This document shows, one piece after another, positions 1 through 64,000 of a stretch of DNA of 64,000 nt (positions are counted from its first letter, which is position 1; each line of letters begins with the position of its first letter). Location of the stretch: the NCBI RefSeq assembly GCF_900102215.1, contig NZ_FNBG01000003.1, positions 124,001 to 188,000 of the forward strand, in the 5' to 3' direction. Source of the stretch: Fontibacillus panacisegetis. GTDB lineage: Bacteria > Bacillota > Bacilli > Paenibacillales > Paenibacillaceae. The notes under the pieces are model-generated. The model saw only the letters and a program-made list of their open reading frames with translations, had not been told where the DNA came from and ran no database searches. The position numbers were made by a program, and so were the translations under genes.

Positions 1-439
1 GCTCTTCATAGCTATCGCTTAACTCATCAAAAGTGACACCACCCGTGACAGAAAGCGTCTTTGTTGTTGGTCCCATCGCACCAATGACATAACGAGGATG
101 ATCTGGAGTGCTGTATTTATTAGCTGCAGCGATCGCAAGCTGAGCAGCTGCAAGGTTTATTTCACGTGCCCGATCCTGCAAATCATATTCTGCAAGCACT
201 ACAGAGGTTGCACCGAACGTGTTAGTTTCGATAAGATCAGCGCCAGCCTCAAAGTATTGTTCATGAATTTTCTGAATAATATCAGGTCGGGTGAGCACGA
301 GCATTTCATTACAGCCATCCAGCTCTTCCCCGCCAAAATCAGCTGCTGACAAGTTCTCCTGCTGGATCATAGTGCCCATAGCACCATCAAGTATTAATAT
401 TCGTTCTTTCATTCTTGACTCTAAACTTGGTTTACTCAC
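1..439 (-). CDS. metH: Cobalamin-dependent methionine synthase, N-terminal part (gene cut by window edge)
   Basis: This is the start of methionine synthase, which moves a methyl group from methyltetrahydrofolate to homocysteine through cobalamin. About 146 residues are visible and the gene runs off the left edge. The homocysteine-binding barrel is clear: ILDGAMGTMIQ near residue 16, ETNTFGAT near 70 and MGPTTKTLSVTGG near 125. The chosen GTG start has AGGAGGGG nine bases upstream, while the internal ATG at 412 has no such site. I see no S-box riboswitch in the roughly 190 bp between this gene and the divergent ORF at 632. Family identity is firm; only the first domain can be judged here. Confidence 0.93.
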   Translation of the reverse strand, partial: MSKPSLESRMKERILILDGAMGTMIQQENLSAADFGGEELDGCNEMLVLTRPDIIQKIHEQYFEAGADLIETNTFGATSVVLAEYDLQDRAREINLAAAQLAIAAANKYSTPDHPRYVIGAMGPTTKTLSVTGGVTFDELSDSYEE

Positions 440-570
440 GTTCTGACCCCTCCTGTGAAACATTAATTTTTAGTTTATCAGATTAAAGCGTGGAAGAAAA
501 GTCACATTTCAAAATGGACTTCTCTTGCTATTCCTGACTATATTCATGATTTTAAATTTTAAATAAACTG

Positions 571-599
571 TCGACAATAGTGTTCACATCAGATATAAT
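571..599 (+). promoter_or_regulatory. Probable sigma-A promoter of the acireductone dioxygenase fragment
   Basis: TCGACA at 571-576 and TATAAT at 594-599 are separated by 17 bases, about 30 bases before the start codon at 632. A perfect -10 with a good -35 suggests the short ORF downstream is still transcribed. Confidence 0.5.
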
Positions 600-631
600 T
601 CTATCAAGCTCACCGAAAGCGGGGTAATCCT

Positions 632-853
632 ATGGCGGAAATAAGAATAAGAAACACGAATGAAATTATTGCCGGCGAAGAAAATGTTCGGGATTTACTT
701 TCTCAATTTGATGTTATTTATGAACACTGGAATACAGATAAAATCCCTAATGCTTTACATGATAACTTCACTCTAAATGACGAACAAAAAGCCGAAATTT
801 TAAATACCTATAACGCTGAAATTAAGGAGCTTAAAAGGCTTAGTTCAATATGA
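632..853 (+). pseudogene. Truncated acireductone dioxygenase (MtnD N-terminal fragment, 73 aa)
   Basis: The 73-residue product resembles the first 70 or so residues of Bacillus-type acireductone dioxygenase (about 180 aa), the Fe/Ni cupin enzyme of methionine salvage. Recognisable blocks are VIYEHW near residue 29 and DEQKAEILNTYNAEIK near 50. It stops before the cupin barrel, so the metal-binding His/Glu residues are absent and it cannot be a dioxygenase. No continuation in another frame is visible: a terminator hairpin begins 22 bases after the stop. It keeps its own promoter and a GC-rich ribosome site (GCGGGG). It lies next to metH, which fits a methionine context. It may be a remnant or a retained small protein. 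Confidence 0.65.
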
Positions 854-875
854 TATTACACAACTCAACCATAAT

Positions 876-915
876 AAAAACTGCCCCTCCGGAAAATCAG
901 GAAAAGGCAGTTTTT
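876..915. terminator. Bidirectional rho-independent terminator
   Basis: AAAAACTGCC pairs with GGCAGTTTTT across a 20-base loop. The T and A runs on both sides let it serve both the dioxygenase fragment and the convergent lipoprotein gene. Confidence 0.8.
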
Positions 916-916
916 A

Positions 917-1342
917 TTATTTCACTGTGAATTCAGTTGAAGGCATAGAATGCTGATCTTTGGCTGTGACATGCGAAATTACATGATAAGTACCAGCCTC
1001 CTCAAAGGCTTGCTCCAACACATACACTCCGTCACCCGAGCTATCGACCGTTACTTTTTGATGCTTGTCTTCGGCTTCGCCGTCTTTCCAAAACTCAAAC
1101 ATAACCTCTTTGGCATCATCAACATTATCACCTTGATGAGTCACTTTAGCTTCGAATTTTACTGTTTCCCCAGCCTTAGCCTCAATCGGATTTACTTGAA
1201 GGTGAACTTCAATCGGTTGTGGGACAGTGTCTCCTCCGTTATGTGCGGAATGTCCTGAAGTGTTACTGCTTTTACCGCATCCATTAACGATAAAAACCAG
1301 TATGATCACAAGACTTACGGTAAACCATCTTCTAATCTTCAC
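917..1342 (-). CDS. FixH/YtkA-like domain lipoprotein
   Basis: A 141-residue exported lipoprotein. The signal peptide covers residues 1-22 and ends in a VNGC lipobox. A His-rich linker (HSAHNGG) follows, then a beta-sandwich of the YtkA/FixH type from about residue 42 with KAGETVKFEAKV and a C-terminal GTYHVISHVTAKDQH strand. Homologues are found in Bacillus as YtkA; some relatives are linked to copper or cytochrome oxidase assembly, but nothing nearby supports that role here. The GTG start is preceded by AGGGAG at a good distance. It probably forms an operon with nothing else, since a HAD gene 30 bp upstream on the same strand could be co-transcribed only weakly. Confidence 0.75.
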   Translation of the reverse strand: MKIRRWFTVSLVIILVFIVNGCGKSSNTSGHSAHNGGDTVPQPIEVHLQVNPIEAKAGETVKFEAKVTHQGDNVDDAKEVMFEFWKDGEAEDKHQKVTVDSSGDGVYVLEQAFEEAGTYHVISHVTAKDQHSMPSTEFTVK

Positions 1343-1372
1343 TTTGATCTCCCTTCACCCGTTCGTAGCAAA

Positions 1373-2167
1373 TTAAGAAAGCTCTTTTATAATGTCATGT
1401 AATTGTGATAAATGTTTGATTTCGTAATTTGGCACAATTTCATCGTCACGAGTTTTTTCATCACGGTTGATCCACACCGCCGTAACTCCAACTCCAAGAG
1501 CACCTTTAATATCCGTTGTCAGCTTGTCCCCAACCATGATAGCCTCCTTAGGCTCCACGCCGAGCTTATCAAGCGCATGATGGAAGATCGTCGCATCCGG
1601 CTTTCCTTTTCCAAAGTTCCCTGAAATAATAATTTCATCAAAATAAGGAGTCAACTCAGGTACTCCATCCAGCTTTTCTTGCTGAAGCGCAGGACAACCA
1701 TTGGTTAAAAGCAGCAATTTAACATTTCCCTTCAATTCATTCAGAATTGTAAAGGTCTCTTCATAAATATGTGGACGGGAACGGCGTTCCTTACCGAACA
1801 TTTCTGCAAGCTCCGCGGCAAGATTCTCATTATCAATACCAAGAGCAAGCAGTCCACGACGCCATGACTCTTTGCGATATACTGGCGCTAATTGCTCCAG
1901 TTTACGGAATTCCGGTTGTTCGCCCGCTGTGAAATTAGCCCAGAGTCCTTCAAAAGGATTGATCCCGATTAATTTGGTAAATGGAAACGTCTCGTAGGAT
2001 TCATACAGTTCTCTTGCTTCCTTACGCACCGCTTCTTCAAGTTTAGATGGATCGACTCCAGCCTCAGCCTGCGCCTTACGGCAAGTTTCTTCAAATGCTT
2101 CTCTTACGCTTCGCTCATCCCAGAGCAATGTGTCGTCCAAATCAAAACATACCGCTTTAATAGCCAT
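1373..2167 (-). CDS. HAD superfamily hydrolase (YjjG/YsaA-like phosphatase)
   Basis: A 264-residue cytosolic phosphatase of the haloacid dehalogenase fold. Motif I is FDLDDTLLW at residues 8-16, with the nucleophile D9 and general acid D11. Motif II is LLLTNG, and motif IV is the GDKLTTDIKGA stretch near residue 215, preceded by GKGKPD. A helical C1-type cap lies between motifs I and II. Substrate cannot be read from sequence; nucleotide or small phosphoester turnover is typical of the family. The start is well supported by GGAGAGG upstream. It reads in the same direction as the lipoprotein gene 30 bp downstream. Confidence 0.85.
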   Translation of the reverse strand: MAIKAVCFDLDDTLLWDERSVREAFEETCRKAQAEAGVDPSKLEEAVRKEARELYESYETFPFTKLIGINPFEGLWANFTAGEQPEFRKLEQLAPVYRKESWRRGLLALGIDNENLAAELAEMFGKERRSRPHIYEETFTILNELKGNVKLLLLTNGCPALQQEKLDGVPELTPYFDEIIISGNFGKGKPDATIFHHALDKLGVEPKEAIMVGDKLTTDIKGALGVGVTAVWINRDEKTRDDEIVPNYEIKHLSQLHDIIKELS

Positions 2168-2228
2168 ATTAACCGTTCCTCTCCTCTATACAATTCAATT
2201 CTTACACATAATTTTAATTGATCGATTA

Positions 2229-2759
2229 CTATTCTCTTTCAAAAGACACTTGATACGCTTTGGCGAACTGCTCCAAAGTATCACCCATCGCAGCAGTATT
2301 AAATAGATTACGCGTACGATAAAAGATCCAATTTGTATCCTTGCTTTTTGGAACAATGGTTACTTTATTACGGCTTACCTTGATACTTTTGATATTTCCA
2401 GCTTCCAGCAGCTTATCTCTATTGAATCTAGATGTATAGAGCCAGTTTTTGTTCACACGCAGATATGGCTTTCTTAGGAAAATGGTCAAAGCTAAAAGCA
2501 AGTACAACCCAATTGTTATCCAGTATAAGCTTGAGTTCAACTCTGACGAGTTGCCAATAAGACCTATACCACCATATAGTCCTGCAAGCAATACTAATGC
2601 CACAGGCAAAATAATCTTGCGGCCTTGAAACAATTCTCCTTCTCCTTTAGCCCCAAGACTGGTTCGAGGATTGCCACCACCTTTATTAATGACAGGACCT
2701 TTTCCTTTCTTGTTCATCTTAATCTGGTTACGCTCTACTTTTCTGTCAAATGAACCCAT
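2229..2759 (-). CDS. Conserved two-TM membrane protein of unknown function
   Basis: I do not recognise this 176-residue protein. Residues 1-50 are basic and Gly/Lys-rich (KMNKKGKGPVINKGGGN). Two hydrophobic helices follow at about 53-70 and 80-98. A soluble C-terminal part contains LRVNKNWLYTSRF and WIFYRTRN, resembling a pleckstrin-like or DUF-type membrane-associated domain. The start was moved inward to ATG 2759 because GGGAGG lies seven bases upstream of it; the longer reading to 2810 has no ribosome site. It sits just before the small DUF896 gene on the same strand. Confidence 0.6.
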   Translation of the reverse strand: MGSFDRKVERNQIKMNKKGKGPVINKGGGNPRTSLGAKGEGELFQGRKIILPVALVLLAGLYGGIGLIGNSSELNSSLYWITIGLYLLLALTIFLRKPYLRVNKNWLYTSRFNRDKLLEAGNIKSIKVSRNKVTIVPKSKDTNWIFYRTRNLFNTAAMGDTLEQFAKAYQVSFERE

Positions 2760-2829
2760 TCCATTTTCCTCCCAATTAAGCTGCATAAATTTCAATTTAT
2801 GTATAGCCAAACCTTGCGGCTGGCTCTAC

Positions 2830-3003
2830 TTACTCATCGACAATTTCAATGGAGTCAAGCTGTTGACGAAAGTTTTTTCTAATGTTCTGCAAATAAACTT
2901 CACGAAGCTCTGCTCTCTCGGCTTTCTCTTCCTCAGTCAATCCAACTGATTTATGCTTGCGAGCCAATTCATTAATGCGCTCCACCAAAGAATCTATATC
3001 CAT
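2830..3003 (-). CDS. DUF896 family small protein (YnzC-like)
   Basis: A 57-residue helical protein starting MDIDSLVERINELARK, followed by GLTEEEKAERAELR and YLQNIRKNFRQQL: the signature of the DUF896/YnzC family. In Bacillus ynzC lies in the SOS operon yneA-yneB-ynzC next to lexA. Here it keeps that position, but yneB is missing and a strong terminator separates it from yneA. AGGAGGG is placed six bases before the ATG. Its function is unknown; an SOS-linked role is only inferred from synteny. Confidence 0.85.
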   Translation of the reverse strand: MDIDSLVERINELARKHKSVGLTEEEKAERAELREVYLQNIRKNFRQQLDSIEIVDE

Positions 3004-3077
3004 AATTCCCTCCTGTTTAGCCTCAATAAAATCATAATAATCGTTTTAGGCATCAATTTATACTTTGACATGATAAA

Positions 3078-3119
3078 AAGAGCTTGTCAAGGCGATGATC
3101 TCGCATCAGACAAGCTCTT
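3078..3119 (-). terminator. Rho-independent terminator after yneA
   Basis: An 11-bp perfect stem (AAGAGCTTGTC with GACAAGCTCTT), followed on the minus strand by TTTTTATC. It lies 22 bases past the yneA stop, so most yneA transcripts should end before the DUF896 gene. Confidence 0.8.
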
Positions 3120-3141
3120 AAACATAACATAAATCATATCA

Positions 3142-3516
3142 TTAAATTTCCGGTAACAGCAGAGTATCCCCAGCTTGAATTGAGCTTACTACCATCTTGT
3201 TAACCCGTTTTATTTCATCTATATAGACTCTTGTATCTTTACCGTTAGGCTTATGATTGGCTGCAATTTCCCACAATGTATCTCCAGGCATAACTATTAC
3301 CGTCTCATAAGAAGTATTATCCTTCTCATGACCATTAGATGCAAATGCAGTAACCATTCCAGTAGTAGTAACTGTTAAGAACAAAACAAGAGCAACAATC
3401 TTTATTAAGCTTCCGCGACGACGAAGCAAACCTTCAATCGTAATATTGATATTCAAATGGTTGCGTGTTGCAGGCTTATTATCATAAATACTCTTATATG
3501 TACTATATCTCAACAT
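3142..3516 (-). CDS. yneA: SOS-inducible cell-division inhibitor, LysM protein (YneA-like)
   Basis: A 124-residue protein with a basic N-terminus, one membrane helix at about 38-58 (IKIVALVLFLTVTTTGMVTAF) and an extracytoplasmic LysM domain from about 75 (YETVIVMPGDTLWEIAANH to the C-terminal QAGDTLLLPEI). YneA delays septation after DNA damage. The divergent position against lexA and the LexA-type boxes in the shared intergenic region support this identity. ATG 3516 was chosen because GGAG lies eight bases before it. The promoter spacer holds a LexA box, so LexA should repress it directly. Confidence 0.88.
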   Translation of the reverse strand: MLRYSTYKSIYDNKPATRNHLNINITIEGLLRRRGSLIKIVALVLFLTVTTTGMVTAFASNGHEKDNTSYETVIVMPGDTLWEIAANHKPNGKDTRVYIDEIKRVNKMVVSSIQAGDTLLLPEI

Positions 3517-3527
3517 TATCACCACTC

Positions 3528-3675
3528 CAAACAAGTGTTCTGTTATTTACAAATACTATAACACGAACATTTGTTTGTTTCAATAGATTTTAGAACAATT
3601 GTTCCTATTTTATTAATTCTTTCATTGGTTAATATTTTAAAACTTAGAACTTATGTTTGTACGAACGGTAGTTCT
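3528..3675. promoter_or_regulatory. Array of five LexA (SOS) boxes between yneA and lexA
   Basis: Five sites match the Gram-positive SOS pattern CGAACNNNNGTTCG with zero to two changes per half: 3528-3541 (CAAACAAGTGTTCT), 3564-3577 (CGAACATTTGTTTG), 3592-3605 (AGAACAATTGTTCC), 3646-3659 (AGAACTTATGTTTG) and 3662-3675 (CGAACGGTAGTTCT). The second lies inside the yneA promoter and the last two overlap the lexA -35 and spacer. Confidence 0.8.
3555..3583 (-). promoter_or_regulatory. yneA promoter with a LexA box in the spacer
   Basis: On the minus strand TTGAAA (3578-3583) and TATAGT (3555-3560) are 17 bases apart. The LexA-type sequence CGAACATTTGTTTG (3564-3577) fills most of the spacer, a classic repression geometry. 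Confidence 0.7.
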
Positions 3676-3685
3676 ATGTTATAAT
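3657..3685 (+). promoter_or_regulatory. lexA promoter
   Basis: TTGTAC (3657-3662) and TATAAT (3680-3685) are 17 bases apart. A LexA box covers the spacer, consistent with autoregulation. Confidence 0.7.
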
Positions 3686-3718
3686 TTTCCCAAACGTTAC
3701 TAAGTGGGGTTGATTAGT

Positions 3719-4345
3719 ATGTCTAAGGTTTCTAGCCGACAACAAGCAATTCTTGAATTTATACGAAATGAAGTCCGATTGAAAGGTTATCCACCATCTG
3801 TACGTGAAATTGGTGAGGCTGTTGGACTGGCTTCCAGTTCAACTGTACATGGTCATCTTGACCGTTTGGAGAAGAAGGGTTTTATTAGGCGTGACCCTAC
3901 CAAACCTCGGGCTATAGAATTACTAGGACATGATGAGTCAGAGAACGCTAGCTTATTCTCACATAGTGTAGCCAGAGTGCCGGTAATCGGTAAGGTAACT
4001 GCAGGTGTTCCGATCACGGCAACTGAGAACATTGAAGATTATTTCCCTCTTCCCCAGCACTACTCTGGAGATGGTGAAGTCTTCATGTTATCTGTTATAG
4101 GAGATAGTATGATTGAAGCAGGCATTCATAACGGTGATTATGTAATTGTTCGTCAGCAACAAACCGCGAACAATGGAGATATCGTCGTCGCGATGACTGA
4201 AGAAGATGAAGCTACAGTCAAGACTTTTTATAAAGAGAAGGATCATATTAGATTACAACCAGAGAATCCTGCGATGGAGCCTCTTCGGTTGAAGCATGTA
4301 AGTATTCTCGGCAAAGTCGTCGGCTTGTTCCGAGACATGCATTAA
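3719..4345 (+). CDS. lexA: LexA repressor, SOS master regulator
   Basis: A 208-residue transcriptional repressor. The N-terminal winged helix covers residues 1-65 ([21 protein letters not shown]). The C-terminal S24 peptidase domain carries the self-cleavage site A95-G96 (VTAGVP), the nucleophile S130 (GDSMIEAG) and the base K168 (TVKTF), all intact. RecA-stimulated self-cleavage releases the SOS genes. ATG 3719 is preferred over GTG 3704, as AAGTGGGG lies nine bases before it. The flanking array of boxes points to autoregulation and control of yneA. Confidence 0.97.
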
Positions 4346-4359
4346 TTCGTATGTACAAT

Positions 4360-4755
4360 GAAGGGGCTGTCCCAAAAGTAGGGTTAGCGTCAAAACTAGA
4401 AATAGCGGTGCTAGGAAGATGATCCTGCACCGCTTGATTTTGCCAGATTCTATGACTGTATCTCATGTGTAATAGTGTCATGATGCGGAATTCCTGCAAA
4501 TGTGCAGGTTCTGATCATGCAAATCCACTAAATGTCCTAAATTGCTGCAAATGTGCAGGCTTTCTCTAAGGATTCTCTTCAAACTAGTCTATTCTGAACC
4601 ACATTCCTGCATTTTGGCAGGCTTTTGTTCATCCTTCGGTAGCTACTTTAAAAAAACTGTATTTTTGCATCCTTTTCCTGATATCTTGCCTTTACACTGC
4701 TAAACAAGAAGCGTCCCTCAAAGTTATCTTAGATAACTTTTGGGACAGCCTCTTC
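4360..4755. repeat. MITE-like element with 20-bp terminal inverted repeats
   Basis: The ends are GAAGGGGCTGTCCCAAAAGT (4360-4379) and the inverted copy at 4736-4755, matching at 19 of 20 bases. The 396-bp interior has no credible coding sequence. It contains three spaced near-palindromes of the CCTGCAAATGTGCAGG type and an inner hairpin near the right end (GTCCCTCAAAGTTATCT with AGATAACTTTTGGGAC) that could stop transcription. It fills the whole lexA to HEAT-protein intergenic space. No clear target-site duplication is visible. Confidence 0.6.
4493..4621 (+). repeat. Triple CCTGCAAATGTGCAGG motif block (copy A)
   Basis: Near-palindromes lie at 4493-4508 (CCTGCAAATGTGCAGG), 4545-4560 (CTGCAAATGTGCAGGC) and 4606-4621 (CCTGCATTTTGGCAGG), with steps of 52 and 61 bases. 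A second block with nearly the same steps occurs inverted at 54953-55080, so this is a dispersed repeat family. Confidence 0.65.
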
Positions 4756-4763
4756 TATTTCTA

Positions 4764-5573
4764 TCAAAAACCATACAATGCGATAGTATGTTCTACTTCA
4801 TCAGAATATTTTTTAGCAATACGTGACTTACCGAGGTTTGACTTAATAATCTTGTTTATTCTTTTGTCCCCTTTGTCCGAGTATTTATTAAGAAGCGCAA
4901 AACCTTCCACAGGCAATTTCTCCACGAACACGCTTAGTGCATACTCCAATCCTTTGGATAAAACCCGATAATCCTCTGATTTGCCTAATGTGTCATCTAA
5001 AACAATATCATCGAGAATTCTTTCAGATAATTTTATTGAAAAACGTGTATTAGATTCTTGTTTCAAAAGGGGAGGATGTGCCATTGCAGCTACAAACGCA
5101 CGTTTTTCTAACAGACTAGCATTATGGTACATACGTTCGAACAGGTTTTGTATGACTACAAATTGTTTCTCTCCAATTCTTTGCAGTGACATAGCTGCTC
5201 CCTCCCGTATTCTCCAGCGAGTATCATTCATGGCTTTGACAATTTCGATTGTAATGAGCTCCCTCCTAGCTTCATTCGCATATATGTACAAGGCTCCCAT
5301 CGCTTGAATCGCACAAAACGGCAAAAACACACGAGGATCATTAGTATCAGCCTGTCTCTCATCATATTTCACCCATCTCAATAAAAGCTCCCACATTTTA
5401 TCTGTTACAACAGTTGATTGATATTGATCCGCAAAAAAAGCAGCCAGCTCCAAATTCCCGCGTGGTCCAGGTAAATTCGACTCATTCATTAGAAGCATTT
5501 CCAATTCTTCAAATTCCGCCGCGTTTTTTAATTTTTCGCATATTGACGTGAATACTATTTCCCGAGTTCCCAT
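4764..5573 (-). CDS. HEAT-repeat-like protein of unknown function
   Basis: A 269-residue all-helical protein. Residues 90-190 show helical repeats typical of armadillo/HEAT proteins (ELITIEIVKAMNDTRWRIRE, GAAMSLQRIGEKQF). The closest general match in my knowledge is the DNA-alkylation-repair/HEAT class seen as orphan proteins in Paenibacillus, but catalytic residues cannot be assigned. The start at ATG 5573 is chosen because GGAG lies eight bases upstream; the longer form to 5627 has none. It is convergent with lexA across the repeat element and divergent from the L,D-transpeptidase gene. Confidence 0.6.
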   Translation of the reverse strand: MGTREIVFTSICEKLKNAAEFEELEMLLMNESNLPGPRGNLELAAFFADQYQSTVVTDKMWELLLRWVKYDERQADTNDPRVFLPFCAIQAMGALYIYANEARRELITIEIVKAMNDTRWRIREGAAMSLQRIGEKQFVVIQNLFERMYHNASLLEKRAFVAAMAHPPLLKQESNTRFSIKLSERILDDIVLDDTLGKSEDYRVLSKGLEYALSVFVEKLPVEGFALLNKYSDKGDKRINKIIKSNLGKSRIAKKYSDEVEHTIALYGF

Positions 5574-5659
5574 CTTCTCAGCTCCATATATGTGAAATTG
5601 CCCAATCAACCTTAGTCTATGGGTCATAAACTAGATAAAAAACGGAGGCAAATAACTAT

Positions 5660-5998
5660 ATGCCAAACTATCGCATCATCGTCGATTTGTCTGACCGAAT
5701 GCTGTATTTATTGGATAACAACATCGTTATTAAAGGATATCCGGTTGGAATCGGTAAAATGTTAACGCAGACTCCAGTCGGTTCATACACAATCATCAAT
5801 AAGGCTCCTAATCCGGGAGGCCCTTTTGGTGCTTATTGGATGGGCTTATCCAGACCTCATTATGGAATTCATGGAACAAACGACCCCTCTTCAATAGGTC
5901 ACGAGGTTTCTCACGGCTGTATAAGAATGCACAATGAGGATGTCGTTCAATTAGCAGGTATAGTTCCGATCGGAACTAGTGTTACTATCAGATATTAA
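5660..5998 (+). CDS. L,D-transpeptidase (YkuD domain)
   Basis: A 112-residue single-domain YkuD protein that would form or remodel 3-3 peptidoglycan cross-links, often in the spore or cell envelope. The catalytic signature is complete: H71 (YGIHGT) and S84-H85-G86-C87-x-R89 ([10 protein letters not shown]), with C87 as nucleophile. There is no signal peptide or LysM domain, shorter than Bacillus YkuD (164 aa), so it is a minimal form. GGAGG is well placed before ATG 5660. A YjfB-like small gene follows 86 bp downstream. Confidence 0.92.
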
Positions 5999-6084
5999 CG
6001 CAACAAACAAACTCTGTTTAATTCTATCATAAAATAACCGATAACATTTATGTAGCCCATTCAAACAACTAGGAGGTAGAAACT

Positions 6085-6261
6085 ATGGACGTTGCTGCGT
6101 TATCCATTGGTCTTTCTCAAAGCAACCTGAAACAAGCAGTAAGCATCTCGGTATTAAAGATGTCAAAAGATCAAGCAGAGGTAAATGGTGAGGCACTCAT
6201 CAAAATGATGGAGCAGAGCATTCAACCACATTTAGGCGGTAATATCGACATTAAAGCTTAG
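6085..6261 (+). CDS. YjfB family small protein
   Basis: A 58-residue helical protein starting MDVAALSIGLSQSNLKQAVS and containing ISVLKMSKDQAEVNGEALIKMM. This pattern matches the YjfB family, annotated as putative motility proteins in Bacillus and Paenibacillus. A perfect AGGAGG lies eight bases before the ATG and a strong terminator follows the stop. No flagellar genes are nearby, so the role remains unknown. Confidence 0.8.
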   Translation: MDVAALSIGLSQSNLKQAVSISVLKMSKDQAEVNGEALIKMMEQSIQPHLGGNIDIKA

Positions 6262-6272
6262 TTTGAGGGCCC

Positions 6273-6313
6273 ATGGAGAGGACTTATGATTTTAAGTCTT
6301 CTCCATTCTTTAT
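6273..6313 (+). terminator. Rho-independent terminator after the YjfB-like gene
   Basis: A 14-bp stem with one mismatch (ATGGAGAGGACTTA with TAAGTCTTCTCCAT) and a six-base loop, followed by TCTTTATTT. Confidence 0.85.
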
Positions 6314-6444
6314 TTGCATATATGCCTTAATTCCCCCACTTTATGGACACATCAGCCCCTATTCCACATAATAAGGTCCCTCATGTCCCTCCATTTCCCA
6401 CCTTCCACCTAATACTAACCTTGCACAATAATCATCTTTTTTCC

Positions 6445-6495
6445 GATAAAAAAACCTCTGATGATTCCAACTGTCAGTCAGAATTATCAGAGGTT
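6445..6495 (-). terminator. Rho-independent terminator after glnA
   Basis: AACCTCTGAT pairs with ATCAGAGGTT across the loop, and on the minus strand a run of seven T follows. It closes the glnRA operon. Confidence 0.85.
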
Positions 6496-6513
6496 TACAA
6501 TTACTAATGTTAA

Positions 6514-7845
6514 TTAGTACAAAGAGATGTATTGATCACGTTCCCATTGGTGTACTTGAGTGCGGAACATGTCCCATTCGATAGCTTTCAATTCATAGAA
6601 GTGAGTTAGTGCGTGTTCGCCAAGTGCATCAGCAACCAATTCGCTGCGCAGCATTTCGTCCAGACTTTCTTTGAGGTTAGCTGGCAAACTTGGAATTCCT
6701 TCTTCGATCAATTCTTCTTCAGTCATGATGTAGATATTGCGATCTATTGGAGCTGCGAGTGGCAATTCGTTCTTAATTCCGTCAAGACCTGCTTTGAGCA
6801 TTACAGCAAGTGCAAGGTATGGGTTAGCTGAAGGGTCCGGGTTACGAACTTCAATACGGGTACTAAGACCGCGAGAAGCCGGGATACGAACCATTGGGCT
6901 ACGGTTACTGGAAGACCAAGCAACATAGCAAGGAGCCTCATAACCAGGAACAAGGCGTTTGTATGAATTAACAGTTGGGTTAGTAATAGCTGCATACGCA
7001 CGTGCATGCTTCAGAATACCTGCCATATAATGGCGTGCATCTTTACTCAAGCCAATTGAATCATTCTCATCTACAAATGCATTTACTTTGCCTTTGAATA
7101 GTGATTGATTACAATGCATACCCGAACCACTTACACCATACAATGGTTTCGGCATAAATGTCGCATGTAAGCCGTGATGACGAGCAATTGTTTTAACTGC
7201 CAATTTAAAGGTTTGAATTTGGTCAGCCGCTTTAATTGCTTTTGCATATTTAAAGTCGATCTCATGTTGACCAGGAGCTACTTCATGGTGGGAAGCTTCG
7301 ATTTCAAAGCCCATTTCCTCCAATTGCAAAACAATTTCACGACGGCAATTTTCACCAAGATCTGTTGGTGCAAGATCAAAGTAACCACCTTGGTCATTCA
7401 ACTCCATAGTTGGGTTACCTTTCTCATCTGTCTTGAACAAGAAAAACTCCGGCTCCGGACCTACGTTCATTGCTGTATAACCTAATTCTTCCGCTTCCTT
7501 AAGAGCACGTTTCAAAATTCCACGAGGACAGCCTTCAAATGGAGTTCCATCCGGCATATACACATCACAAATCAGTCGACCAACACGACCCTCAGTTACC
7601 CAAGGGAAAATCACCCATGTTTCAAGGTCTGGATATAAGTACATATCGGACTCTTCGATCCGAACATAACCTTCGATCGATGAACCGTCAAACATCATTT
7701 TGTTATCAAGAGCTTTTTCCAATTGGCTTACCGGAATCTCTACATTTTTAATTGTTCCAAGTAGATCGGTAAATTGCAAACGGATAAAGCGAACATTTTC
7801 TTCCTTGGCAATGCGCATAATATCTTCTTTTGAGTAACTCAACAT
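6514..7845 (-). CDS. glnA: Glutamine synthetase, type I
   Basis: A 443-residue enzyme making glutamine from glutamate, ammonia and ATP. Very similar to Bacillus GlnA along its full length: MFDGSSIEG near residue 51, GPEPEFFLF near 130, [15 protein letters not shown] near 185, [10 protein letters not shown] near 240 and the [12 protein letters not shown] loop near 320. It is the GSI-alpha type with no adenylylation region. ATG 7845 fits the family start; the 12-base longer form uses TTG. It is the second gene of the glnRA operon, 15 bp after glnR, and will act with GlnR as its feedback sensor. Confidence 0.97.
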
Positions 7846-7860
7846 AACCTCTCCCAACGT

Positions 7861-8271
7861 TTATAATTTGAAAAAGCGAGACAATTCTCCCTGAATAAGG
7901 GATACTTGACCCGGTCTTTTACCGGTTACCAGCTGTTGCTTCAACATACGATAAAGCTGTGAATCACTCATCTCTTTCCGTTTCTCTTCCGTGTCTCTAT
8001 TCATCACGGTCGCTTCTTCGGATTCCTTGTTCATCGGATTCATAACTTGCTTAATGCCAGCAATATTGACACCTTTATCAATGAGACCCTTAATTTCAAG
8101 GAGGCGCTCAACATCGTTAAATGAAAACAGACGCTGGTTCCCTGAAGTACGTGCAGGCACAATAAGCTCATGCTGTTCATAATATCGGATTTGACGTGCA
8201 GTTAAATCCGTGAGCTTCATTACGATACCGATTGGAAACAATGCCATATTTCTCCGAATATCATCACTCAT
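7861..8271 (-). CDS. glnR: GlnR, MerR-family repressor of nitrogen assimilation
   Basis: A 136-residue regulator. Its N-terminal MerR winged helix has LTDLTARQIRYYEQHELIVPA at about 20-40, then GNQRLFSFNDVERL. A dimerisation helix follows, and the C-terminal tail ends in LIQGELSRFFKL, equivalent to the glutamine-synthetase-sensing tail of Bacillus GlnR. Feedback-inhibited GlnA activates it to bind TGTNA-N7-TNACA sites. Two such sites lie directly upstream. ATG 8271 matches the family start (MSDDIRR). Confidence 0.96.
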   Translation of the reverse strand: MSDDIRRNMALFPIGIVMKLTDLTARQIRYYEQHELIVPARTSGNQRLFSFNDVERLLEIKGLIDKGVNIAGIKQVMNPMNKESEEATVMNRDTEEKRKEMSDSQLYRMLKQQLVTGKRPGQVSLIQGELSRFFKL

Positions 8272-8306
8272 CGCTCTCAACCTTCCAGTAAATGATCTTA
8301 TCTATA

Positions 8307-8358
8307 ATTCTATGTAAACTATCCTAACATGTCAATACAAATGTTAGAATAACTCACA
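8307..8358 (-). promoter_or_regulatory. glnRA promoter with two GlnR operators
   Basis: On the minus strand TTGACA (8330-8335) and TAGAAT (8307-8312) flank a 17-base spacer that is itself a perfect TGTNA-N7-TNACA site (8313-8329). A second perfect site lies at 8342-8358, just upstream of the -35. The site centres are 29 bp apart. Confidence 0.88.
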
Positions 8359-8388
8359 AAAAGCTGATCATTCAGGTTAAAAACGTGA

Positions 8389-9642
8389 TTACAGCAGCTC
8401 CCGATCCTTCATTGTCTGCAAGGCTGTAAGAAGTCCAAACTTCACATGAGAGTAAGTTAACCCGCCCTGCATATACGCTATATATGGATCGCGAATCGGG
8501 GCATCAGCTGATAATTCTAGGCTACCGCCTTGAATGAAGGTTCCGGCTGCCATAATTACTGGGTGTTCATAGCCAGGCATATCCCAAGGTTCTGGAACAA
8601 CATGACCATCAACGGCAGCTGCGCGCTGAATCCCCTGTACAAAAGCTATCAATTGCTGTGAACCGCTGAAGGAAATTGCCTGGATTAAATCACTGCGGTG
8701 ATCATTCCATTTTGGCCGGCTTTGAAAGCCTGCCCGCTCAAATACTGCGGCTGCGAGCACACTTCCTTTTACCGCTTGTCCTACAAGTGTCGGGGCAAGG
8801 AACAGCCCTTGATATATTCCTCTAGTCGTCCCTAACATCGCCCCGACTTCACCACCAATGCCTGGAGCAGTTAGTCTATACGCGGACAATTGAACCAAAT
8901 GTTCCCGCCCTGCTATATATCCGCCTGTCTCTGCTATTCCGCCACCCGGATTTTTGATTAACGAACCGGCAACCAAATCCGCACCGACTTCAGTAGGTTC
9001 TTGAAGCTCTGTAAATTCACCGTAGCAATTGTCAACAAATACGATTACATTCGGATTTATTTCCTTCACACGGCGGACCATTTCTCCGATCTGTTCTACA
9101 GAGAATGAGTCTCTCCACTCATACCCTCGTGAACGCTGAATACCGATTACTTTGGTCTCAGACTTCATTTTAACCTTTACCGCATCCCAGTCAACTGTTC
9201 CATCTTCCAGCAGCATTACTTCGTCATAATGAATTCCGAAATCCTGAAGCGAACCCGTGCCATCACTTGGCTTACCGATCACCTTATGTAAAGTATCATA
9301 TGGACGGCCCGTAATGTACAACAGTCTATCCCCAGGACGGAGAACACCAAACAATGCCGTTGCGATCGTATGAGTTCCTGACGCAAAATGCGGACGCACA
9401 AGCGCCGCCTCTGCGCCGAAAACATCGGCATACACAAGGTCAAGCACTTCGCGTCCGCGATCATTATACGCATAACCCGTAGATCCTGCAAAATGGAAAT
9501 CGCTCACTTGGTGTTTTTGAAATGCCTCGATGACCTTCCACTGATTCCGGTCAACGATTGAATCAATTTCACGGAATTTGGAATCCGCCTTCCGTTCCGC
9601 TTCTTCCAACCAGCCTACAATTTCCTCTGAAAATACTGCCAT
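8389..9642 (-). CDS. PLP-dependent enzyme of the YnbB (aluminium-resistance / methionine gamma-lyase) family
   Basis: A 417-residue fold-type I aminotransferase-like protein. FAGSTGYAYNDRGREVLD opens the substrate region, a VFVDNCYGEFTE segment supplies the PLP aspartate, and SLIKNPGGGIAETGG carries the Schiff-base lysine. The family is annotated as cystathionine beta-lyase-like or aluminium resistance, but the true substrate is not settled. Synteny with Bacillus ynbB next to glnRA and spoVK is kept. The start is supported by GGGAGAGG. Confidence 0.88.
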   Translation of the reverse strand: MAVFSEEIVGWLEEAERKADSKFREIDSIVDRNQWKVIEAFQKHQVSDFHFAGSTGYAYNDRGREVLDLVYADVFGAEAALVRPHFASGTHTIATALFGVLRPGDRLLYITGRPYDTLHKVIGKPSDGTGSLQDFGIHYDEVMLLEDGTVDWDAVKVKMKSETKVIGIQRSRGYEWRDSFSVEQIGEMVRRVKEINPNVIVFVDNCYGEFTELQEPTEVGADLVAGSLIKNPGGGIAETGGYIAGREHLVQLSAYRLTAPGIGGEVGAMLGTTRGIYQGLFLAPTLVGQAVKGSVLAAAVFERAGFQSRPKWNDHRSDLIQAISFSGSQQLIAFVQGIQRAAAVDGHVVPEPWDMPGYEHPVIMAAGTFIQGGSLELSADAPIRDPYIAYMQGGLTYSHVKFGLLTALQTMKDRELL

Positions 9643-9706
9643 GATACCCTTACCTCTCCCTTACGTTCCCCTAGGTGTTATTCTAACCTTAATCATATAA
9701 TTATTA

Positions 9707-10684
9707 TTACTTATTATCCAGCTTCAAATCCTCAGTTCGAAGTGTCATAAGCTCCAATTTGCCCGGAGATCCTCCTCCATATTGATTGAGCAAACGTACC
9801 GCCTGATGACGAACCGCTCGTTCAATAATATTACGGACATATCGCGCATTACTGAAAATTTGCTCGCTTTCACACTTTTCTCGAAGGAGATGCTGTTTTA
9901 GCTTAAGGATGGCCTGTGGCATCATGGTATAGTCCCGAGCTCTTACCATGCCCTCAGCGATTTGAATCAATTGGTCAATCGTATAGTCAGGGAAATCCAT
10001 CTGGATTGGAAACCGTGAAGGTAAGCCTGGATTAGTAGACAGGAAGAAATCCATCTCATCAGAATAACCAGCAAGGATAAGAATGAACTGGTTTTTCTGG
10101 TCTTCCATCGCTTTTACAAGAGTATCAATTGCTTCCTTTCCAAAATCCTTCTCTCCACCACGTGCAAGACTGTAGGCTTCATCAATAAACAATACCCCAC
10201 CAAGCGCCTTCTTAATCAGGTCTCTCGTTTTTTGAGCCGTATGTCCGATGTATTCACCAACTAGATCCGCTCGTTCCACTTCAATCAAATGACCCTTGTT
10301 CAACACGCCCATTCTTTGAAACATCTTGGCAACAATTCTTGCAACCGTCGTTTTTCCAGTCCCGGGATTACCTTTAAACACCATATGATACACCTGAGCT
10401 CCAGTCAGTAACCCTGCTTCCGAGCGCATCGTCGCAATTTGCAGCAAAGCGAAAATTTCAAACATAAGCTCCTTGATATGATCGAGTCCAATAAGACCGT
10501 CCATTTCTTTTTGCAACTCTGCAAATTGCCCCTGCTGCTGAACTCCTTTCGCAGACCCTAATGGATCACTATCGGGTACAGCTTGCGATAACAATGGAGG
10601 CTCGGAACTTCTCAATATTACATTAATCTGTCTGGAAGGCCTCTCTTCCGAAGAACCGCTGCTGGCCATCACACGCCCTGACAT
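9707..10684 (-). CDS. spoVK: Stage V sporulation protein K, AAA ATPase
   Basis: A 325-residue CbbX-type AAA+ ATPase needed for spore maturation in Bacillus. An unstructured N-terminus (about 1-58) precedes the AAA core: Walker A GNPGTGKTT at about 105-113, Walker B VLFIDEAYSL near 165, then LILAGYSDEM and NPGLPSRF. The family works as a hexamer remodelling a partner, but the sporulation target is unknown. It lies between ynbB and hfq as in Bacillus, with several genes inserted between spoVK and hfq here. Confidence 0.93.
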   Translation of the reverse strand: MSGRVMASSGSSEERPSRQINVILRSSEPPLLSQAVPDSDPLGSAKGVQQQGQFAELQKEMDGLIGLDHIKELMFEIFALLQIATMRSEAGLLTGAQVYHMVFKGNPGTGKTTVARIVAKMFQRMGVLNKGHLIEVERADLVGEYIGHTAQKTRDLIKKALGGVLFIDEAYSLARGGEKDFGKEAIDTLVKAMEDQKNQFILILAGYSDEMDFFLSTNPGLPSRFPIQMDFPDYTIDQLIQIAEGMVRARDYTMMPQAILKLKQHLLREKCESEQIFSNARYVRNIIERAVRHQAVRLLNQYGGGSPGKLELMTLRTEDLKLDNK

Positions 10685-10781
10685 ATGTAGATCACCCCAT
10701 TATATAGTGGCTCCAAAGCTTCTTGTTAGACACGCACATATAGAATGTATTCTCTCTTCTTGTCCGTTATTAGAAGTTTTA

Positions 10782-11456
10782 TCATTTCCAGCCAAAGATG
10801 ATCGCGATCTGGTCCATTTTCCATTTGGTATAAGCTAGTATTTCTCTAGCTGTCTTCTGCGTCGGTTTAAGAACCTTCGTTTCTGTCAAAGATAGCTTAG
10901 GATCAGAGTAACCCAGCATCTGAGAGATTTCTAAAGCTCTGTTCCCATGGTAGGTATGGGTCATAATAAGAGCCGTCTTTAATCCATGCTCCTCCATAAT
11001 TTTCTTACTGAATTTCAGGTTCTCATAGGTGCTGGTAGCTTTATTTTCAAGCAATATTTTATCTCTGGGAACTCCATGAGCCTCAAGATAAATTGCCATT
11101 CCTTCTGCTTCCGTATATCGATACTCCGGTCGGTCCAACCCTCCGGTCAAAATAAACACTTGAAACTTGCCGTCCCTATAATCCTTCAGACTTAACTGCA
11201 ATCTCTCTTCCAGACCTGGACTGGGTTGATCCCCCCACATAGCAGCGCCAAGTAAAATTCCTGCGTCAGCAGGCGTTGCCATTTGCTTCACAACAGCAGG
11301 ATTCCGCTCAATACTTCCGATTTGCGCAATAACATAAACGAGCCACAATATGCATGCCAGCAATAACAATAACGTCCATCTAAACATCCGTCTTCGCCAA
11401 GATCGCCGGGGGCGATTTGCAGATCCTGAATAGGTTTTCTTATTCGATACGAACAT
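10782..11456 (-). CDS. YdcF/SanA-like membrane protein (DUF218)
   Basis: A 224-residue protein with a basic N-terminus, one membrane helix at about 25-45 (MFRWTLLLLLACILWLVYVI) and a DUF218 domain outside the membrane. Family marks are GILLGAAMWGDQPSPGL, FILTGGLD, EAEGMAIYL, ENKATSTYENL and MTHTYHGNRAL. DUF218 proteins (SanA, YdcF, ElyC) are tied to envelope integrity and peptidoglycan precursor metabolism in other bacteria. ATG 11456 is chosen for its GGAGGG; the upstream GTG would overlap the neighbour. It is 13 bp behind the DUF402 gene and likely cotranscribed. Confidence 0.85.
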   Translation of the reverse strand: MFVSNKKTYSGSANRPRRSWRRRMFRWTLLLLLACILWLVYVIAQIGSIERNPAVVKQMATPADAGILLGAAMWGDQPSPGLEERLQLSLKDYRDGKFQVFILTGGLDRPEYRYTEAEGMAIYLEAHGVPRDKILLENKATSTYENLKFSKKIMEEHGLKTALIMTHTYHGNRALEISQMLGYSDPKLSLTETKVLKPTQKTAREILAYTKWKMDQIAIIFGWK

Positions 11457-11469
11457 GCTTCCCTCCAAA

Positions 11470-12018
11470 TTACATAGAATCACCTTGAGCGAATTCGCTT
11501 CGATAATGATTCAATGACATTTCAAAAAACGGAAAATCGTGATTTTGAATTGCATGCAGCACTTCCTGTGCTGTTTCAGTGGCCATATCGTAATCTCTGA
11601 CACTGATAAACCCTTTACTTAAAGCCTCATCCAGCTCATCCTCATCCAGCAGAAAAACTTCACCACTTTTTAACACGACTATATCCAGATACAAATCGTC
11701 AAACCAAGGTACTCCTTGATCGGTAACCCCTTGTGTTTTACAGACATCGATATACCACTCTACGATCTCTCCCTTATCATCAAACATAGCGGTTATGACA
11801 TAATGTACTCCTTTTGGATAATACTGCAGCCAAATATAGCCCTTATCTGCAATCCGAAAAGTATGTCCACCATATGTTTTCCACAGAGGATCACGTAGTG
11901 CATTAATGCTGTATGCCGTAACATAGCCTGTAAAATCATCACTCTCAACAAACCTGGATTTAAATTGACGCTGGGTTACTCTGCGCCAATTCGCGCGGTC
12001 TCCGAATTTACGTTTCAT
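11470..12018 (-). CDS. DUF402 domain protein
   Basis: A 182-residue protein of the DUF402 (FomD/nucleoside diphosphate hydrolase-like) fold. GGHTFRIADKGYIWLQYYPKG, then WYIDVCKTQGV and the conserved DDLYLDIVVLKSGEVFLLDEDEL acidic stretch are typical; the Asp/Glu cluster binds divalent metal in studied members. Cellular substrate is unknown. The start at ATG 12018 (GAGAGGG upstream) is preferred, since the longer frame to 12114 enters the terminator region. Confidence 0.82.
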   Translation of the reverse strand: MKRKFGDRANWRRVTQRQFKSRFVESDDFTGYVTAYSINALRDPLWKTYGGHTFRIADKGYIWLQYYPKGVHYVITAMFDDKGEIVEWYIDVCKTQGVTDQGVPWFDDLYLDIVVLKSGEVFLLDEDELDEALSKGFISVRDYDMATETAQEVLHAIQNHDFPFFEMSLNHYRSEFAQGDSM

Positions 12019-12113
12019 GGCATTAACCCTCTCAAAACAATGTACCTTCAGCTTACCATATTTAATAGACAGTCTCAAAAACGATTTTTCAAGGACAAGC
12101 TCCTGCGCAAACA

Positions 12114-12153
12114 AAGAGGTACAGGCTCCTTAATATAAGAACCTGTACCTCTT
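12114..12153 (-). terminator. Rho-independent terminator after the class A PBP gene
   Basis: A 12-bp perfect stem (AAGAGGTACAGG with CCTGTACCTCTT), followed on the minus strand by TGTTTGCG after the stem. It separates the PBP gene from the DUF402 gene. Confidence 0.75.
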
Positions 12154-12173
12154 GATATAACAACAATTTTCCA

Positions 12174-14813
12174 TCAACCGTTAGTGCCTATACCCGATCC
12201 ATCATTTCCTGCTGGAGCATCTGGTGTTCCACTATCCGGGCTCGTGCCATTATCCAGTGGTACACCCGTGTCACTATTATCTGAAGAGTTACCTCCGCCG
12301 GTATCTCCAGAGGATGTTCCTCCAGAACCCCCACTACCGTTTCCATTTCCATTGCCATTACCGTTTCCTGTTCCAGGACTTTGGCCGCTATTCCCTCCAG
12401 ATGAACCGTTGCCGGGTTGACCGTTTCCATTACCCGGTAATGTTCCTTGATCACCTGTTGGAGGTGTAACTCCGTCAGTTCCATTTCCACTGCCTGGCCC
12501 CTCTGGCAGACCATCTCCATTACCATTAAGGCCTGGATCAACTTCATCCATCGGCGGTTCATCTGCGACTATAAGAACCTGAACTGTATTCGAAGGATCA
12601 CTTTCAGTATTATTTACCGGATCATAGGCTCTTACATAATATTCATAGCCCGTGCCCGCGACAACACCAATATCATCATAAGACGTTCCTACTGAATCCA
12701 TATAGTGAGAGAACTCAGTCTGCGTGTTATCTTTCCGATAAATACGGTAGACTACATCATTCTGACTAACTCCAGTCCAGCTCAATGATATTACTCCGGT
12801 ATCCTCACTGTAGGAGGCTGACAAGCCTGCAGGTGCCTCAACCGTTTGCTCCGGCTCCGGTTCCGGCTTCTGCAGATTTTTGGGTACCGGGAAATCTTTA
12901 ACCGGAACTCCCTTCAGGGCTTCCTCCATAATTGCTGCAAACATCGCTGCTGTCTGTCCACTGCTGCCATTCAACAGATGGTTCTTATCCGGCTTGTCAT
13001 AGCCCATCCAGATCGCTGCCGTCCATTCAGGCGTATAACCAACGAACCAAACGTCACGATTCTTTTTGCTGTTCAAGCCATTGATACCATGCTGCGTTGT
13101 TCCTGTCTTACCAGCAACCGGACGACTAATCTTCGCGCGTTTACCTGTACCGTCATTAACGACGTTCTGCAGCATTTCAGTCATGTAATACGCAGTCTGT
13201 TCACTAATGACTTGCTTGGATTTCGGCGGATTGTGTTTATATCTCTCGACTCCATCATGATCCACGATCGATTTAATCGAATACGGAGCATTATATTCGC
13301 CACCATTAGCAAACACGCTGAATGCTCCTGCCATTTCCAATGTGTTCGTACCATGGGTCAGACCGCCAAGTGCAATCGCAAGGTTGCGATCATCCTTGTC
13401 CATCTTAATGCCCATTTCTTCAGCATACCTTACGCCTGTCTTCACTCCGATTTCATTCAATAGCCATACAGCTGGAATATTCTCGGATCTGGTCAAGGCG
13501 GTTGTCAAATTGATTGACTTAGAATAACCATGCAGGTTTTTCGGACAATAGTTTCCGAAGCACTGCTGCTCGTTACTGATCATCGAATCAGGTGAATATT
13601 TCTCACTTTCAAGCGCAGGTGCATAAGATACGATCGGCTTGAATGCGGAGCCAGGCTGACGTCGGCTATCAAGTCGACTGAAGCCTTTACGCTGGTAGTC
13701 ACGTCCACCTAGAACAGCAACGAGACTGCCATTTGCATGATTCATGATCACGATTGAACCCTGAACCTGTTGATCATCTTTGCTCTTTTCAAAGTAATCA
13801 TCGTTGGCAAATGCCTTTTCGACTGCTTTCTGAGCCTGGGCATCCATCGTGGTATAAATTTTATACCCGCCACGGTTCAGTTGGTCTTCTGTCAGACCAA
13901 ATTTCTCCTCAGCCTCTTCAATTACATAATCCTTAAATGCCAGATAGCTTTGATTTTTGACCGGGGGCTCATAAGTATATTCTACTGCTTTAGCCTCATC
14001 CCGTTCAGCAGCATTAATGTAGCCCTCCTGAAACATCAAATCAAGCACTACAGCACGACGTTGTTTGGATAATTCCGGATTTTTCAACGGATTGTATCTT
14101 GATGGACCCTTAGGCATTGCTGCCAACGTAGCCATTTCCCACAAATCCAAATTATTTAAATCACTTTTTCCAAAATACCGTATGGAAGCAGCCTTGATCC
14201 CATAAACCGTACCCCCGAAACTAATACGATTTAAGTACAGCGTTAAAATTTCTTGTTTAGTTTTTTTACGTTCGAGCGCCATCGCTATTGACATCTCGGT
14301 AGCTTTACGGAAAAACGTCTTGTCTGAGCTTAAGAAAATATTTTTGGCTAATTGCTGTGTAATCGTACTTCCGCCCTCAACCATGGAGCGTGCTGCAATG
14401 TCTTTAACCGCTGCGCGTCCAATTGACCATAAATCGACCCCATTGTGCTCGAAGAAACGTCTGTCTTCCGTCGCCACAAATGCATTTAATAGGAGCGGAG
14501 GAATATCTTCATGATCCACGGGCTCACTTTTATCTATTGACAATTCTCCCATGAGGTTGCCGCTGCGGTCATAAACTTTTGAAGTTTCATAAATTTGCAG
14601 TTTGTCCACATTCTCGGCTAGTATCTTCTCGCCGCTAACGGTAATGTACAAATACCCTGCAATCGCACAGAATATCGCAATCGCCGCGGTAAAAAACATC
14701 GTCAATAACACACGTTTCATCGTCAGTTTTTTCTTTTTATGACCCTTCGGTTTTCTTGGCTTCCGATCTGGCGTTGTGCTTCTAGTCAATCCAGAAGTTT
14801 TCTTTGTAGACAT
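12174..14813 (-). CDS. Class A penicillin-binding protein (PBP1A family) with FN3 domain and Gly/Asn/Ser tail
   Basis: An 879-residue bifunctional peptidoglycan synthase. A Lys-rich cytoplasmic start and a membrane helix at about 34-56 are followed by the GT51 glycosyltransferase (ATEDRRFFEHNGVD with the catalytic Glu near residue 110, GGSTITQQLAKN) and the transpeptidase with S-x-x-K (PGSAFKP), S-x-N (RSENIPAV) and KTGTTQ. An FN3 domain occupies about 675-760. The last 110 residues are low-complexity Gly/Asn/Ser/Pro, an extracellular extension common in Paenibacillus PBPs. A shadow ORF set lies opposite the low-complexity tail. Confidence 0.95.
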   Translation of the reverse strand: MSTKKTSGLTRSTTPDRKPRKPKGHKKKKLTMKRVLLTMFFTAAIAIFCAIAGYLYITVSGEKILAENVDKLQIYETSKVYDRSGNLMGELSIDKSEPVDHEDIPPLLLNAFVATEDRRFFEHNGVDLWSIGRAAVKDIAARSMVEGGSTITQQLAKNIFLSSDKTFFRKATEMSIAMALERKKTKQEILTLYLNRISFGGTVYGIKAASIRYFGKSDLNNLDLWEMATLAAMPKGPSRYNPLKNPELSKQRRAVVLDLMFQEGYINAAERDEAKAVEYTYEPPVKNQSYLAFKDYVIEEAEEKFGLTEDQLNRGGYKIYTTMDAQAQKAVEKAFANDDYFEKSKDDQQVQGSIVIMNHANGSLVAVLGGRDYQRKGFSRLDSRRQPGSAFKPIVSYAPALESEKYSPDSMISNEQQCFGNYCPKNLHGYSKSINLTTALTRSENIPAVWLLNEIGVKTGVRYAEEMGIKMDKDDRNLAIALGGLTHGTNTLEMAGAFSVFANGGEYNAPYSIKSIVDHDGVERYKHNPPKSKQVISEQTAYYMTEMLQNVVNDGTGKRAKISRPVAGKTGTTQHGINGLNSKKNRDVWFVGYTPEWTAAIWMGYDKPDKNHLLNGSSGQTAAMFAAIMEEALKGVPVKDFPVPKNLQKPEPEPEQTVEAPAGLSASYSEDTGVISLSWTGVSQNDVVYRIYRKDNTQTEFSHYMDSVGTSYDDIGVVAGTGYEYYVRAYDPVNNTESDPSNTVQVLIVADEPPMDEVDPGLNGNGDGLPEGPGSGNGTDGVTPPTGDQGTLPGNGNGQPGNGSSGGNSGQSPGTGNGNGNGNGNGSGGSGGTSSGDTGGGNSSDNSDTGVPLDNGTSPDSGTPDAPAGNDGSGIGTNG

Positions 14814-14977
14814 GAATTTCTCTGACTCCCTTCATACTGATCAATGATGGCATTGTATTCAATAAACGGATCAGTATTATTATGCTCGGAAAGAAAAGAA
14901 CAACCTTGTTTCAGGTTGCTCCGCTCCACTTCCTATAGCATTAAACGTATCGAATTTGAAAAAGTTTCAGTCAGAAC

Positions 14978-15217
14978 TTATCCTTCATTCTGAGTATCTT
15001 GCATAAGTGAAACATTACGCTGTGGCTGGAAGGTTGAAATCGCGTGCTTGTACACCATTTGCTGACGTCCATCACTATCAATCACAATGATATAGTTGTC
15101 AAACGCTTTAATCGTTCCTCTGATCTGAAAACCGTTTGTTAGAAAAACAGTAACAGGGATGCTCTCTTTACGCATTTGGTTCAGGAACGTATCTTGGATG
15201 TTAATGGATTTGTTCAT
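14978..15217 (-). CDS. hfq: RNA chaperone Hfq
   Basis: A 79-residue Sm-like protein. The N-terminal helix ([15 protein letters not shown]) is followed by Sm1 ([23 protein letters not shown]) and Sm2 ([13 protein letters not shown]), where the K-H pair forms the uridine-binding pore of the hexamer. ATG 15217 (MNKSIN) fits the family; the longer frame starts at a weak codon. It lies 24 bp after miaA, the usual miaA-hfq pairing. Confidence 0.96.
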
Positions 15218-15241
15218 TAGCGGTACCCCCATAAGAATCAA

Positions 15242-16219
15242 TTAGTAGTGTTTAGAATTATATTCAAGATCAGTAAGAAACTTTCCTGCTATTATATCAC
15301 GAGCAGAATCCAAAATCGTGGAAAACTTTTCGCCCTCCCCCAGATCAATCCATGAGATATCAGCCATATGGCGGAACCATGACAACTGCCGTTTTGCAAA
15401 TCTTCGAGTATCCCGCTTCAGTTTCTCCACAGCAACACTTAGCGGGACGTCATCTACAAGATGCTCCACGATTTCCTTATAACCTAATCCCTGCATGGAT
15501 ACGAGTTGACGGGCATAGCCCTGATTCAGCAGATTTTGTATCTCTTGAACGAGGCCCGACTCCATCATTTGATCGATACGCTGTTCAATACGGTTATATA
15601 GCATTTTACGGTCCATTGTCAAACCGATGATGCAGAGATGATATGGAGACTGCTTAATCTGCTCCTCTAATCGTGAAGATAATGTGTCCCCGGTTAGATG
15701 AAATACTTCTAGAGCGCGAATGACTCGGCGGACATCATTTGGATGAAGCCGTTCTGCCGATTTTGGATCTACAGCGGATAGTTTGGCATGCAGCACTTCC
15801 GGTCCTTCCTGATCTGCGATTTGCTGCTGAGCAAGACGGAAATCTTCATCTGCTCCCGCTTCGATAAATTGATACTCGTAGCATACCGATTCTATATAAA
15901 GACCCGTACCACCTACGATAAAGGGCAGCTTTCCCCGGCCATGAATAGCCGGAATAAGCTCCTTGCACCATTCCTGGAACTGAGCCACTGAAAATGCTTC
16001 ATCCGGCGAAAGCACATCAATCAGATGATGGGGAACCCCCTGCATTTCTTCTGTTGTGATTTTCGCTGTACCGATATCCATCCCGCGGTAGACCTGCATC
16101 GAATCCCCCGATATAATTTCGCAGGAGAACATCTTGGCTAGCTCAATGCTTAGGCTTGTCTTGCCAACTGCCGTTGGTCCAACAAGTACAAGCAGTTTAG
16201 GTTTGTCGTTAGTGCTCAA
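15242..16219 (-). CDS. miaA: tRNA dimethylallyltransferase
   Basis: A 325-residue enzyme that prenylates A37 of tRNAs reading UNN codons. Walker A is GPTAVGKTSLS at about 13-23; SGDSMQVYRGMDIGTAK near 40 and the TGLYIES loop near 105 are typical, with a DxxxxxxIEQRIDQM and YKEI region later. Starts at TTG 16219 with GGAG nine bases upstream, overlapping the methyltransferase stop by 11 bases, so translation is probably coupled. Confidence 0.96.
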   Translation of the reverse strand: MSTNDKPKLLVLVGPTAVGKTSLSIELAKMFSCEIISGDSMQVYRGMDIGTAKITTEEMQGVPHHLIDVLSPDEAFSVAQFQEWCKELIPAIHGRGKLPFIVGGTGLYIESVCYEYQFIEAGADEDFRLAQQQIADQEGPEVLHAKLSAVDPKSAERLHPNDVRRVIRALEVFHLTGDTLSSRLEEQIKQSPYHLCIIGLTMDRKMLYNRIEQRIDQMMESGLVQEIQNLLNQGYARQLVSMQGLGYKEIVEHLVDDVPLSVAVEKLKRDTRRFAKRQLSWFRHMADISWIDLGEGEKFSTILDSARDIIAGKFLTDLEYNSKHY

Positions 16220-16988
16220 GCGAAATCACTCCGTAAACAATTTTAGTATGGGATCTCTCCACAGGATTAAATCCGAGCCGTTCAAACTCACCACTGCCCT
16301 TCTTTTCCTTTAGAACGACACTTTTTCGTGCCACTCGCTTGGCCTCTGCGATGACGTCCTCAGACAGGCAGTCATTATTTGCGAACATACGGAGCGGCGA
16401 AATAGCAGATGATTCCATAATCGGATCACGAAACATAGGGTCAAAATACACGACATCAGCGCTCTTGTCAGGCATCTCACGCAGTGCAGCAAGATGATGG
16501 ATACACCGTGGCTTTATTCTCCGCAGGGCATCGTCAAAAGCCTGAATTCCAGATACATAGGATCGGAAGCCTTCACGCAACAAAACCCATAGAGGAAGTG
16601 AGTCTTCAAGAGCTATAACTTCGCCATCGGGTCCTGCCGCAAGCGAGAAAACGGCTGAATCCGACCCAAGTCCGGCGGTACAATCGATAATAGTGTCACC
16701 AGGCGTTACTTTTGCAACATCCAGCATTGTGTCATTTTGGCCTTTTAACAGCCGTTTTGCACGTACAAAAGCCATACTGGGATGAAACATGAATGACTCT
16801 CCATCGGATCGTATCAGTCTTGCTCCACCTTCTACAATAACTAGTATATCTGTGTTGCCATAACGCTCAGACAATTTAGACACAGAAGTCCGGTTTCTGC
16901 GAACATATTGTACCCCCGATTCTATGGATAGTGCCTCTGCTCGCTCTACCGCTTCAGGTGCTTCATTGTCTCCCGTCGTAATAATCAA
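16209..16988 (-). CDS. RsmJ-like class I SAM-dependent methyltransferase
   Basis: A 259-residue methyltransferase. The SAM-binding motif is IIDCTAGLGSDSAVFSL at about 98-115, an acidic EDSLPLWVLL follows, and the catalytic region has VVYFDPMFRDPIMESS near 187. The order CTAGLGxD, E-x-x-P, DPMF and a late VARKSVVLKEKK strand matches RsmJ, the 16S rRNA G1516 methyltransferase of Proteobacteria; about 80 extra N-terminal residues are not part of that pattern. A role in rRNA modification is therefore inferred. The start is TTG 16988 behind GGAGG. It lies between mutL and miaA and overlaps miaA. Confidence 0.75.
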   Translation of the reverse strand: MIITTGDNEAPEAVERAEALSIESGVQYVRRNRTSVSKLSERYGNTDILVIVEGGARLIRSDGESFMFHPSMAFVRAKRLLKGQNDTMLDVAKVTPGDTIIDCTAGLGSDSAVFSLAAGPDGEVIALEDSLPLWVLLREGFRSYVSGIQAFDDALRRIKPRCIHHLAALREMPDKSADVVYFDPMFRDPIMESSAISPLRMFANNDCLSEDVIAEAKRVARKSVVLKEKKGSGEFERLGFNPVERSHTKIVYGVISLEH

Positions 16989-17004
16989 TTACCATTTCCT
17001 CCGT

Positions 17005-18954
17005 TCACATTACCCGTTTAAACAATTTTTCCAAATCATAAGCTGAAAAAGAAATTACAATCGGCCGACCATGCGGACAAGTATATGGCTGCTTGCAAGC
17101 ACCGAGTCTCTGAATTAACGTATTTGCCTCTTCTGGCGTTATTTTCTGATTAGCCTTTATCGATGCTTTACAAGAAACAAGTATGGATGATTTTTCTCTT
17201 AGCTTCGCCAGATCAATACTGCGTTCATTGAGAACCCATTCGGCCATTTCTTCAATGATGGCTGTCTCTTCACCGGATGGAAACCAATACGGATGTGAGA
17301 CCACACGGAATGTTCCGCCTCCGAAGTGTTCCAAAATAACCCCGGCTTGTTCGAACCAATGAAGCCGTTCTTTAATTTTTTCACTCTCAGCAGAGGTAAA
17401 CTCAAGAGTAATCGGAATAAGCAGCTCTTGGGAAGCGTCAGCAGGGTGACCAAATTTTTCGAAATAATATTCATAGTTGACTCTCTCATGGGCCGCATGC
17501 TGATCGATTAAATACAAACCCTCTTCATTTTGGGCAATTAGATAAGTGCCATGATGCTGACCGATCAGTGATAGTTCAGGAAAAGCCGGAATTTCAGGTT
17601 TTTGCTCTGGTGAAGAATATAATGCTTCAGGAATCTGTACTTTAGCATTATACGAATTACTGTTGTTCAGTTTGCCTGAAGCACCTGATACTGGGGGGAC
17701 AGCAGTCCCACCGGTATATCTTGCTCTGTCACCGGTAGATACTTGCTCACGCACTGTAAAACCGCTGTTAGGAACGTTTTTTTTAGTAGTGTCCCGGTTA
17801 CTGCTATATCCCCCTTGAGGGCTGTTTATTTCAGTCTGAGAAGGAGCCTGAGATTGTTTGTATTGTATATTCTCATTTCGCTGCGATTGGAAGTGGAACT
17901 GCTCTTGAATGACAGACTTGGATTCTCCTCTTCCAATATTTTGCTTCACCACTTGAGGAATGAGAACTTGTTCGGAAAGTAAACGGCGAATACTATCCTC
18001 TACAAAAGCATTAAGCTCAGCTTCTTTGCTGAAACGGACCTCAAGCTTGGCTGGATGAACGTTAACATCAACCAATGAAGGATGCATGTCGAGCATCAAC
18101 ACAACAAGCGGGTAACGATTAATTGGAAGCAGCGTATGGTAAGCTCTTAAAATAGCTTGATGAAGACCCTGATTTCGAATGTAACGGCCGTTAACAATCG
18201 TAGACATTCCTCCGCGATTTGAGCGAGTCAGTTCAGGCAATCCAATATATCCTGATATTATATAATCCAGGTTTTCTGAAGAAATGCTGACCATTTTTTT
18301 TGACGTATTTATGCCATAAATGGATGCAATCACCTGAAGCATATCTCCGCCGCCTTGACTTTGGAGCAATGTATTTCCATTATGACGCAAAATAAAAGCT
18401 ATTTCCGGATGGGCCAGAGCCTGCCTGTACATCACGTCTGATACATGACCGAGCTCGGTCTGAATCGTCTTCATATACTTAAGCCTTGCCGGAGTATTAT
18501 AAAACAATTCCTTGATCGTGATATCAGTACCTTTAGGGGCTGCTGTCTGCTCATTTTCTTTTAATGTGCCGCCTTCTATAACGACAGCCTGACCTAGTCC
18601 CGTATCATTGTTGCTTGAGAGTAGCCGAACCTTGGACACTGCCGCTATACTCGGTAATGCCTCTCCACGGAAGCCAAGACTGCGTATTTGAAACAAATCA
18701 CGGCCGGAGAGCAGTTTACTTGTAGCATGTCGGTAAAAAGCTGCCTCACAATCCTCCGGATCAATGCCGCTGCCATTATCAACAACTCGAATGAGTTCAA
18801 GTCCGCCTTCTTCAATCAAAACTTCGATTTTCGTCGCTCCGGCATCAATCGCGTTCTCTACTAACTCTTTGACAACGGATGAAGGGCGTTCTACAACCTC
18901 ACCTGCGGCAATCTGATTCGCGATATGTTCATCAAGCACTACAATTTTACCCAC
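17005..18954 (-). CDS. mutL: DNA mismatch repair endonuclease MutL
   Basis: A 649-residue mismatch repair protein. The GHKL ATPase has ELVENAIDAGATKIEV near residue 35, DNGSGI near 60 and GFRGEALPSI near 90. The C-terminal endonuclease carries DQHAAHERVNYE, SCKASIKANQK and CPHGRP, the Zn/Mn nuclease marks of MutL from bacteria lacking MutH. A Ser/Gln-rich linker joins the two. GTG 18954 is preferred, with GGAGGG seven bases upstream. mutS lies 31 bp upstream of the track start in the same direction, forming mutSL. Confidence 0.97.
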   Translation of the reverse strand: MGKIVVLDEHIANQIAAGEVVERPSSVVKELVENAIDAGATKIEVLIEEGGLELIRVVDNGSGIDPEDCEAAFYRHATSKLLSGRDLFQIRSLGFRGEALPSIAAVSKVRLLSSNNDTGLGQAVVIEGGTLKENEQTAAPKGTDITIKELFYNTPARLKYMKTIQTELGHVSDVMYRQALAHPEIAFILRHNGNTLLQSQGGGDMLQVIASIYGINTSKKMVSISSENLDYIISGYIGLPELTRSNRGGMSTIVNGRYIRNQGLHQAILRAYHTLLPINRYPLVVLMLDMHPSLVDVNVHPAKLEVRFSKEAELNAFVEDSIRRLLSEQVLIPQVVKQNIGRGESKSVIQEQFHFQSQRNENIQYKQSQAPSQTEINSPQGGYSSNRDTTKKNVPNSGFTVREQVSTGDRARYTGGTAVPPVSGASGKLNNSNSYNAKVQIPEALYSSPEQKPEIPAFPELSLIGQHHGTYLIAQNEEGLYLIDQHAAHERVNYEYYFEKFGHPADASQELLIPITLEFTSAESEKIKERLHWFEQAGVILEHFGGGTFRVVSHPYWFPSGEETAIIEEMAEWVLNERSIDLAKLREKSSILVSCKASIKANQKITPEEANTLIQRLGACKQPYTCPHGRPIVISFSAYDLEKLFKRVM

Positions 18955-19009
18955 TGCTTGTCCCTCCTTGCATAACATCCTTGATCACGAATAATTACTG
19001 ATAATAAAC

Positions 19010-21688
19010 CTATAGATGTCTCGATTTTGCTTTCATTTCATTAATTAATTGCATGGCCTGAAGCGGGGTCATATTCATCAAATCAGCATCTTTAACCATG
19101 TTAACTATTTCTCTTAAAACATGATCCTCAGAGCTGCCCGAAGCTTTTCCTCCGCTTTTTTTAGCCGGTAGCTCATCTCCAAAGATGGATAACTGAACAA
19201 CCTCGTTACGATTAGACTTTTCTGTGCGAACTTCTGTAGGTATGCTGCCCTGATCCGTAGCTGCTGTCTCCACTGAACCCGTTCTTTGCGTCGCTGCAGC
19301 GGCTTGCTCGAATCCTTGAAGCAGACCATAAGCTCTATCTATTATATCACCAGGAAGTCCAGCCAGCCGGGCACAATAAATACCGTAGCTGCTATCTGCA
19401 GCTCCTGGAATCAGCTTGCGCAGAAAGTGTACCTTTTCGCCACTCTCCTGTACAGCCATGCAATAATTTCTAAGTCCTGGAAGACTGCTCTCCAAATGCG
19501 CCAGTTCATGAAAATGCGTCGAGACAAGCGCCTTGCAGCCAATATGATGATATACATACTCAATAACAGCCTGAGCGATTGCCATACCTTCGCTAGTAGA
19601 AGTTCCGCGCCCCAGCTCATCAATGATGATCAGGCTTCGAGACGTTGCTTTTTCAGTCATGACCTGAATATCAGCCATTTCGACCATAAAGGTGCTTTGA
19701 CCACCGATCAGATCATCCGCTGCCCCAATCCGGGTAAATATACGGTCAATCATCGGAACCTCAGCTTGGGCTGCAGGTACGAAGCTACCCATTTGCGCCA
19801 AAATAGAGATGAGCGCTACTTGTCTCATATAAGTGCTTTTTCCTGCCATATTGGGACCGGTAATAAGCAAAATGCTAGCTTCTTCTTTGCTCAGGTGTGT
19901 TCCGTTGGAAATAAACGCGGAATCATTCATCACCGACTCTACAACCGGATGTCTGCCCTGGTCGACTACTAAATCAAATCCGTCCGTTAGAACTGGCTTC
20001 ACGAATCCACTATCCGCTGCGACAGCAGATAACGAGCGGTACACGTCGATCTCGGCAATCTGCTCCGCCAGACGCTGCAATCTGGAGATCTCTGCAGCTA
20101 TAGACACACGCAGCTCGTTAAAGAGGGCAAATTCAAGGTCAACCATCTGCTCTTCTGCTTCCAGAATTAGCGTCTCTTTCTCCTTTAGCTCCGGAGTAAC
20201 AAAACGTTCTGCGTTCGCCAGCGTTTGCTTGCGTTCATATCGTCCTTCAGGCAGAGTCGATAAATTCGACTTGGTCACCTCGATGTAATACCCAAACACC
20301 TTGTTATAGCCGATTTTTAGCGACTTGATTCCAGTAGCCTGGCGTTCAGCGGCTTCCAGCTCGGCAATCCAGCGTTTTCCGTTAACTCCTGCTTCCCGAA
20401 GCACATCCAGTTTTTCATGGAATCCATTCTTAATAATCCCTCCATCTCTCACAGAGACAGGCGGCTCGTCAGCAATTGCACGATCGATTAAATCCGCCAG
20501 ATCATCGCAAGCGTCCATTCCTTCCGCAATGAAGCGTAGAGTAGACGATGAGGAGGCTTTGCAGGCCTCGATGATAGCAGGCGCTTGACGAATCGATGTC
20601 TTGAGTGCATTCATATCTCGTCCATTTGCGTTACCATATGCAATCCGTCCAGTAAGACGTTCGAGATCATAAATATTTTGCAATAGTCCTTTCAGATCTT
20701 CACGTAAAATAAAATCACGATGCAGCGATTCAACTGCCTCAAGACGTTGTTCAATTCGATTTTTCTGCAAAAGAGGCTTGTCTATCCAACGGCGCAATAA
20801 TCTAGCACCCATGGAAGTCTCTGTTCGATCCAGAAGCGATAATAAAGAGCCTTTCTTTGAGCGCTCACGAACCGTTTCAACCAATTCCAGGTTGCGACGT
20901 GTGAAAGGATCAAGAATCATATATTGCTCTGGCTCATACGTGGAAATTTTCGTTAATTGTCCCAGCGAGCGTTTTTGAGTCTCGCTGAGATATCCAACTA
21001 ATAGTGAAATACACTGTTGACGCTCAGGCTCCAGTCTGATCCAAGCCGATTCACCAAACTGTTTGCGGGCGATCTCTTCCTTCTCCTTATCCCAAGCGGT
21101 ATAGACAACGGGTTTGCCTATAGATGACGACTGTTCAGAGATCCAATTCAATAAAATCTCGTCACCGATCATTTCAGATGGATCATAAAGAGCCACTTCA
21201 TCCCGAAGCCATTTGTTGTTCGACGGGGATGAAGTAACGTACAGCTCCCCTGTCGATAAGTCGCAGGTCGCTACTGCCTTAACACCTTCACGTTCAGTCA
21301 GGCACAAAATATAGTTGTTCGATACTTCACCGACAACCTTGCCTTCCATAACCGTACCCGGTGTGACAACACGAACAATTTCGCGTCGAACTACGCCTTT
21401 TGCAGCCGCAGGGTCCTCCACCTGTTCGCAAATCGCAACCTTGTACCCTTTTTCGATTAAACGATAAATATAGTTGTCTGCCGAATGATAGGGCACGCCG
21501 CACATCGGGATTTTTTCTTCGACGCCGCCCTCTCTTCCAGTCAGCGTAATCTCCAGCTCCTTAGAAGCTAAAATTGCATCATCAAAAAACATCTCATAAA
21601 AATCACCCAATCGAAAAAACAGAAAGGCGTCCTTCGCTTGGGCTTTCACACTCAAATATTGTTGAATCATCGGCGTATAGGTAGCCAT
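19010..21688 (-). CDS. mutS: DNA mismatch recognition protein MutS
   Basis: An 892-residue mismatch sensor. The mismatch-reading F-x-E is in FRLGDFYEMFF near residue 31. The ATPase has ITGPNMAGKSTYMRQ near 610, DELGRGTSTSEG near 690 and THFHELAHLE. The C-terminal tail after the ATPase contains VQLSIFGDEL, which resembles the beta-clamp-binding region of Bacillus MutS, and LMNMTPLQAMQLINEM as the tetramerisation helix. ATG 21688 fits GGAGG spacing. It heads the mutS-mutL unit. Confidence 0.97.
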   Translation of the reverse strand: MATYTPMIQQYLSVKAQAKDAFLFFRLGDFYEMFFDDAILASKELEITLTGREGGVEEKIPMCGVPYHSADNYIYRLIEKGYKVAICEQVEDPAAAKGVVRREIVRVVTPGTVMEGKVVGEVSNNYILCLTEREGVKAVATCDLSTGELYVTSSPSNNKWLRDEVALYDPSEMIGDEILLNWISEQSSSIGKPVVYTAWDKEKEEIARKQFGESAWIRLEPERQQCISLLVGYLSETQKRSLGQLTKISTYEPEQYMILDPFTRRNLELVETVRERSKKGSLLSLLDRTETSMGARLLRRWIDKPLLQKNRIEQRLEAVESLHRDFILREDLKGLLQNIYDLERLTGRIAYGNANGRDMNALKTSIRQAPAIIEACKASSSSTLRFIAEGMDACDDLADLIDRAIADEPPVSVRDGGIIKNGFHEKLDVLREAGVNGKRWIAELEAAERQATGIKSLKIGYNKVFGYYIEVTKSNLSTLPEGRYERKQTLANAERFVTPELKEKETLILEAEEQMVDLEFALFNELRVSIAAEISRLQRLAEQIAEIDVYRSLSAVAADSGFVKPVLTDGFDLVVDQGRHPVVESVMNDSAFISNGTHLSKEEASILLITGPNMAGKSTYMRQVALISILAQMGSFVPAAQAEVPMIDRIFTRIGAADDLIGGQSTFMVEMADIQVMTEKATSRSLIIIDELGRGTSTSEGMAIAQAVIEYVYHHIGCKALVSTHFHELAHLESSLPGLRNYCMAVQESGEKVHFLRKLIPGAADSSYGIYCARLAGLPGDIIDRAYGLLQGFEQAAAATQRTGSVETAATDQGSIPTEVRTEKSNRNEVVQLSIFGDELPAKKSGGKASGSSEDHVLREIVNMVKDADLMNMTPLQAMQLINEMKAKSRHL

Positions 21689-21745
21689 GAGTAACCTCCA
21701 AGTAACCATTCATAGATCTCTATTATACCAGAAAGGGTAGGAGGC

Positions 21746-23209
21746 TTACGAGCGATTTTGTATTTTCCATAGTCTTCGGATATCCGCAGATTCATCCCAG
21801 GTTTGGCCGGATAGAACTGCTTCAAGAAAAGGTGAAATGTAGTTCTCGTAGCGATGATAGGTAGTCGCAGAAGTAATATCGTTAATTAATGGCGGCAAAG
21901 CGTAGCGCAACATTTTTTGGTCACCAGTATAGAACGCTTGATATATTTCATCTCTGTGTAGAGGTCGAAGCGACAATTCCCCCACATTCTCCACTATTAG
22001 TCTGGCTAATGCGACTACACCTTTTGTAACAAGAGGGGATACCAAGAAGCTCGGCAGGGTGCGATATTCAAAGCCTCCATATCCTTGTTCACGAAAATCA
22101 CCGAGATTACCGTACAATGGACGACGGCGAAAGCTGCCTGGGTCCTCGATAGCTGCAACAGGTAAAGCCAAATAATTATCCAAAGCTCTAAGCAGCTCGC
22201 CAGTCAGTGGAACTCCGCTAAAATGAACGTGTCCTCCTAATGGGAAACCACGTTGTGGCATCCCCCCGGCCTGCCATAACAGTCCGTTATCTGGTATGGC
22301 GCGTTGCGCCGACCTGAAGGCATGGAGCAAATGGAGCACTACTTCACTCGGTTCACGCCCTGGAGCCGGTCGCAATTCCGCCAGTGGATACAGTTTCCTG
22401 CCCCTGTAACGTAATACATCACATCCTGCCTCGCCCTGCCGATTCAAATATCGCGAGGCAGGAACAACCTTCCGATTACCGTGGTCAAACAGCAGAAATT
22501 CCGGGTCCATTCCGAGCAAAATTTCCGGCTTAACCACTGAAAATGTATGCAATTCATCAAGCAGGCTGCTCATAGCCTGAGCAAATAATGGAACCACGCT
22601 GTCATCCCGAGCATCCGGAGTGACATGAATTTCTTCAACGATAAATCTACCTTCCTCCCCAGCGTTAATGAGAACCTCCCCCAGATCAAGTCCCAGCGCG
22701 TACAGCGTCTTCACTGCTGTTCTCTCAAGGCGTTTCCATAATGGCGATTGCCGATCCGGCTGTTGTTCATGCATCGAGCTCATTTTGCCGCCTGTACGTA
22801 AGGGAACCGCTCTTAACGCTTTTAGATGAAAAACGCTCACTTTATATCTCCGAAAATATGCTGCCTTATTTTTTGCCCATGCTTGATCAGGTTGTTGGTT
22901 ATTGGTGTTATGATAAATTCCTGCTAATTCAAGTCTTTGCTTTATTGATTTTACCGACATGCCCTTATACTGCGTTAGTTCCGAGTTCATGATCCAATTT
23001 CTGGTTTCTGCATCTTCCCTGTGCAGGGGTGCACCAATCTCAATCCACTCTATAGCGTTACTTTGAAGATTATCTTGCTGTTTTAACGCTCCAGATCGCT
23101 GAATAACGCGATACGTCCCTCCAATGGTTTCCAGACAACGAAGAAGACGACTTCTAAAGCTTCCTTGCTCAACCTGTATTTTCAAGACATGGTTAGTCAT
23201 TTGCGCCAT
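21746..23209 (-). CDS. Putative amidoligase (COOH-NH2 ligase type 2, glutamine-synthetase-like fold)
   Basis: A 487-residue protein. From about residue 230 it carries the pattern of the PF14395 amidoligase group: LGMDPEFLLFDH, AELRPAPGREPSE, GGHVHFSGV, RRPLYGNLGDFREQ and GFEYRTLPSFLVS. These are the metal- and ATP-binding blocks of a glutamine-synthetase-like fold that joins a carboxylate to an amine. The first 220 residues are a separate, poorly conserved domain. Family chemistry is known only in general; substrate unknown. ATG 23209 has AGGAGGG upstream. It lies between cotE and mutS, separated from cotE by a terminator, so a spore-coat role is a guess from position. Confidence 0.78.
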   Translation of the reverse strand: MAQMTNHVLKIQVEQGSFRSRLLRCLETIGGTYRVIQRSGALKQQDNLQSNAIEWIEIGAPLHREDAETRNWIMNSELTQYKGMSVKSIKQRLELAGIYHNTNNQQPDQAWAKNKAAYFRRYKVSVFHLKALRAVPLRTGGKMSSMHEQQPDRQSPLWKRLERTAVKTLYALGLDLGEVLINAGEEGRFIVEEIHVTPDARDDSVVPLFAQAMSSLLDELHTFSVVKPEILLGMDPEFLLFDHGNRKVVPASRYLNRQGEAGCDVLRYRGRKLYPLAELRPAPGREPSEVVLHLLHAFRSAQRAIPDNGLLWQAGGMPQRGFPLGGHVHFSGVPLTGELLRALDNYLALPVAAIEDPGSFRRRPLYGNLGDFREQGYGGFEYRTLPSFLVSPLVTKGVVALARLIVENVGELSLRPLHRDEIYQAFYTGDQKMLRYALPPLINDITSATTYHRYENYISPFLEAVLSGQTWDESADIRRLWKIQNRS

Positions 23210-23263
23210 AAGCCCACCCTCCTGATCGGTGAGAAGCATAAATAATTAGCCCATTTTTGCTTA

Positions 23264-23291
23264 AATAAACAAAAAGAGGGCAGCCGCCCTC
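23264..23291 (-). terminator. Rho-independent terminator after cotE
   Basis: GAGGGC and GCCCTC form a six-base GC stem with a four-base loop (23276-23291), followed on the minus strand by TTTTTGTTTATT. Confidence 0.85.
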
Positions 23292-23375
23292 GACGACGAC
23301 GCCCCTGCCGCATATGGTAGACTATAATCCATTACAAAACTGCAACGGGATACCTGCTACGTGTTGTTCAGCCTC

Positions 23376-23918
23376 TTACAGTTCGTCGTCGAGGAGATCA
23401 GGATCTAAATCTTCATAATCACCGTCATCTGAACCGAAGTCGAAGTCCTTATCTTCGTCGCCCCCAGGCGCTACCAAGACGTTAAGCTTCGTTTCAGCTA
23501 CCAGTTCAACGGCGAATTCCCGTTCCACACGAATGATGACGCGTCCATCCCCTGACACGCTAGCTTCAACGGTGCTTGGTTCCTGCGTTGCCTCCGCAGT
23601 GACTTCAACCGTTGAAGCGCGGTGTTTGGAATCAAGATAGCTAAGCGGCACATTTTCTACATAGGAAACCGTTTCTTTAGCAACCTCGGTCTGCGAGTTT
23701 TTGTCGTAGGAATACCAGATGTTGATATCGTAAGTACCAATAACTTCAATTCCGTCACCGGCTGCTACCGCTTCATACTGGTGGTTAATAATCCAGGCCC
23801 CCAGAATGCTTGTCGGCTTGTGAGGCGGAGTCACGGTATGTGTTACGGTAGAGAACTTACGACCTTTTCCGCAGATCGCTTTCGTGATGATCTCTCTACT
23901 TTGATATTTCGATGACAT
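23376..23918 (-). CDS. cotE: Outer spore coat morphogenetic protein CotE
   Basis: A 180-residue coat protein. It opens with YQSREIITKAICGKGRKFS, then KPTSILGAWIINHQYEA and GTYDINIWYSYDKNSQTEV, matching Bacillus CotE closely. The C-terminal 25 residues are almost all Asp/Glu, again as in CotE. It directs outer-coat assembly on the forespore. ATG 23918 follows GGAGGAGG; the upstream codons in the same frame lie inside that site. It lies close to mutSL as in Bacillus. Confidence 0.96.
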   Translation of the reverse strand: MSSKYQSREIITKAICGKGRKFSTVTHTVTPPHKPTSILGAWIINHQYEAVAAGDGIEVIGTYDINIWYSYDKNSQTEVAKETVSYVENVPLSYLDSKHRASTVEVTAEATQEPSTVEASVSGDGRVIIRVEREFAVELVAETKLNVLVAPGGDEDKDFDFGSDDGDYEDLDPDLLDDEL

Positions 23919-23992
23919 GATTAGAACCTCCTCCATACATCGTTCAATACATGTGTATGCAGGGCATTCGTCTAGGGTGACAACTATTTTAT

Positions 23993-24061
23993 GAGGTTGT
24001 TCAAAAAGTCAGATTTTGATCACGTTCTCGGTGCTGAAAATCGCACTTTTTATCTAACCTC
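23993..24061. repeat. Imperfect inverted repeat after the ArAE gene (terminator-like, possibly a dispersed repeat)
   Basis: GAGGTT at 23993 and AACCTC at 24056 are the ends of a long hairpin. Inner arms AAAAAGTCAGATTTT and AAAATCGCACTTTTT pair with two mismatches. One end includes the stop codon of the transporter gene, so it may act as its terminator. The shape also resembles the short palindromic repeats frequent between Paenibacillus genes. Confidence 0.5.
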
Positions 24062-25025
24062 GTCCAAGCTTCCAGCGTTTGTTAAGTGTTGCAGGAGCCT
24101 TGTCCTTTTTCGCGATATATAGATAGTTGGCCAGTTCGCGGCACAGCTGCAGAATCGCAGATCTTAATTCAAACTCTTCACGAGAGGATGGAAGCTCCAT
24201 CCGCTTGAAATCTTCCTCAAGCTTATGCAGCATGACTTCCGTCTGTCCTGTATATTCCTCGCTAATAACATCCTGGCTAAGTCGATCAAACAGCATCGCT
24301 ACGTGCTCTCCCTGAGGCATACGTTGGTAGACTAATGAGATCAGCTCAAGCATCGTTTCAACACGATCCAGCTGCTCTTTTCGCATGAAAAAATAAACAG
24401 ACCATGTTTCATTGGGAGCGATCATCTGGTTTTCCAAGGCTCTTTGGGCAGAATTCAGTCCCTGATCTACCAGCTTTCCTGCTTGTATCAGTTCTTTTCC
24501 ATCCCACAGATGGTAAGGATCACGAAGCGATTCAGCGATATGATTGAAAATGACCGCTAACAGCCTGTCCACCTTACGGCGGATATCAAGCAATTTATTT
24601 TCCTCTTTTGGCATATAGGCCATATTTACGATCACCGCACTACCAAGCCCGATAATCAAAAGCTCAATTTGCGTAAGCATCACGTCAACACTCAAATGCT
24701 CCCCGCCAAACACCCGAAATACCACGACCGAGCTGGTGACAATGCCTTCTTTGAAATGAGCGCGTGATATTAATGGGAATGCGATTAATATGTATACGGC
24801 TAAAACCCAAATATGAAAACCAAAGACATAAAATAAAAGAAACGCTAGTAACAAACCCAGAATAGAAGCAAAAAATCTGGATGATACGGTCGCAATACTT
24901 CTCTTACGAGTAACATCAACCCCCAGAATCGCCAATAATCCCGCTGAGTTAGCTCCTTCAACTCCTAAAGCATCAGCGATAATAATTGCCATAAGCGCGG
25001 CGATCGCCGTTTTAATTACCCGCAT
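24054..25025 (-). CDS. Aromatic acid exporter family (ArAE/FUSC-like) membrane protein
   Basis: A 323-residue protein. The N-terminal half has four to five membrane helices with the family signature ADALGVEGANSAGLLAILGVDVTRKRS, then SRFFASILGLLLAF and GEHLSVDVMLTQ. The C-terminal half (about 155-323) is a soluble helical domain typical of the DUF939/ArAE_1 group. These proteins are thought to export aromatic carboxylates, but direct evidence in Firmicutes is thin. ATG 25025 was chosen for AGGTGG upstream. Confidence 0.82.
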   Translation of the reverse strand: MRVIKTAIAALMAIIIADALGVEGANSAGLLAILGVDVTRKRSIATVSSRFFASILGLLLAFLLFYVFGFHIWVLAVYILIAFPLISRAHFKEGIVTSSVVVFRVFGGEHLSVDVMLTQIELLIIGLGSAVIVNMAYMPKEENKLLDIRRKVDRLLAVIFNHIAESLRDPYHLWDGKELIQAGKLVDQGLNSAQRALENQMIAPNETWSVYFFMRKEQLDRVETMLELISLVYQRMPQGEHVAMLFDRLSQDVISEEYTGQTEVMLHKLEEDFKRMELPSSREEFELRSAILQLCRELANYLYIAKKDKAPATLNKRWKLGRG

Positions 25026-25145
25026 AAATCCACCTCTGTCTCTAATGATCAGCTTTTCAGAAAATATCTTAAAACACATCGTACTGTATTTCACAGTCAG
25101 GTACAATGAGTTTCTTGTCCGAGCGCAACAAATTTATAGGGAGCG

Positions 25146-25949
25146 TCACCGCTCCCTGATAAGTTTCCGTTCAATATAGACTACCAGCTGATACATAGCA
25201 GTCGCTACAATTGCAATTATGACTAAACTGGATAACACCAGAGTAAAATTGAAAACCTGGAACCCGTAGACGATCAAGTAGCCGAGTCCTATTTTTGCTA
25301 CTAGAAATTCTCCTACAATTACCCCTACCCACGCCATTCCAACATTAACCTTAAGCGTAGATACAATCGTCGGGAAAGAAGCAGGAAATATCGCCTTCAG
25401 AAAAATATCCCGCCTGTTGCCGCCAAAAGTACGAATTACTTTTATATAATTGCGATCTACTTCGTTGAAGCTGTTAAACACCACTAATGTCGTTACGATT
25501 ACAGTAATGGAGAGCGTAGTGATCACAATTGCTGTAAACCCTGCCCCAAACAATACAATAAATATCGGTCCCAACGCGACCTTCGGCATACTGTTAAACA
25601 CAACCATATATGGATCAAGAACCTTGGATAAAAAAGGAGACCACCATATCAGCACAGCAAGCAGAGTTCCTACTAGAGTTCCAAGCAAAAAGCCCACAAC
25701 CGTCTCTCCTACTGTCATCGCCAGATGTGGCCATAACTCTCCGTTCAACGCATCATTAACGATTTGCCTGCCGATTTTGGACGGATAGCTGAAAATGAGA
25801 ACGTCAACCCATCTGAGCCGCCCTGCCAGCTCCCACAGAACTATACAAGCAATAAGAATAGCCAGCTGAGTTGACCAAACAAGCCGGGAGCTTACTTTTT
25901 TATTTTTAGTGTGTTCACGCCACTTCTCATTAATCCACTCGGCATCCAT
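25146..25949 (-). CDS. ABC transporter permease (SsuC/TauC/ThiX type)
   Basis: A 267-residue inner-membrane permease with about six helices starting near residue 27 and the cytoplasmic EAA-like loop FGGNRRDIFLKAIFPASFP near 185. It pairs with the ATPase and NMT1-type binding protein encoded directly upstream. The group imports sulfonates, nitrate, pyrimidines or thiamine precursors; which one is not readable here. ATG 25949 has GGAGG eight bases upstream. The stem-loop GGGAGCG-TGAC-CGCTCCC at the stop codon may help termination. Confidence 0.88.
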   Translation of the reverse strand: MDAEWINEKWREHTKNKKVSSRLVWSTQLAILIACIVLWELAGRLRWVDVLIFSYPSKIGRQIVNDALNGELWPHLAMTVGETVVGFLLGTLVGTLLAVLIWWSPFLSKVLDPYMVVFNSMPKVALGPIFIVLFGAGFTAIVITTLSITVIVTTLVVFNSFNEVDRNYIKVIRTFGGNRRDIFLKAIFPASFPTIVSTLKVNVGMAWVGVIVGEFLVAKIGLGYLIVYGFQVFNFTLVLSSLVIIAIVATAMYQLVVYIERKLIRER

Positions 25950-25971
25950 ATTTTTTCCTCCGGTCAAAGGC

Positions 25972-26859
25972 TCACTCCCCCCTTCCATCCAACGTCTCCA
26001 GATCTCTCCAGATTTCATGGAACAGTTCATTAAACCCTGACTCTTCGCGCGCATAAAACGGCTGAGCTAAACGTATGTTGTCCGGTATATCATATATGGT
26101 TCGAACCTTACCCGGCTTCGCTGCCAGTACAATGACCCGATCACTGACCGCTATCGCTTCAGACAGATCATGAGTCACAAGAATCCCTGTCTTCCCTCTC
26201 TGCCTTAACGTATCAACGACCAAATCCTCAAGCTGCAGCTTGGTTTGATAATCCAAAGCAGAAAAAGGCTCATCGAGCAGCAGTAAATCCGGATTAGTTG
26301 CCAGCGTACGAACAAGCGCTACTCTTTGCCGCATGCCACCCGATAATTGATGAGGATACAGCTCCGTTGTATTCCCCAGCCCCATGCCCTCGAGCAGTTC
26401 AATAACCATCTCGCGGCTGTCGTTATTTAAACGCTTCGTTAGTTCCAGGCCCAATGTAGCATTGCTCAGAATCGTTCTCCATGGGAACAAATAATCCTGC
26501 TGAAGCATATAGCCCACCTCAGGGGATGGCCCATTCACCTTATGACTGTGAACAAGCACCTCTCCCCGAGAAGGGAACATCAGTCCTGCAATGAGAGAGA
26601 GGAGCGTGGTTTTACCGCATCCACTAGGACCAACCAGACTGACCAGTTCACCGGAATGAACATTCAAATTCATCCCCGTCAGAGCCAGCAACACTTCCCT
26701 GTCCGTCACATAGACAAGATCCACGTTTTTCAGTTCAACGACAGGCTTGATATCAGCTTCAATGGCGGTCTTGTATAATTTGCTGGCTTCGTTAAGCTCG
26801 TTCGGATCATTCGGATCATTCGGATCATTCGAATCATTTGGATCGTCGAGCGGCTCCAT
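25972..26859 (-). CDS. ABC transporter ATP-binding protein (SsuB/TauB/ThiZ type)
   Basis: A 295-residue ATPase. Walker A is GPSGCGKTTL, the signature is LSGGMRQRVALVR, Walker B LLLDEPFSALD, and the switch TGILVTHDLSEA. A short N-terminal extension is built from a 9-bp tandem repeat that gives an Asp-Pro-Asn-rich segment before the fold starts at about residue 40. ATG 26859 has GGGAGGGAG upstream. It works with the permease 22 bp downstream and the lipoprotein upstream. Confidence 0.9.
   Translation of the reverse strand: MEPLDDPNDSNDPNDPNDPNELNEASKLYKTAIEADIKPVVELKNVDLVYVTDREVLLALTGMNLNVHSGELVSLVGPSGCGKTTLLSLIAGLMFPSRGEVLVHSHKVNGPSPEVGYMLQQDYLFPWRTILSNATLGLELTKRLNNDSREMVIELLEGMGLGNTTELYPHQLSGGMRQRVALVRTLATNPDLLLLDEPFSALDYQTKLQLEDLVVDTLRQRGKTGILVTHDLSEAIAVSDRVIVLAAKPGKVRTIYDIPDNIRLAQPFYAREESGFNELFHEIWRDLETLDGRGE
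26801..26845 (-). repeat. Five-unit 9-bp coding minisatellite
   Basis: Five 9-base units of the TTCGGATCA type (as read on the plus strand), the first three identical and the last two with one or two changes. They encode the NDP-rich N-terminal spacer of the ATPase, so length changes would stay in frame. Confidence 0.85.
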
Positions 26860-26887
26860 TTCTTCACGCTCCCTCCCGCGATCTATA

Positions 26888-27889
26888 TTAACGTGACGAT
26901 TGAATAGCTGTTTTGGCGAATGTATTGTCCACCACCTTATCCGGCTCAACACGTGATTTAAGCTCTCCAGCTGAATCCATAACATCAAGCAGATTGTTCC
27001 AGGCTGATTCCTCCAGAACCGGAGATTCTGCGTAGGTCCCTTGCTCCAAGTATCTCTTCACCGCGCTTACCAGAATATCCTGATCCGTATCCTTGAAAAA
27101 TGGAGTTATGACCTTTGCCGTCTCCTCAGGTGAATGAGTTTGTACCCACTGCTGACCTCTGTATATTGCGTTCGTAAACTTTTGCACAATATCCTCATGA
27201 TCTTTAATATAGCTTTGCTTAGTCATGAATACTGTGTATGGAAGACGTCCGCTCTCTGTGCCGAACGAAGCGATGACATGACCTTTTCCTTCTCGTTCAA
27301 AAATAGAAGCCGTCGGTTCAAACAGCTGAACAAATTGCCCCGTTCCTGATGCAAAAGCTGCGGCAATGTTGGCGAATTCAATATTCTGGATGAGCTCAAG
27401 ATCATTTTGTGGATCAATCCCATGCTTCTTTAAAGTGAACTCCCCGGCCATTTGCGGCATTCCACCTTTACGCTGACCCAGGAACACTTTATCCTTCAGC
27501 TGAGACCAGTCAAAATCCTTAATTTCATCTCTCGCAACTAAAAAAGTACCGTCCGTTTGCGTGAGCTGGGCGAAGTTAATGACCGGATCTTCCGCGCCCT
27601 GTTGGTACACGTATATCGAGGTCTCCGCTCCAACTAATGCAACATCGATGGCTCCCGACAGCAGAGCAGTCATCGTTTTGTCTCCCCCCGCCGTAGTCTG
27701 CAGCTCAACATCAAGTCCCTCGTCTTTAAAAAATCCCTTCTCAATGGCTACGTACTGCGGAGCATAAAATACCGAACGAGCCACCTCCCCGATTTTCACT
27801 TTAGACGTTTGACTGCTGCCGCACCCGCTTAAGCCTGTAGCAAATAAAATGATTAGTGATAGACCAATCCATCCGTAACGTTTAAACAT
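26888..27889 (-). CDS. NMT1/SsuA-like ABC substrate-binding lipoprotein
   Basis: A 333-residue lipoprotein. The signal peptide ends in a lipobox ending TGLSGC at about residue 22, and the binding domain begins VKIGEVARSVFYAPQYVAIEKG, the usual first strand of the NMT1 fold. GLDVELQTTAGGDKTMTALLSGAIDVALVG follows. Ligand is not evident; no thiamine riboswitch is visible upstream, which argues weakly against a thiamine-precursor role. ATG 27889 (MFKRYG) is chosen because AGAGGTG lies before it. Confidence 0.88.
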   Translation of the reverse strand: MFKRYGWIGLSLIILFATGLSGCGSSQTSKVKIGEVARSVFYAPQYVAIEKGFFKDEGLDVELQTTAGGDKTMTALLSGAIDVALVGAETSIYVYQQGAEDPVINFAQLTQTDGTFLVARDEIKDFDWSQLKDKVFLGQRKGGMPQMAGEFTLKKHGIDPQNDLELIQNIEFANIAAAFASGTGQFVQLFEPTASIFEREGKGHVIASFGTESGRLPYTVFMTKQSYIKDHEDIVQKFTNAIYRGQQWVQTHSPEETAKVITPFFKDTDQDILVSAVKRYLEQGTYAESPVLEESAWNNLLDVMDSAGELKSRVEPDKVVDNTFAKTAIQSSR

Positions 27890-28024
27890 ACCGATCACCT
27901 CTTTCATGGACAAATAAATGCACAACTTTTAATAAAGTGTATGCATCTGCCCATCAAATGGTTAAACCAGGCTGTTTTTCCTCTATAATCTACTATGCCA
28001 GATTTTCCGAGCAAATAACGAAAG

Positions 28025-28050
28025 GGACCGCCAGCAAGCGCCAGCGATCC
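28025..28050 (-). terminator. Probable terminator after the M32 peptidase gene
   Basis: GGATCGC pairs with GCGGTCC (one G-U pair), followed on the minus strand by CTTTCGTTATTTG. The T run is short, so this is moderate. Confidence 0.5.
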
Positions 28051-28067
28051 TCTGCAAATTGTCTTAA

Positions 28068-29585
28068 TTATAGTCCGTAGATTTCCTTATACTTCTGCTC
28101 GAGATAATCGGCTAAATAGTTAGGGTTGAGTTCTTCCCCCGTAACTCTTTCAATAATCTCTGCAGGCTTCAAGCTCTTGCCGTACTTGTAAATTTTGTCC
28201 GTGAGCCATTCTCTGATCGGAGTGAAGTTGCCTTCCTTAAGCAGGTTATCAAACTCCGGGATTTCTTTGCGAATCGTATGAGCGAATTGAGCAGCATACA
28301 TATTCCCCAGTGCATAAGACGGAAAGTAACCGAAGCTGCCGCCAGACCAGTGAACATCCTGCAATACACCTACACCATCATTTGGCGGCGTAATTCCGAG
28401 ATAGGCTTCATATTTTTCATTCCAGACCTTTGGCAGCTCGCTCACTTTAAGTCCCTCGTTGAAGATCATTTTCTCGATCTCATATCGAATAATAACATGA
28501 AGATTGTAGGTAAGCTCATCCGCTTCAATGCGGATCAAAGAATTCTCTACAGTATTTATTGCGCGATAAAAATCCTCAGCTGTTACACCTTTAAACTGTT
28601 CCGGGAAATGCTGCTGCAGAGCCCCGTAATATTTTTCCCAGAAGGAACGGCTACGTCCGATGAAATTCTCCCAGAAACGGGACTGCGATTCATGGATACC
28701 CATCGATGTACCTTGACTTAGCGGTGTTCCAGCCAGGTCTGGACTAATATTTTGTTCATAAAGCGCGTGCCCGCCTTCATGCAAGCTACTAAAAACAGCA
28801 CTTGCGACATCGTTCAGTAAGTATTGAGTTGTAATCCGCACGTCACCTTGGTTAAGTGTAATTTCGAACGGATGCACACTTTCATCCACCCGACCTGCTT
28901 CAAAATCGTAGCCGATTTCGTTCAGCAGAAATTTACCGAACTTCTCTTGCTCGTTCGCAGGATATGTTTTATTAAGCAAAGGATTTGCCGGTTTATTTGG
29001 CGAAGCAGCGATCGCATCCACCAAAGGAACAAGACGATCTCTTAATTGTCCAAACACTTGATCCAGCTTCTCAGCCGTAAGCTCCGGTTCATAGAGATTT
29101 AACAGGGTATCATAACGAGTCTCTTTAGGTCCCCAGTAATCAATGAACTCTTGATTCATCGCAACAATTTTAGTTAAGTATGGCTCAAATCCATTAAAAT
29201 CATTATTTTCCTTAAAATCCTCCCATAACGTCTCTGCATGAGCAGTCAGCTCAGCATACTCGCGGTATTTTTCAGGCGGAATTTTAACACTATTATCATA
29301 GTCTTCCTGTGAGTTCAGTATCATTCTTCGGCTTGTCTCATCAAGCTCACTCATCACTTCAGGAGTATTGAAGTATTTTAGAAAATCGTTCATTTGCCCG
29401 GATGTTTGTAATTTAAACGCCTCAGTAGACATCAATCCAATCGTCTCGGAACGAGCAGCTGCACCTTTTCTTGGCGCTCCTGTACGCAAATCCCAATGCA
29501 TTAAAGCCACGGCCTCTTCATAACTCTTTATTTTCCGCAAAAAATCCACATATAATTTCCATTTATCGGCAGTTTCCTGTTTCAT
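28068..29585 (-). CDS. M32 family metallocarboxypeptidase (Taq type)
   Basis: A 505-residue cytosolic zinc carboxypeptidase that trims C-terminal residues from peptides. HEGGH at about 269-273 is the HExxH metal site, with IHESQSRFWENFIGRS near 300 supplying the third ligand. HWDLRTGAPRKGAAARSE near residue 30 and a full-length all-helical frame match the family (about 500 aa). ATG 29585 has GAGGTGG upstream. It is divergent from the carbonic anhydrase gene. Confidence 0.95.
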   Translation of the reverse strand: MKQETADKWKLYVDFLRKIKSYEEAVALMHWDLRTGAPRKGAAARSETIGLMSTEAFKLQTSGQMNDFLKYFNTPEVMSELDETSRRMILNSQEDYDNSVKIPPEKYREYAELTAHAETLWEDFKENNDFNGFEPYLTKIVAMNQEFIDYWGPKETRYDTLLNLYEPELTAEKLDQVFGQLRDRLVPLVDAIAASPNKPANPLLNKTYPANEQEKFGKFLLNEIGYDFEAGRVDESVHPFEITLNQGDVRITTQYLLNDVASAVFSSLHEGGHALYEQNISPDLAGTPLSQGTSMGIHESQSRFWENFIGRSRSFWEKYYGALQQHFPEQFKGVTAEDFYRAINTVENSLIRIEADELTYNLHVIIRYEIEKMIFNEGLKVSELPKVWNEKYEAYLGITPPNDGVGVLQDVHWSGGSFGYFPSYALGNMYAAQFAHTIRKEIPEFDNLLKEGNFTPIREWLTDKIYKYGKSLKPAEIIERVTGEELNPNYLADYLEQKYKEIYGL

Positions 29586-29738
29586 GCCAGCTTCCACCTC
29601 GATTAACGAATTTAGGTATTCCTCTTGATGATACTTTTTACAGGTCGTATAATCAAATTTTAGACGAGGTTTTTTATTTCTCAGTTTTAAGATTCATAAT
29701 TTTTTATGTGTTAAAAGTTTAGAGGAGGTAAGTTAAAC

Positions 29739-30305
29739 ATGGGACAACTTCAAACTATTTTGGAGCATAATCAAAAGTTTGTCGCTAACAAAGACTACGA
29801 GGCATACATCACAGACAAGTATCCGGATAAAAAAATAGCCATCGTGACCTGCATGGACACGAGACTTGTTGAACTTCTTCCGAAAGCTATGAACCTTCGC
29901 AATGGTGATGCAAAGATCATTAAAAATGCGGGCGCCATCATTTCTCAGCCTTTCGGCAGCGTAATGCGTAGTTTGCTGGTTGCAATCTATGAATTACATG
30001 CTGATGAGGTGTTCATTGTTGGTCATTCAGGCTGCGGGATGGCATCCCTTAACTCTGAACATATGATTAACTCCATGTCTGAGCGTGGAATATCAGATGA
30101 TGTATTGAATACACTTGAGAATTCCGGCATCAAGCTTGGCAAATGGCTGCGTGGCTTCAGCGACGAGAAGGAAGGCGTCATTCATACTGTTAAAACAGTA
30201 AAAAATCACCCTCTCCTGCCAGCAAACGTGCCTGTTCACGGCATGCTTATTGACTCAACTACAGGAGAATTGGAACTTCTTGTAGACGGATTTAAAAATA
30301 AATAA
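29739..30305 (+). CDS. Beta-class carbonic anhydrase
   Basis: A 188-residue enzyme converting CO2 and water to bicarbonate. Zinc ligands C38 (in CMDTR, with D40 and R42) and H95/C98 (GHSGCGM) are present, and the motif NAGA near 63 is conserved. The short form with an extended middle loop matches the clade of Bacillus YvdA-like proteins. GAGGAGG precedes the ATG at a good distance. Confidence 0.93.
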   Translation: MGQLQTILEHNQKFVANKDYEAYITDKYPDKKIAIVTCMDTRLVELLPKAMNLRNGDAKIIKNAGAIISQPFGSVMRSLLVAIYELHADEVFIVGHSGCGMASLNSEHMINSMSERGISDDVLNTLENSGIKLGKWLRGFSDEKEGVIHTVKTVKNHPLLPANVPVHGMLIDSTTGELELLVDGFKNK

Positions 30306-30516
30306 TTAGTTAACATTCTTAAAATTGGCGTGGCTCCATCTCTGGAGTCGCGTCATTTTACTTTAAAACAGATTCCAAGAAAAGAATGACAAATAACAGG
30401 TACAAAAGTGTGATAAATGACACAGAATAGTATTATCCATTTATTTTACAATTCTAGAAGATTATTTATATTAATTTGATATAAATACGTTGATAAAAAA
30501 TAGGAGGTTCAATTGA

Positions 30517-31248
30517 ATGAGGAGTGTTCCTAAAAAAGGTAAGAGCAAGCAGAACAATTCTTTTCTATTTGTAATTATTGGTATTCTCGCTCTTATTACG
30601 GTTTTGCTAGTACTATTATTATTTTTGCGCAATGCAAGTGAATCCTCCACTTTCAAAGGTATGCCAAATTATACGGAGATCAAGGGAAAGTATGACATTG
30701 AAGGCTTTAAATACGAAAAGCAACCCCATCTTGGCAGTCCAGATGCCAAAGTGAAAGTAGTCGAGTTTGCTGATTATAAATGCCCTGCTTGTGCTAAATG
30801 GTCGGCAGCGAACATGGAACGCTTTAAGCAGGAATATGTTGATACTGGCAAAGTTGAATTATTTTTTATGAACTTCGCTTTTATTGACCGTGATTCGATC
30901 CTTGCAGCTAGTGCTGGTGAAGCGATTTATCATCAAAATAATGAGGCATTCTGGGAGTATAATCAGGAGTTATTCGCTAATCAAGGAGATGAATCCAAGA
31001 TTTGGGCTACTCCAGACTTTCTACTCGATTTCGTCAAGAATAATATCGAAGGTATCGATTACGATTTATTTGAGAAGGATTTGAAAAACCACACCTATAT
31101 GCTGGATGTCAAAGAGGATTACAAAACAGGCGGTAATTACGGGGTTAACGGCACACCTCAATTTTTCGTAAACGATCAGCTTATTCGAGAAACCTCCTAC
31201 GAAGCCTTGGCGGCGGCTGTTGATGCAGCACTAGCAGCGGCAGAGTAA
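30517..31248 (+). CDS. Membrane-anchored DsbA-family thiol oxidoreductase (BdbD-like)
   Basis: A 243-residue protein with one N-terminal anchor helix at about 16-38 and an extracytoplasmic thioredoxin fold with helical insert. The active site C89-P-A-C92 (DYKCPACAKW) and the cis-proline loop NGTPQFFV are complete. It would oxidise cysteines in exported proteins; no DsbB-like partner gene is next to it. An AGGAGG site is in place. A bidirectional terminator follows. Confidence 0.92.
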   Translation: MRSVPKKGKSKQNNSFLFVIIGILALITVLLVLLLFLRNASESSTFKGMPNYTEIKGKYDIEGFKYEKQPHLGSPDAKVKVVEFADYKCPACAKWSAANMERFKQEYVDTGKVELFFMNFAFIDRDSILAASAGEAIYHQNNEAFWEYNQELFANQGDESKIWATPDFLLDFVKNNIEGIDYDLFEKDLKNHTYMLDVKEDYKTGGNYGVNGTPQFFVNDQLIRETSYEALAAAVDAALAAAE

Positions 31249-31275
31249 AACATCCAAGCATTGATGCTACCAATT

Positions 31276-31324
31276 AAAAAGAAGTCTCCAATCATTAATA
31301 TGTTAGATTGGGAGACTTCTTTTT
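31276..31324. terminator. Bidirectional rho-independent terminator
   Basis: AAAAAGAAGTCTCCAATC pairs with GATTGGGAGACTTCTTTTT in an extended stem with one bulge. It lies between the convergent DsbA-like and glucosaminidase-type genes. Confidence 0.88.
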
Positions 31325-31364
31325 CTGTTCTACGAACTTATAGAGCACCCCATCTCATCCTCTT

Positions 31365-32552
31365 CTACTCTACCCATTCAAAAGAAGTGCCCTCAATTTC
31401 TTGCAGCATCGTATTGAAGAACCAGGTCACACCGATCCACCAGTTGGGGTCCTCTGCGTAGGTTTGATTTAACCATTGGATAGGATGACTGGCTCCCGGT
31501 CTGCGATTGCTAATATTTTTAACCGTCTTTGCAGCAATGTTGGATGAAGCTTCAATGCTAGAATTGTAGCTCTCCCAGCTTCCGAAGACATTAAAGGGAT
31601 TATTCGCAATTTTCTTGGCGTCCTTGTGGCTCTTGGGAACAAAGCCCTGCTCCTGTCCAGTGATGGCAAACAGTAAAAGAGGATGAATATCGTATAGCCT
31701 TCCTGACTCAATGATGGATGAAAAGTATGGATCATCAGCCAGCATTGAATTTCTTTCCTGTAAAAATGCTTGCAATCGCTTTTTGTTCACATCGACGTAT
31801 CGGAGCTCGGCCGGAATGCCGTCAACGAATCGGAGCATGGCTCTTTCTTTGATTCTGAGTTGTGCCATTTCCAATGCGGCTGGATGAAATTCCTCCATTA
31901 TAATAGCTTCTTCTTGCTCGTGTGGATAGAAAATTGCAAACATAAGCACAGCCGCAACAGCAATACACCCTATCGATATCGACAGAGCAGTTCTCCGATT
32001 GAATGTGAACCAGCCTATTTTTTCTTGTGGAGCAAAGATGTCAGCCGTCTCAGCAGCGGCGGTAATCTCGGCCGTTACTGCTGCCTCCTCAGAGGTAACG
32101 GTCTCGACCAAATCCGGCGGGATTTCCGAGGCTTCCGGCGCTTGAGACAACTCATCCGCCAATGCGGTTAGGGAAACAGCAGCTGACGGATGCTGCGACC
32201 ACTTATGCAGCGTGTCTCTCAGCACGTTTTCTTCTACAGGAACGGCTGCTCTGCTGCTTACCCATACAGCTAATGGAACCATGAGCTCCTCTTGATCCAG
32301 ATCCAGAGCCATGCACTCTCTGAGTGCATCATCCTGATGAATGACGAGCGTATCCTTACCCTTGTTCAGCAGCTCGGCTCGCATCCGCTTCTTCACCTCA
32401 TCGGGAAAGGAAGGCAGCCGCCCCTCAATAATCCGATGGGCGGCGTCCGACCAGATCGCGAGCCGCTGCTCTGCTTCAAGGTCTCTATGCTTCAACTCTA
32501 TGTATTTCTTCAGACGAACCGCTTCGCCATTCGATAAAACATACTCATGCAT
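31365..32552 (-). CDS. Membrane protein with C-terminal glucosaminidase-like domain
   Basis: A 395-residue protein. Residues 1-175 are a cytosolic helical region rich in Glu/Arg. One membrane helix lies at about 190-210 (ALSISIGCIAVAAVLMFAIF). The outer domain contains YFSSIIESGRLYDIHPLLLF, AITGQEQGFVP, NNPFNVFGSWESY and a late WLNQTYAEDPNWW, like the lysozyme-related GH73 glucosaminidase fold with the catalytic Glu probably in GQEQGF. It may be a sensor or anchor of peptidoglycan turnover rather than a free hydrolase. No close functional homologue comes to mind. Confidence 0.65.
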   Translation of the reverse strand: MHEYVLSNGEAVRLKKYIELKHRDLEAEQRLAIWSDAAHRIIEGRLPSFPDEVKKRMRAELLNKGKDTLVIHQDDALRECMALDLDQEELMVPLAVWVSSRAAVPVEENVLRDTLHKWSQHPSAAVSLTALADELSQAPEASEIPPDLVETVTSEEAAVTAEITAAAETADIFAPQEKIGWFTFNRRTALSISIGCIAVAAVLMFAIFYPHEQEEAIIMEEFHPAALEMAQLRIKERAMLRFVDGIPAELRYVDVNKKRLQAFLQERNSMLADDPYFSSIIESGRLYDIHPLLLFAITGQEQGFVPKSHKDAKKIANNPFNVFGSWESYNSSIEASSNIAAKTVKNISNRRPGASHPIQWLNQTYAEDPNWWIGVTWFFNTMLQEIEGTSFEWVE

Positions 32553-32671
32553 TCTATGTATCCCAGCCTATTCACAAATTCTTGCAGAGGAAAAAATCCC
32601 CTATGAAAATGATTCCATATACAGGCTGGGAAATCCTGCTTATATAAAGTTCATCTTTTCCAAGGCAAATC

Positions 32672-34141
32672 TCAAGTGCCGCAAAAGGTTCGATATGTGC
32701 AATCAGACGGTTCGGGAGCTGCTGAATATTTAGCTTGACCCGGTGAATGCTCATAAGGATTGGCAAGGACGTTCAAAAGCTGCTCCATAACGCTATAATC
32801 CCCATCCTTAACAGCCGCCTCCAGAGCTTCTTCAACCCGATGATTTCTAGGGATGATCGCAGGGTTACTGCTGCGCATCAATTGCGTTGCAGCTGCTTCG
32901 GCGCCCTGCTGCCTACTCAGTCTGGCGTGCCACTGCTCCCGCCATTGTTCAAATTCCGCTGAGCCAAACATCGGCAGGTCCTCCAGCTTATTGTGAGTCA
33001 AAGCAACGAATGTATTCGTGTAATCCGCTTTTGAATGCTGCATCAAGCGTAGCAAATCCTGAACGAGCTCCTCATCCTGTTCTTCTTCAGTATTAATCCC
33101 CAGCTTTGCTCTCATTCCGTTCAGCCAGTTGTGATGGAATTGATCGGCAAAATCCGAAATTGCCTCCTCGGCCAACACTATGGCATGATTTAAATCATCA
33201 TCAATTAAAGGCAACAGAGCTTCTGCAAATCTTGCAAGATTCCACGCGCCTATGTTCGGCTGATTTCCATACGAATACCTGCCCTGACGGTCAATCGAGC
33301 TGAATACTGTTGTTGGATCATAAGTGTCCATGAAGGCGCACGGCCCGTAATCGATCGTTTCCCCGCTGATCGCCATGTTATCGGTATTCATCACCCCGTG
33401 GATAAACCCGACAAGCTGCCATTTGGCAATGAGCCCGGCCTGACGCTTAATCACAGATTTAAGCAGTGAGAGATATCGGCGATCCTCGTCCATATCGATT
33501 TCCGGATAATGCCTTTGTATTGTATAATCCGCCAGCATACGAAGCTCTTCAGAAGAACCCCAATTTGCAATGTATTGAAAAGTGCCTACCCGTATATGAC
33601 TGGATGCAATACGGGTCAGCACAGCCCCTGGCAGCATCGTTTCGCGGATGATCTCCTCACCCGTTGTTACAACAGCCAGGCTGCGGGTAGTTGCGATCCC
33701 CAACCCATGCATAGCTTCACTGATGATATATTCCCGCAGCATCGGCCCTAGCGCAGCCCGACCGTCACCGCCCCGGGAATACGGTGTTGCACCTGCTCCT
33801 TTAAGTTGAACATCAAACCGTTGTCCTGAAGGAGTAAGCTGTTCACCTAGTAAAAGTGCACGCCCATCCCCAAGCATCGTAAAATGCCCGAATTGATGCC
33901 CTGCGTATGCCTGCGCGAGCGGTTCAGCCCCCTCCGGAATCATATTGCCCGCAAACACGGCTGTTCCTTCGCTGCTTCTTAGAGCTTTGGCGTCCAGTCC
34001 CAAGGAGGCCGCCAATTGTTCATTCAAAATCGTCAACTCGGGTGAACGAACAGGTGCTGCATTTTGTTTTGTATAAAAAGCCCCCGATAAACGAGCATAA
34101 CTATTGTCGAAATTCCAGCCTGCTTTTTGGATAGAAGTCAT
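32672..34141 (-). CDS. selO: Protein adenylyltransferase SelO (YdiU family)
   Basis: A 489-residue pseudokinase that transfers AMP to hydroxyl side chains of target proteins. Typical blocks are [22 protein letters not shown] near 80, [23 protein letters not shown] near 110, and [25 protein letters not shown] near 250 with the metal-binding N and D. The C-terminus ends in [11 protein letters not shown], with cysteine at the position used by selenocysteine in some SelO proteins. SelO has been linked to redox control. The start has GGAG upstream. Confidence 0.95.
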
Positions 34142-34251
34142 ATCAGGTGTCGTAGCTCCTTTAAAAAGAATGATGATGCTATTTTAACCTTTAACTCATT
34201 TCTCAATCCATTTTCGCCATAACGACTTGACGAAGTTGCCAGATGTTCTCT

Positions 34252-36558
34252 TCAACCTCTAGCGCCTTTTCCAATCACCATACGCTCCCGCCACTCGGGC
34301 GGTAGTAATGATGCATAATGCGGCTGAAGGTAGCGGTCATCCACCAGTACGATTACTCCACGATCTGCCTCAGAGCGGATGAGTCTGCCTCCGGCTTGAA
34401 GTACTTTGTTCATACCGGGATACACATAAGCATAGTCGAATCCATCCTTGCCTGCCTCGTTGAAATAATCTCTAATAATGTTGCGCTCTAACCCGATTTG
34501 AGGCAAGCCTACACCAACCACAACTACACCTGTCAGCCGATCACCAACCAAGTCGACACCTTCGGAGAAGATTCCTCCCATCACTGCAAACCCTATAAGT
34601 GTTCTCCGATTGTTCGCATCAAAAGCAGATAGAAACCCATCACGTTCTTCCTCAGATAAGTTCGCTCGTTGCAGTAATACCCGGGCATCAGGCTCTTTTG
34701 CCATAAAAGCTTCATGAATCTCATTCATATAGGCATACGACGGAAAAAAGAACAAATAGTTACCCTTCCTGTTTGCCGTTAACTCGAACAATAATTGAAC
34801 CAATCGGCTCTTGCTTCCTTTTCGATCATGATACCGAGTCGATAATGGCTCCACATGCACATCCAATTGCTCCGGATTGAAGGGTGACGGAATAGAAAGA
34901 CTATAATCCTCCTCACCGGCAGCTAACATGTCCCTGTAATATCCCAATGGGGATAAAGTGGCCGAGAAATAAATATGGGATCGGAAGCTCTTCCCCATTT
35001 CCCCTAACAAAAACGAGGGGTCCAAGCAGAACATCTTGATCGCAACATCCTGTTGAATGACTTCCACATACGTAACGTACCGTTCATCATACAGCTTGCT
35101 GATTCTCACAAAATTCTGAGCAGCAAAAAAAGCATCCAGCAACAGTGGATTTTGCTCAGCAAGACCGGTATTGACCAGCTCATTCTCAGCTTGAAGAGCA
35201 AAGGATTCCACCATCATTATGAAATCTGCAGGTAGTTCCTTAAGGATGAGTTCTCCCTCTGCTGCCTGCTCACTCAGTTTATTAAAATAAGCGGTTAACC
35301 CTTGGGTCACATCATATATCCCGCGGTTAAGCTCTTTATATTCCTGCTGCAGATCAAGAAAGCTAAGCTTGTTTAAGGTGCTTGAGAACATCTCTCTAGC
35401 CCGATCAACCAGGTTATGAGCCTCATCAACCAACAACGCGGTCTGATTCTTCTGCTCAGCGAACATTCTTTTTAAGGATATACGAGGGTCGAAAATGTAG
35501 TTGTAATCGCAAATGATCGCATCCGAAGCGTACGAAACATCCAGCGAAAACTCAAATGGACACACCCGATGCTTGCGGGCATATTGCTCGATGACCTCCC
35601 GATTCATTCGCGTTTCATTCGACAAGATGTCCAGCACCGCGCCATTGATCCGGTCATAGTAACCATCCGCATATTCACAATCTTCTTTTCGACAGCTAAC
35701 CTTCTCCTGGAAGCAAATTTTCTCCTTCGCTGTAAGGGTCACCGCATGCAAATGGAGTCCCTTGGATTCCATCAAGACGAAAGCCTCTTCCGCAGCAGTC
35801 CGTGTTGTCGTACGAGCAGTCAAGTAAAATAGCCGTTCCAATAGCCCTTGACCTATCGCTTTAAGCGTCGGAAAAGTGGTGGATATCGTCTTCCCAATCC
35901 CGGTAGGAGCTTTGGCGAAAAGACTAACCCCTTCTGCAATCGTCTTATACACCGCTCCCGCCAGCTTTCGCTGACCCGCCCGATATCCCGGAAATGGAAA
36001 CGATAAGTCTACGATACTCTGATTTCTTCTTATCCGGTGCGTTGCAGACATCTTGGCATAAGGGACATATTGACCCACGGTGTCATTTACGAAACCCTCC
36101 AACTCAGCAAAATCCAGCTTTTGCACAAACCGTTTTTGCTCTTCCACATCGAGGTCAACATAAGTCAGTTGAATGTTCATTGTCGGAACCCCGTTTGCTT
36201 TAGCATACATATATGCATAAAACTTAGCCTGCGCCCAGTGTACCGGATACGACTCTTCAGTGATCAAACCAATGTCTGCTGCAGTTGATTTGATCTCATC
36301 TATGGTATAGGTCCCGTCTTCCGCCAATAAAATCCCATCACATCGTCCATCTATGACAAAGAGAAGATCCCCATAGGGAATCTCCATCGATAAATAAACT
36401 TCACTCTGATCTAGCTCACTGTATTGTTTCTGTATTTTCTGATGCGCCTTCGTACCTTCAACCATCGTACCCATATTGCGGAAGCCACTCTCCAAACTCC
36501 CGCTACTAAATACATATTCCACTAGAGGTCTTACTGCAATCTTAATCGGGTCGCCCAA
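34252..36558 (-). CDS. XPD/DinG-type DNA helicase with N-terminal PD-(D/E)XK nuclease-like domain
   Basis: A 768-residue protein. Residues 1-180 look like a Cas4/RecB-type nuclease: VIDGRCDGILLAEDGTYTID with IDEIKS as the D...ExK element. Next is the helicase: Walker A FAKAPTGIGKTIST near 225, the Fe-S cysteines C292, C300, C305 and C348 region (ICFQEKVSCRKEDC, KHRVCPFEF), and DEAH in LLVDEAHNLVD near 390. The C-terminal motor has ATLSPLGYYRDML, GGIFSEGVDL and GGRLIRSEADRG. It would unwind DNA or R-loops 5'-3'. A perfect SOS palindrome lies just upstream, so it is likely LexA-controlled. TTG 36558 was chosen for AGGTGG; TTG 36579 is an alternative. Confidence 0.85.
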   Translation of the reverse strand: MGDPIKIAVRPLVEYVFSSGSLESGFRNMGTMVEGTKAHQKIQKQYSELDQSEVYLSMEIPYGDLLFVIDGRCDGILLAEDGTYTIDEIKSTAADIGLITEESYPVHWAQAKFYAYMYAKANGVPTMNIQLTYVDLDVEEQKRFVQKLDFAELEGFVNDTVGQYVPYAKMSATHRIRRNQSIVDLSFPFPGYRAGQRKLAGAVYKTIAEGVSLFAKAPTGIGKTISTTFPTLKAIGQGLLERLFYLTARTTTRTAAEEAFVLMESKGLHLHAVTLTAKEKICFQEKVSCRKEDCEYADGYYDRINGAVLDILSNETRMNREVIEQYARKHRVCPFEFSLDVSYASDAIICDYNYIFDPRISLKRMFAEQKNQTALLVDEAHNLVDRAREMFSSTLNKLSFLDLQQEYKELNRGIYDVTQGLTAYFNKLSEQAAEGELILKELPADFIMMVESFALQAENELVNTGLAEQNPLLLDAFFAAQNFVRISKLYDERYVTYVEVIQQDVAIKMFCLDPSFLLGEMGKSFRSHIYFSATLSPLGYYRDMLAAGEEDYSLSIPSPFNPEQLDVHVEPLSTRYHDRKGSKSRLVQLLFELTANRKGNYLFFFPSYAYMNEIHEAFMAKEPDARVLLQRANLSEEERDGFLSAFDANNRRTLIGFAVMGGIFSEGVDLVGDRLTGVVVVGVGLPQIGLERNIIRDYFNEAGKDGFDYAYVYPGMNKVLQAGGRLIRSEADRGVIVLVDDRYLQPHYASLLPPEWRERMVIGKGARG

Positions 36559-36589
36559 TCGATCCACCTGCCGATTCAATATACTTCAC

Positions 36590-36603
36590 AGAACATTCGT
36601 TCT
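36590..36603. promoter_or_regulatory. LexA (SOS) box before the helicase gene
   Basis: AGAACATTCGTTCT is a perfect 14-bp palindrome of the GAACNNNNGTTC class, lying next to a likely -10 (TATACT or CTATAT on the minus strand) and about 32 bases before the start codon. Confidence 0.7.
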
Positions 36604-36690
36604 ATATAGTATACCATGAACCTGCCTCTCAAAATACTTTCATTCAACTTCGTTTTCTGACGAAAAATCGTGATGGTTGGACGTATAAAA

Positions 36691-36714
36691 TGAAAAAGCC
36701 AGGATTTCTCCTGA
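36691..36714 (-). terminator. Rho-independent terminator
   Basis: GTCAGGA and TCCTGGC pair (one G-U) around a GAAA loop, followed on the minus strand by TTTTTCATTTT. It lies just downstream of the small ORF ending at 36721. Confidence 0.75.
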
Positions 36715-36720
36715 CTTCTC

Positions 36721-36897
36721 TTAATCGATATATCCTTTGCTCTTTAGAGCTTCATACGCTGCTTCCTGATTGTCATCCTGAATTTGATATTCAAGAGCTC
36801 CTTCTACGATTTTCGCGCATCGTCCCCCATAAGGCTTAAGTGACTCTTTAATTTCTTTGATATCGGCATTTCCTTTGAACGGATAACTGACCTTCAT
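36721..36897 (-). CDS. Small conserved protein of unknown function (58 aa)
   Basis: MKVSYPFKGNADIKEIKESL starts a 58-residue soluble protein with a beta-alpha pattern and a GALEYQIQDDNQEAAYEAL helix. I do not recognise the family. A textbook AGGAGGTGGG precedes the ATG and a terminator follows the stop, so it is probably real and expressed. The residues suggest a small ferredoxin-like fold, without cysteine pairs. Confidence 0.6.
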   Translation of the reverse strand: MKVSYPFKGNADIKEIKESLKPYGGRCAKIVEGALEYQIQDDNQEAAYEALKSKGYID

Positions 36898-36996
36898 TTA
36901 TGTCCCACCTCCTAAGGTAGAATTAGCAAAATGAAAGCCAGTCCGATATGACGAAAATCATACACCTTATAATAAAGCTAACCGAATTTACTGAGA

Positions 36997-37122
36997 TTAA
37001 TACGGTTTAGCCAGTTTACTAAATTTTCCTGTTGTAGTTTCTAATGCAAACATCTTATGTAGCAGTCCACCAGATATTACTTCGGGTGTTTTTATTATTT
37101 CACCAAGTTTTTTGTAGTCCAT
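36997..37122 (-). pseudogene. N-terminal remnant of an aminoglycoside/choline phosphotransferase family gene
   Basis: A 41-residue frame with EVISGGLLHKMFALETTTGK resembles the first strand pair of APH-family kinases (the usual SGGLLHRMYKLET-type start). It stops right after, with no kinase core (no HGD or DFD region) in any frame nearby. Most likely a decayed gene. Confidence 0.45.
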
Positions 37123-37312
37123 ACCTTTCTGCCTAGATAATCAGATAAGGAGGCCGGATAATCTTTTCTCCTTGATTTCTTTCTAAGCCCAAAATTTCAA
37201 GACGCTTTCATCAACTATACCTCTCTTTATCCACCTCTGTTGGTTTTCATTCTTTTATAGCTGTAATTATAATTTTTTATTTCTTTTTTCATCTATATAT
37301 ACATCTAAAACT

Positions 37313-37621
37313 TCATTGATATTTTCTTTCTAATTCTTTCTTGAATACTTGAATTGGTTTTTTATAATCAATAGGTTTATAGATAAACTTGTTCAACCAG
37401 GCACTAAGATCAAACGTATGATTAAATTCCACGTCACTACAATAAAGAGACATTTCCTTCATAGTTCCCAGGACACTCTTATCATTTACAAAAACTATAT
37501 GTTTTCTTCTTAATTGCAATATATTAACATGCCAACTAAAAAGCGAATCAACCTCATGTAATTCAACAGGAGTTACCTTCATATCTTTTATAAGTTTTTG
37601 AGTAAATCTAAGCGCTAGCAT
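37313..37621 (-). pseudogene. DUF6933-like protein, probably internally deleted
   Basis: The 102-residue product starts like DUF6933 proteins (RFTQKLIKDMKVTPVEL, DSLFSWHVNILQLRRKHIVFVNDKS). After residue 50 the usual RY..L-type middle part is missing, and the end (SAWLNKFIYKPIDYKK) resembles the family's far C-terminus. Members are about 160 residues, so an in-frame deletion is likely. A ribosome site GGGAG is in place, so it may still be made. Confidence 0.45.
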
Positions 37622-37680
37622 CTTATTTTTTGCTCCCTTAAATATATTCGCACTGGCTTCATAGTCATAAGTATGATTTG

Positions 37681-38115
37681 CTAGTCAGTTTTCTTATCTA
37701 TTTTTTGTATCTTAAATGTAAACTTCCACTCTGCTGTATTTCCTGAATATCTTCCCCGGTTTTCTTCAACATTTACCTTGATTGATTTGTTTATGGTTTT
37801 TGTTACAGAGGATACCTTTATAGTTAAACTCGAAGTATTACTATCAGGTATTTTATCTTGCTCCTCAGCATATGCTTCTAATTTAATGCTATCAGATGAT
37901 TTTAAACTTAGGGTTACTGTTGATCCTTCCTCAATTTCTTTGTCATTAACATATGCGATTGTATACCAATCATTACCAACATGATTATTCTCTACTAATT
38001 CCACACTTACGAGAGTTACCTTTAACTTTATTGTCTTTGCTGCTGCCGTTACAGGTTGTACGAGAATGGCAAAAAATAGCGAAAACACTAGTATAATTTT
38101 AAATCCTTTTTTCAT
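37681..38115 (-). CDS. Secreted protein of unknown function (144 aa)
   Basis: An N-terminal signal peptide (KKGFKIILVFSLFFAILVQP, cleavage near TAAAKT at about 25) leads to a beta-rich, Ser/Thr/Lys-rich domain. WYTIAYVNDKEIEEG and EWKFTFKIQKIDKK are notable. It looks like a small immunoglobulin-like exported domain. No function can be assigned. GGGAGG lies before ATG 38115. It reads in the same direction as the DUF6933-like gene, and the AT content of this stretch is higher than its core neighbours. Confidence 0.6.
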   Translation of the reverse strand: MKKGFKIILVFSLFFAILVQPVTAAAKTIKLKVTLVSVELVENNHVGNDWYTIAYVNDKEIEEGSTVTLSLKSSDSIKLEAYAEEQDKIPDSNTSSLTIKVSSVTKTINKSIKVNVEENRGRYSGNTAEWKFTFKIQKIDKKTD

Positions 38116-38280
38116 TGAGAGTGCCTCCCTCTAATGTACTTATAATATTTATCCTATACTATTTCATTAAAGATGTAAGTAACTCCTTCTTATTAATGAA
38201 ATTAACGAAATTTCCAATAACTTGGATAAATTTCATTTAGTATTTTATAGACCTCATAAGTTGGTCTTTAGACAGAAGTA

Positions 38281-38843
38281 TTGATATTTATTTTTGATGG
38301 ATATGCTGACTGGGAACCTGCTTATATATGTTCCGAATTGAATTCTTCGGATTCAGAATATGTTATTAAGACATTAAGCCTTGATAAAACCCCTAAAATT
38401 TCAATGGGCGGGTTTCAGGTTCTTCCAGATTATTCAGTTGAGGATTTTCCCGAAAATTTAGCTTACTAATTTTAGCTGGAGGGGATGCCTGGATGGAACA
38501 GAAAAACAATGCTGTACTACCGGTTGTTGATCATGCAGTTAAAAGGCATATTCCTGTGGGTGCTATTTGCAATGCAGTTAACTTTATGGCTGAAAATAAA
38601 TATTTAGATAAAATTAAGCATTCTGGAAATACTCTTGATTTTATGAAATCGCAAGCACCACATTATAATGGAGAACAGAATTTCATTGAAAAACAAGCTG
38701 TCTGCGATTCGAATATAATTACGGCTAATGGCTCTGCAGCGTTGGAATTTGCAAAAGAAATCTTGTTGTTATTGAAAGCCAAATCTGAAAACACTGTTTT
38801 GGATTGGTATAAACTTCATAAATCGGGATATTACCATGAGTAA
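38281..38843 (+). pseudogene. DJ-1/PfpI type glutamine amidotransferase-like gene, frameshifted
   Basis: Two frames together form one protein of the family. The first (TTG 38281 to stop 38467) gives FIFDGYADWEPAYI and MGGFQVLPDYSVEDFPENLAY. The second frame resumes with LLILAGGDAW and runs through HIPVGAICNAVNFMAENKYLD to SGYYHE at 38843. The switch lies near 38463, one base gained or two lost. In the intact family the cysteine of GAIC is the nucleophile, and it is present here. The frameshift would stop translation early unless corrected. Confidence 0.75.
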
Positions 38844-38956
38844 ACAGAACACTACAGTTTGATTGAAATTTAAACAATTGAACTGACTCTCTGGGTAAAT
38901 CATGATATAAATGTATACAATACAGATCATTAAATGATGACAAAAAGGAAAATACG

Positions 38957-39907
38957 ATGAACAGCCTATCTTCACTATATCCAGCCATTACAGCTCTTGA
39001 TCTGAGAAGCTGCTTAATTAGCCAGCAAGGTACGTTAAACTTTGAATATTATCGGAATCAACACACAGTGACTGAACTAGCAAAAATCAATTCCTGCACC
39101 AAAAGCATCTTGTCCTCACTCATTTGTATCACTATGGATAAGGGGCTGCTTCCACAATCTGATACACCAATAACAGCATTTTTTCCACAGCTAAAAATGG
39201 ACAATGATGCCCGAAAGCAGGAGATCACACTTGAGCATCTGTTGACGATGTCTTCGGGTTTTAACTGGACGGAATTTGGCGGGCAGAAGTCCTTCCCTCT
39301 AATGACCAAATCGCCCCATTGGACTAATTTTGTGCTGGAACAGACTTTGTCAGACCCTCCAGGGGCTAAAATGGAATACAATTCAGGCAATTCACAACTG
39401 CTGTCCGCCATTCTTGTCCAAACAGCGGGCATGTCTACCGCACGATTTGCCGAGCGATATTTGTTCGAGCCTCTTGGTATCGAAACCTACAACTGGGAGA
39501 TTGACCCTCAAGGAATACATACGGGCGGCTTCGGGCTGTGGCTTCGTCCAACAGATATGCTGAAGTTCGGGCAGCTCTATCTACAGCAAGGTACATGGAA
39601 CAACAAACAGCTCATCTCAAGGGAGCTGTTAGCACAATCTGTACAGCCCTTCATCTCCGTAGATGCTCCATACCGCGGAAGCTATGGCTGGCATTGGTGG
39701 ACCGATTCAGTTTCTGATCCATCGGATATGTCATCTGCGCCTGCTACCCAATATTTTTACGCCCGTGGTTATGGTGGACAGTATGTCTACATTATTCCGA
39801 GCCTGCAAACCGTAGTTGTCTTAAGTGATGATAAACCTAAAAAGAAACAGTATTCTTATGATGTATTCCGCCAGCTAATTGCGCCTACGCTGATTCACCA
39901 GCAATAG
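38957..39907 (+). CDS. Serine beta-lactamase/D-Ala peptidase family protein (class C fold)
   Basis: A 316-residue serine hydrolase. S-x-x-K is SCTKS near residue 47, the Y-x-N equivalent is YNSGNS near 141, and HTGGFGLWLRPTDMLKFGQLYL plus YGWHWW and YARGYGGQYVYI are typical of the beta-lactamase class C / DUF4444-like esterase group. There is no signal peptide, so it is probably cytosolic with esterase or peptidase activity rather than drug resistance. AAGGA stands before the ATG. Part of the C-terminal coding sequence is duplicated 0.6 kb downstream. Confidence 0.85.
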   Translation: MNSLSSLYPAITALDLRSCLISQQGTLNFEYYRNQHTVTELAKINSCTKSILSSLICITMDKGLLPQSDTPITAFFPQLKMDNDARKQEITLEHLLTMSSGFNWTEFGGQKSFPLMTKSPHWTNFVLEQTLSDPPGAKMEYNSGNSQLLSAILVQTAGMSTARFAERYLFEPLGIETYNWEIDPQGIHTGGFGLWLRPTDMLKFGQLYLQQGTWNNKQLISRELLAQSVQPFISVDAPYRGSYGWHWWTDSVSDPSDMSSAPATQYFYARGYGGQYVYIIPSLQTVVVLSDDKPKKKQYSYDVFRQLIAPTLIHQQ

Positions 39908-39956
39908 CTTAAAGCCCCTTCGCAAAGTCACCCCCAGTTTGTAAGTCGCATAAATT

Positions 39957-40003
39957 AAACAAGCCAGTAACTTGGTAAATTACCAAGCTCCGGCTTGTTT
40001 CTG
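39957..40003 (+). terminator. Rho-independent terminator after the beta-lactamase-type gene
   Basis: AAACAAGCC and GGCTTGTTT form the outer stem, with TTGGTAA/TTACCAA nested inside, followed by TCTGC. It lies 50 bases after the stop. Confidence 0.75.
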
Positions 40004-40021
40004 CTATATCATAATTCGAGC

Positions 40022-40258
40022 TTACTCTAACCCCTCAATAGTTCCTTCCTTCAATACGAAATATCCATTTCTAGCGAAGGCTAATATTTTACTGGCACTT
40101 ATTCCGGTCTGCTTCGAAATATCAATCACCATGGTGTCCGGGTAGACCTCGACGATGCTGCGTATTTTGAGGTAGGCGTCCTCACAGCTTTTGCACATTT
40201 TTCTACTTGTTTTCTCGGATAAATTTCCACAAAAATCACATATTTGATAGTTTCCCAT
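40022..40258 (-). CDS. YvyF-like (TIGR03826) zinc-ribbon protein
   Basis: A 78-residue protein with a four-cysteine zinc site (ICDFCGNLS and MCKSCEDAY), followed by a helical domain (VIDISKQTGISASKIL). The pattern matches the TIGR03826 family, including Bacillus YvyF, which is normally found in late flagellar/competence clusters. Here it is orphaned between beta-lactamase gene copies. GGAG precedes the ATG. Confidence 0.75.
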   Translation of the reverse strand: MGNYQICDFCGNLSEKTSRKMCKSCEDAYLKIRSIVEVYPDTMVIDISKQTGISASKILAFARNGYFVLKEGTIEGLE

Positions 40259-40394
40259 GGTGTCTCCTTTTCTATGTGTCTATGTACCTAGTGACTTTAA
40301 GAATAGATATTACTATTTTACTTGATGATCTCTATTATCGCTAGATATAGTTAATTAATTCAGTGAGTCTTGACGCGGCCGGACCGAACGATAC

Positions 40395-40508
40395 GTTATT
40401 CCGAGCATACAAACAGTAGTTGTTTTGAGTGATGATAAACGGAAAAAGAAGCAGGTTCCTGTGGACGTCTTTCGCGAGATTATAGCGCCTCTCTTGGCAT
40501 CAAAATAG
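40395..40508 (+). pseudogene. C-terminal remnant of a second class-C beta-lactamase-type gene
   Basis: A 37-codon frame, VIPSIQTVVVLSDDKRKKKQ followed by a short tail, is nearly the same as residues 278-313 of the intact gene at 38957-39907 (IIPSLQTVVVLSDDKPKKKQ and on). The rest of this second copy is absent, with the YvyF-like gene lying between the two. Confidence 0.8.
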
Positions 40509-40527
40509 TGTAGAATACATCCGGTCT

Positions 40528-40588
40528 AATACAAATGCCAGATCTCCAGGCAATTTCGAACATTGCTTGACGATCTGGCATTTGTATT
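40528..40588. terminator. Strong terminator hairpin closing the GntR operon
   Basis: AATACAAATGCCAGATC pairs perfectly with GATCTGGCATTTGTATT (17 bp). It stands ten bases beyond the last gene of the minus-strand operon. Confidence 0.85.
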
Positions 40589-40597
40589 TATAAGATA

Positions 40598-41362
40598 TTA
40601 AACGAAAACATATTCTCCTTCACCAATCTGAATCGTCTTTCCTTTGAGTGCTGTCGAATTCGTTTCAAAAATAACCTGTTTGAATTGATTCTCATCACCT
40701 TGCACGAAATCAAAAGACTTATCTCCAATCTTTAGGCTAAAGGCATCGTCCTCTGACTCTGCAACAGGCAGTCCTAATAGCGCTCCCCAATGTTTAGCGG
40801 TAGCCGCAGGATCTGAGACACGGAATACTGCGCTCACGATTTCAGCATGTCCTGCAGGATGTGGCTGAATGACTCCGGATGATGTTAATCTTTCCAGTCT
40901 TTCTGCATCTGTTCCGTTCCATTGAATGATAAATGGATAGACCAGTCCCTCAAAGTGCCCATCAATAGTCATCATCCGCCATTCTATTAATCTGCCCTCG
41001 TTATCTAAACGCCTGCCATTAATGATAGGAGATAATGATAAGCCTGCTTCATTCAAGGACGCTGCTACTTCTTCAATATTATCCGTCCGGATAACTACCC
41101 TGCTTAAGATTTCATGCTCCGGTAGAACTTTAACCGCATCTTTTACCACTCGGTTATGTTCTGTTGCCTTGGCCAATTCAAGATTCTCGATGCCCAGAAA
41201 CTCAATATAAGTCAGTCCAAAATAACTTAAGGCATTATAGGTTCCCCAATCTTTATGAGAACCCCCTTTAAAAGCAACCAATCCATGATCTTCAAAACTT
41301 GCAATCGGTTTGCTCAGATCATTAACATAGTGTACTAAATGATCCCACTTCATCGTGGCCAT
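40598..41362 (-). CDS. Glyoxalase-like VOC family protein
   Basis: A 254-residue protein with the Glyoxalase_3-type fold: an N-terminal WDHLVHYVNDLSKPI with the first metal ligand H, YIEFLGIEN as another ligand strand, and HAEIVSAVFRVSD starting a second module. Such proteins bind a metal and act on a small ligand, often isomerising, cleaving or protecting. It ends the eight-gene GntR/MetNIQ operon, with its ATG 2 bp beyond the upstream stop. Function in the pathway is unknown. Confidence 0.78.
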   Translation of the reverse strand: MATMKWDHLVHYVNDLSKPIASFEDHGLVAFKGGSHKDWGTYNALSYFGLTYIEFLGIENLELAKATEHNRVVKDAVKVLPEHEILSRVVIRTDNIEEVAASLNEAGLSLSPIINGRRLDNEGRLIEWRMMTIDGHFEGLVYPFIIQWNGTDAERLERLTSSGVIQPHPAGHAEIVSAVFRVSDPAATAKHWGALLGLPVAESEDDAFSLKIGDKSFDFVQGDENQFKQVIFETNSTALKGKTIQIGEGEYVFV

Positions 41363-41364
41363 GA

Positions 41365-42177
41365 TTACTTCACTCCTAGCTCAGTAGTTCGTTTTACAGC
41401 AGCAAGAACGCTTCTTTGCAGGCCTGCTGCGAAATCACTGTTGTTCAACTCGTACAAGCCATGAATCCCAACACCGCCGGGAGAATTATTAATATCGAGT
41501 AGCTGTCTTGGATGCAGCCCTGTTTGCTGAAGCATAACGACTGCTCCCATAACATTCTCCAGCGCTACCTTCCATGCTTGTTCCCGCGGGAGTCCAGCGA
41601 GAACACCAGCGTCTGCTAGAGATTCAATGAAATAATAGATATAATTGGGGCCAGCTACACCAAAACCAGTGAAGACATCCATTAATGTCTCATCCAGATA
41701 TTCTACCTTTCCAAATCCGAGCAAGAAACGCTCCACTTGATCACGAGTAGCGTAAGCATTTAACGCTACACCACTGTATCCGTACCCAGTATCGGTCAAT
41801 GTATTAGGAATGACCCGGATAATAGAGCGTTCAGCTCCAAAATAACCGGCCAACTGCGCATTTGTCACACCTGCCACAATCGATACAATTACGGCAGAAG
41901 ATGCAGCAAATTGTTGTACAATTTGTCCAAGTGCAACTAAATCATCCTGCGGCCGGACAGCAACCACAATCAGATCAGCTGTAGACAGGCCCTGCGCTTG
42001 CGAATTCTTCGTATCCACGCCGTATTTGGTATTCAAAAACTGAAGACGTGCCTCATTAATATCTGATACACTAATTTGATCTGCAGACAGGCTGTTATTC
42101 GTTATACTTGCCCGAATGATCGCTTCCGCCATCTGCCCTCCTCCAATAAAATGAATCCTTTCTTTTGTCACTTTCAT
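41365..42177 (-). CDS. Pyrroline-5-carboxylate reductase family oxidoreductase
   Basis: A 270-residue NAD(P)H enzyme. The Rossmann start is IHFIGGGQMAEAII, with VAVRPQDDLVALGQIV, SIVAGVTNAQLAGYFG and RVIPNTLTDTGYGYSG matching P5C reductase. The C-terminal SPGGVGIHGLYELNN corresponds to the conserved dimer-domain loop. Housekeeping ProC has TTIAGL there; the GIHGLYEL variation and the operon context suggest an imine or amino-acid derivative other than P5C. It overlaps neither neighbour. Confidence 0.82.
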   Translation of the reverse strand: MKVTKERIHFIGGGQMAEAIIRASITNNSLSADQISVSDINEARLQFLNTKYGVDTKNSQAQGLSTADLIVVAVRPQDDLVALGQIVQQFAASSAVIVSIVAGVTNAQLAGYFGAERSIIRVIPNTLTDTGYGYSGVALNAYATRDQVERFLLGFGKVEYLDETLMDVFTGFGVAGPNYIYYFIESLADAGVLAGLPREQAWKVALENVMGAVVMLQQTGLHPRQLLDINNSPGGVGIHGLYELNNSDFAAGLQRSVLAAVKRTTELGVK

Positions 42178-42189
42178 TCACATCCTTAA

Positions 42190-43017
42190 TTAATTGTTAT
42201 TCCATGCTTCAGGCAGAATGAAGCCATCATATTTCTCTAATCCAATAATATATTCTTCAAACTCTTTGGATTCATAAGCTGCTTTCAAGTCTTTTGCCCA
42301 TTGAGCATTTTCGTCCTTTTTATTTACCGATACGATAATTCTGTGTTCCAGCGGTGTATTTTCTATTTTTAAAGCATCTGTAATCTTTCTGTCCGAATTC
42401 GCAATGTAATTACCGTTTACAACACCATAATCAACATCTTGAAGGGAAACCAGAATTTGAGCCGGGTCCAGGATTTTAATGTCAATATTATATTTATCCG
42501 GTTCCATACTGTTAATGTTAAAATCAGCTACACCCGCACCATCTTTAATTTTGACCCAACCCAGTTCTTCCAGAATACGCAGTGCACGCTCTTGGTTCAC
42601 CGGATCGTTCGGAACAGCTACGGTTGTACCATCTTTGACATCGTCCAGCGTAGTATGCTTTACGGAATAAAGACCTTGCGGAGCACCCGGTACATAAGCT
42701 ATGCCTACCATGTCTGCATTGATTTCTTTGTTAATGGCCTCCATATAGGCCGTACTTTGGAATATACTAGCGTCAATAGAGCCTTCCTTCATCGCTGGAT
42801 TGACTTGCATGTTCTGCGAGAAGGTTTTTATATCAATGGTATATCCCTTTTTCTCCAGAATCGGTTGAATCGATTGACGGAATTGTTCCTCATAGGTTCC
42901 GACACCAAATCCAACGGTAATCTTCTTCTTATCTCCAGAATTCTCTGCTGCTTGATTTCCGCAAGCCGTCAACACTGCCAGAACACCTATCAACATCACT
43001 AACACTAACTTTTTCAT
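42190..43017 (-). CDS. metQ: MetQ/NlpA-type ABC substrate-binding lipoprotein
   Basis: A 275-residue lipoprotein. The signal peptide ends in a lipobox (VLTACGNQ, cysteine near 19). The NlpA domain begins KKKITVGFGVGTYEEQF and contains NPAMKEGSIDASIFQS and YNIDIKILDPAQI. It would deliver a methionine-like ligand to the MetN/MetI complex encoded in the same operon. The surrounding enzymes suggest the natural ligand may be a derivative rather than methionine itself. No S-box precedes the operon. Confidence 0.88.
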   Translation of the reverse strand: MKKLVLVMLIGVLAVLTACGNQAAENSGDKKKITVGFGVGTYEEQFRQSIQPILEKKGYTIDIKTFSQNMQVNPAMKEGSIDASIFQSTAYMEAINKEINADMVGIAYVPGAPQGLYSVKHTTLDDVKDGTTVAVPNDPVNQERALRILEELGWVKIKDGAGVADFNINSMEPDKYNIDIKILDPAQILVSLQDVDYGVVNGNYIANSDRKITDALKIENTPLEHRIIVSVNKKDENAQWAKDLKAAYESKEFEEYIIGLEKYDGFILPEAWNNN

Positions 43018-43028
43018 ACTTTCCTCTC

Positions 43029-44048
43029 CTATTCAGATACAGATTTTTTTAATTGTTCCAACGCTTCATCCGTCACATTTAGTGGGATGGCGCAATTTGG
43101 CGCAAGAATAAACGGTTGATTCTTCATTAATGTCAATGCTTCTTTAGCCTGCTGCTTGATTTGTGCAATATCGTTTGCAGCAAACAGCGCATGATCGACT
43201 CCACCTACCTTGGTAGCTTTGAGATTCGCATCCAAACCTGGATTTCCCTCGGCTACAGTATCCCAGCTAATCCCATCAATCCGATAATCATTGAATATCT
43301 CAGGCCTTGCATAAGGTCCGCAAGTATGAAGAATGTTTTTGCCATAGCTCGTAGCCTCCAGGACAATAGAATCATAGGGTCTGGATAACTCATTAAACAT
43401 AGCATCATCAAACAATTCAGGGTGAGCCGTACCCGTTACTGCGTAGAATAAGCCGTCGGAACCTGCTTGCCGCAGCTCTTGTACATAATCGGCCAAGGTT
43501 AATGAAATAGTATGCAACGCATGATGTGCTGCTGCCCTATGCTCTTTAAACAAAGATTCCAAAGTTACAGGGTGCTCAATGCCAAACACTGTTTTGTAAA
43601 CATAAGCAGAGCGGCCTACAATAAATAGCAACACTGTTAATGGTGAGAATACCGTTTGGATTAGTGGGGTTTCAGGCAATCCTTGACGAATTTTTCTAAC
43701 CGCATCTAAGTGCTCTGCCAAAGGTGCTGAATCTACAGCCTTTATGACTTCGATATCCCACAGATTAGCTGCTGTCGGAATCACCGTCGTTTGCTGCCTA
43801 GGAAATACGGTCTGATAATCCTTAAAGTCGTATTGATTCCCCCAAGCTTCCGCTAAATAAGTCGCTCTTGGATTAATCTTGACCCAATCCCAATCGTATT
43901 TTTTGGTAAAAGAAATTGTTGTTTCTGCTAAATCATCTGCATTTTGTTCTTTGTCAATGAAATGACGCCATCCGCTGACAATCGGACGATCCGCCAGTTC
44001 TCCGGATAATAATGCATTAAATCGATCTTGCTTGCTCCACTCACTCAT
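43029..44048 (-). CDS. UroD-family zinc methyltransferase-like protein
   Basis: A 339-residue protein of the uroporphyrinogen decarboxylase fold. The zinc-site pattern of the MtaA/CmuA-type methyltransferases is present: ILHTCGP near 240 (His and Cys) and APNCAIPLNV near 315 (second Cys). The N-terminal RFNALLSGELADRPIVSGW is the usual opening of the family. These enzymes move methyl groups to cobalamin or thiols; no corrinoid protein is encoded nearby. It lies between metI and metQ of the operon. Heme biosynthesis is unlikely, as true HemE residues are missing. Confidence 0.82.
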   Translation of the reverse strand: MSEWSKQDRFNALLSGELADRPIVSGWRHFIDKEQNADDLAETTISFTKKYDWDWVKINPRATYLAEAWGNQYDFKDYQTVFPRQQTTVIPTAANLWDIEVIKAVDSAPLAEHLDAVRKIRQGLPETPLIQTVFSPLTVLLFIVGRSAYVYKTVFGIEHPVTLESLFKEHRAAAHHALHTISLTLADYVQELRQAGSDGLFYAVTGTAHPELFDDAMFNELSRPYDSIVLEATSYGKNILHTCGPYARPEIFNDYRIDGISWDTVAEGNPGLDANLKATKVGGVDHALFAANDIAQIKQQAKEALTLMKNQPFILAPNCAIPLNVTDEALEQLKKSVSE

Positions 44049-44076
44049 CTGTCGATCCCCCCAATGTATGTTATTA

Positions 44077-44736
44077 CTAGTAGCGACGAATTTTCCTTGC
44101 TAGTGTATTACCTAAAGATTGAATGCCTTGTACTAAAATAATGAGAATAATTACAGTAGCTATCACAACAACAGTGTCAAAACGTTGGTATCCATATACG
44201 ATAGCCAAGTCTCCGACACCGCCGCCCCCCACAGTTCCGGCCATTGCAGTTGCGCCAATCAAACCGATCGTGGCAGTTGTCAAAGACAGGATTAATGATC
44301 CAACCGCCTCCGGCAGCAAGAAATACTTTATGACTTGAAATGGAGTAGCCCCCATCGACTCGGCGGCTTCAAGGATTCCCGGATTCACTTCAAGCAGGGA
44401 GTTTTCTACCAAACGTCCTATATAGGGTGCAATATAGATAATCAACGGTACGATCGCTGCACTTGTCCCAATTGAGGTCTGCACAATCAAGCGGGTGAAG
44501 GGTACAATCGCTACTAGCAAAATAATAAAAGGCAAAGAGCGTATAATGTTGATAATCGGATTTAGTATGGCATAAAGCACTTTGTTCTCCAAAACCCCAC
44601 CTGGACGAGTGACTACAAGTAGTATCCCAAATGGAATGCCGATCAGCGAGCCAACAAACAAAGAGATTCCCACCATTTGAATCGTCTCGATAATCGCCTG
44701 CAGAAATTGATCACCGGTTATTGCTGTTTTAAACAT
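44077..44736 (-). CDS. metI: MetI-type ABC transporter permease
   Basis: A 219-residue permease with five membrane helices. GATPFQVIKYFLLPEAVGS near 127 is the cytoplasmic coupling motif, and GVGDLAIVYGYQRF near 180 is the MetI-family end loop. It overlaps the MetN stop by eight bases, so translation is coupled. Partner of the ATPase directly upstream. Confidence 0.92.
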   Translation of the reverse strand: MFKTAITGDQFLQAIIETIQMVGISLFVGSLIGIPFGILLVVTRPGGVLENKVLYAILNPIINIIRSLPFIILLVAIVPFTRLIVQTSIGTSAAIVPLIIYIAPYIGRLVENSLLEVNPGILEAAESMGATPFQVIKYFLLPEAVGSLILSLTTATIGLIGATAMAGTVGGGGVGDLAIVYGYQRFDTVVVIATVIILIILVQGIQSLGNTLARKIRRY

Positions 44737-45754
44737 CAGATTCTACCTCCTCTATACCGACTCCATTCCTTTTTAAGAAAGATAAAGCATTGTTAAGCTC
44801 TGATGCCTCTCCACTTAATTGAATAATCATGGTTCCCAATGTCGTTTCTTGAATCTCTGTCATATTCGCAAATAAAATATTGACCTTCACATCGCAGGAA
44901 CGAATCATCTCATACAGGACAGGCTCAGAAGCTTTTGCACCGGCAAAACTAAGTTTATAACGATGACTGCCATGTTCTGCATGGATTGATTTTTGAACGC
45001 TTGAAGTAACGCTATTTTGAATAACCGTCTTGACAAAATTTTGTGTAGTCTGATGTTTGGGATGTCCGAAAACATCTAGAACGCTTCCTTGTTCGATAAT
45101 CCGCCCCTCTTCCATCACCGCCACCTTGTTACAAATTTCTTGAATGACAGACATTTCATGAGTAATGATCATCACAGTAATGTTGTATTCAGCATTGATT
45201 TTTTTCAAAAGCTGCAAGATCGAATGGGTCGTCTGCGGATCCAAAGCAGAGGTCGCTTCGTCGCACAGTAGGATAGACGGATTCGAAGCAAGCGCTCTGG
45301 CAATCCCGACACGCTGTTTCTGTCCACCGGATAATTCACTCGGGTAACTGTCCGCTTTGTCGGTCAAACCAACAAACTCTAGCAATTCCAATACCCGCTG
45401 GCGAATTTCATTTTTATTCTTTTTTAATAGAACGAGAGGGATCGCCACATTATCAAATACTTTTTTAGATTCTAATAGATTAAAGTGTTGAAAGATCATG
45501 CCTATATTTTTCTTAGCAGCTCGTAATTCTTTATCATTGTAAGTGCCTAAATCACGTCCAGATACCAGAACCTGTCCTTTGGTTGGTCTTTCCAAATAAT
45601 TGACTAAACGAATTAATGTGCTCTTCCCTGCACCACTGTAGCCGATAACCCCGAATATATCGCCTTTTTCGACCTTTAAATCGATCCCTTTAAGAGCATC
45701 AATTGTGATCCCTTTCCTAGTAAACGTTTTGTAAACATTCTTTAATTCAATCAT
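44729..45754 (-). CDS. metN: MetN-type ABC transporter ATP-binding protein
   Basis: A 341-residue ATPase. Walker A is GYSGAGKSTLIRL, the Q-loop MIFQHFNLL, signature LSGGQKQRVGIARAL, Walker B LLCDEATSALD, and the H-loop MIITHEMS. The C-terminal 90 residues form the ACT-like NIL domain that senses methionine in MetN. So the transporter should be gated by an amino acid of this type. ATG 45754 fits GGGGGG at eight bases. The NIL domain has VNILFANMTEIQETTLGTMI. Confidence 0.93.
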   Translation of the reverse strand: MIELKNVYKTFTRKGITIDALKGIDLKVEKGDIFGVIGYSGAGKSTLIRLVNYLERPTKGQVLVSGRDLGTYNDKELRAAKKNIGMIFQHFNLLESKKVFDNVAIPLVLLKKNKNEIRQRVLELLEFVGLTDKADSYPSELSGGQKQRVGIARALASNPSILLCDEATSALDPQTTHSILQLLKKINAEYNITVMIITHEMSVIQEICNKVAVMEEGRIIEQGSVLDVFGHPKHQTTQNFVKTVIQNSVTSSVQKSIHAEHGSHRYKLSFAGAKASEPVLYEMIRSCDVKVNILFANMTEIQETTLGTMIIQLSGEASELNNALSFLKRNGVGIEEVESDV

Positions 45755-45789
45755 TTTTATTCCCCCCAATCGTACTTCGAATTTTGGAT

Positions 45790-46956
45790 TCAGGAATTAG
45801 CTTTCTCCTGCAGCTTCACCAGTGCTTGTTCGGCTAATAAAGCAAAATATTTGGCAGCAGGTAATATCGCAGCCTCATCAACATCGAAACGAGGATGATG
45901 TAAAGCATAGGCCGGGCCTGTTCCTATATTTACAAAAGCACCGGGTATCTGCTGTAAATAAAATGAGAAATCTTCTCCTCCCATTTGCGGCGGGATATCA
46001 TGTACATCATAACCGGCTTGTGAGGCGATCTCTTTGGTAAAGTCAGCCCATTCTCCATGATTTATCGTTGCTGGAGGGCCTGGATACCAATGTAATTGTG
46101 CCTCTGCCCCAGCTGCTGCAGCGACCCCTTCGATAATTCTAGTCATTTGTATAGGTATGAGACGACGAATCTCTTCATTGTAAGTTCGAACCGTGCCTTC
46201 TAATTCAACTTGTTCCGGTAATACATTCCATGTAGAGCCTCCATTAATTCTGGTAACACTTAGCACAACCGGCTCTGTCGAACTGTTCTGACGGCTTACG
46301 ATGGTTTGTAGAGCTGTTATGATTTGAGCTGAAGTCACTATCGTATCAACACCTTTTTCAGGAGTAGCCGCATGAGCGCCGACACCCTTTACAGTGATTT
46401 CAAACCGATCAACACCTGCCGTTAAAGCTCCTGTTCTCGTCCCAAAAACACCTGTAGGCAAGTCTGGTGAATTATGCAGACCAAATATAGCCGCAACATC
46501 CTTAAGCCCCCCTGAGGCCAAGACACTTTCAGCTCCATGTCCTGTCTCTTCTGCCGGCTGGAACAGCACTCTAACTCTTCCAGGCAAATCTCCTTCACGG
46601 GCCTTCAATAGGAGCGCAGCACCTAAAATAGTAGCCGTGTGGAAATCGTGACCACATGCATGCATTTTTCCAGGGACCTCAGAGGCAAAAGGCAATTCGG
46701 TTTGTTCATCTATCGGAAGTGCGTCAATATCACAGCGAATGGCTACAATAGGTCCTTTCTCCTGTCCGATCTCTGCGATGAGTCCGGTTTGCAACGGAAG
46801 ATCCAGAATATGAATATTCGCATGGGTCAACCATTCCCGTAATTTCTCTGTCGTTCTAAACTCTTCATAAGCTAATTCAGGCTCTCGGTGCAAATTTCTT
46901 CGAACATCTATTAATTGATTAGCTAAAGCTTGATCAACCTCATTCAGTGGATTCAT
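45790..46956 (-). CDS. M20 family amidohydrolase (YxeP-like aminoacylase)
   Basis: A 388-residue zinc amidohydrolase that removes acyl groups from N-acyl amino acids. The metal site has HACGHDFHT near 115, the catalytic QPAEETGHGAE near 145 and GGEDFSFYL near 340. It aligns closely with Bacillus YxeP, which deacetylates N-acetyl S-substituted cysteines. Start: ATG 46956 matches the family beginning, with GGGGAG ten bases upstream; GTG 46995 with a stronger AGGAGG directly after the gntR stop is a real alternative. It is the second gene of the operon. Confidence 0.88.
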   Translation of the reverse strand: MNPLNEVDQALANQLIDVRRNLHREPELAYEEFRTTEKLREWLTHANIHILDLPLQTGLIAEIGQEKGPIVAIRCDIDALPIDEQTELPFASEVPGKMHACGHDFHTATILGAALLLKAREGDLPGRVRVLFQPAEETGHGAESVLASGGLKDVAAIFGLHNSPDLPTGVFGTRTGALTAGVDRFEITVKGVGAHAATPEKGVDTIVTSAQIITALQTIVSRQNSSTEPVVLSVTRINGGSTWNVLPEQVELEGTVRTYNEEIRRLIPIQMTRIIEGVAAAAGAEAQLHWYPGPPATINHGEWADFTKEIASQAGYDVHDIPPQMGGEDFSFYLQQIPGAFVNIGTGPAYALHHPRFDVDEAAILPAAKYFALLAEQALVKLQEKANS

Positions 46957-46999
46957 AGGTGATGTACTCCCCTTTCGATATGGCTCAATGGACACGAGC

Positions 47000-47671
47000 T
47001 CATGCCTCCTCGTTATCTTCAACCCCTTCGATTCGCTTGAGCGCAGTAGATAGGCTGCTTAAAATATGAGCTCGCATTGCTTGTTCTGCACCCTCTTCAT
47101 TCTTCTCAGCTATCATTTGGAAGATCAGATCATGGCCTTCATCTGCCTGCTTGCTCCAATCTCCGTGCATAGAGACGAATCGACAGTAGCGAAGCGAATG
47201 ATCTCTTAATTGATTCAGAACCTTCTCGAACGTTGTGAGCTGACTTATTTCAGATAAATAATCATGAAACTCAAAGCCATAGGATACAAAATTCTGATTA
47301 TCACCAAGTTGGAAGGATTGCTTAATTTTTTTAACTATCGTCGTTAAATTATGAATATCTTTGTCAGTAGCGTTCCTAGCTGCACTTCTTGCAATATAGC
47401 CTTCAAGCATACTGCGAATAAGAAATATTTCTTCTACCTCTTTAATGGTGACTGTAGCTACCCGCAGCCGACCATTCGGCTGTCTAACGAGAAAGTTCTC
47501 ATTCTCCAATCTCTGTATGGCTTCTCTTAGCGGAGTACGACTGACTCCGAGCAACGCCGCCAATTTTTCTTCGTGCACAGGTTGATTCGGCTCTAACTCA
47601 CTATCAATAATTTTTTGTTTTAATGCATAGTAGGTATTATCCTTTGACAACCTCCGCGATCGTATCACCAT
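47000..47671 (-). CDS. GntR-family regulator, FadR subfamily
   Basis: A 223-residue regulator. The winged helix has LEPNQPVHEEKLAALLGVSRTPLREAIQRLENENFL at residues 27-62 and the FCD ligand domain begins VEEIFLIRSMLEG near 90, with a metal/ligand His at EFHDYL and DEGHDLIF. It is the first gene of the MetNIQ/M20 operon and likely controls it. An 18-bp palindrome upstream is the best operator candidate. GGAG lies seven bases before the ATG. Confidence 0.88.
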   Translation of the reverse strand: MVIRSRRLSKDNTYYALKQKIIDSELEPNQPVHEEKLAALLGVSRTPLREAIQRLENENFLVRQPNGRLRVATVTIKEVEEIFLIRSMLEGYIARSAARNATDKDIHNLTTIVKKIKQSFQLGDNQNFVSYGFEFHDYLSEISQLTTFEKVLNQLRDHSLRYCRFVSMHGDWSKQADEGHDLIFQMIAEKNEEGAEQAMRAHILSSLSTALKRIEGVEDNEEA

Positions 47672-47722
47672 TTATTGCTCCTTATCGATAATGTGTGGCT
47701 ACAAGCCTAACAATATATTTGT

Positions 47723-47740
47723 ATAATTGTATACAATTAT
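47723..47740. promoter_or_regulatory. 18-bp palindrome, candidate GntR operator
   Basis: ATAATTGTATACAATTAT is a perfect palindrome 52 bases before the gntR start and about 90-100 bases downstream of the predicted promoter. FadR-type regulators commonly bind TNGTATACNA-like sites. The core GTATAC is present. Confidence 0.65.
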
Positions 47741-47836
47741 TGGAATGGGATATATTTACACCCTAATGTATCCATATTATTCATCTTTATGTCTTTATTT
47801 AGATTGTGATTAGTAAACCTGTTTAAGCTTTTTTAT

Positions 47837-47865
47837 ACTATATTCCAATAATTCCACCTAGTCAA
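47837..47865 (-). promoter_or_regulatory. Promoter of the GntR/MetNIQ operon
   Basis: TTGACT (47860-47865) and TATAGT (47837-47842) lie 17 bases apart on the minus strand. The leader to the gntR start is about 160 bases. No S-box or T-box core is visible in it. Confidence 0.6.
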
Positions 47866-48148
47866 GTAGGGATTAGAAATAAAATTTCACCCATAATAAA
47901 ACAGCCCAGAGCGTATCAATTCGCCTCGGCTTGTTCTATTCAATATGATCTCTTTGTATAAGAATCAATTGCACGGTAAGTATTTCTACTAGCTATTGTA
48001 CTTCATGACAAATATTATCACTATATACTGCTTCGCTGTATAATATTGCCCATTTTAAATAGTTAACACAGGGTGGAAATTATTAAAAAATTTTATAATA
48101 AAAAAACAGTAAGAAAATGTTTCTCCTGCTTAGCATCGTCTTATACAA

Positions 48149-48470
48149 TTAAGGTACTCCAATGTATTGATAACTAAAAGTCATCTCTCCTAGCTCTCTC
48201 GCCAAGAGCTGCGAAATTTCCTGGGAGAGGAGCCTGGTCAGCATGTCCTGCTGGCTATGAATGAAAAAGTGGTCACCGGGCAGCATGTGCAATTTAAAAT
48301 CACTTGCAGTCAGATCCTTCCATGCCCATAACTGATTCTCGCTCACTTCTAGATCCATAGTTCCTCGGTCTATCTTGATAGGTATATGTATCACACAGCT
48401 GCATATCCGACCTCATGATGGGCAGAATCATATCCATGATTTCTTCGTTGTCTAGCAACATAGCATCACT
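48149..48470 (-). pseudogene. Remnant of a type II thioesterase (NRPS-associated, SrfAD/GrsT-like)
   Basis: The 3' part (81 codons, 48149-48394) contains LWAWKDLTASDFKLHML and PGDHFFIHS, the C-terminal end of type II thioesterases with the catalytic His (GDHFF). A frameshift near 48390 separates it from an upstream frame reading DNEEIMDMILPIMRSDMQL, which is the usual lid region (ELMELMLPILRAD-like). The Ser nucleophile part is missing and no NRPS gene is near. Confidence 0.65.
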
Positions 48471-48568
48471 GGCTTAACTGTATATGGGATAATCTCTTTC
48501 GTTTACGCAGGGATCAGCCGAGCCACCTCTGTAAACCGTATAAATAGATGCACTTAGCTGCACAAGGA

Positions 48569-48610
48569 AGACAAACCAAACGTTACAGTGGCTGCAGGAT
48601 TTGTCTTCTT
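48569..48610 (-). terminator. Hairpin after the Ytr-like operon
   Basis: GAAGACAAA and TTTGTCTTC form a nine-base stem around a loop of 24 bases. The T run on the minus strand is weak, so activity is uncertain. Confidence 0.45.
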
Positions 48611-48690
48611 GCAAACGATCCACGAATTAGAAGACTTAAACTGGTAAATGCCGCTTCTCTACTCAACCTATTTCTTGTATATGACTATAA

Positions 48691-49476
48691 CTAAACTTGA
48701 ACCGCCTTATCCAGTAGTTTGCTGCTAATCCAGATGAGAAGTATCGAATAAACAAGCTGTGGCAGCATAATACCCAGCGAGAAAATCGTTAATTCAGATA
48801 ATACATTAATAGCAGGTAGCGTCTCATGCTGATTCAATAAAAGTGGATGCAGCCACTCTGCCGAAGCTGAAGTAGTCATTCCCCATGATACCAACTTCGT
48901 ATAACCTATCGTATCGTGAAATAATATCTGGAACAGGGTTGGTAACAATAAGAAGATAGCGACAAAGATTAAACCGAATCTGGTGGCACTTTTCGCAATA
49001 ATAATAGCACAGACAACTTGAGTGCCTGAAAAAATAGCCATGATCATCGTGCCAACAAAAATACTCCAGAAATGAGTAACAAACCAGTCACTTGCTTGAA
49101 TTACTAATTCATTACTCGTATCCAGTATCGAGCTATACAGCAGCACCAATAAGCTGTTGCATACTATTAATGACACAATCATCATCACAATTCCAGCGAC
49201 GTACTTGGCTGTAAGAAGTACAAAGCCTGAATGCGGCAGGTTAAACCAGTGGACTAACGTTCTATTCTTCCATTCGGTGAAGATTGAATAAATGACCCAT
49301 ACCGGAAGATAGATGACATGGAATAAAATCATCACCAATAAGCTATAGAGTACGATCTGAGTCTCGTCGATAAAGAAAAAAACCGCTGCTCCGATTAAGA
49401 TGAGGAGTATATTGAAGTAGATCCACATCTTCGACGCTCTGAATTCTTTATAAAATAACGTTATCCAGGATGTCAT
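48691..49476 (-). CDS. ABC-2 type permease (YtrC/D-like)
   Basis: A 261-residue membrane protein with six predicted helices, starting MTSWITLFYKEFRASKMW. Helix pairs lie at about 20-60 and 100-130, and a cytoplasmic EWKNRTLVHWFNLP loop is visible. ATG 49476 overlaps the upstream stop as ATGA, giving translational coupling. It completes a GntR-ATPase-permease set. The group usually handles cell-wall antibiotics or lantibiotics. Confidence 0.78.
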   Translation of the reverse strand: MTSWITLFYKEFRASKMWIYFNILLILIGAAVFFFIDETQIVLYSLLVMILFHVIYLPVWVIYSIFTEWKNRTLVHWFNLPHSGFVLLTAKYVAGIVMMIVSLIVCNSLLVLLYSSILDTSNELVIQASDWFVTHFWSIFVGTMIMAIFSGTQVVCAIIIAKSATRFGLIFVAIFLLLPTLFQILFHDTIGYTKLVSWGMTTSASAEWLHPLLLNQHETLPAINVLSELTIFSLGIMLPQLVYSILLIWISSKLLDKAVQV

Positions 49477-50177
49477 ACACAATACTCCCTCATTACGTTT
49501 AACATACTTTGCTCACGTTCTTCTCGAATCTTCTCAGCTGAAGCATAAAGCGTCATCTGGCCTTCTTTCATGAAGATCGCATAGTCCAGGTAAGGCTCTA
49601 TCTCGGACACCTCGTGAGAAGAAATAACAATGGTCTTCTGATAAATACAACCGAAATGAACAAACATTTTCAAAATATCCTCTCGTACAAGCGGGTCCAG
49701 CCCCGCCAAAGGCTCATCCATAAGCAGCAGCGGCACTCGACGTGCAAGTGCGATAGCAATATTCAATCGCATCTTGTTGCCCTTGGATAGCTGAGCCACC
49801 TTCTTATTTACATCAAACTTCAGGAACGTAACAATCTCTTCTGCTGCCGCCCTTACGAAGTCGGGATAGACCCTCTCGGCATAACCTATCGTCTCCTGAA
49901 TCGTATAGAAGCCATATAAAGACTGATCATCTGTCACATATGCAATCTGCTTACCTGATTGTCGTGTTACCCTAGATCCATCTAGTCTTATACTACCTTC
50001 TGTGGGACGTAACAATCCGGCAATTAGGTTCAGAAGAGTTGTCTTACCGCTGCCATTTAGTCCAAGCAGTCCAACAAATCCTTGATCAGGCAACCTAAGA
50101 GAGACATTATTAACAGCCACAATCCTACCAAACCGCTTTGTAACCTGATCTAGCTCAACCGTAATTGAATGTTGCAA
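49473..50177 (-). CDS. ABC transporter ATP-binding protein (YtrB-like)
   Basis: A 234-residue ATPase. Walker A LGLNGSGKTTLL near 37, signature LSKGNKMRLNIAIAL near 132 with the family's LSKG variant, Walker B LLLMDEPLAGLD and H-loop VISSHEVSEI. The TTG start follows the gntR stop by a single base and is preceded by GGGGG. It is the middle gene of the YtrA-like operon. Confidence 0.85.
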   Translation of the reverse strand: MQHSITVELDQVTKRFGRIVAVNNVSLRLPDQGFVGLLGLNGSGKTTLLNLIAGLLRPTEGSIRLDGSRVTRQSGKQIAYVTDDQSLYGFYTIQETIGYAERVYPDFVRAAAEEIVTFLKFDVNKKVAQLSKGNKMRLNIAIALARRVPLLLMDEPLAGLDPLVREDILKMFVHFGCIYQKTIVISSHEVSEIEPYLDYAIFMKEGQMTLYASAEKIREEREQSMLNVMREYCV

Positions 50178-50546
50178 TCAGGAACCCCCTTCCCTCTTAA
50201 TCACTTCAGTAATTTGCTGCTGGATTTCTTCATTAGTGTAACCCATTTGCTTCATTGAATTTAAAAAAAAATTCACCTCTACTTCAGCCATCTGAGACCT
50301 TAGTTGATTTATTATTTCCTCATCATCAGTCACAAATGATCTTTGCCCCCGTCGTTTCTCAACCACACCATCTCGTTCCATGTCAGTGTACGTTCGCTGA
50401 ATCGTATTGGGGTTCACTCCTACCTCAATAGCCATTTCTCTTACCGATGGCAGCTTGTCCCCAGGGCGGAGATTGCCATTACAGATGCGTTGATAGAAGT
50501 CATTCTTAATTTGCAAATATATCGGATGATCATTGGAGAATTTCAT
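50178..50546 (-). CDS. GntR regulator, YtrA subfamily
   Basis: A 122-residue short regulator. The winged helix is PIYLQIKNDFYQRICNGNLRPGDKLPSVREMA near residue 8-40, with NPNTIQRTYTDMERDGVV as the recognition region; only a short helical tail follows, as in YtrA. Ytr-type regulators respond to lipid-II-binding antibiotics and control the downstream ABC genes. It heads this three-gene operon. Confidence 0.86.
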   Translation of the reverse strand: MKFSNDHPIYLQIKNDFYQRICNGNLRPGDKLPSVREMAIEVGVNPNTIQRTYTDMERDGVVEKRRGQRSFVTDDEEIINQLRSQMAEVEVNFFLNSMKQMGYTNEEIQQQITEVIKREGGS

Positions 50547-50582
50547 TATTTGCCCTCACTCTTTTAGTCTCCACATAATTCT

Positions 50583-50611
50583 ATTTTATTCTATATATTG
50601 GTATCGGGCAA
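50583..50611 (-). promoter_or_regulatory. Probable promoter of the YtrA-like operon
   Basis: TTGCCC (50606-50611) and TAAAAT (50583-50588) are 17 bases apart on the minus strand, 37 bases before the gntR start. Confidence 0.45.
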
Positions 50612-51066
50612 CTAAAGATACACTTGTTACATCCATTTCATTATCAACATTATCTTTACTCCATCCCCTGAAACACTTCGAATCCCCTTCACACTGAACA
50701 CCACGATGCTAAACTTTAATAAGTTAGAAATAGTCATAACATTATTTAAAAGTAAACAGTTTATCTTGATCTAGACGTAGCTGATAAACGGTAACGAGCA
50801 TCATATTTCCATATGCCGAGCACAATCCTGTAAACACACTAATTGTAATTGAAGGTATGTGAGATCGAGTGCATTTCCTTGGAATACTTCCTTCACTAAT
50901 GTAGGAGTTATTTATTTTTCTATTGATCATTCATACTATCTTAGTGTACTATGATAGTAATACAAATGGGGTAATTTTACAAGTTGCGAAATTGTTGGCG
51001 GGATATATTTCTTTTTACAGAGAAGAACATGGAAAAAATGGATTTTGAAAAGGAGAGGGATTAATC

Positions 51067-51243
51067 ATGTCAACATATCAAATTATGAAATGGATATTTT
51101 TACTATGTGTTGTTACCTTGTTCTTGAACGGGTTTCTTTATGTAGGAATTAGAAAACCAGAGCTATTGTACAGTCTTGTAAGTGCAGCAGGTCTGGGACT
51201 AATCACCGGAATCACCGCTCTTCTAACCAGAAAGAAGAAATAA
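51067..51243 (+). CDS. Small two-helix membrane protein (58 aa)
   Basis: MSTYQIMKWIFLLCVVTLFL starts a 58-residue protein with hydrophobic helices at about 8-27 and 36-53 and a basic end (TRKKK). Unrecognised. AAGGAGAGG lies ten bases before the ATG. The 520-bp gap before it (50547-51066) holds only the Ytr promoter and no other gene I can support. It may be an accessory peptide of the ABC cassette downstream. Confidence 0.6.
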   Translation: MSTYQIMKWIFLLCVVTLFLNGFLYVGIRKPELLYSLVSAAGLGLITGITALLTRKKK

Positions 51244-51348
51244 AATTATCGTTACTGCTCCTTCGGCCAACTCTCTATGTTTTACCCTATATTGTCTAAT
51301 TCCTAAGACAAAAAATTATTCTGGTCAACTTGTAAAGAGAGGTATTCT

Positions 51349-51476
51349 ATGATGAACAATAAACTCCCCCCTTCATCTCAAATCTATCCCTGACAGCAAT
51401 CCTACTAAGGAGATTCCAGAGTTTATCAGCGGATCCTATCTGCCTGCGATACCAAATTCTCATTGAATATAAGGAA
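51349..51476 (+). pseudogene. Short ORF interrupted at a C6 tract (possible phase-variable or decayed peptide gene)
   Basis: AGAGAGG followed by two ATG codons opens MMNNKLPP and then hits a stop within 15 codons. Reading through a C6 run at 51366-51371 with one base fewer gives a 38-residue frame ending SGSYLPAIPNSH at a TGA at 51474. The same frame has no start of its own. It sits 25 bp before the ABC resistance-type operon. Whether this is a real peptide is uncertain. Confidence 0.35.
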
Positions 51477-51500
51477 TGAGAAGATAAAGGAGTGAAAGCC

Positions 51501-52238
51501 ATGCTACAGGAACCTGTATTACAACTTCGTGATGTCAGCAAAACAATCGATAACAGAAAGATTATAGATCAAATGAATCTGGATATATTCCCAGGTGAAG
51601 TATTCGGTCTGCTGGGTCCCAATGGGGCTGGAAAGACGTCTACCATTCGATTAATCGTCGGCTTGACCTCGCTACAGCAAGGAGATATCGTGATTCACGG
51701 CCATAGCATTAGGACCGACTTTTCCAGAGCTATTTCCCAGGTAGGGGCTATTATAGAACAACCCGACCTGTATACGTATCTCACCGGCTATCAGAACCTG
51801 CTCCACTTCGCTCGTATGCATGAGAACATCGCGCATGATCGAATTATGGAGATGGCTGACATCGTAGGACTCACGAACAGAATCCATGATACTGTACGCA
51901 GTTACTCACTCGGTATGCGGCAACGATTAGGACTGGCGCAAGCACTGCTTCATTCCCCTTCATTGCTTATTCTCGATGAACCCACAAATGGACTTGATCC
52001 TGCCGGTATCCGAGAAACACGCGATTATCTACGCAAATTGGCTCATGCAGACAATACTGCCGTTCTCATCTCTTCCCATTTGCTCTCCGAGATCGAGCTG
52101 ATGTGTGATCGGGTAGGTATTGTACAGCAAGGCAAGCTTTTGCAGACCCTGGAAATTTCAGAATTATCCTCCGCTTCTCAGTCCAAAACGCCTTTAGAGG
52201 ATGCCTTCCTGAGAATCACAAGTGGGAATGTTATATGA
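51501..52238 (+). CDS. ABC transporter ATP-binding protein (BcrA-like)
   Basis: A 245-residue ATPase. Walker A LGPNGAGKTSTIRL, signature SLGMRQRLGLAQAL, Walker B LLILDEPTNGLDP and H-loop LISSHLLSE are intact. The C-terminal part is short, as in BcrA/LanF bacitracin and lantibiotic self-protection ATPases. ATG 51501 is chosen over GTG 51492 for AAAGGAG eight bases upstream. It starts a four-gene unit with two permeases. Confidence 0.88.
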   Translation: MLQEPVLQLRDVSKTIDNRKIIDQMNLDIFPGEVFGLLGPNGAGKTSTIRLIVGLTSLQQGDIVIHGHSIRTDFSRAISQVGAIIEQPDLYTYLTGYQNLLHFARMHENIAHDRIMEMADIVGLTNRIHDTVRSYSLGMRQRLGLAQALLHSPSLLILDEPTNGLDPAGIRETRDYLRKLAHADNTAVLISSHLLSEIELMCDRVGIVQQGKLLQTLEISELSSASQSKTPLEDAFLRITSGNVI

Positions 52239-52909
52239 AGTTTATCAATCTGGTTAAAAATGAACATATGAAGCTCTATCAGCAGCGAAGCAGTATCCTC
52301 TCACTGTTGATTGTATATGCATGCACTGCATTAGCGGTCATCGGACAGCGTTGGGGCAACTCGTGGCCCTTTTCAACTTATTGGGACAGCGTCTCGTATG
52401 CATTGCAGATATTTACCCAGCTTTTCATGTTGATCTCGATCATTATTTCCATCCATATGATTAGCAGAGAGTATTCAGCCGGTACCATTAAACTTCTGCT
52501 GATCAGGCCGCTGTCTCGAAGCTCGATCCTGTTATCCAAGTACATTACGATTCTCTTATATGCACTGCTTGGTATCCTAGGCAGCATTCCGCTGACCATG
52601 ACCCTTGCAGGGATTATATCCGGATTCGAAGGATGGAATCAGATGGAGGGATTGCCAGTGATGATTAAGCTATTTGTAATGAAGCTGTTTATTTTCCCAT
52701 TTTATATAGCATTGGCCTTTATGGTAACTATACTTACTCGTCATCAAGGCCTCTCCCTTCTTATTACGATACTATTCTTTTCCATTACTGTAAGTTTCGT
52801 TCCCGTGATCCCCGGAATGAGCACCTCTGTCACTTTTTTGTCTTGGAGCCTGCTTAATGCAGCATTCCTTATCATTGGCTGGAGAGCATTCCAGCGACAA
52901 GAGGTATAA
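52235..52909 (+). CDS. ABC-2 permease (lantibiotic/bacitracin protection type)
   Basis: A 224-residue protein with six membrane helices. It opens FINLVKNEHMKLYQQRSS and carries REYSAGTIKLLLIRPLSRS near 75, the classic short cytoplasmic loop of BcrB/LanG permeases. The ATG overlaps the ATPase stop by four bases. It pairs with the second permease at 53833. Confidence 0.82.
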   Translation: MKFINLVKNEHMKLYQQRSSILSLLIVYACTALAVIGQRWGNSWPFSTYWDSVSYALQIFTQLFMLISIIISIHMISREYSAGTIKLLLIRPLSRSSILLSKYITILLYALLGILGSIPLTMTLAGIISGFEGWNQMEGLPVMIKLFVMKLFIFPFYIALAFMVTILTRHQGLSLLITILFFSITVSFVPVIPGMSTSVTFLSWSLLNAAFLIIGWRAFQRQEV

Positions 52910-52942
52910 CAAAAGAAAGAGCACCTGAAAGGAAGTCAAATC

Positions 52943-53812
52943 ATGAAAAAACATATGACCTGGATCAGCCTGTTACTCCTGCTTGTACTTATTATTGCAG
53001 GCATAGTAGGAGTCAATAGTCTCTATACGGTTGATTTGGACAAGGAACAGAGTATTGAAGCAAATGGCATAGAAAATATTACAATCAGCAGTGATATCAC
53101 GGACATTTATTTATCAATAAGCCCCGATAATCAAATACATGCGCAAATCACTGGCATAGCCTCCAAGCTGAGTGATTACGACGTTTTTCTGGTATCTGAT
53201 AACGATCATTTGCACATACAGACACTTGAGAAGAATGCTGCTATCTCCTCACTCAGCCTGACCAAATCTGTCGGATTGCATATTGATCTACCCGCTAACC
53301 AACTCCAAAACTTAACCATTAGAACCAAATTCGGAAGCGTATATGCCGAGCAGCCCCTGACAACCGAAAATTTCAGCTTCAAAAGCAATCTTGGCGGTAT
53401 TTATCTGGATTCTTATGCTGGTCAAGAGTTAACAGTTGATTCCGGCCTCGGAAATATTCAAATCAAGAAGCTGGAAGGAGATGCCTCACTAACTACAAGC
53501 TCCGGTCAAATAACCATTGAGCAATGGCGGCCGCTTAATAAGCAAAATAAGGTGCAGACGAATAAAGGAAATATTGAGGTTGGCATTACTTCCTCTTCAC
53601 AGGCTCTATCCTTCTTGTTCTACTCCAACGGTCTAGTCCGTACAGATCTTGATGCTTCCTTCACAACTGTACCTGCTCCGCTTAGCCAGATCGGTATGAA
53701 TCGAATAGCGGGCAAACTTGGTGAAATGACGGATCATCCTGCCAAGCTTGAGATTGGCAGCGACACAGGAAAAATTATCGTTAAAAAAAGTAAGAAATTC
53801 ACTAAGTCTTGA
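52943..53812 (+). CDS. DUF4097 beta-helix-like membrane-anchored protein
   Basis: A 289-residue protein with one N-terminal helix at about 7-27 (LLLLLVLIIAGIVGVNSLY) and an extracytoplasmic domain of repeating short strands (ITISSDITDIYLSISPDN, LTIRTKFGSVYAEQ, IYLDSYAGQELTVDSGLGN). This is the DUF4097 right-handed beta-solenoid or adhesin-like fold, often found beside sensor or ABC resistance genes. It lies between two permease genes, and its stop overlaps the next frame region, suggesting one transcript. Confidence 0.78.
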   Translation: MKKHMTWISLLLLLVLIIAGIVGVNSLYTVDLDKEQSIEANGIENITISSDITDIYLSISPDNQIHAQITGIASKLSDYDVFLVSDNDHLHIQTLEKNAAISSLSLTKSVGLHIDLPANQLQNLTIRTKFGSVYAEQPLTTENFSFKSNLGGIYLDSYAGQELTVDSGLGNIQIKKLEGDASLTTSSGQITIEQWRPLNKQNKVQTNKGNIEVGITSSSQALSFLFYSNGLVRTDLDASFTTVPAPLSQIGMNRIAGKLGEMTDHPAKLEIGSDTGKIIVKKSKKFTKS

Positions 53813-53832
53813 AAGTAGGGGTGCTATTTTAT

Positions 53833-54507
53833 ATGAAACTGTTTGGATTAGTTCGTAATGAAAACATGAAGCTGTATAACATGCAGTCCACTTGGATCAT
53901 GCTCTGCATATCTTTTGTTTCCATTCTAACCATCCTGCTATTAACCACACTTCAGAACCAGCCTATTAGCAATTACTGGACCGTTGTGTTCAACTTATTC
54001 CAGATGGAAAACCAGATACTATATGTTATTCTAATTCTCTTCGTCTCCCAGATCATCAATTACGAATTCTCATCAGGTACTGCCAAGCTTTTGTTCATTC
54101 GCCCCATATCCCGTTTGCAAATCATACTGGCAAAATGGATATCCAGCGTTCAGTTTGCATTTCTGGTTCTGATCATCAATCTCGTCTCCTGTCTGCTACT
54201 GGCTCTTCCAATGTCAGGAGGGGTTTCCTTGATCGGGGATAACCTGCAGCAACTCTATATTTTGTGCACCATAAAGCTAGTCGCCTTTATTTTATATACC
54301 ACACTGTTCTTCTCACTAGCTGTTATGATTCGAAGTTCTGTTCTATTTATCATCATGTGCCTTGTTCTTATGGGATCACTTCAGAGCATGCCAAGTATGT
54401 TTATTTTTCCGCAGACCGGACTTTTGTTCTCAGCAGGCTGTTGGGTGATATTCTGTGGAAGCATCTTGATCTTTGCCCTAGCGCATTTTAAAAAGTCGGA
54501 TATTTAA
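53833..54507 (+). CDS. ABC-2 permease, second copy
   Basis: A 224-residue protein with about six helices, starting FGLVRNENMKLYNMQSTW, and INYEFSSGTAKLLFIRPISR mirrors the loop of the permease at 52235. The two are likely paralogues forming a heterodimer with the BcrA-like ATPase. ATG 53833 is used rather than the upstream TTG, with AGGGG nearby. It is the last gene before a strong terminator. Confidence 0.82.
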   Translation: MKLFGLVRNENMKLYNMQSTWIMLCISFVSILTILLLTTLQNQPISNYWTVVFNLFQMENQILYVILILFVSQIINYEFSSGTAKLLFIRPISRLQIILAKWISSVQFAFLVLIINLVSCLLLALPMSGGVSLIGDNLQQLYILCTIKLVAFILYTTLFFSLAVMIRSSVLFIIMCLVLMGSLQSMPSMFIFPQTGLLFSAGCWVIFCGSILIFALAHFKKSDI

Positions 54508-54524
54508 CCAAGCAAAATGCTCCC

Positions 54525-54576
54525 CTCACTGCAGCAGGTTTTCTTTTTAAACCTATCTGCCGTAAGGGGAGCATTT
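54525..54576 (+). terminator. Strong nested terminator closing the ABC cassette
   Basis: A 12-bp perfect stem (AAATGCTCCCCT with AGGGGAGCATTT) encloses a second pairing (GCAGCAGGTTT with AAACCTATCTGC region). It lies 18 bases after the stop. Confidence 0.82.
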
Positions 54577-54688
54577 CAAACTGGAGAACCCGTTCATTTA
54601 GTTTATATTATAAGTATGGATTTCGCCCAACAAGCTCCTATAATTCAAAGTGTATTCTTCTATCGTAAAATAACCGGTGTAAATGGAA

Positions 54689-54928
54689 TCAACTATCAAC
54701 AATAAATAACGACAATACCAAATTGATAATCGCCAATACTAGACCAATCGTAAGCACAAACGATGATCCCGATGCCGTTGCTTCTGTCATATCATTGGAC
54801 ACAGTGGATAAGTAAGTATTTTGTTTAGCTGATAAAAGCGAGACCATAACGGATATACCAATAGCACCTGCCACCTGCTGAATCGTTAGAAACGGCGAAA
54901 TTCCGGCAATAGTGCAGTTTTTTTTCAT
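54689..54928 (-). pseudogene. C-terminal remnant of an MFS (DHA2/EmrB-type) exporter
   Basis: Residues starting FLTIQQVAGAIGISVMVSLL resemble helix 13 region of DHA2 drug exporters, followed by a final helix (SSFVLTIGLVLAIINLVLSLFI). Nothing upstream in this frame matches the rest of the protein; the copy B repeat block begins within the first few codons. It lies directly downstream of the opine importer genes on the same strand. Confidence 0.6.
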
Positions 54929-55085
54929 TTGAATATTTCACCCAAGATAATTCCTGCAAATATGCAACTTATTTCTATCTTCAGCTCATATTTTGCCTTA
55001 TTCAGAGAGAAAAACTGCACATTTGCTGGCTTTCTATAGAATTGTGCGAATTCATTGCAAAAAGCCTGCACATTTGCAGGCTTTA
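54913..55085 (-). repeat. Triple CCTGCAAATGTGCAGG motif block (copy B, inverted)
   Basis: Motifs lie at 54953-54968 (CCTGCAAATATGCAAC), 55014-55029 (ACTGCACATTTGCTGG) and 55065-55080 (CCTGCACATTTGCAGG). Read on the minus strand the steps are 51 then 61 bases, matching the 52/61 spacing of copy A near lexA. A 20-bp terminal repeat as in copy A is not visible here, so this looks like the inner part of the same element. Confidence 0.6.
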
Positions 55086-55106
55086 GGTTTTTGCTTTAAT
55101 CATTGT

Positions 55107-55709
55107 TTACTGCTCCCCGACCTTAAATATACGATCACAAATTCGATTCAACAGACTCGTCTCATGGCTGACAACGATAACTCCGATATCCCTGTTTTTG
55201 CAGATGTTAAGAAACGAATGCCAAATTTTAGCTTGAGTAATCGCATCGAGCATGGTTGTCATTTCGTCAGCAATGATATATCTAGTGGCAGGATTCAGCG
55301 CACGAACTATGCAGAAGCGCTGCTTCTCACCACCGGACAGCTCGACAGGCCAGCGACTTAGCCATTCCTCCCGTATTTCAAAGGCATCGAGAATTTCCTG
55401 TGAGGGTGCATAGGATTCAGTCAAAACATCGCGCATGCGCCACTTGGGATTAATTGCTTTTTCCGGGTGCTGGTAGATCAATTGAACGGGGCGAAAAGTA
55501 TGCCTCTCCATTACCTGATCATCCACCGTTACACGCCCTCTCTGAGGTGCAATGTACCCGGCCAAAATTCTGGAGAGCGTCGTTTTGCCGCAACCGCTAT
55601 AGCCGGATAATCCCAGCACCTCGCCTGGAGCTACAGATATGTTCGTATCCTTCAATATCCAGCGGTCCTTGTGATAATAGTAACCCAGATTTTCCCCAAT
55701 CAGAGACAT
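55107..55709 (-). CDS. Opine-metallophore ABC importer ATP-binding protein (CntF-like)
   Basis: A 200-residue ATPase with Walker A SGYSGCGKTTLSRIL, signature LSGGEKQRFCIVRAL, Walker B YIIADEMTTMLD and H-loop VIVVSHE. The IADEMTTMLDAITQAKIW block is the one found in nickel/opine-metallophore importers. At 200 residues it is shorter than the usual 250, lacking the zinc-peptide C-terminal part of OppF. It is the last gene of the five-gene operon and overlaps the previous one by ten bases. A link to zinc import is inferred from the Zur-type promoter. Confidence 0.8.
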   Translation of the reverse strand: MSLIGENLGYYYHKDRWILKDTNISVAPGEVLGLSGYSGCGKTTLSRILAGYIAPQRGRVTVDDQVMERHTFRPVQLIYQHPEKAINPKWRMRDVLTESYAPSQEILDAFEIREEWLSRWPVELSGGEKQRFCIVRALNPATRYIIADEMTTMLDAITQAKIWHSFLNICKNRDIGVIVVSHETSLLNRICDRIFKVGEQ

Positions 55710-56530
55710 GGTGCAACCACTGCCTTTCCCGTAACTTCCGTATCGAAATCATGCTGCGGTAAAGCTCTCCATAGCCTTTGGGTATATTCAGTTTTCAGCC
55801 GTTCACCATTGCCTTCAAAAGCCTCCGCCTCAGAGATTTCCACCGTAGTTCCGTCCTTGATGACAGCCACACGGTCCGCGATTTCAAGAGCCGACATGAT
55901 ATCATGGGTAATCAGCATCACTCCCGCACCATCATCGGCAAATTGCTTAAGCTGCTTCAAGATTTCAGCAAGCGCCTCAGGATGGATTCCGGGCGTTGGC
56001 TCGTCAGCAATAACAAGCTTGACGCCTTCCCTTACACTGGTTGCAAACAGCACCCTGCGCAGCATCCCGCCTGACAGCTCATGTGGAAACAGCCGACCAT
56101 CGCTATTGTTCAAGCCATGTTGTGCAAAGAGCCGTTCCTGCTGTGCCTTTGCTGATTTCTTATTCAGGCCAATCTGAACCTGCTTTCCGACACGCATAAG
56201 AGGATCAAGATAATTAACCGATTGTGGGATAAAGGAAATTTCGCGTCCCCTAAGCTGTCCCTTCCTTTTGTCGGTCAACTCTTCACCCCTATACATGATG
56301 CTTCCGAGGCAGATGGCATTGCCAGGCAAAATGCCTAGCAACGCATGTGCCAATAGGCTTTTACCTGAACCGCTTGCACCTACCACGGCCACAATCTCAC
56401 CTTCCGCAATGTCCACATGCATATCGTTGATCGGCCATATTACGCGCTTTTGCGTTCCCTTAACATATTGAGAGAAGCCAATCGACAGGTTTTCCACCTG
56501 TAGTAACGTTTTTTTCTGTGTTGAACTCAA
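55700..56530 (-). CDS. Opine-metallophore ABC importer ATP-binding protein (CntD-like)
   Basis: A 276-residue ATPase. Walker A VGASGSGKSLLAHALLGILP, signature LSGGMLRRVLFATSV, Walker B LVIADEPTPGIHP and H-loop MLITHDIMSAL. The long GNAICLGSIMYRGEELTDKRK loop is like NikD/OppD. The TTG start is well spaced from GGGGGA. It acts with the CntF-like subunit encoded next. Confidence 0.82.
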   Translation of the reverse strand: MSSTQKKTLLQVENLSIGFSQYVKGTQKRVIWPINDMHVDIAEGEIVAVVGASGSGKSLLAHALLGILPGNAICLGSIMYRGEELTDKRKGQLRGREISFIPQSVNYLDPLMRVGKQVQIGLNKKSAKAQQERLFAQHGLNNSDGRLFPHELSGGMLRRVLFATSVREGVKLVIADEPTPGIHPEALAEILKQLKQFADDGAGVMLITHDIMSALEIADRVAVIKDGTTVEISEAEAFEGNGERLKTEYTQRLWRALPQHDFDTEVTGKAVVAPCL

Positions 56531-56544
56531 GCTGAATCCCCCTT

Positions 56545-57414
56545 CTATTCATTCGAGCTTGCTGGTTCCAGCAAAATACGGAGCTGCTCACCTATACTGT
56601 CAAAACATTTAACGACAACTACTAACAGCAGACCCGGAAAAACAACCAGCCACCATTTTCCCGTTGAAATATGGCTCATCGCTTCAGACAATATAATCCC
56701 GATCGCCGGAGTTTGCGGAGACAGCCCGAAGCCGAGAAAGGTTAGCGCCGCTTCATGCAAAATCACATGGGGAAACATGAGCAAAAACCCGATCATAATT
56801 TGCGGAAAAATCGCTGGCATGATGTGCTTTCTTGCAATGTACCACGGAGATTTTCCATAGCTTCTGGATATTTGGATATATTCGGCGCTTTTGATTTGAA
56901 GCACTTCAGAACGCACTACCCTTGCTAATGCTGTCCAATGAGTTAAAGAAATGCTCAATACGATACCATGAATACCTCCACCTGCGATAAAGCAAATCAG
57001 AACCATAAATACAAGATGCGGCATACCAATAAATAAATCGATGATCCAGGAGATAACTGCATCCACCGCCTTACCAAACGTCGCCGCGCAAATCCCCATA
57101 ACCGTTGCGATAATAACGCTGATCAAGGAGGCGAATGCCCCCACTGCCAATGACAGACGCAAACCCTTCATCGTTCGCGTCAGCATATCCCGTCCAAGCC
57201 AATCCGTTCCGAACAAATGTCCCAGACTTGGGGCAAGGTTTTTGTTCGTTGCATTCAAGCGAAGATGGTCATTGCTTAGCCAGAAGCTAAGTATCAGAAT
57301 GATGAGCAAAAAACCGGAGGATATCGTTAGCCACAAGAGCATTTTTTTTCGGACATTAAATTCCCCGCCTACTTTCACTCCTTGGACTTCGATCTCCTCT
57401 TGTATACTCAGCAT
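56545..57414 (-). CDS. Opine-metallophore importer permease (CntC-like)
   Basis: A 289-residue permease of the OppC/NikC type with six helices. The extracellular-facing N-terminal segment has LGHLFGTDWLGRDMLTRTMKGLRLS near 60, typical of this subunit, and the coupling loop SRSYGKSPWYIARKHIMPA near 170. ATG 57414 was chosen for GGGGGTGG upstream. It directly follows the CntB-like gene. Confidence 0.85.
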   Translation of the reverse strand: MLSIQEEIEVQGVKVGGEFNVRKKMLLWLTISSGFLLIILILSFWLSNDHLRLNATNKNLAPSLGHLFGTDWLGRDMLTRTMKGLRLSLAVGAFASLISVIIATVMGICAATFGKAVDAVISWIIDLFIGMPHLVFMVLICFIAGGGIHGIVLSISLTHWTALARVVRSEVLQIKSAEYIQISRSYGKSPWYIARKHIMPAIFPQIMIGFLLMFPHVILHEAALTFLGFGLSPQTPAIGIILSEAMSHISTGKWWLVVFPGLLLVVVVKCFDSIGEQLRILLEPASSNE

Positions 57415-57415
57415 A

Positions 57416-58381
57416 CTAAACCACCCCCTTCGTTCGTGGATCAACGATTCTGTTCAACATATCAGCAATCAGATTGCCTGCAAATACAAACAAGGAGCTG
57501 ATCAGAATAATGCCTACCATTAAGGGAAGATCACCTTTTAAACCGGCAGTCGTCAAGGTGCTGCCAAGCCCCGGATAAGCAAACACCTGCTCCGCCAGCA
57601 TAGAGCCTCCGAACAGCTCGCCAAAATAAGCAAATTGCAGGGATATGGCAGGAATGATGGAGTTACGAAAGCCGTGGTTTTTGAAAATTTGCCATCGGCT
57701 TTCGCCCCTCGCCATAGCAAAGGTAACGTACTCCGTGTTCAGGATATCGATCATTTTCTCGCGCGTATGCATCGCCACATTGGCAACGCCCAGAATGCTT
57801 AAAGTCAGAGCTGGCAGCACAAAATGATGAATCCGGTCAATGAAACGCACTTCGCTTTCCAGCATTCCAGCCGGAACCGCCAAGCCTACGGGGAACCACT
57901 TAAGCCAGACGGCAAACACGATTAACAGTATAAGCCCCATCCAGAAAATAGGGGTGGATACCAGCGTATAGCTGTACCATTTAATGATTTTATCTATTTT
58001 TTTACCCCGATTCATAGCAGCGGTCATCCCTAGCAAATACCCGAAAACCCCTGATAAAATCCACGCAGTGCCCATTAACGCCAATGAGGTCAAGAATCGA
58101 CTCTGGATAATATCAATGACCGGACTCCGATACAGCTTAGAGATGCCAAAGTTGCCCTCCAGCATCGCCCCTGCCCAGAACAAGTATTGCTCTACCGGGC
58201 TTTTATCCACGCCCCAATACTCTTTAAATTTCTCAATTTGCTCCGGCGATGCCGAGCTGTCTCCGCCGATGTATGCGTTAACCGGATCAAGGGGGGACAG
58301 ATGAATCAACGAAAAAGTCAGGACAGATAACCCGAATAACAGCGTTACTACACGAATCAGGCGGACCACTATGCTTTTCAT
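57416..58381 (-). CDS. Opine-metallophore importer permease (CntB-like)
   Basis: A 321-residue OppB/NikB-type permease. The opening MKSIVVRLIRVVTLLFGLSV leads to the first helix; the periplasm-like loop has PVNAYIGGDSSASPEQIEKFKEYWG and the coupling loop ARGESRWQIFKNHGFRN near 210. Its stop and the next start are one base apart. ATG 58381 avoids overlap with the binding-protein gene and gives the usual length. Confidence 0.85.
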   Translation of the reverse strand: MKSIVVRLIRVVTLLFGLSVLTFSLIHLSPLDPVNAYIGGDSSASPEQIEKFKEYWGVDKSPVEQYLFWAGAMLEGNFGISKLYRSPVIDIIQSRFLTSLALMGTAWILSGVFGYLLGMTAAMNRGKKIDKIIKWYSYTLVSTPIFWMGLILLIVFAVWLKWFPVGLAVPAGMLESEVRFIDRIHHFVLPALTLSILGVANVAMHTREKMIDILNTEYVTFAMARGESRWQIFKNHGFRNSIIPAISLQFAYFGELFGGSMLAEQVFAYPGLGSTLTTAGLKGDLPLMVGIILISSLFVFAGNLIADMLNRIVDPRTKGVV

Positions 58382-58386
58382 TACGA

Positions 58387-60051
58387 TCATTTGCCCCAAG
58401 TCCATTCTGTAACATTGCCAAACAAAGCCCATTCATGACCGTGGGAGTGAATCGGCTGCTTGCCGAGATCCAGCTTCTCATTAGCCAGGTACAAATGGTC
58501 TACACGCACCAGCCAAACAATCGGCGCATCTCCAATTCCGCTAAATCCGGTTGTTCCATCCCACTGAGCAAGCTTCCAGTACTTGTTTGACTCCTCCTGA
58601 GTAGGTGCGGTTAACGCCTTGTCCAGATACTCATCGACCTTGGGATTGCGATAATATGACATATTGTTGATGCCCTGATCGAACACCTTGGAGGAATTCA
58701 TTGTGTATAGCTGATGTGGGTGATGTCTCCCCCCTCCCCAAGCCACTGCGGCGGTCTTGCCTTTCACATAAATATCATCCCAGGTCGTACCCACCGTGTT
58801 CATCTTGATGCCGAATTCAGCGGCCTGATCTGCTACAGCTAATGAAAGGTCACTGCGAAGCTGGTCACTTGAGCTAAAATAAAGGGTAAACTCAGCTTTG
58901 CGACCGTCTTTTTCTACAATTCCGTCCTTGTTCGTATCCACCCAGCCCCCATCAGCAAGTATCTTTTTGGCAGCTTCGACATCACCATCCTCAGTAACGG
59001 TCTCTTCGTTAAACCACGGCATATTGTCACAAAGACAATACGCCTTCTGCCCGTAACCGTTCAATGCGACATCAAGAAGCTCCTGACGGTTAAGACCAAC
59101 ATTCAGAGACTGACGTATTGCGAGATCGCTGGTCACATCATTGCCGTACTCCACCTCTTTGCCATTAGTCAGACCTTTGCCGCCGCTCGGTTGTGTAGGC
59201 AGCATAATTCCACGGGAGTCAATGCTCTCATATATGCGAAGTGTCATCCCCTCCACCTGCTGCTCCGCGAATGTCGGAGGAACATAGACGATGTCGGCCT
59301 CACCAGCCTTTGCAGCAGCCAATGCGGCGTCCTCTTCATACAGCAGAAAAGTCAGCTTTTTGAATTGGGGCTCTGTCCCGTACCAGTAAGGATTGTATTC
59401 CATAATAACCTGCTGCCCATCATCGTATTGAACAATCTTATACGGTCCTGAACCAATCGGATTCTGTGAATAATGGTCATCGTAATGAGCCTTCGGAACA
59501 ATCCCGATCTCAGTGAGCTGGCTTACAAAGGTGGAACGCGGCTCGTTAAGTGTAATGACAACGGTGTGGTTATCAGTAGCTTCAATCGATTTCACAAACG
59601 ACAAATCGAATTTAATACCGTCCTCTTTAAGCATTTCATATGTAAACTTTACATCTCCCGCGGTAACCTGCTCCCCGTTGGAGAATTTAGCATCCTCGCG
59701 TAATGGGAAGGTCCACGTCAGCGCATCCTCGCTAATCGTATAGGATTTGGCAAGATCCCCGATAAAGTTAAGCTCTGGGTCAATCGTAAGCAACGAGCTA
59801 TGCGTCAGACGAATTTGTGTCATTCCCCAGCCTTTCTTCGGATCAAACTGCCCTCCGTCCATTTTTCCTACTGCAAGCACCAATTCCTCTTTATCCGTTT
59901 GCGAATTTATTGCACTAGATGCATCATGATTTGCTGTCAATTCAGATGAACCAGACTCACAGCCTGTCAATAACAAAAACACCGAAAATGCGCTTAGAAA
60001 ATACGATAAAGCCCTCTTTCTTGCTAACCATCTTCTATTTGATGCTCTCAT
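58387..60051 (-). CDS. Opine-metallophore ABC substrate-binding lipoprotein (CntA-like)
   Basis: A 554-residue solute-binding lipoprotein of the OppA/NikA/CntA family. The signal peptide ends in LLLTGC (cysteine near 31). The binding fold includes GMTQIRLTHSSLLTIDPE, SNGEQVTAGDVKFTYEML, IGSGPYKIVQYDDGQQV and HHPHQLYTMNSSKVF, the last with several His residues near the predicted pocket. GGAGG lies before the ATG. Its promoter contains a Zur box, so zinc starvation should induce it. Substrate is inferred to be a zinc-opine complex. Confidence 0.85.
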   Translation of the reverse strand: MRASNRRWLARKRALSYFLSAFSVFLLLTGCESGSSELTANHDASSAINSQTDKEELVLAVGKMDGGQFDPKKGWGMTQIRLTHSSLLTIDPELNFIGDLAKSYTISEDALTWTFPLREDAKFSNGEQVTAGDVKFTYEMLKEDGIKFDLSFVKSIEATDNHTVVITLNEPRSTFVSQLTEIGIVPKAHYDDHYSQNPIGSGPYKIVQYDDGQQVIMEYNPYWYGTEPQFKKLTFLLYEEDAALAAAKAGEADIVYVPPTFAEQQVEGMTLRIYESIDSRGIMLPTQPSGGKGLTNGKEVEYGNDVTSDLAIRQSLNVGLNRQELLDVALNGYGQKAYCLCDNMPWFNEETVTEDGDVEAAKKILADGGWVDTNKDGIVEKDGRKAEFTLYFSSSDQLRSDLSLAVADQAAEFGIKMNTVGTTWDDIYVKGKTAAVAWGGGRHHPHQLYTMNSSKVFDQGINNMSYYRNPKVDEYLDKALTAPTQEESNKYWKLAQWDGTTGFSGIGDAPIVWLVRVDHLYLANEKLDLGKQPIHSHGHEWALFGNVTEWTWGK

Positions 60052-60110
60052 GAGATACCTCCACAGTATGGTTGTTTATTAATAATAATCATTACTATTA
60101 ATATCGTGTT

Positions 60111-60140
60111 AATTGTAATTATTACGATTAAAATTGTCAA
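60111..60140 (-). promoter_or_regulatory. Promoter of the importer operon with a Zur box
   Basis: On the minus strand TTGACA (60135-60140) and TACAAT (60112-60117) are 17 bases apart. The Zur-type sequence AATTGTAATTATTACGATT (60111-60129) covers the -10 and part of the spacer; it differs from the Bacillus Zur box (AATCGTAATNATTACGATT) at one position. Confidence 0.82.
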
Positions 60141-60214
60141 TAATTTCTTCTTCTTTATATGGAATCACAATGTAAAAGAGCTTTTCACTAATAGACGAAC
60201 AACCAAAATTATCG

Positions 60215-60249
60215 TATAATAACATTGTTATATAACATCGTTATATAAC
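60215..60249 (+). promoter_or_regulatory. tetR promoter region with twin GTTATATAAC palindromes
   Basis: TATAAT at 60215-60220 is followed by two perfect 10-bp palindromes GTTATATAAC at 60227-60236 and 60240-60249, 13 bp apart. The position just past the -10 suggests autorepression by the TetR protein. No clear -35 is visible. Confidence 0.6.
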
Positions 60250-60277
60250 GTAATCACAAGGAAATGGGGGATCATTA

Positions 60278-60799
60278 ATGCCACCAAAAGCAAAGGTGTC
60301 CCGTGAAGAAATACTTGATAAAGCCTTTGAGCTTACGAGGAAAAACGGTTACGAGAATTTGACGGCCCGATTACTAGCGAAGGAGCTCAATTGTTCTACA
60401 CAACCCATATTTCATATCTTTGAAAATATGAATCATCTTAAAGCGGCTTTATATGATAATGTCCGCCTTTATTTCTCAGAGGTAATGAATACGCCATCTA
60501 CAGATCCTGATATTCCACTGTTTCTAAGTATGGGGTTAAGCTATCTGGAATTGGCGCAAACAGAAAAACATCTGTTTCGATTGTTATGTATGTCGGATTC
60601 TTTTCAGCTGGATAGCTTGTATGAATTGGCTGGTAAAGACATACCTTCTTTGGATTCCAAAGTAATTACAAAAATGTGGATTTTCACACATGGGATCGCT
60701 TCTATTCTAGCCACAAATACGACCGTACTACCGAAGACCGAAATTCGTGAGTTGCTTATCGAAGTTTTTCAAGATTTCTATCACGGTAAACCAGATTAA
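60278..60799 (+). CDS. TetR/AcrR family regulator
   Basis: A 173-residue regulator. The helix-turn-helix is SREEILDKAFELTRKNGYENLTARLLAKELNCSTQPIFHIF at about 8-48, with the STQPIFHIF recognition helix. A helical ligand domain follows. It lies 24 bp before the acyltransferase gene and shares its direction; twin palindromes in its promoter suggest it controls this pair. GGGGG lies before the ATG. Confidence 0.88.
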   Translation: MPPKAKVSREEILDKAFELTRKNGYENLTARLLAKELNCSTQPIFHIFENMNHLKAALYDNVRLYFSEVMNTPSTDPDIPLFLSMGLSYLELAQTEKHLFRLLCMSDSFQLDSLYELAGKDIPSLDSKVITKMWIFTHGIASILATNTTVLPKTEIRELLIEVFQDFYHGKPD

Positions 60800-60823
60800 T
60801 TCTTTGAAAGAGGTGTAAGTATA

Positions 60824-62092
60824 ATGGACGTTAAAATTAGTAAGGAACGCACACATTTGTTTTCACCTAACATCAACATCGGGGTGATGGTTCAAATTAC
60901 GGGTGATGTAGAGCTGAATCTACTTGAATCTGCCATCTCTCGAGCTGTATCCAACAATGAAATTTTGAAATGCAAAATTCGAATTGCTGATGATGGAGAC
61001 GCTTATTATTCCGTACAAGCAAAACCATGTTATTCCTTCAGCGTTACTAATCTGGAATGGCAAGAAATAATCAAGCAGCAAGAACGCATTCCTTTTCAAT
61101 TAAAGCAAGGTGAACTTATCCGTTTTTTCGCAATACCTCAGGACAACTTCGTTCGATTAGTCATTGTAGCTCACCACCTTGCGGGTGACGGACTGTCCAT
61201 TTCGTACTTGCTAGAAGATATTATGAATGCACTTGCGGGTAATCCTCTTACATACAAGCCATTACAGCTCTGGTCAACGGAAAACAAGGATGAGTACGGC
61301 AAGTTAAATCCCTTTTTGAGAATTATGATGTCAAGACTAAACAAAAAGTGGAATAAGTCGGGGAAGGTCTTTTCTTTCGAGGATTATGAATGGATGTTTC
61401 ACACCTATTGGACAGAACGAGAAGCGGCTATTTTTACTCAAAACATACGTAAGGGTGATCTCACTAAACTGCAAGAGTTGTCTAAAGCCAATTCCGTCAC
61501 ACTGAATACCACGATTTCAACCGCATTTATTAAGGCTGCCAAAGAAAAATCAGATGTAGGTATGGCAGTTAGCATACGTCCTGAAGGCTATTCTGGCATG
61601 GGAAATTATGCTAGTGGAATCTCGATACAATACACTTATGATCACGCAAAGAATTTCTGGGAAAATGCACAAGTGGTACACAGCCTTATTTACGATAAAT
61701 TGAATAACAATGCTAAAAAATATTTCTTATTACAGTTCATGAGTGGGCTGGCCCCCACCTTGATTGACGCAGCCTACTTCGCTGCCTTTGATGGATATTC
61801 GAATAAAGCAGCAAAGACGATGCAAAAAATGTTCGGCTATAACGGAAATCCTAAAGCAATTAGCCTTACCAATTTGACCAAACTCAATATTCCTGCTCAG
61901 TATGGAAAATACGCTCTATCTGATTTTACAATGGTTCCACCACTTGTACCCAATGGCAAACGTGTCATAGGAATAGCTACATTGGAAGAAACACTAACCA
62001 TCTCTATGCGCGTAGAAAAGAATACGATCACTCCATCTGAAAAGGTATTCTTCGAAAATGCTATACAGGAACTCATGCCATATCAATCTTAA
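60824..62092 (+). CDS. Condensation-domain superfamily acyltransferase
   Basis: A 422-residue stand-alone protein with the HHxxxDG motif (VAHHLAGDGLSI near residue 115-122), the active site of the NRPS condensation/alcohol-acetyltransferase fold. A second half from about 200 contains SVTLNTTISTAFIKAAKE and VSIRPEGYSGMGNYAS, the hallmark region of the family's latch strand. It would transfer an acyl group to an amine or alcohol. No carrier-protein or adenylation gene is beside it. Paired with the TetR gene. Confidence 0.78.
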   Translation: MDVKISKERTHLFSPNINIGVMVQITGDVELNLLESAISRAVSNNEILKCKIRIADDGDAYYSVQAKPCYSFSVTNLEWQEIIKQQERIPFQLKQGELIRFFAIPQDNFVRLVIVAHHLAGDGLSISYLLEDIMNALAGNPLTYKPLQLWSTENKDEYGKLNPFLRIMMSRLNKKWNKSGKVFSFEDYEWMFHTYWTEREAAIFTQNIRKGDLTKLQELSKANSVTLNTTISTAFIKAAKEKSDVGMAVSIRPEGYSGMGNYASGISIQYTYDHAKNFWENAQVVHSLIYDKLNNNAKKYFLLQFMSGLAPTLIDAAYFAAFDGYSNKAAKTMQKMFGYNGNPKAISLTNLTKLNIPAQYGKYALSDFTMVPPLVPNGKRVIGIATLEETLTISMRVEKNTITPSEKVFFENAIQELMPYQS

Positions 62093-62241
62093 TTACCTTA
62101 ATGCTCTCTGTTTAAGTCCAGATATAAACATAACCAAAATTGCGAATTTTGAATGCTTCAAACTGAGGCGGTATGTTATAACCCATCCATATGGGACCTG
62201 TGAAAAAAACAGCCCAATTCCATTTGGATTTTTTCGGAAAG

Positions 62242-62287
62242 GCCCTAACCTTAGATAGCAAGTCTATCATAGGTCAGGGCTTCTTTT
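62242..62287. terminator. Bidirectional terminator between the acyltransferase and EamA genes
   Basis: GCCCTAACCTTAGATAG pairs with CTATCATAGGTCAGGGC in a long stem with one mismatch and a bulge, followed by TTCTTTT. It separates the convergent genes. Confidence 0.78.
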
Positions 62288-62322
62288 AATGCTCTTTGCA
62301 TGATTTATGCAACTATCGTTTA

Positions 62323-63183
62323 TCAATCTTTTTTTCTCACTTTAGTTATAGCAATACATCCACCTACAATCAGAATCATGCCTATGATCGAGAACGCATC
62401 AGGTATTTCCAGCCAAAAGGCAAAGCCCCACAACGCATTAAACGCAATTCCGATGTATCGCACGATTTCGACGACCACCGCATTTTCATGAGTAAAAGCC
62501 TTAGTTAAAAATACTTGTGCCAGCAAGGAAATGACTCCGATACAGATCAGATATAACCACTCTTCAGCACTCGGTATTACAAATTTGCTCCACATGAGAG
62601 GAATGGATATCAATGTTGCCGTGACCATGAAATAAAATATAATTTCGTATGTGTGATGCTTTTGACCTAAATACCTTATGCATATCCCCGCTCCAGCAGA
62701 AAACAAAGCAGCCAAAATCCCCAGTAAAGCAACGATCGAATAAGTAGAATATCCGAATGGCTTTATAGTAAACATGACTCCGGCAACAACACTCGGCATG
62801 ATGAAATAAACTTTAGGCGGAATCTTCTCCTTCAGGAAAAGCCTGGACAGCAGAATCGTGAAAATAAGCGATGTATTGATAAGAATAATGGCATCCACCA
62901 AAGGCATATGAGCGATCGTGTAAAAATAAAAAATCATGTATAATGCTCCGCAGCAGCCCCGTAAAACCAGCATCGGAATGCCCGCTTTTGAAAACGGCAC
63001 CTTATCTTTTTTCATAAAATACACAATCATCATCGTTCCTATCAAGCTACGGAAGAACACAATCTCATTAGAAGGAATCGATGCTGCTGTTGCTTTCACG
63101 AATGCGTTCATGATGCTGAAAATGAAGCTGGACGCAATCGCATACAATATCCCGCTGATGGCTGGATGATGGTTAATCTTCAT
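62323..63183 (-). CDS. EamA/DMT family transporter, candidate metallophore exporter
   Basis: A 286-residue protein with ten membrane helices in two EamA repeats: SSFIFSIMNAFVKATA at the start, FFRSLIGTMMIVYFM, and a second repeat from about 150 with ISLLAQVFLTKAFTHENA. Its start codon overlaps the stop of the opine dehydrogenase gene by 11 bases, so both are made together. In Pseudomonas aeruginosa the EamA protein CntI exports pseudopaline and is encoded with the dehydrogenase. A similar role here is inferred from that pairing. Confidence 0.82.
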   Translation of the reverse strand: MKINHHPAISGILYAIASSFIFSIMNAFVKATAASIPSNEIVFFRSLIGTMMIVYFMKKDKVPFSKAGIPMLVLRGCCGALYMIFYFYTIAHMPLVDAIILINTSLIFTILLSRLFLKEKIPPKVYFIMPSVVAGVMFTIKPFGYSTYSIVALLGILAALFSAGAGICIRYLGQKHHTYEIIFYFMVTATLISIPLMWSKFVIPSAEEWLYLICIGVISLLAQVFLTKAFTHENAVVVEIVRYIGIAFNALWGFAFWLEIPDAFSIIGMILIVGGCIAITKVRKKD

Positions 63184-64000
63184 AGCAAACGAATGTCAAC
63201 TCTTCATCGAGGCTTTTCAGCGCAAAATCATCTGATAACAAGGAGTCCCGATGCATCAGCGCAAACAAGCTCAACTTTTGCTCATAGAGATTGATCATTT
63301 TATCTATAGTAGGTGTCCCCAATGCTTGATTACGCGCTAAACCTTGTAATATTTTCAGCCTGTAATAATCTTCATTTGGCACTCTTGGCACACACCAATA
63401 ACCTGCCTCATTTTGATATACCTTCTGGATAGGGACAGCCGAGAAATCAAAATACCTGCCATTTGCATCCGGAGTCGAGAATGGATCAATTAATAGAGAA
63501 GCATAACGGATATACAACAAATACTCTTGCTTGATCGCAGAAAATGAGGTGAAATTCTCAATATCTTCTCGTGATAAGCTCTCTGTCCTTACTGGATAAT
63601 TATCATCATTCATAAATTGAAGCAGATTAAATTGCTCTACATTAAAGCCATTTAATATCCCTGTGATTTCCTCCCACTGCATGAGCAGATCGTGTATAAC
63701 ATACTGAGTGATCGGTCCTTCCGGGTAAAACTTGTACGCATACTTTAAGGTCCCGTCTTCTCCAAATATATAGTTTAATGCGTATTCGTTCATAAATATC
63801 GGCGAATGTACATAAATGGAGATATTTCGGCTCTCCGCTACAAAGGGATCTCTCGTTAATTCAGCGGCAATCCCCAATGTACGAAGCCAATCTATCAGCT
63901 GCCGGGCAGCATCGGAGTTTTTACTTGTTGAGCCCAAGTAGATTTTCTTTTTCACACCTTTGGTCAATACTTCAATCGCCGAGTTTTTCCCCTTGGTCGC
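63173..64000 (-). CDS. Opine metallophore dehydrogenase (CntM-like), C-terminal part, cut by window edge
   Basis: The open frame continues past the right edge, so only about 275 C-terminal residues are seen; the NADPH-binding half is outside. The visible part matches staphylopine dehydrogenase: GVKKKIYLGSTSKNSD, ISIYVHSPIFMNEYALN, PEGPITQYVI, NLLQFMNDDNYPVRTESLS, EYLLYIRYASLLIDPFSTPD and GRYFDFSAVPIQKVY. CntM condenses the aminobutyrate-histidine intermediate with a 2-oxo acid by reduction. The His in IYVHSP is probably catalytic. It leads an operon with the EamA exporter. Confidence 0.85.
   Translation of the reverse strand, partial: ATKGKNSAIEVLTKGVKKKIYLGSTSKNSDAARQLIDWLRTLGIAAELTRDPFVAESRNISIYVHSPIFMNEYALNYIFGEDGTLKYAYKFYPEGPITQYVIHDLLMQWEEITGILNGFNVEQFNLLQFMNDDNYPVRTESLSREDIENFTSFSAIKQEYLLYIRYASLLIDPFSTPDANGRYFDFSAVPIQKVYQNEAGYWCVPRVPNEDYYRLKILQGLARNQALGTPTIDKMINLYEQKLSLFALMHRDSLLSDDFALKSLDEELTFVCYED

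Follow-up and report, generated by a model that had tools for sequence, protein, structure and literature searches.

A putative zinc-controlled opine-metallophore locus with a separate YntA-like importer operon in Fontibacillus panacisegetis

Gene organization of the locus

The window, i.e., the whole stretch of 64,000 nucleotides that was analyzed, corresponds to G000:C49:124001-188000 in a host genome of 5.26 Mb and 76 contigs. The contig continues past the window end, and the region beyond it was covered by L002 (C49:178000-197900). A preliminary description of the window had placed five minus-strand importer genes, an EamA transporter gene and an open dehydrogenase frame here; all of these were recovered at the same coordinates, and the two blocks quoted as characteristic of the dehydrogenase, EYLLYIRYASLLIDPFS and GRYFDFSAVP, both lie within its frame at 63173-64000. 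The features are as follows, in window coordinates unless C49 is given.

55107-55709, minus strand: importer ATPase 2; NikE is the top NCBIfam match (117.5 bits; cut-off of 354 not reached)
55700-56530, minus strand: importer ATPase 1; NikD is the top NCBIfam match (136 bits; cut-off of 318.7 not reached)
56545-57444, minus strand: importer permease 2; Pfam BPD_transp_1, Opp/Nik-type models
57416-58432, minus strand: importer permease 1; Pfam BPD_transp_1, Opp/Nik-type models
58387-60051, minus strand: importer binding protein, YntA-like, solute-binding lipoprotein type, 554 aa; Pfam SBP_bac_5, PDB 4ofl
60113-60127, unstranded: Zur-box-like site, 62 bases upstream of the binding-protein gene, one mismatch to WCGTAATNATTACGW
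60278-60799, plus strand: TetR gene, between the importer and cnt operons
60824-62092, plus strand: condensation-domain gene with HHLAGDG motif, between the importer and cnt operons
62323-63183, minus strand: EamA-type exporter; Pfam EamA 111.8 bits, 11-base overlap with cntM
63173-64000, minus strand: cntM, C-terminal 275 codons; whole gene G000:C49:187173-188453, 426 aa
C49:188456-189256, minus strand: cntL, 266 aa; upstream of cntM, outside the window
C49:189290-190111, minus strand: cntK, 273 aa; upstream of cntL, outside the window
C49:190222-190236: Zur-box-like site, 111 bases before cntK, one mismatch

The search for cntL and cntK past position 64000 that the preliminary description had proposed thus located both genes directly upstream of cntM. 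The genes cntK, cntL, cntM and EamA are tightly packed on one strand, with two bases between cntL and cntM, and the importer operon, the sole importer at this cassette, lies 2.3 kb away.

Synthesis enzymes

Full-length CntM matches Pfam family Staph_opine_DH (PF10100) with 564 bits (cut-off 25) and aligns with structures of staphylopine dehydrogenase (E 5.9e-102) and pseudopaline dehydrogenase (E 1.1e-81). This profile search, likewise suggested beforehand, assigns the enzyme to the staphylopine dehydrogenase family, and chance can be ruled out for the predicted membership. CntL scores 32.2 bits against Pfam NAS (PF03059; cut-off 27.1) and aligns with structures named D-histidine 2-aminobutanoyltransferase (E 6.6e-59). 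CntK matched no Pfam family; it aligns with structures deposited as diaminopimelate epimerase (E 1.6e-39), which we take to be S. aureus CntK, and both cysteine motifs (FCGNATMS and CGSG) are aligned. CntK (214 bits against 300), CntL (267 against 350), CntM (457 against 675) and CntA (93 against 800) all scored below the curated cut-offs of the NCBIfam staphylopine equivalogs. As judged from these scores, the three enzymes are family members and not close copies of the staphylopine system.

The cluster also displays the features that define opine-type zincophore clusters in the available part of PMC7438024, i.e., a dehydrogenase of the CntM family, a NAS-type synthase gene directly upstream of it, and genes for efflux (EamA, adjacent) and import (SBP_bac_5, BPD_transp_1) no more than six ORFs from cntM. 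The earlier suggestion that this organism makes its own metallophore is supported by the run of cntK, cntL, cntM and EamA with their family matches, and metallophore synthesis is a well-supported prediction. That the dehydrogenase would instead make another opine, outside any metallophore pathway, is most improbable: the sub-cut-off NCBIfam score speaks for it, with no further support found, but cntL and cntK lie directly upstream and an exporter downstream, the PF10100 match reaches 564 bits, and a Zur-like box is present.

Predicted product

According to the rules given in the accessible text of Morey and Kehl-Fie 2020 (PMC7438024), a racemase implies incorporation of D-His, and the residue at SaCntM position 150 indicates the keto acid, Asp for pyruvate and Ala for alpha-ketoglutarate, with the caution that position 150 is not the sole determinant and that further residues contribute. 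Both sequence hallmarks of a bacillopaline producer are found in the host, i.e., a histidine racemase and, by alignment, Ala at position 150 of CntM (STYYAATK). Across 55 aligned CntM rows, this position is occupied by Asp in 39 and by Ala in 16. Under these rules, the combination of racemase and Ala150 predicts bacillopaline, which is most likely the product. Staphylopine, with pyruvate replacing alpha-ketoglutarate, or a further modified compound is unlikely; the incompleteness of the position-150 rule, as worded in the part of PMC7438024 available, and the condensation-domain gene between the two operons would accommodate such a product, but the host enzyme carries Ala150, like the Pseudomonas enzyme, and the condensation-domain gene is without counterpart at the other cnt loci read.

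A tailoring module formed by the TetR and condensation-domain pair was considered and dropped: tblastn against the other cnt loci read gave no hit, and within the genus a relative occurs only in G228 (31%).

Lineage of the synthesis cassette

Of the 295 genomes in the family sample, 88 have a PF10100 match. The genus contributes 40 genomes, all within that sample; full-length matches occur in the host (G000), G136, G238 and G263, and a fragment in G248. A midpoint-rooted maximum-likelihood tree was calculated from 55 CntM rows, comprising the 30 best family loci, 22 rows from 20 hand-chosen loci, the host, Anaerobacterium chartisolvens and G1058. In this tree, for which the program issued a long-branch warning, host CntM pairs with that of A. 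chartisolvens (support 100/92) and falls outside a 40-row family clade (100/99) containing the three congeners. A second midpoint-rooted tree of 36 rows, without G1058 and with the clade thinned, gave the same topology (98/96 and 100/99).

The A. chartisolvens cassette (L003) has the same gene order, with identities to the host of 68% for CntK, 69% for CntL, 70% for CntM and 78% for EamA; CntM identity between the host and its congeners is 50%. Two of the 391 sampled genomes in the class of Anaerobacterium lie above the family cut-off, one being Anaerobacterium itself and the other G1058 (L088), which was read by tblastn. The simplest reading of these comparisons would be transfer of the cassette between distant hosts, in either direction. 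GC content was tried as a sign of transfer and is uninformative for the cassette (43.2%; window, 43.0%); the importer has 47.7% and the TetR and condensation-domain genes 39.1%. As three cluster-1 loci with EamA in place of MFS are described in the available part of PMC7438024, the EamA build may already have been seen. Elsewhere, G069 and G024 (L048 and L049) each carry two CntL-CntM-EamA sets at most 10 kb apart.

Divergent from cntKLM-EamA in Anaerobacterium is an ECF transporter (L003:5044-7884; S component Trep_Strep, T component CbiQ, double ATPase). In the accessible text of PMC7438024, the importers given for such loci are solely of the Opp and FecCD types, and a literature search returned no paper joining a zincophore with an energy-coupling factor; this transporter, seen at a single locus, is a possible third importer type at cnt loci.

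Zur-like boxes and zinc control

In line with the proposed division of the locus into two operons, each is preceded by a Zur-box-like site with one mismatch to WCGTAATNATTACGW, the consensus of the Bacillus Zur box. With at most one mismatch, this motif occurs at nine sites genome-wide, five within reading frames and four in intergenic positions before metal-uptake-type operons, i.e., the importer (window 60113-60127), cntK (C49:190222), znuC (C45) and an ECF operon (C52). Allowing up to two mismatches gives 113 sites in the genome versus 109 for a reversed control, i.e., no enrichment, so it is position that carries the argument for zinc control. Among relatives, 11 of 21 cnt loci have a box of two mismatches or fewer ahead of the first gene used, including eight of the nine with a CntK hit, where gene starts were taken from tblastn hit edges and at some loci the importer gene served as first gene; the background is 2.6% of 4000 random 410-base stretches from the fetched loci. 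Control of both operons by zinc, through putative Zur sites, is thereby supported. The box at 60113 is, in addition, 151 bases upstream of the TetR gene and may work in both directions.

The ECF operon on C52 (L041:7731-15383) comprises an AraC regulator, an S component (Trep_Strep), two ABC half-transporters, a T component and a double ATPase. Its Zur-like box (one mismatch) precedes the S gene and is identical to that of cntK, a perfect Fur-type box lies 29 bases before the start, and the S component is 26% identical to its Anaerobacterium counterpart. As a metallophore importer this operon was rejected; the Fur-type box and the low identity make iron likelier, and it perhaps serves siderophore uptake under double control.

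A YntA-like importer group

The binding protein of the window is YntA-like, matching nickel-binding YpYntA in the PDB (4ofl; E 8.2e-108), and those at other cnt loci of the family, which mostly have Opp-type importers, are 21-27% identical to it. Of the preliminary assignment of this importer to an opine-metallophore system, the five genes stand, but the metallophore role is plausible only, the importer being YntA-like and non-orthologous.

Within the family sample, 62 genomes have YntA-like proteins (E up to 1e-90), at 64 places in all; nine of these, the window's included, are at 79-100% identity and 55 at 37-49%. All nine were compared with 21 of the 55 distant places, namely G136 and 20 picked, non-randomly, across genera. 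In the 400 bases upstream of the gene, nine of nine members of the group have a Zur-like box of three mismatches or fewer, as opposed to none of the 21 comparison loci; at stricter limits, the nine yield eight (at most two mismatches) and seven (at most one). Zinc-type neighbors, i.e., cobW, znu or DUF1980 genes, are present at four of the nine loci. Downstream of its importer, G233 has cobW, znuC, znuB, znuA-like and Fur-family genes, and G248 has cobW, a 173-aa ZnuA-domain gene and a gene of the Fur family; in G243 and G281, cobW and DUF1980 genes are close to the importer. No such neighbors were found within the 20 kb read in G260, G150, G240 and G156.

Furthermore, the binding protein has 36 columns in which all nine members share one residue and 20 or more of the 21 comparison proteins share a different one; they include seven Arg/His positions (R81, H84, R172, H189, R442, H444 and R516). 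The stretch R442-H446 is presumably close to the His of E. coli NikA that binds nickel. A urease hit was obtained at none of the nine loci; only one of the 21 comparison loci has one, which makes urease linkage a weak criterion. In G136 (L087:5200-15215), a full cnt cluster is followed on its own strand by a YntA-like importer, beyond which lie urease genes. G136 was dropped as linkage evidence for metallophore uptake, its importer being 45% identical, devoid of a Zur-like box and near urease genes.

Importer carriers without synthesis genes

Orthologues of the importer, at 79-81% identity, are found in eight other genomes, seven of which have no PF10100 (cntM) match; likewise, the CntL model gave no match in seven of the eight. 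In G248, a cnt operon scar (L083:8162-8373, on G248:C121) lies 28 kb from the intact importer. Its first piece consists of 16 residues resembling the start of CntK (E 0.003, weak alone) and the second, one base on, of 23 residues resembling CntM 276-298 (E 5.6e-7), and a Zur-like box with two mismatches is located upstream. By eye, the scar stretch also contains a Fur-family regulator and a GTP-cyclohydrolase-like gene. G240 carries an orphan CntL/NAS-like gene (L117:10067-10762, on C22; 32% over 237 aa) without cntM, 59 kb from the importer and among apparent sugar-transport genes.

The boxes in all nine loci, taken with the carriers that have no cntM, indicate that the importer group is zinc-controlled and mostly stands without synthesis genes. 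The group would either have another ligand or scavenge metallophores made by others.

Proposed mechanism

The locus as a whole is probably a zinc-starvation system based on an opine-type metallophore, most likely bacillopaline, with the YntA-like importer returning zinc. When zinc is short, Zur would leave its boxes and both operons would be read. CntK would convert L-His to D-His, CntL would add aminobutyrate from S-adenosylmethionine, and CntM would reductively join alpha-ketoglutarate, whereupon the EamA protein would export the product. The five-gene YntA-like ABC importer, responding to the same signal, would return zinc, most likely as a zinc-metallophore complex. This model connects the enzyme families, gene order and box-like sites observed here with a predicted product, putative Zur binding and a presumed importer ligand; we infer that uptake of the host's own product is the likeliest use of the importer. 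Against it stand the sub-cut-off scores of the enzymes, the lack of enrichment of the box motif over its reversed control at up to two mismatches, and an importer that is non-orthologous to other cnt importers, nearer to a nickel-binding protein and, in seven of eight other carriers, unaccompanied by a cntM match.

The same YntA likeness would suit an importer that is a separate zinc/nickel system merely beside the synthesis operon, with the metallophore returning elsewhere or the importer taking another zinc complex. The seven genomes that have an orthologue but no cntM match agree with this account, as does the fact that a Zur-like box points to zinc control and not to a ligand, and in Proteus mirabilis, according to the available part of PMC11026637, nickel for urease is imported mainly by Ynt. 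We nevertheless consider it rather doubtful: this is the sole importer at the cassette, 2.3 kb away and with its own Zur-like box, which nickel alone leaves unexplained, and its Arg/His positions are unlike those of the comparison group.

A broader extension of the metallophore-uptake model is possible, and we put it forward tentatively. The YntA-derived, Zur-controlled group may represent stand-alone uptake of zinc-opine-metallophores, most carriers scavenging the metallophores of their neighbors; the host would then combine this importer with a synthesis cassette whose lineage it shares with an anaerobe, and G248 would be a producer turned scavenger. Relatives that are unable to make the compound keep a zinc-controlled importer group, and zinc-chelator theft between bacteria thereby becomes testable in closely related strains.

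Comparison with known systems

The host adds a predicted bacillopaline producer of unusual build, with a racemase, an EamA exporter and a separate YntA-like importer. Compared with the cnt loci of its family the locus is unusual, in that a YntA-like importer under predicted separate control replaces their own importer type. In Paenibacillus mucilaginosus, the bacillopaline locus, according to the available part of PMC7438024, shares CntK, CntL, CntM, Ala150 and the product predicted for the host, but has an MFS exporter and an importer within the cluster in place of EamA and a separate YntA-like importer operon. The Anaerobacterium chartisolvens cassette has the cntKLM-EamA order and Ala150 of the host, whereas its neighbor is the divergent ECF-type transporter and no Zur-like box was found there, as opposed to the box and YntA-like importer of the host. 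The Staphylococcus aureus staphylopine system has the same three enzymes by family, but differs in Asp150, an MFS exporter and another importer, the host having Ala150 and scores below the NCBIfam equivalog cut-offs. Finally, the host binding protein is homologous over its length to YntA of the Ynt nickel importer (E 8.2e-108); Zur-like boxes and Arg/His residues fixed within the group nevertheless set the host importer group apart from Ynt, and the 45% identical relative in G136 lies near urease genes.
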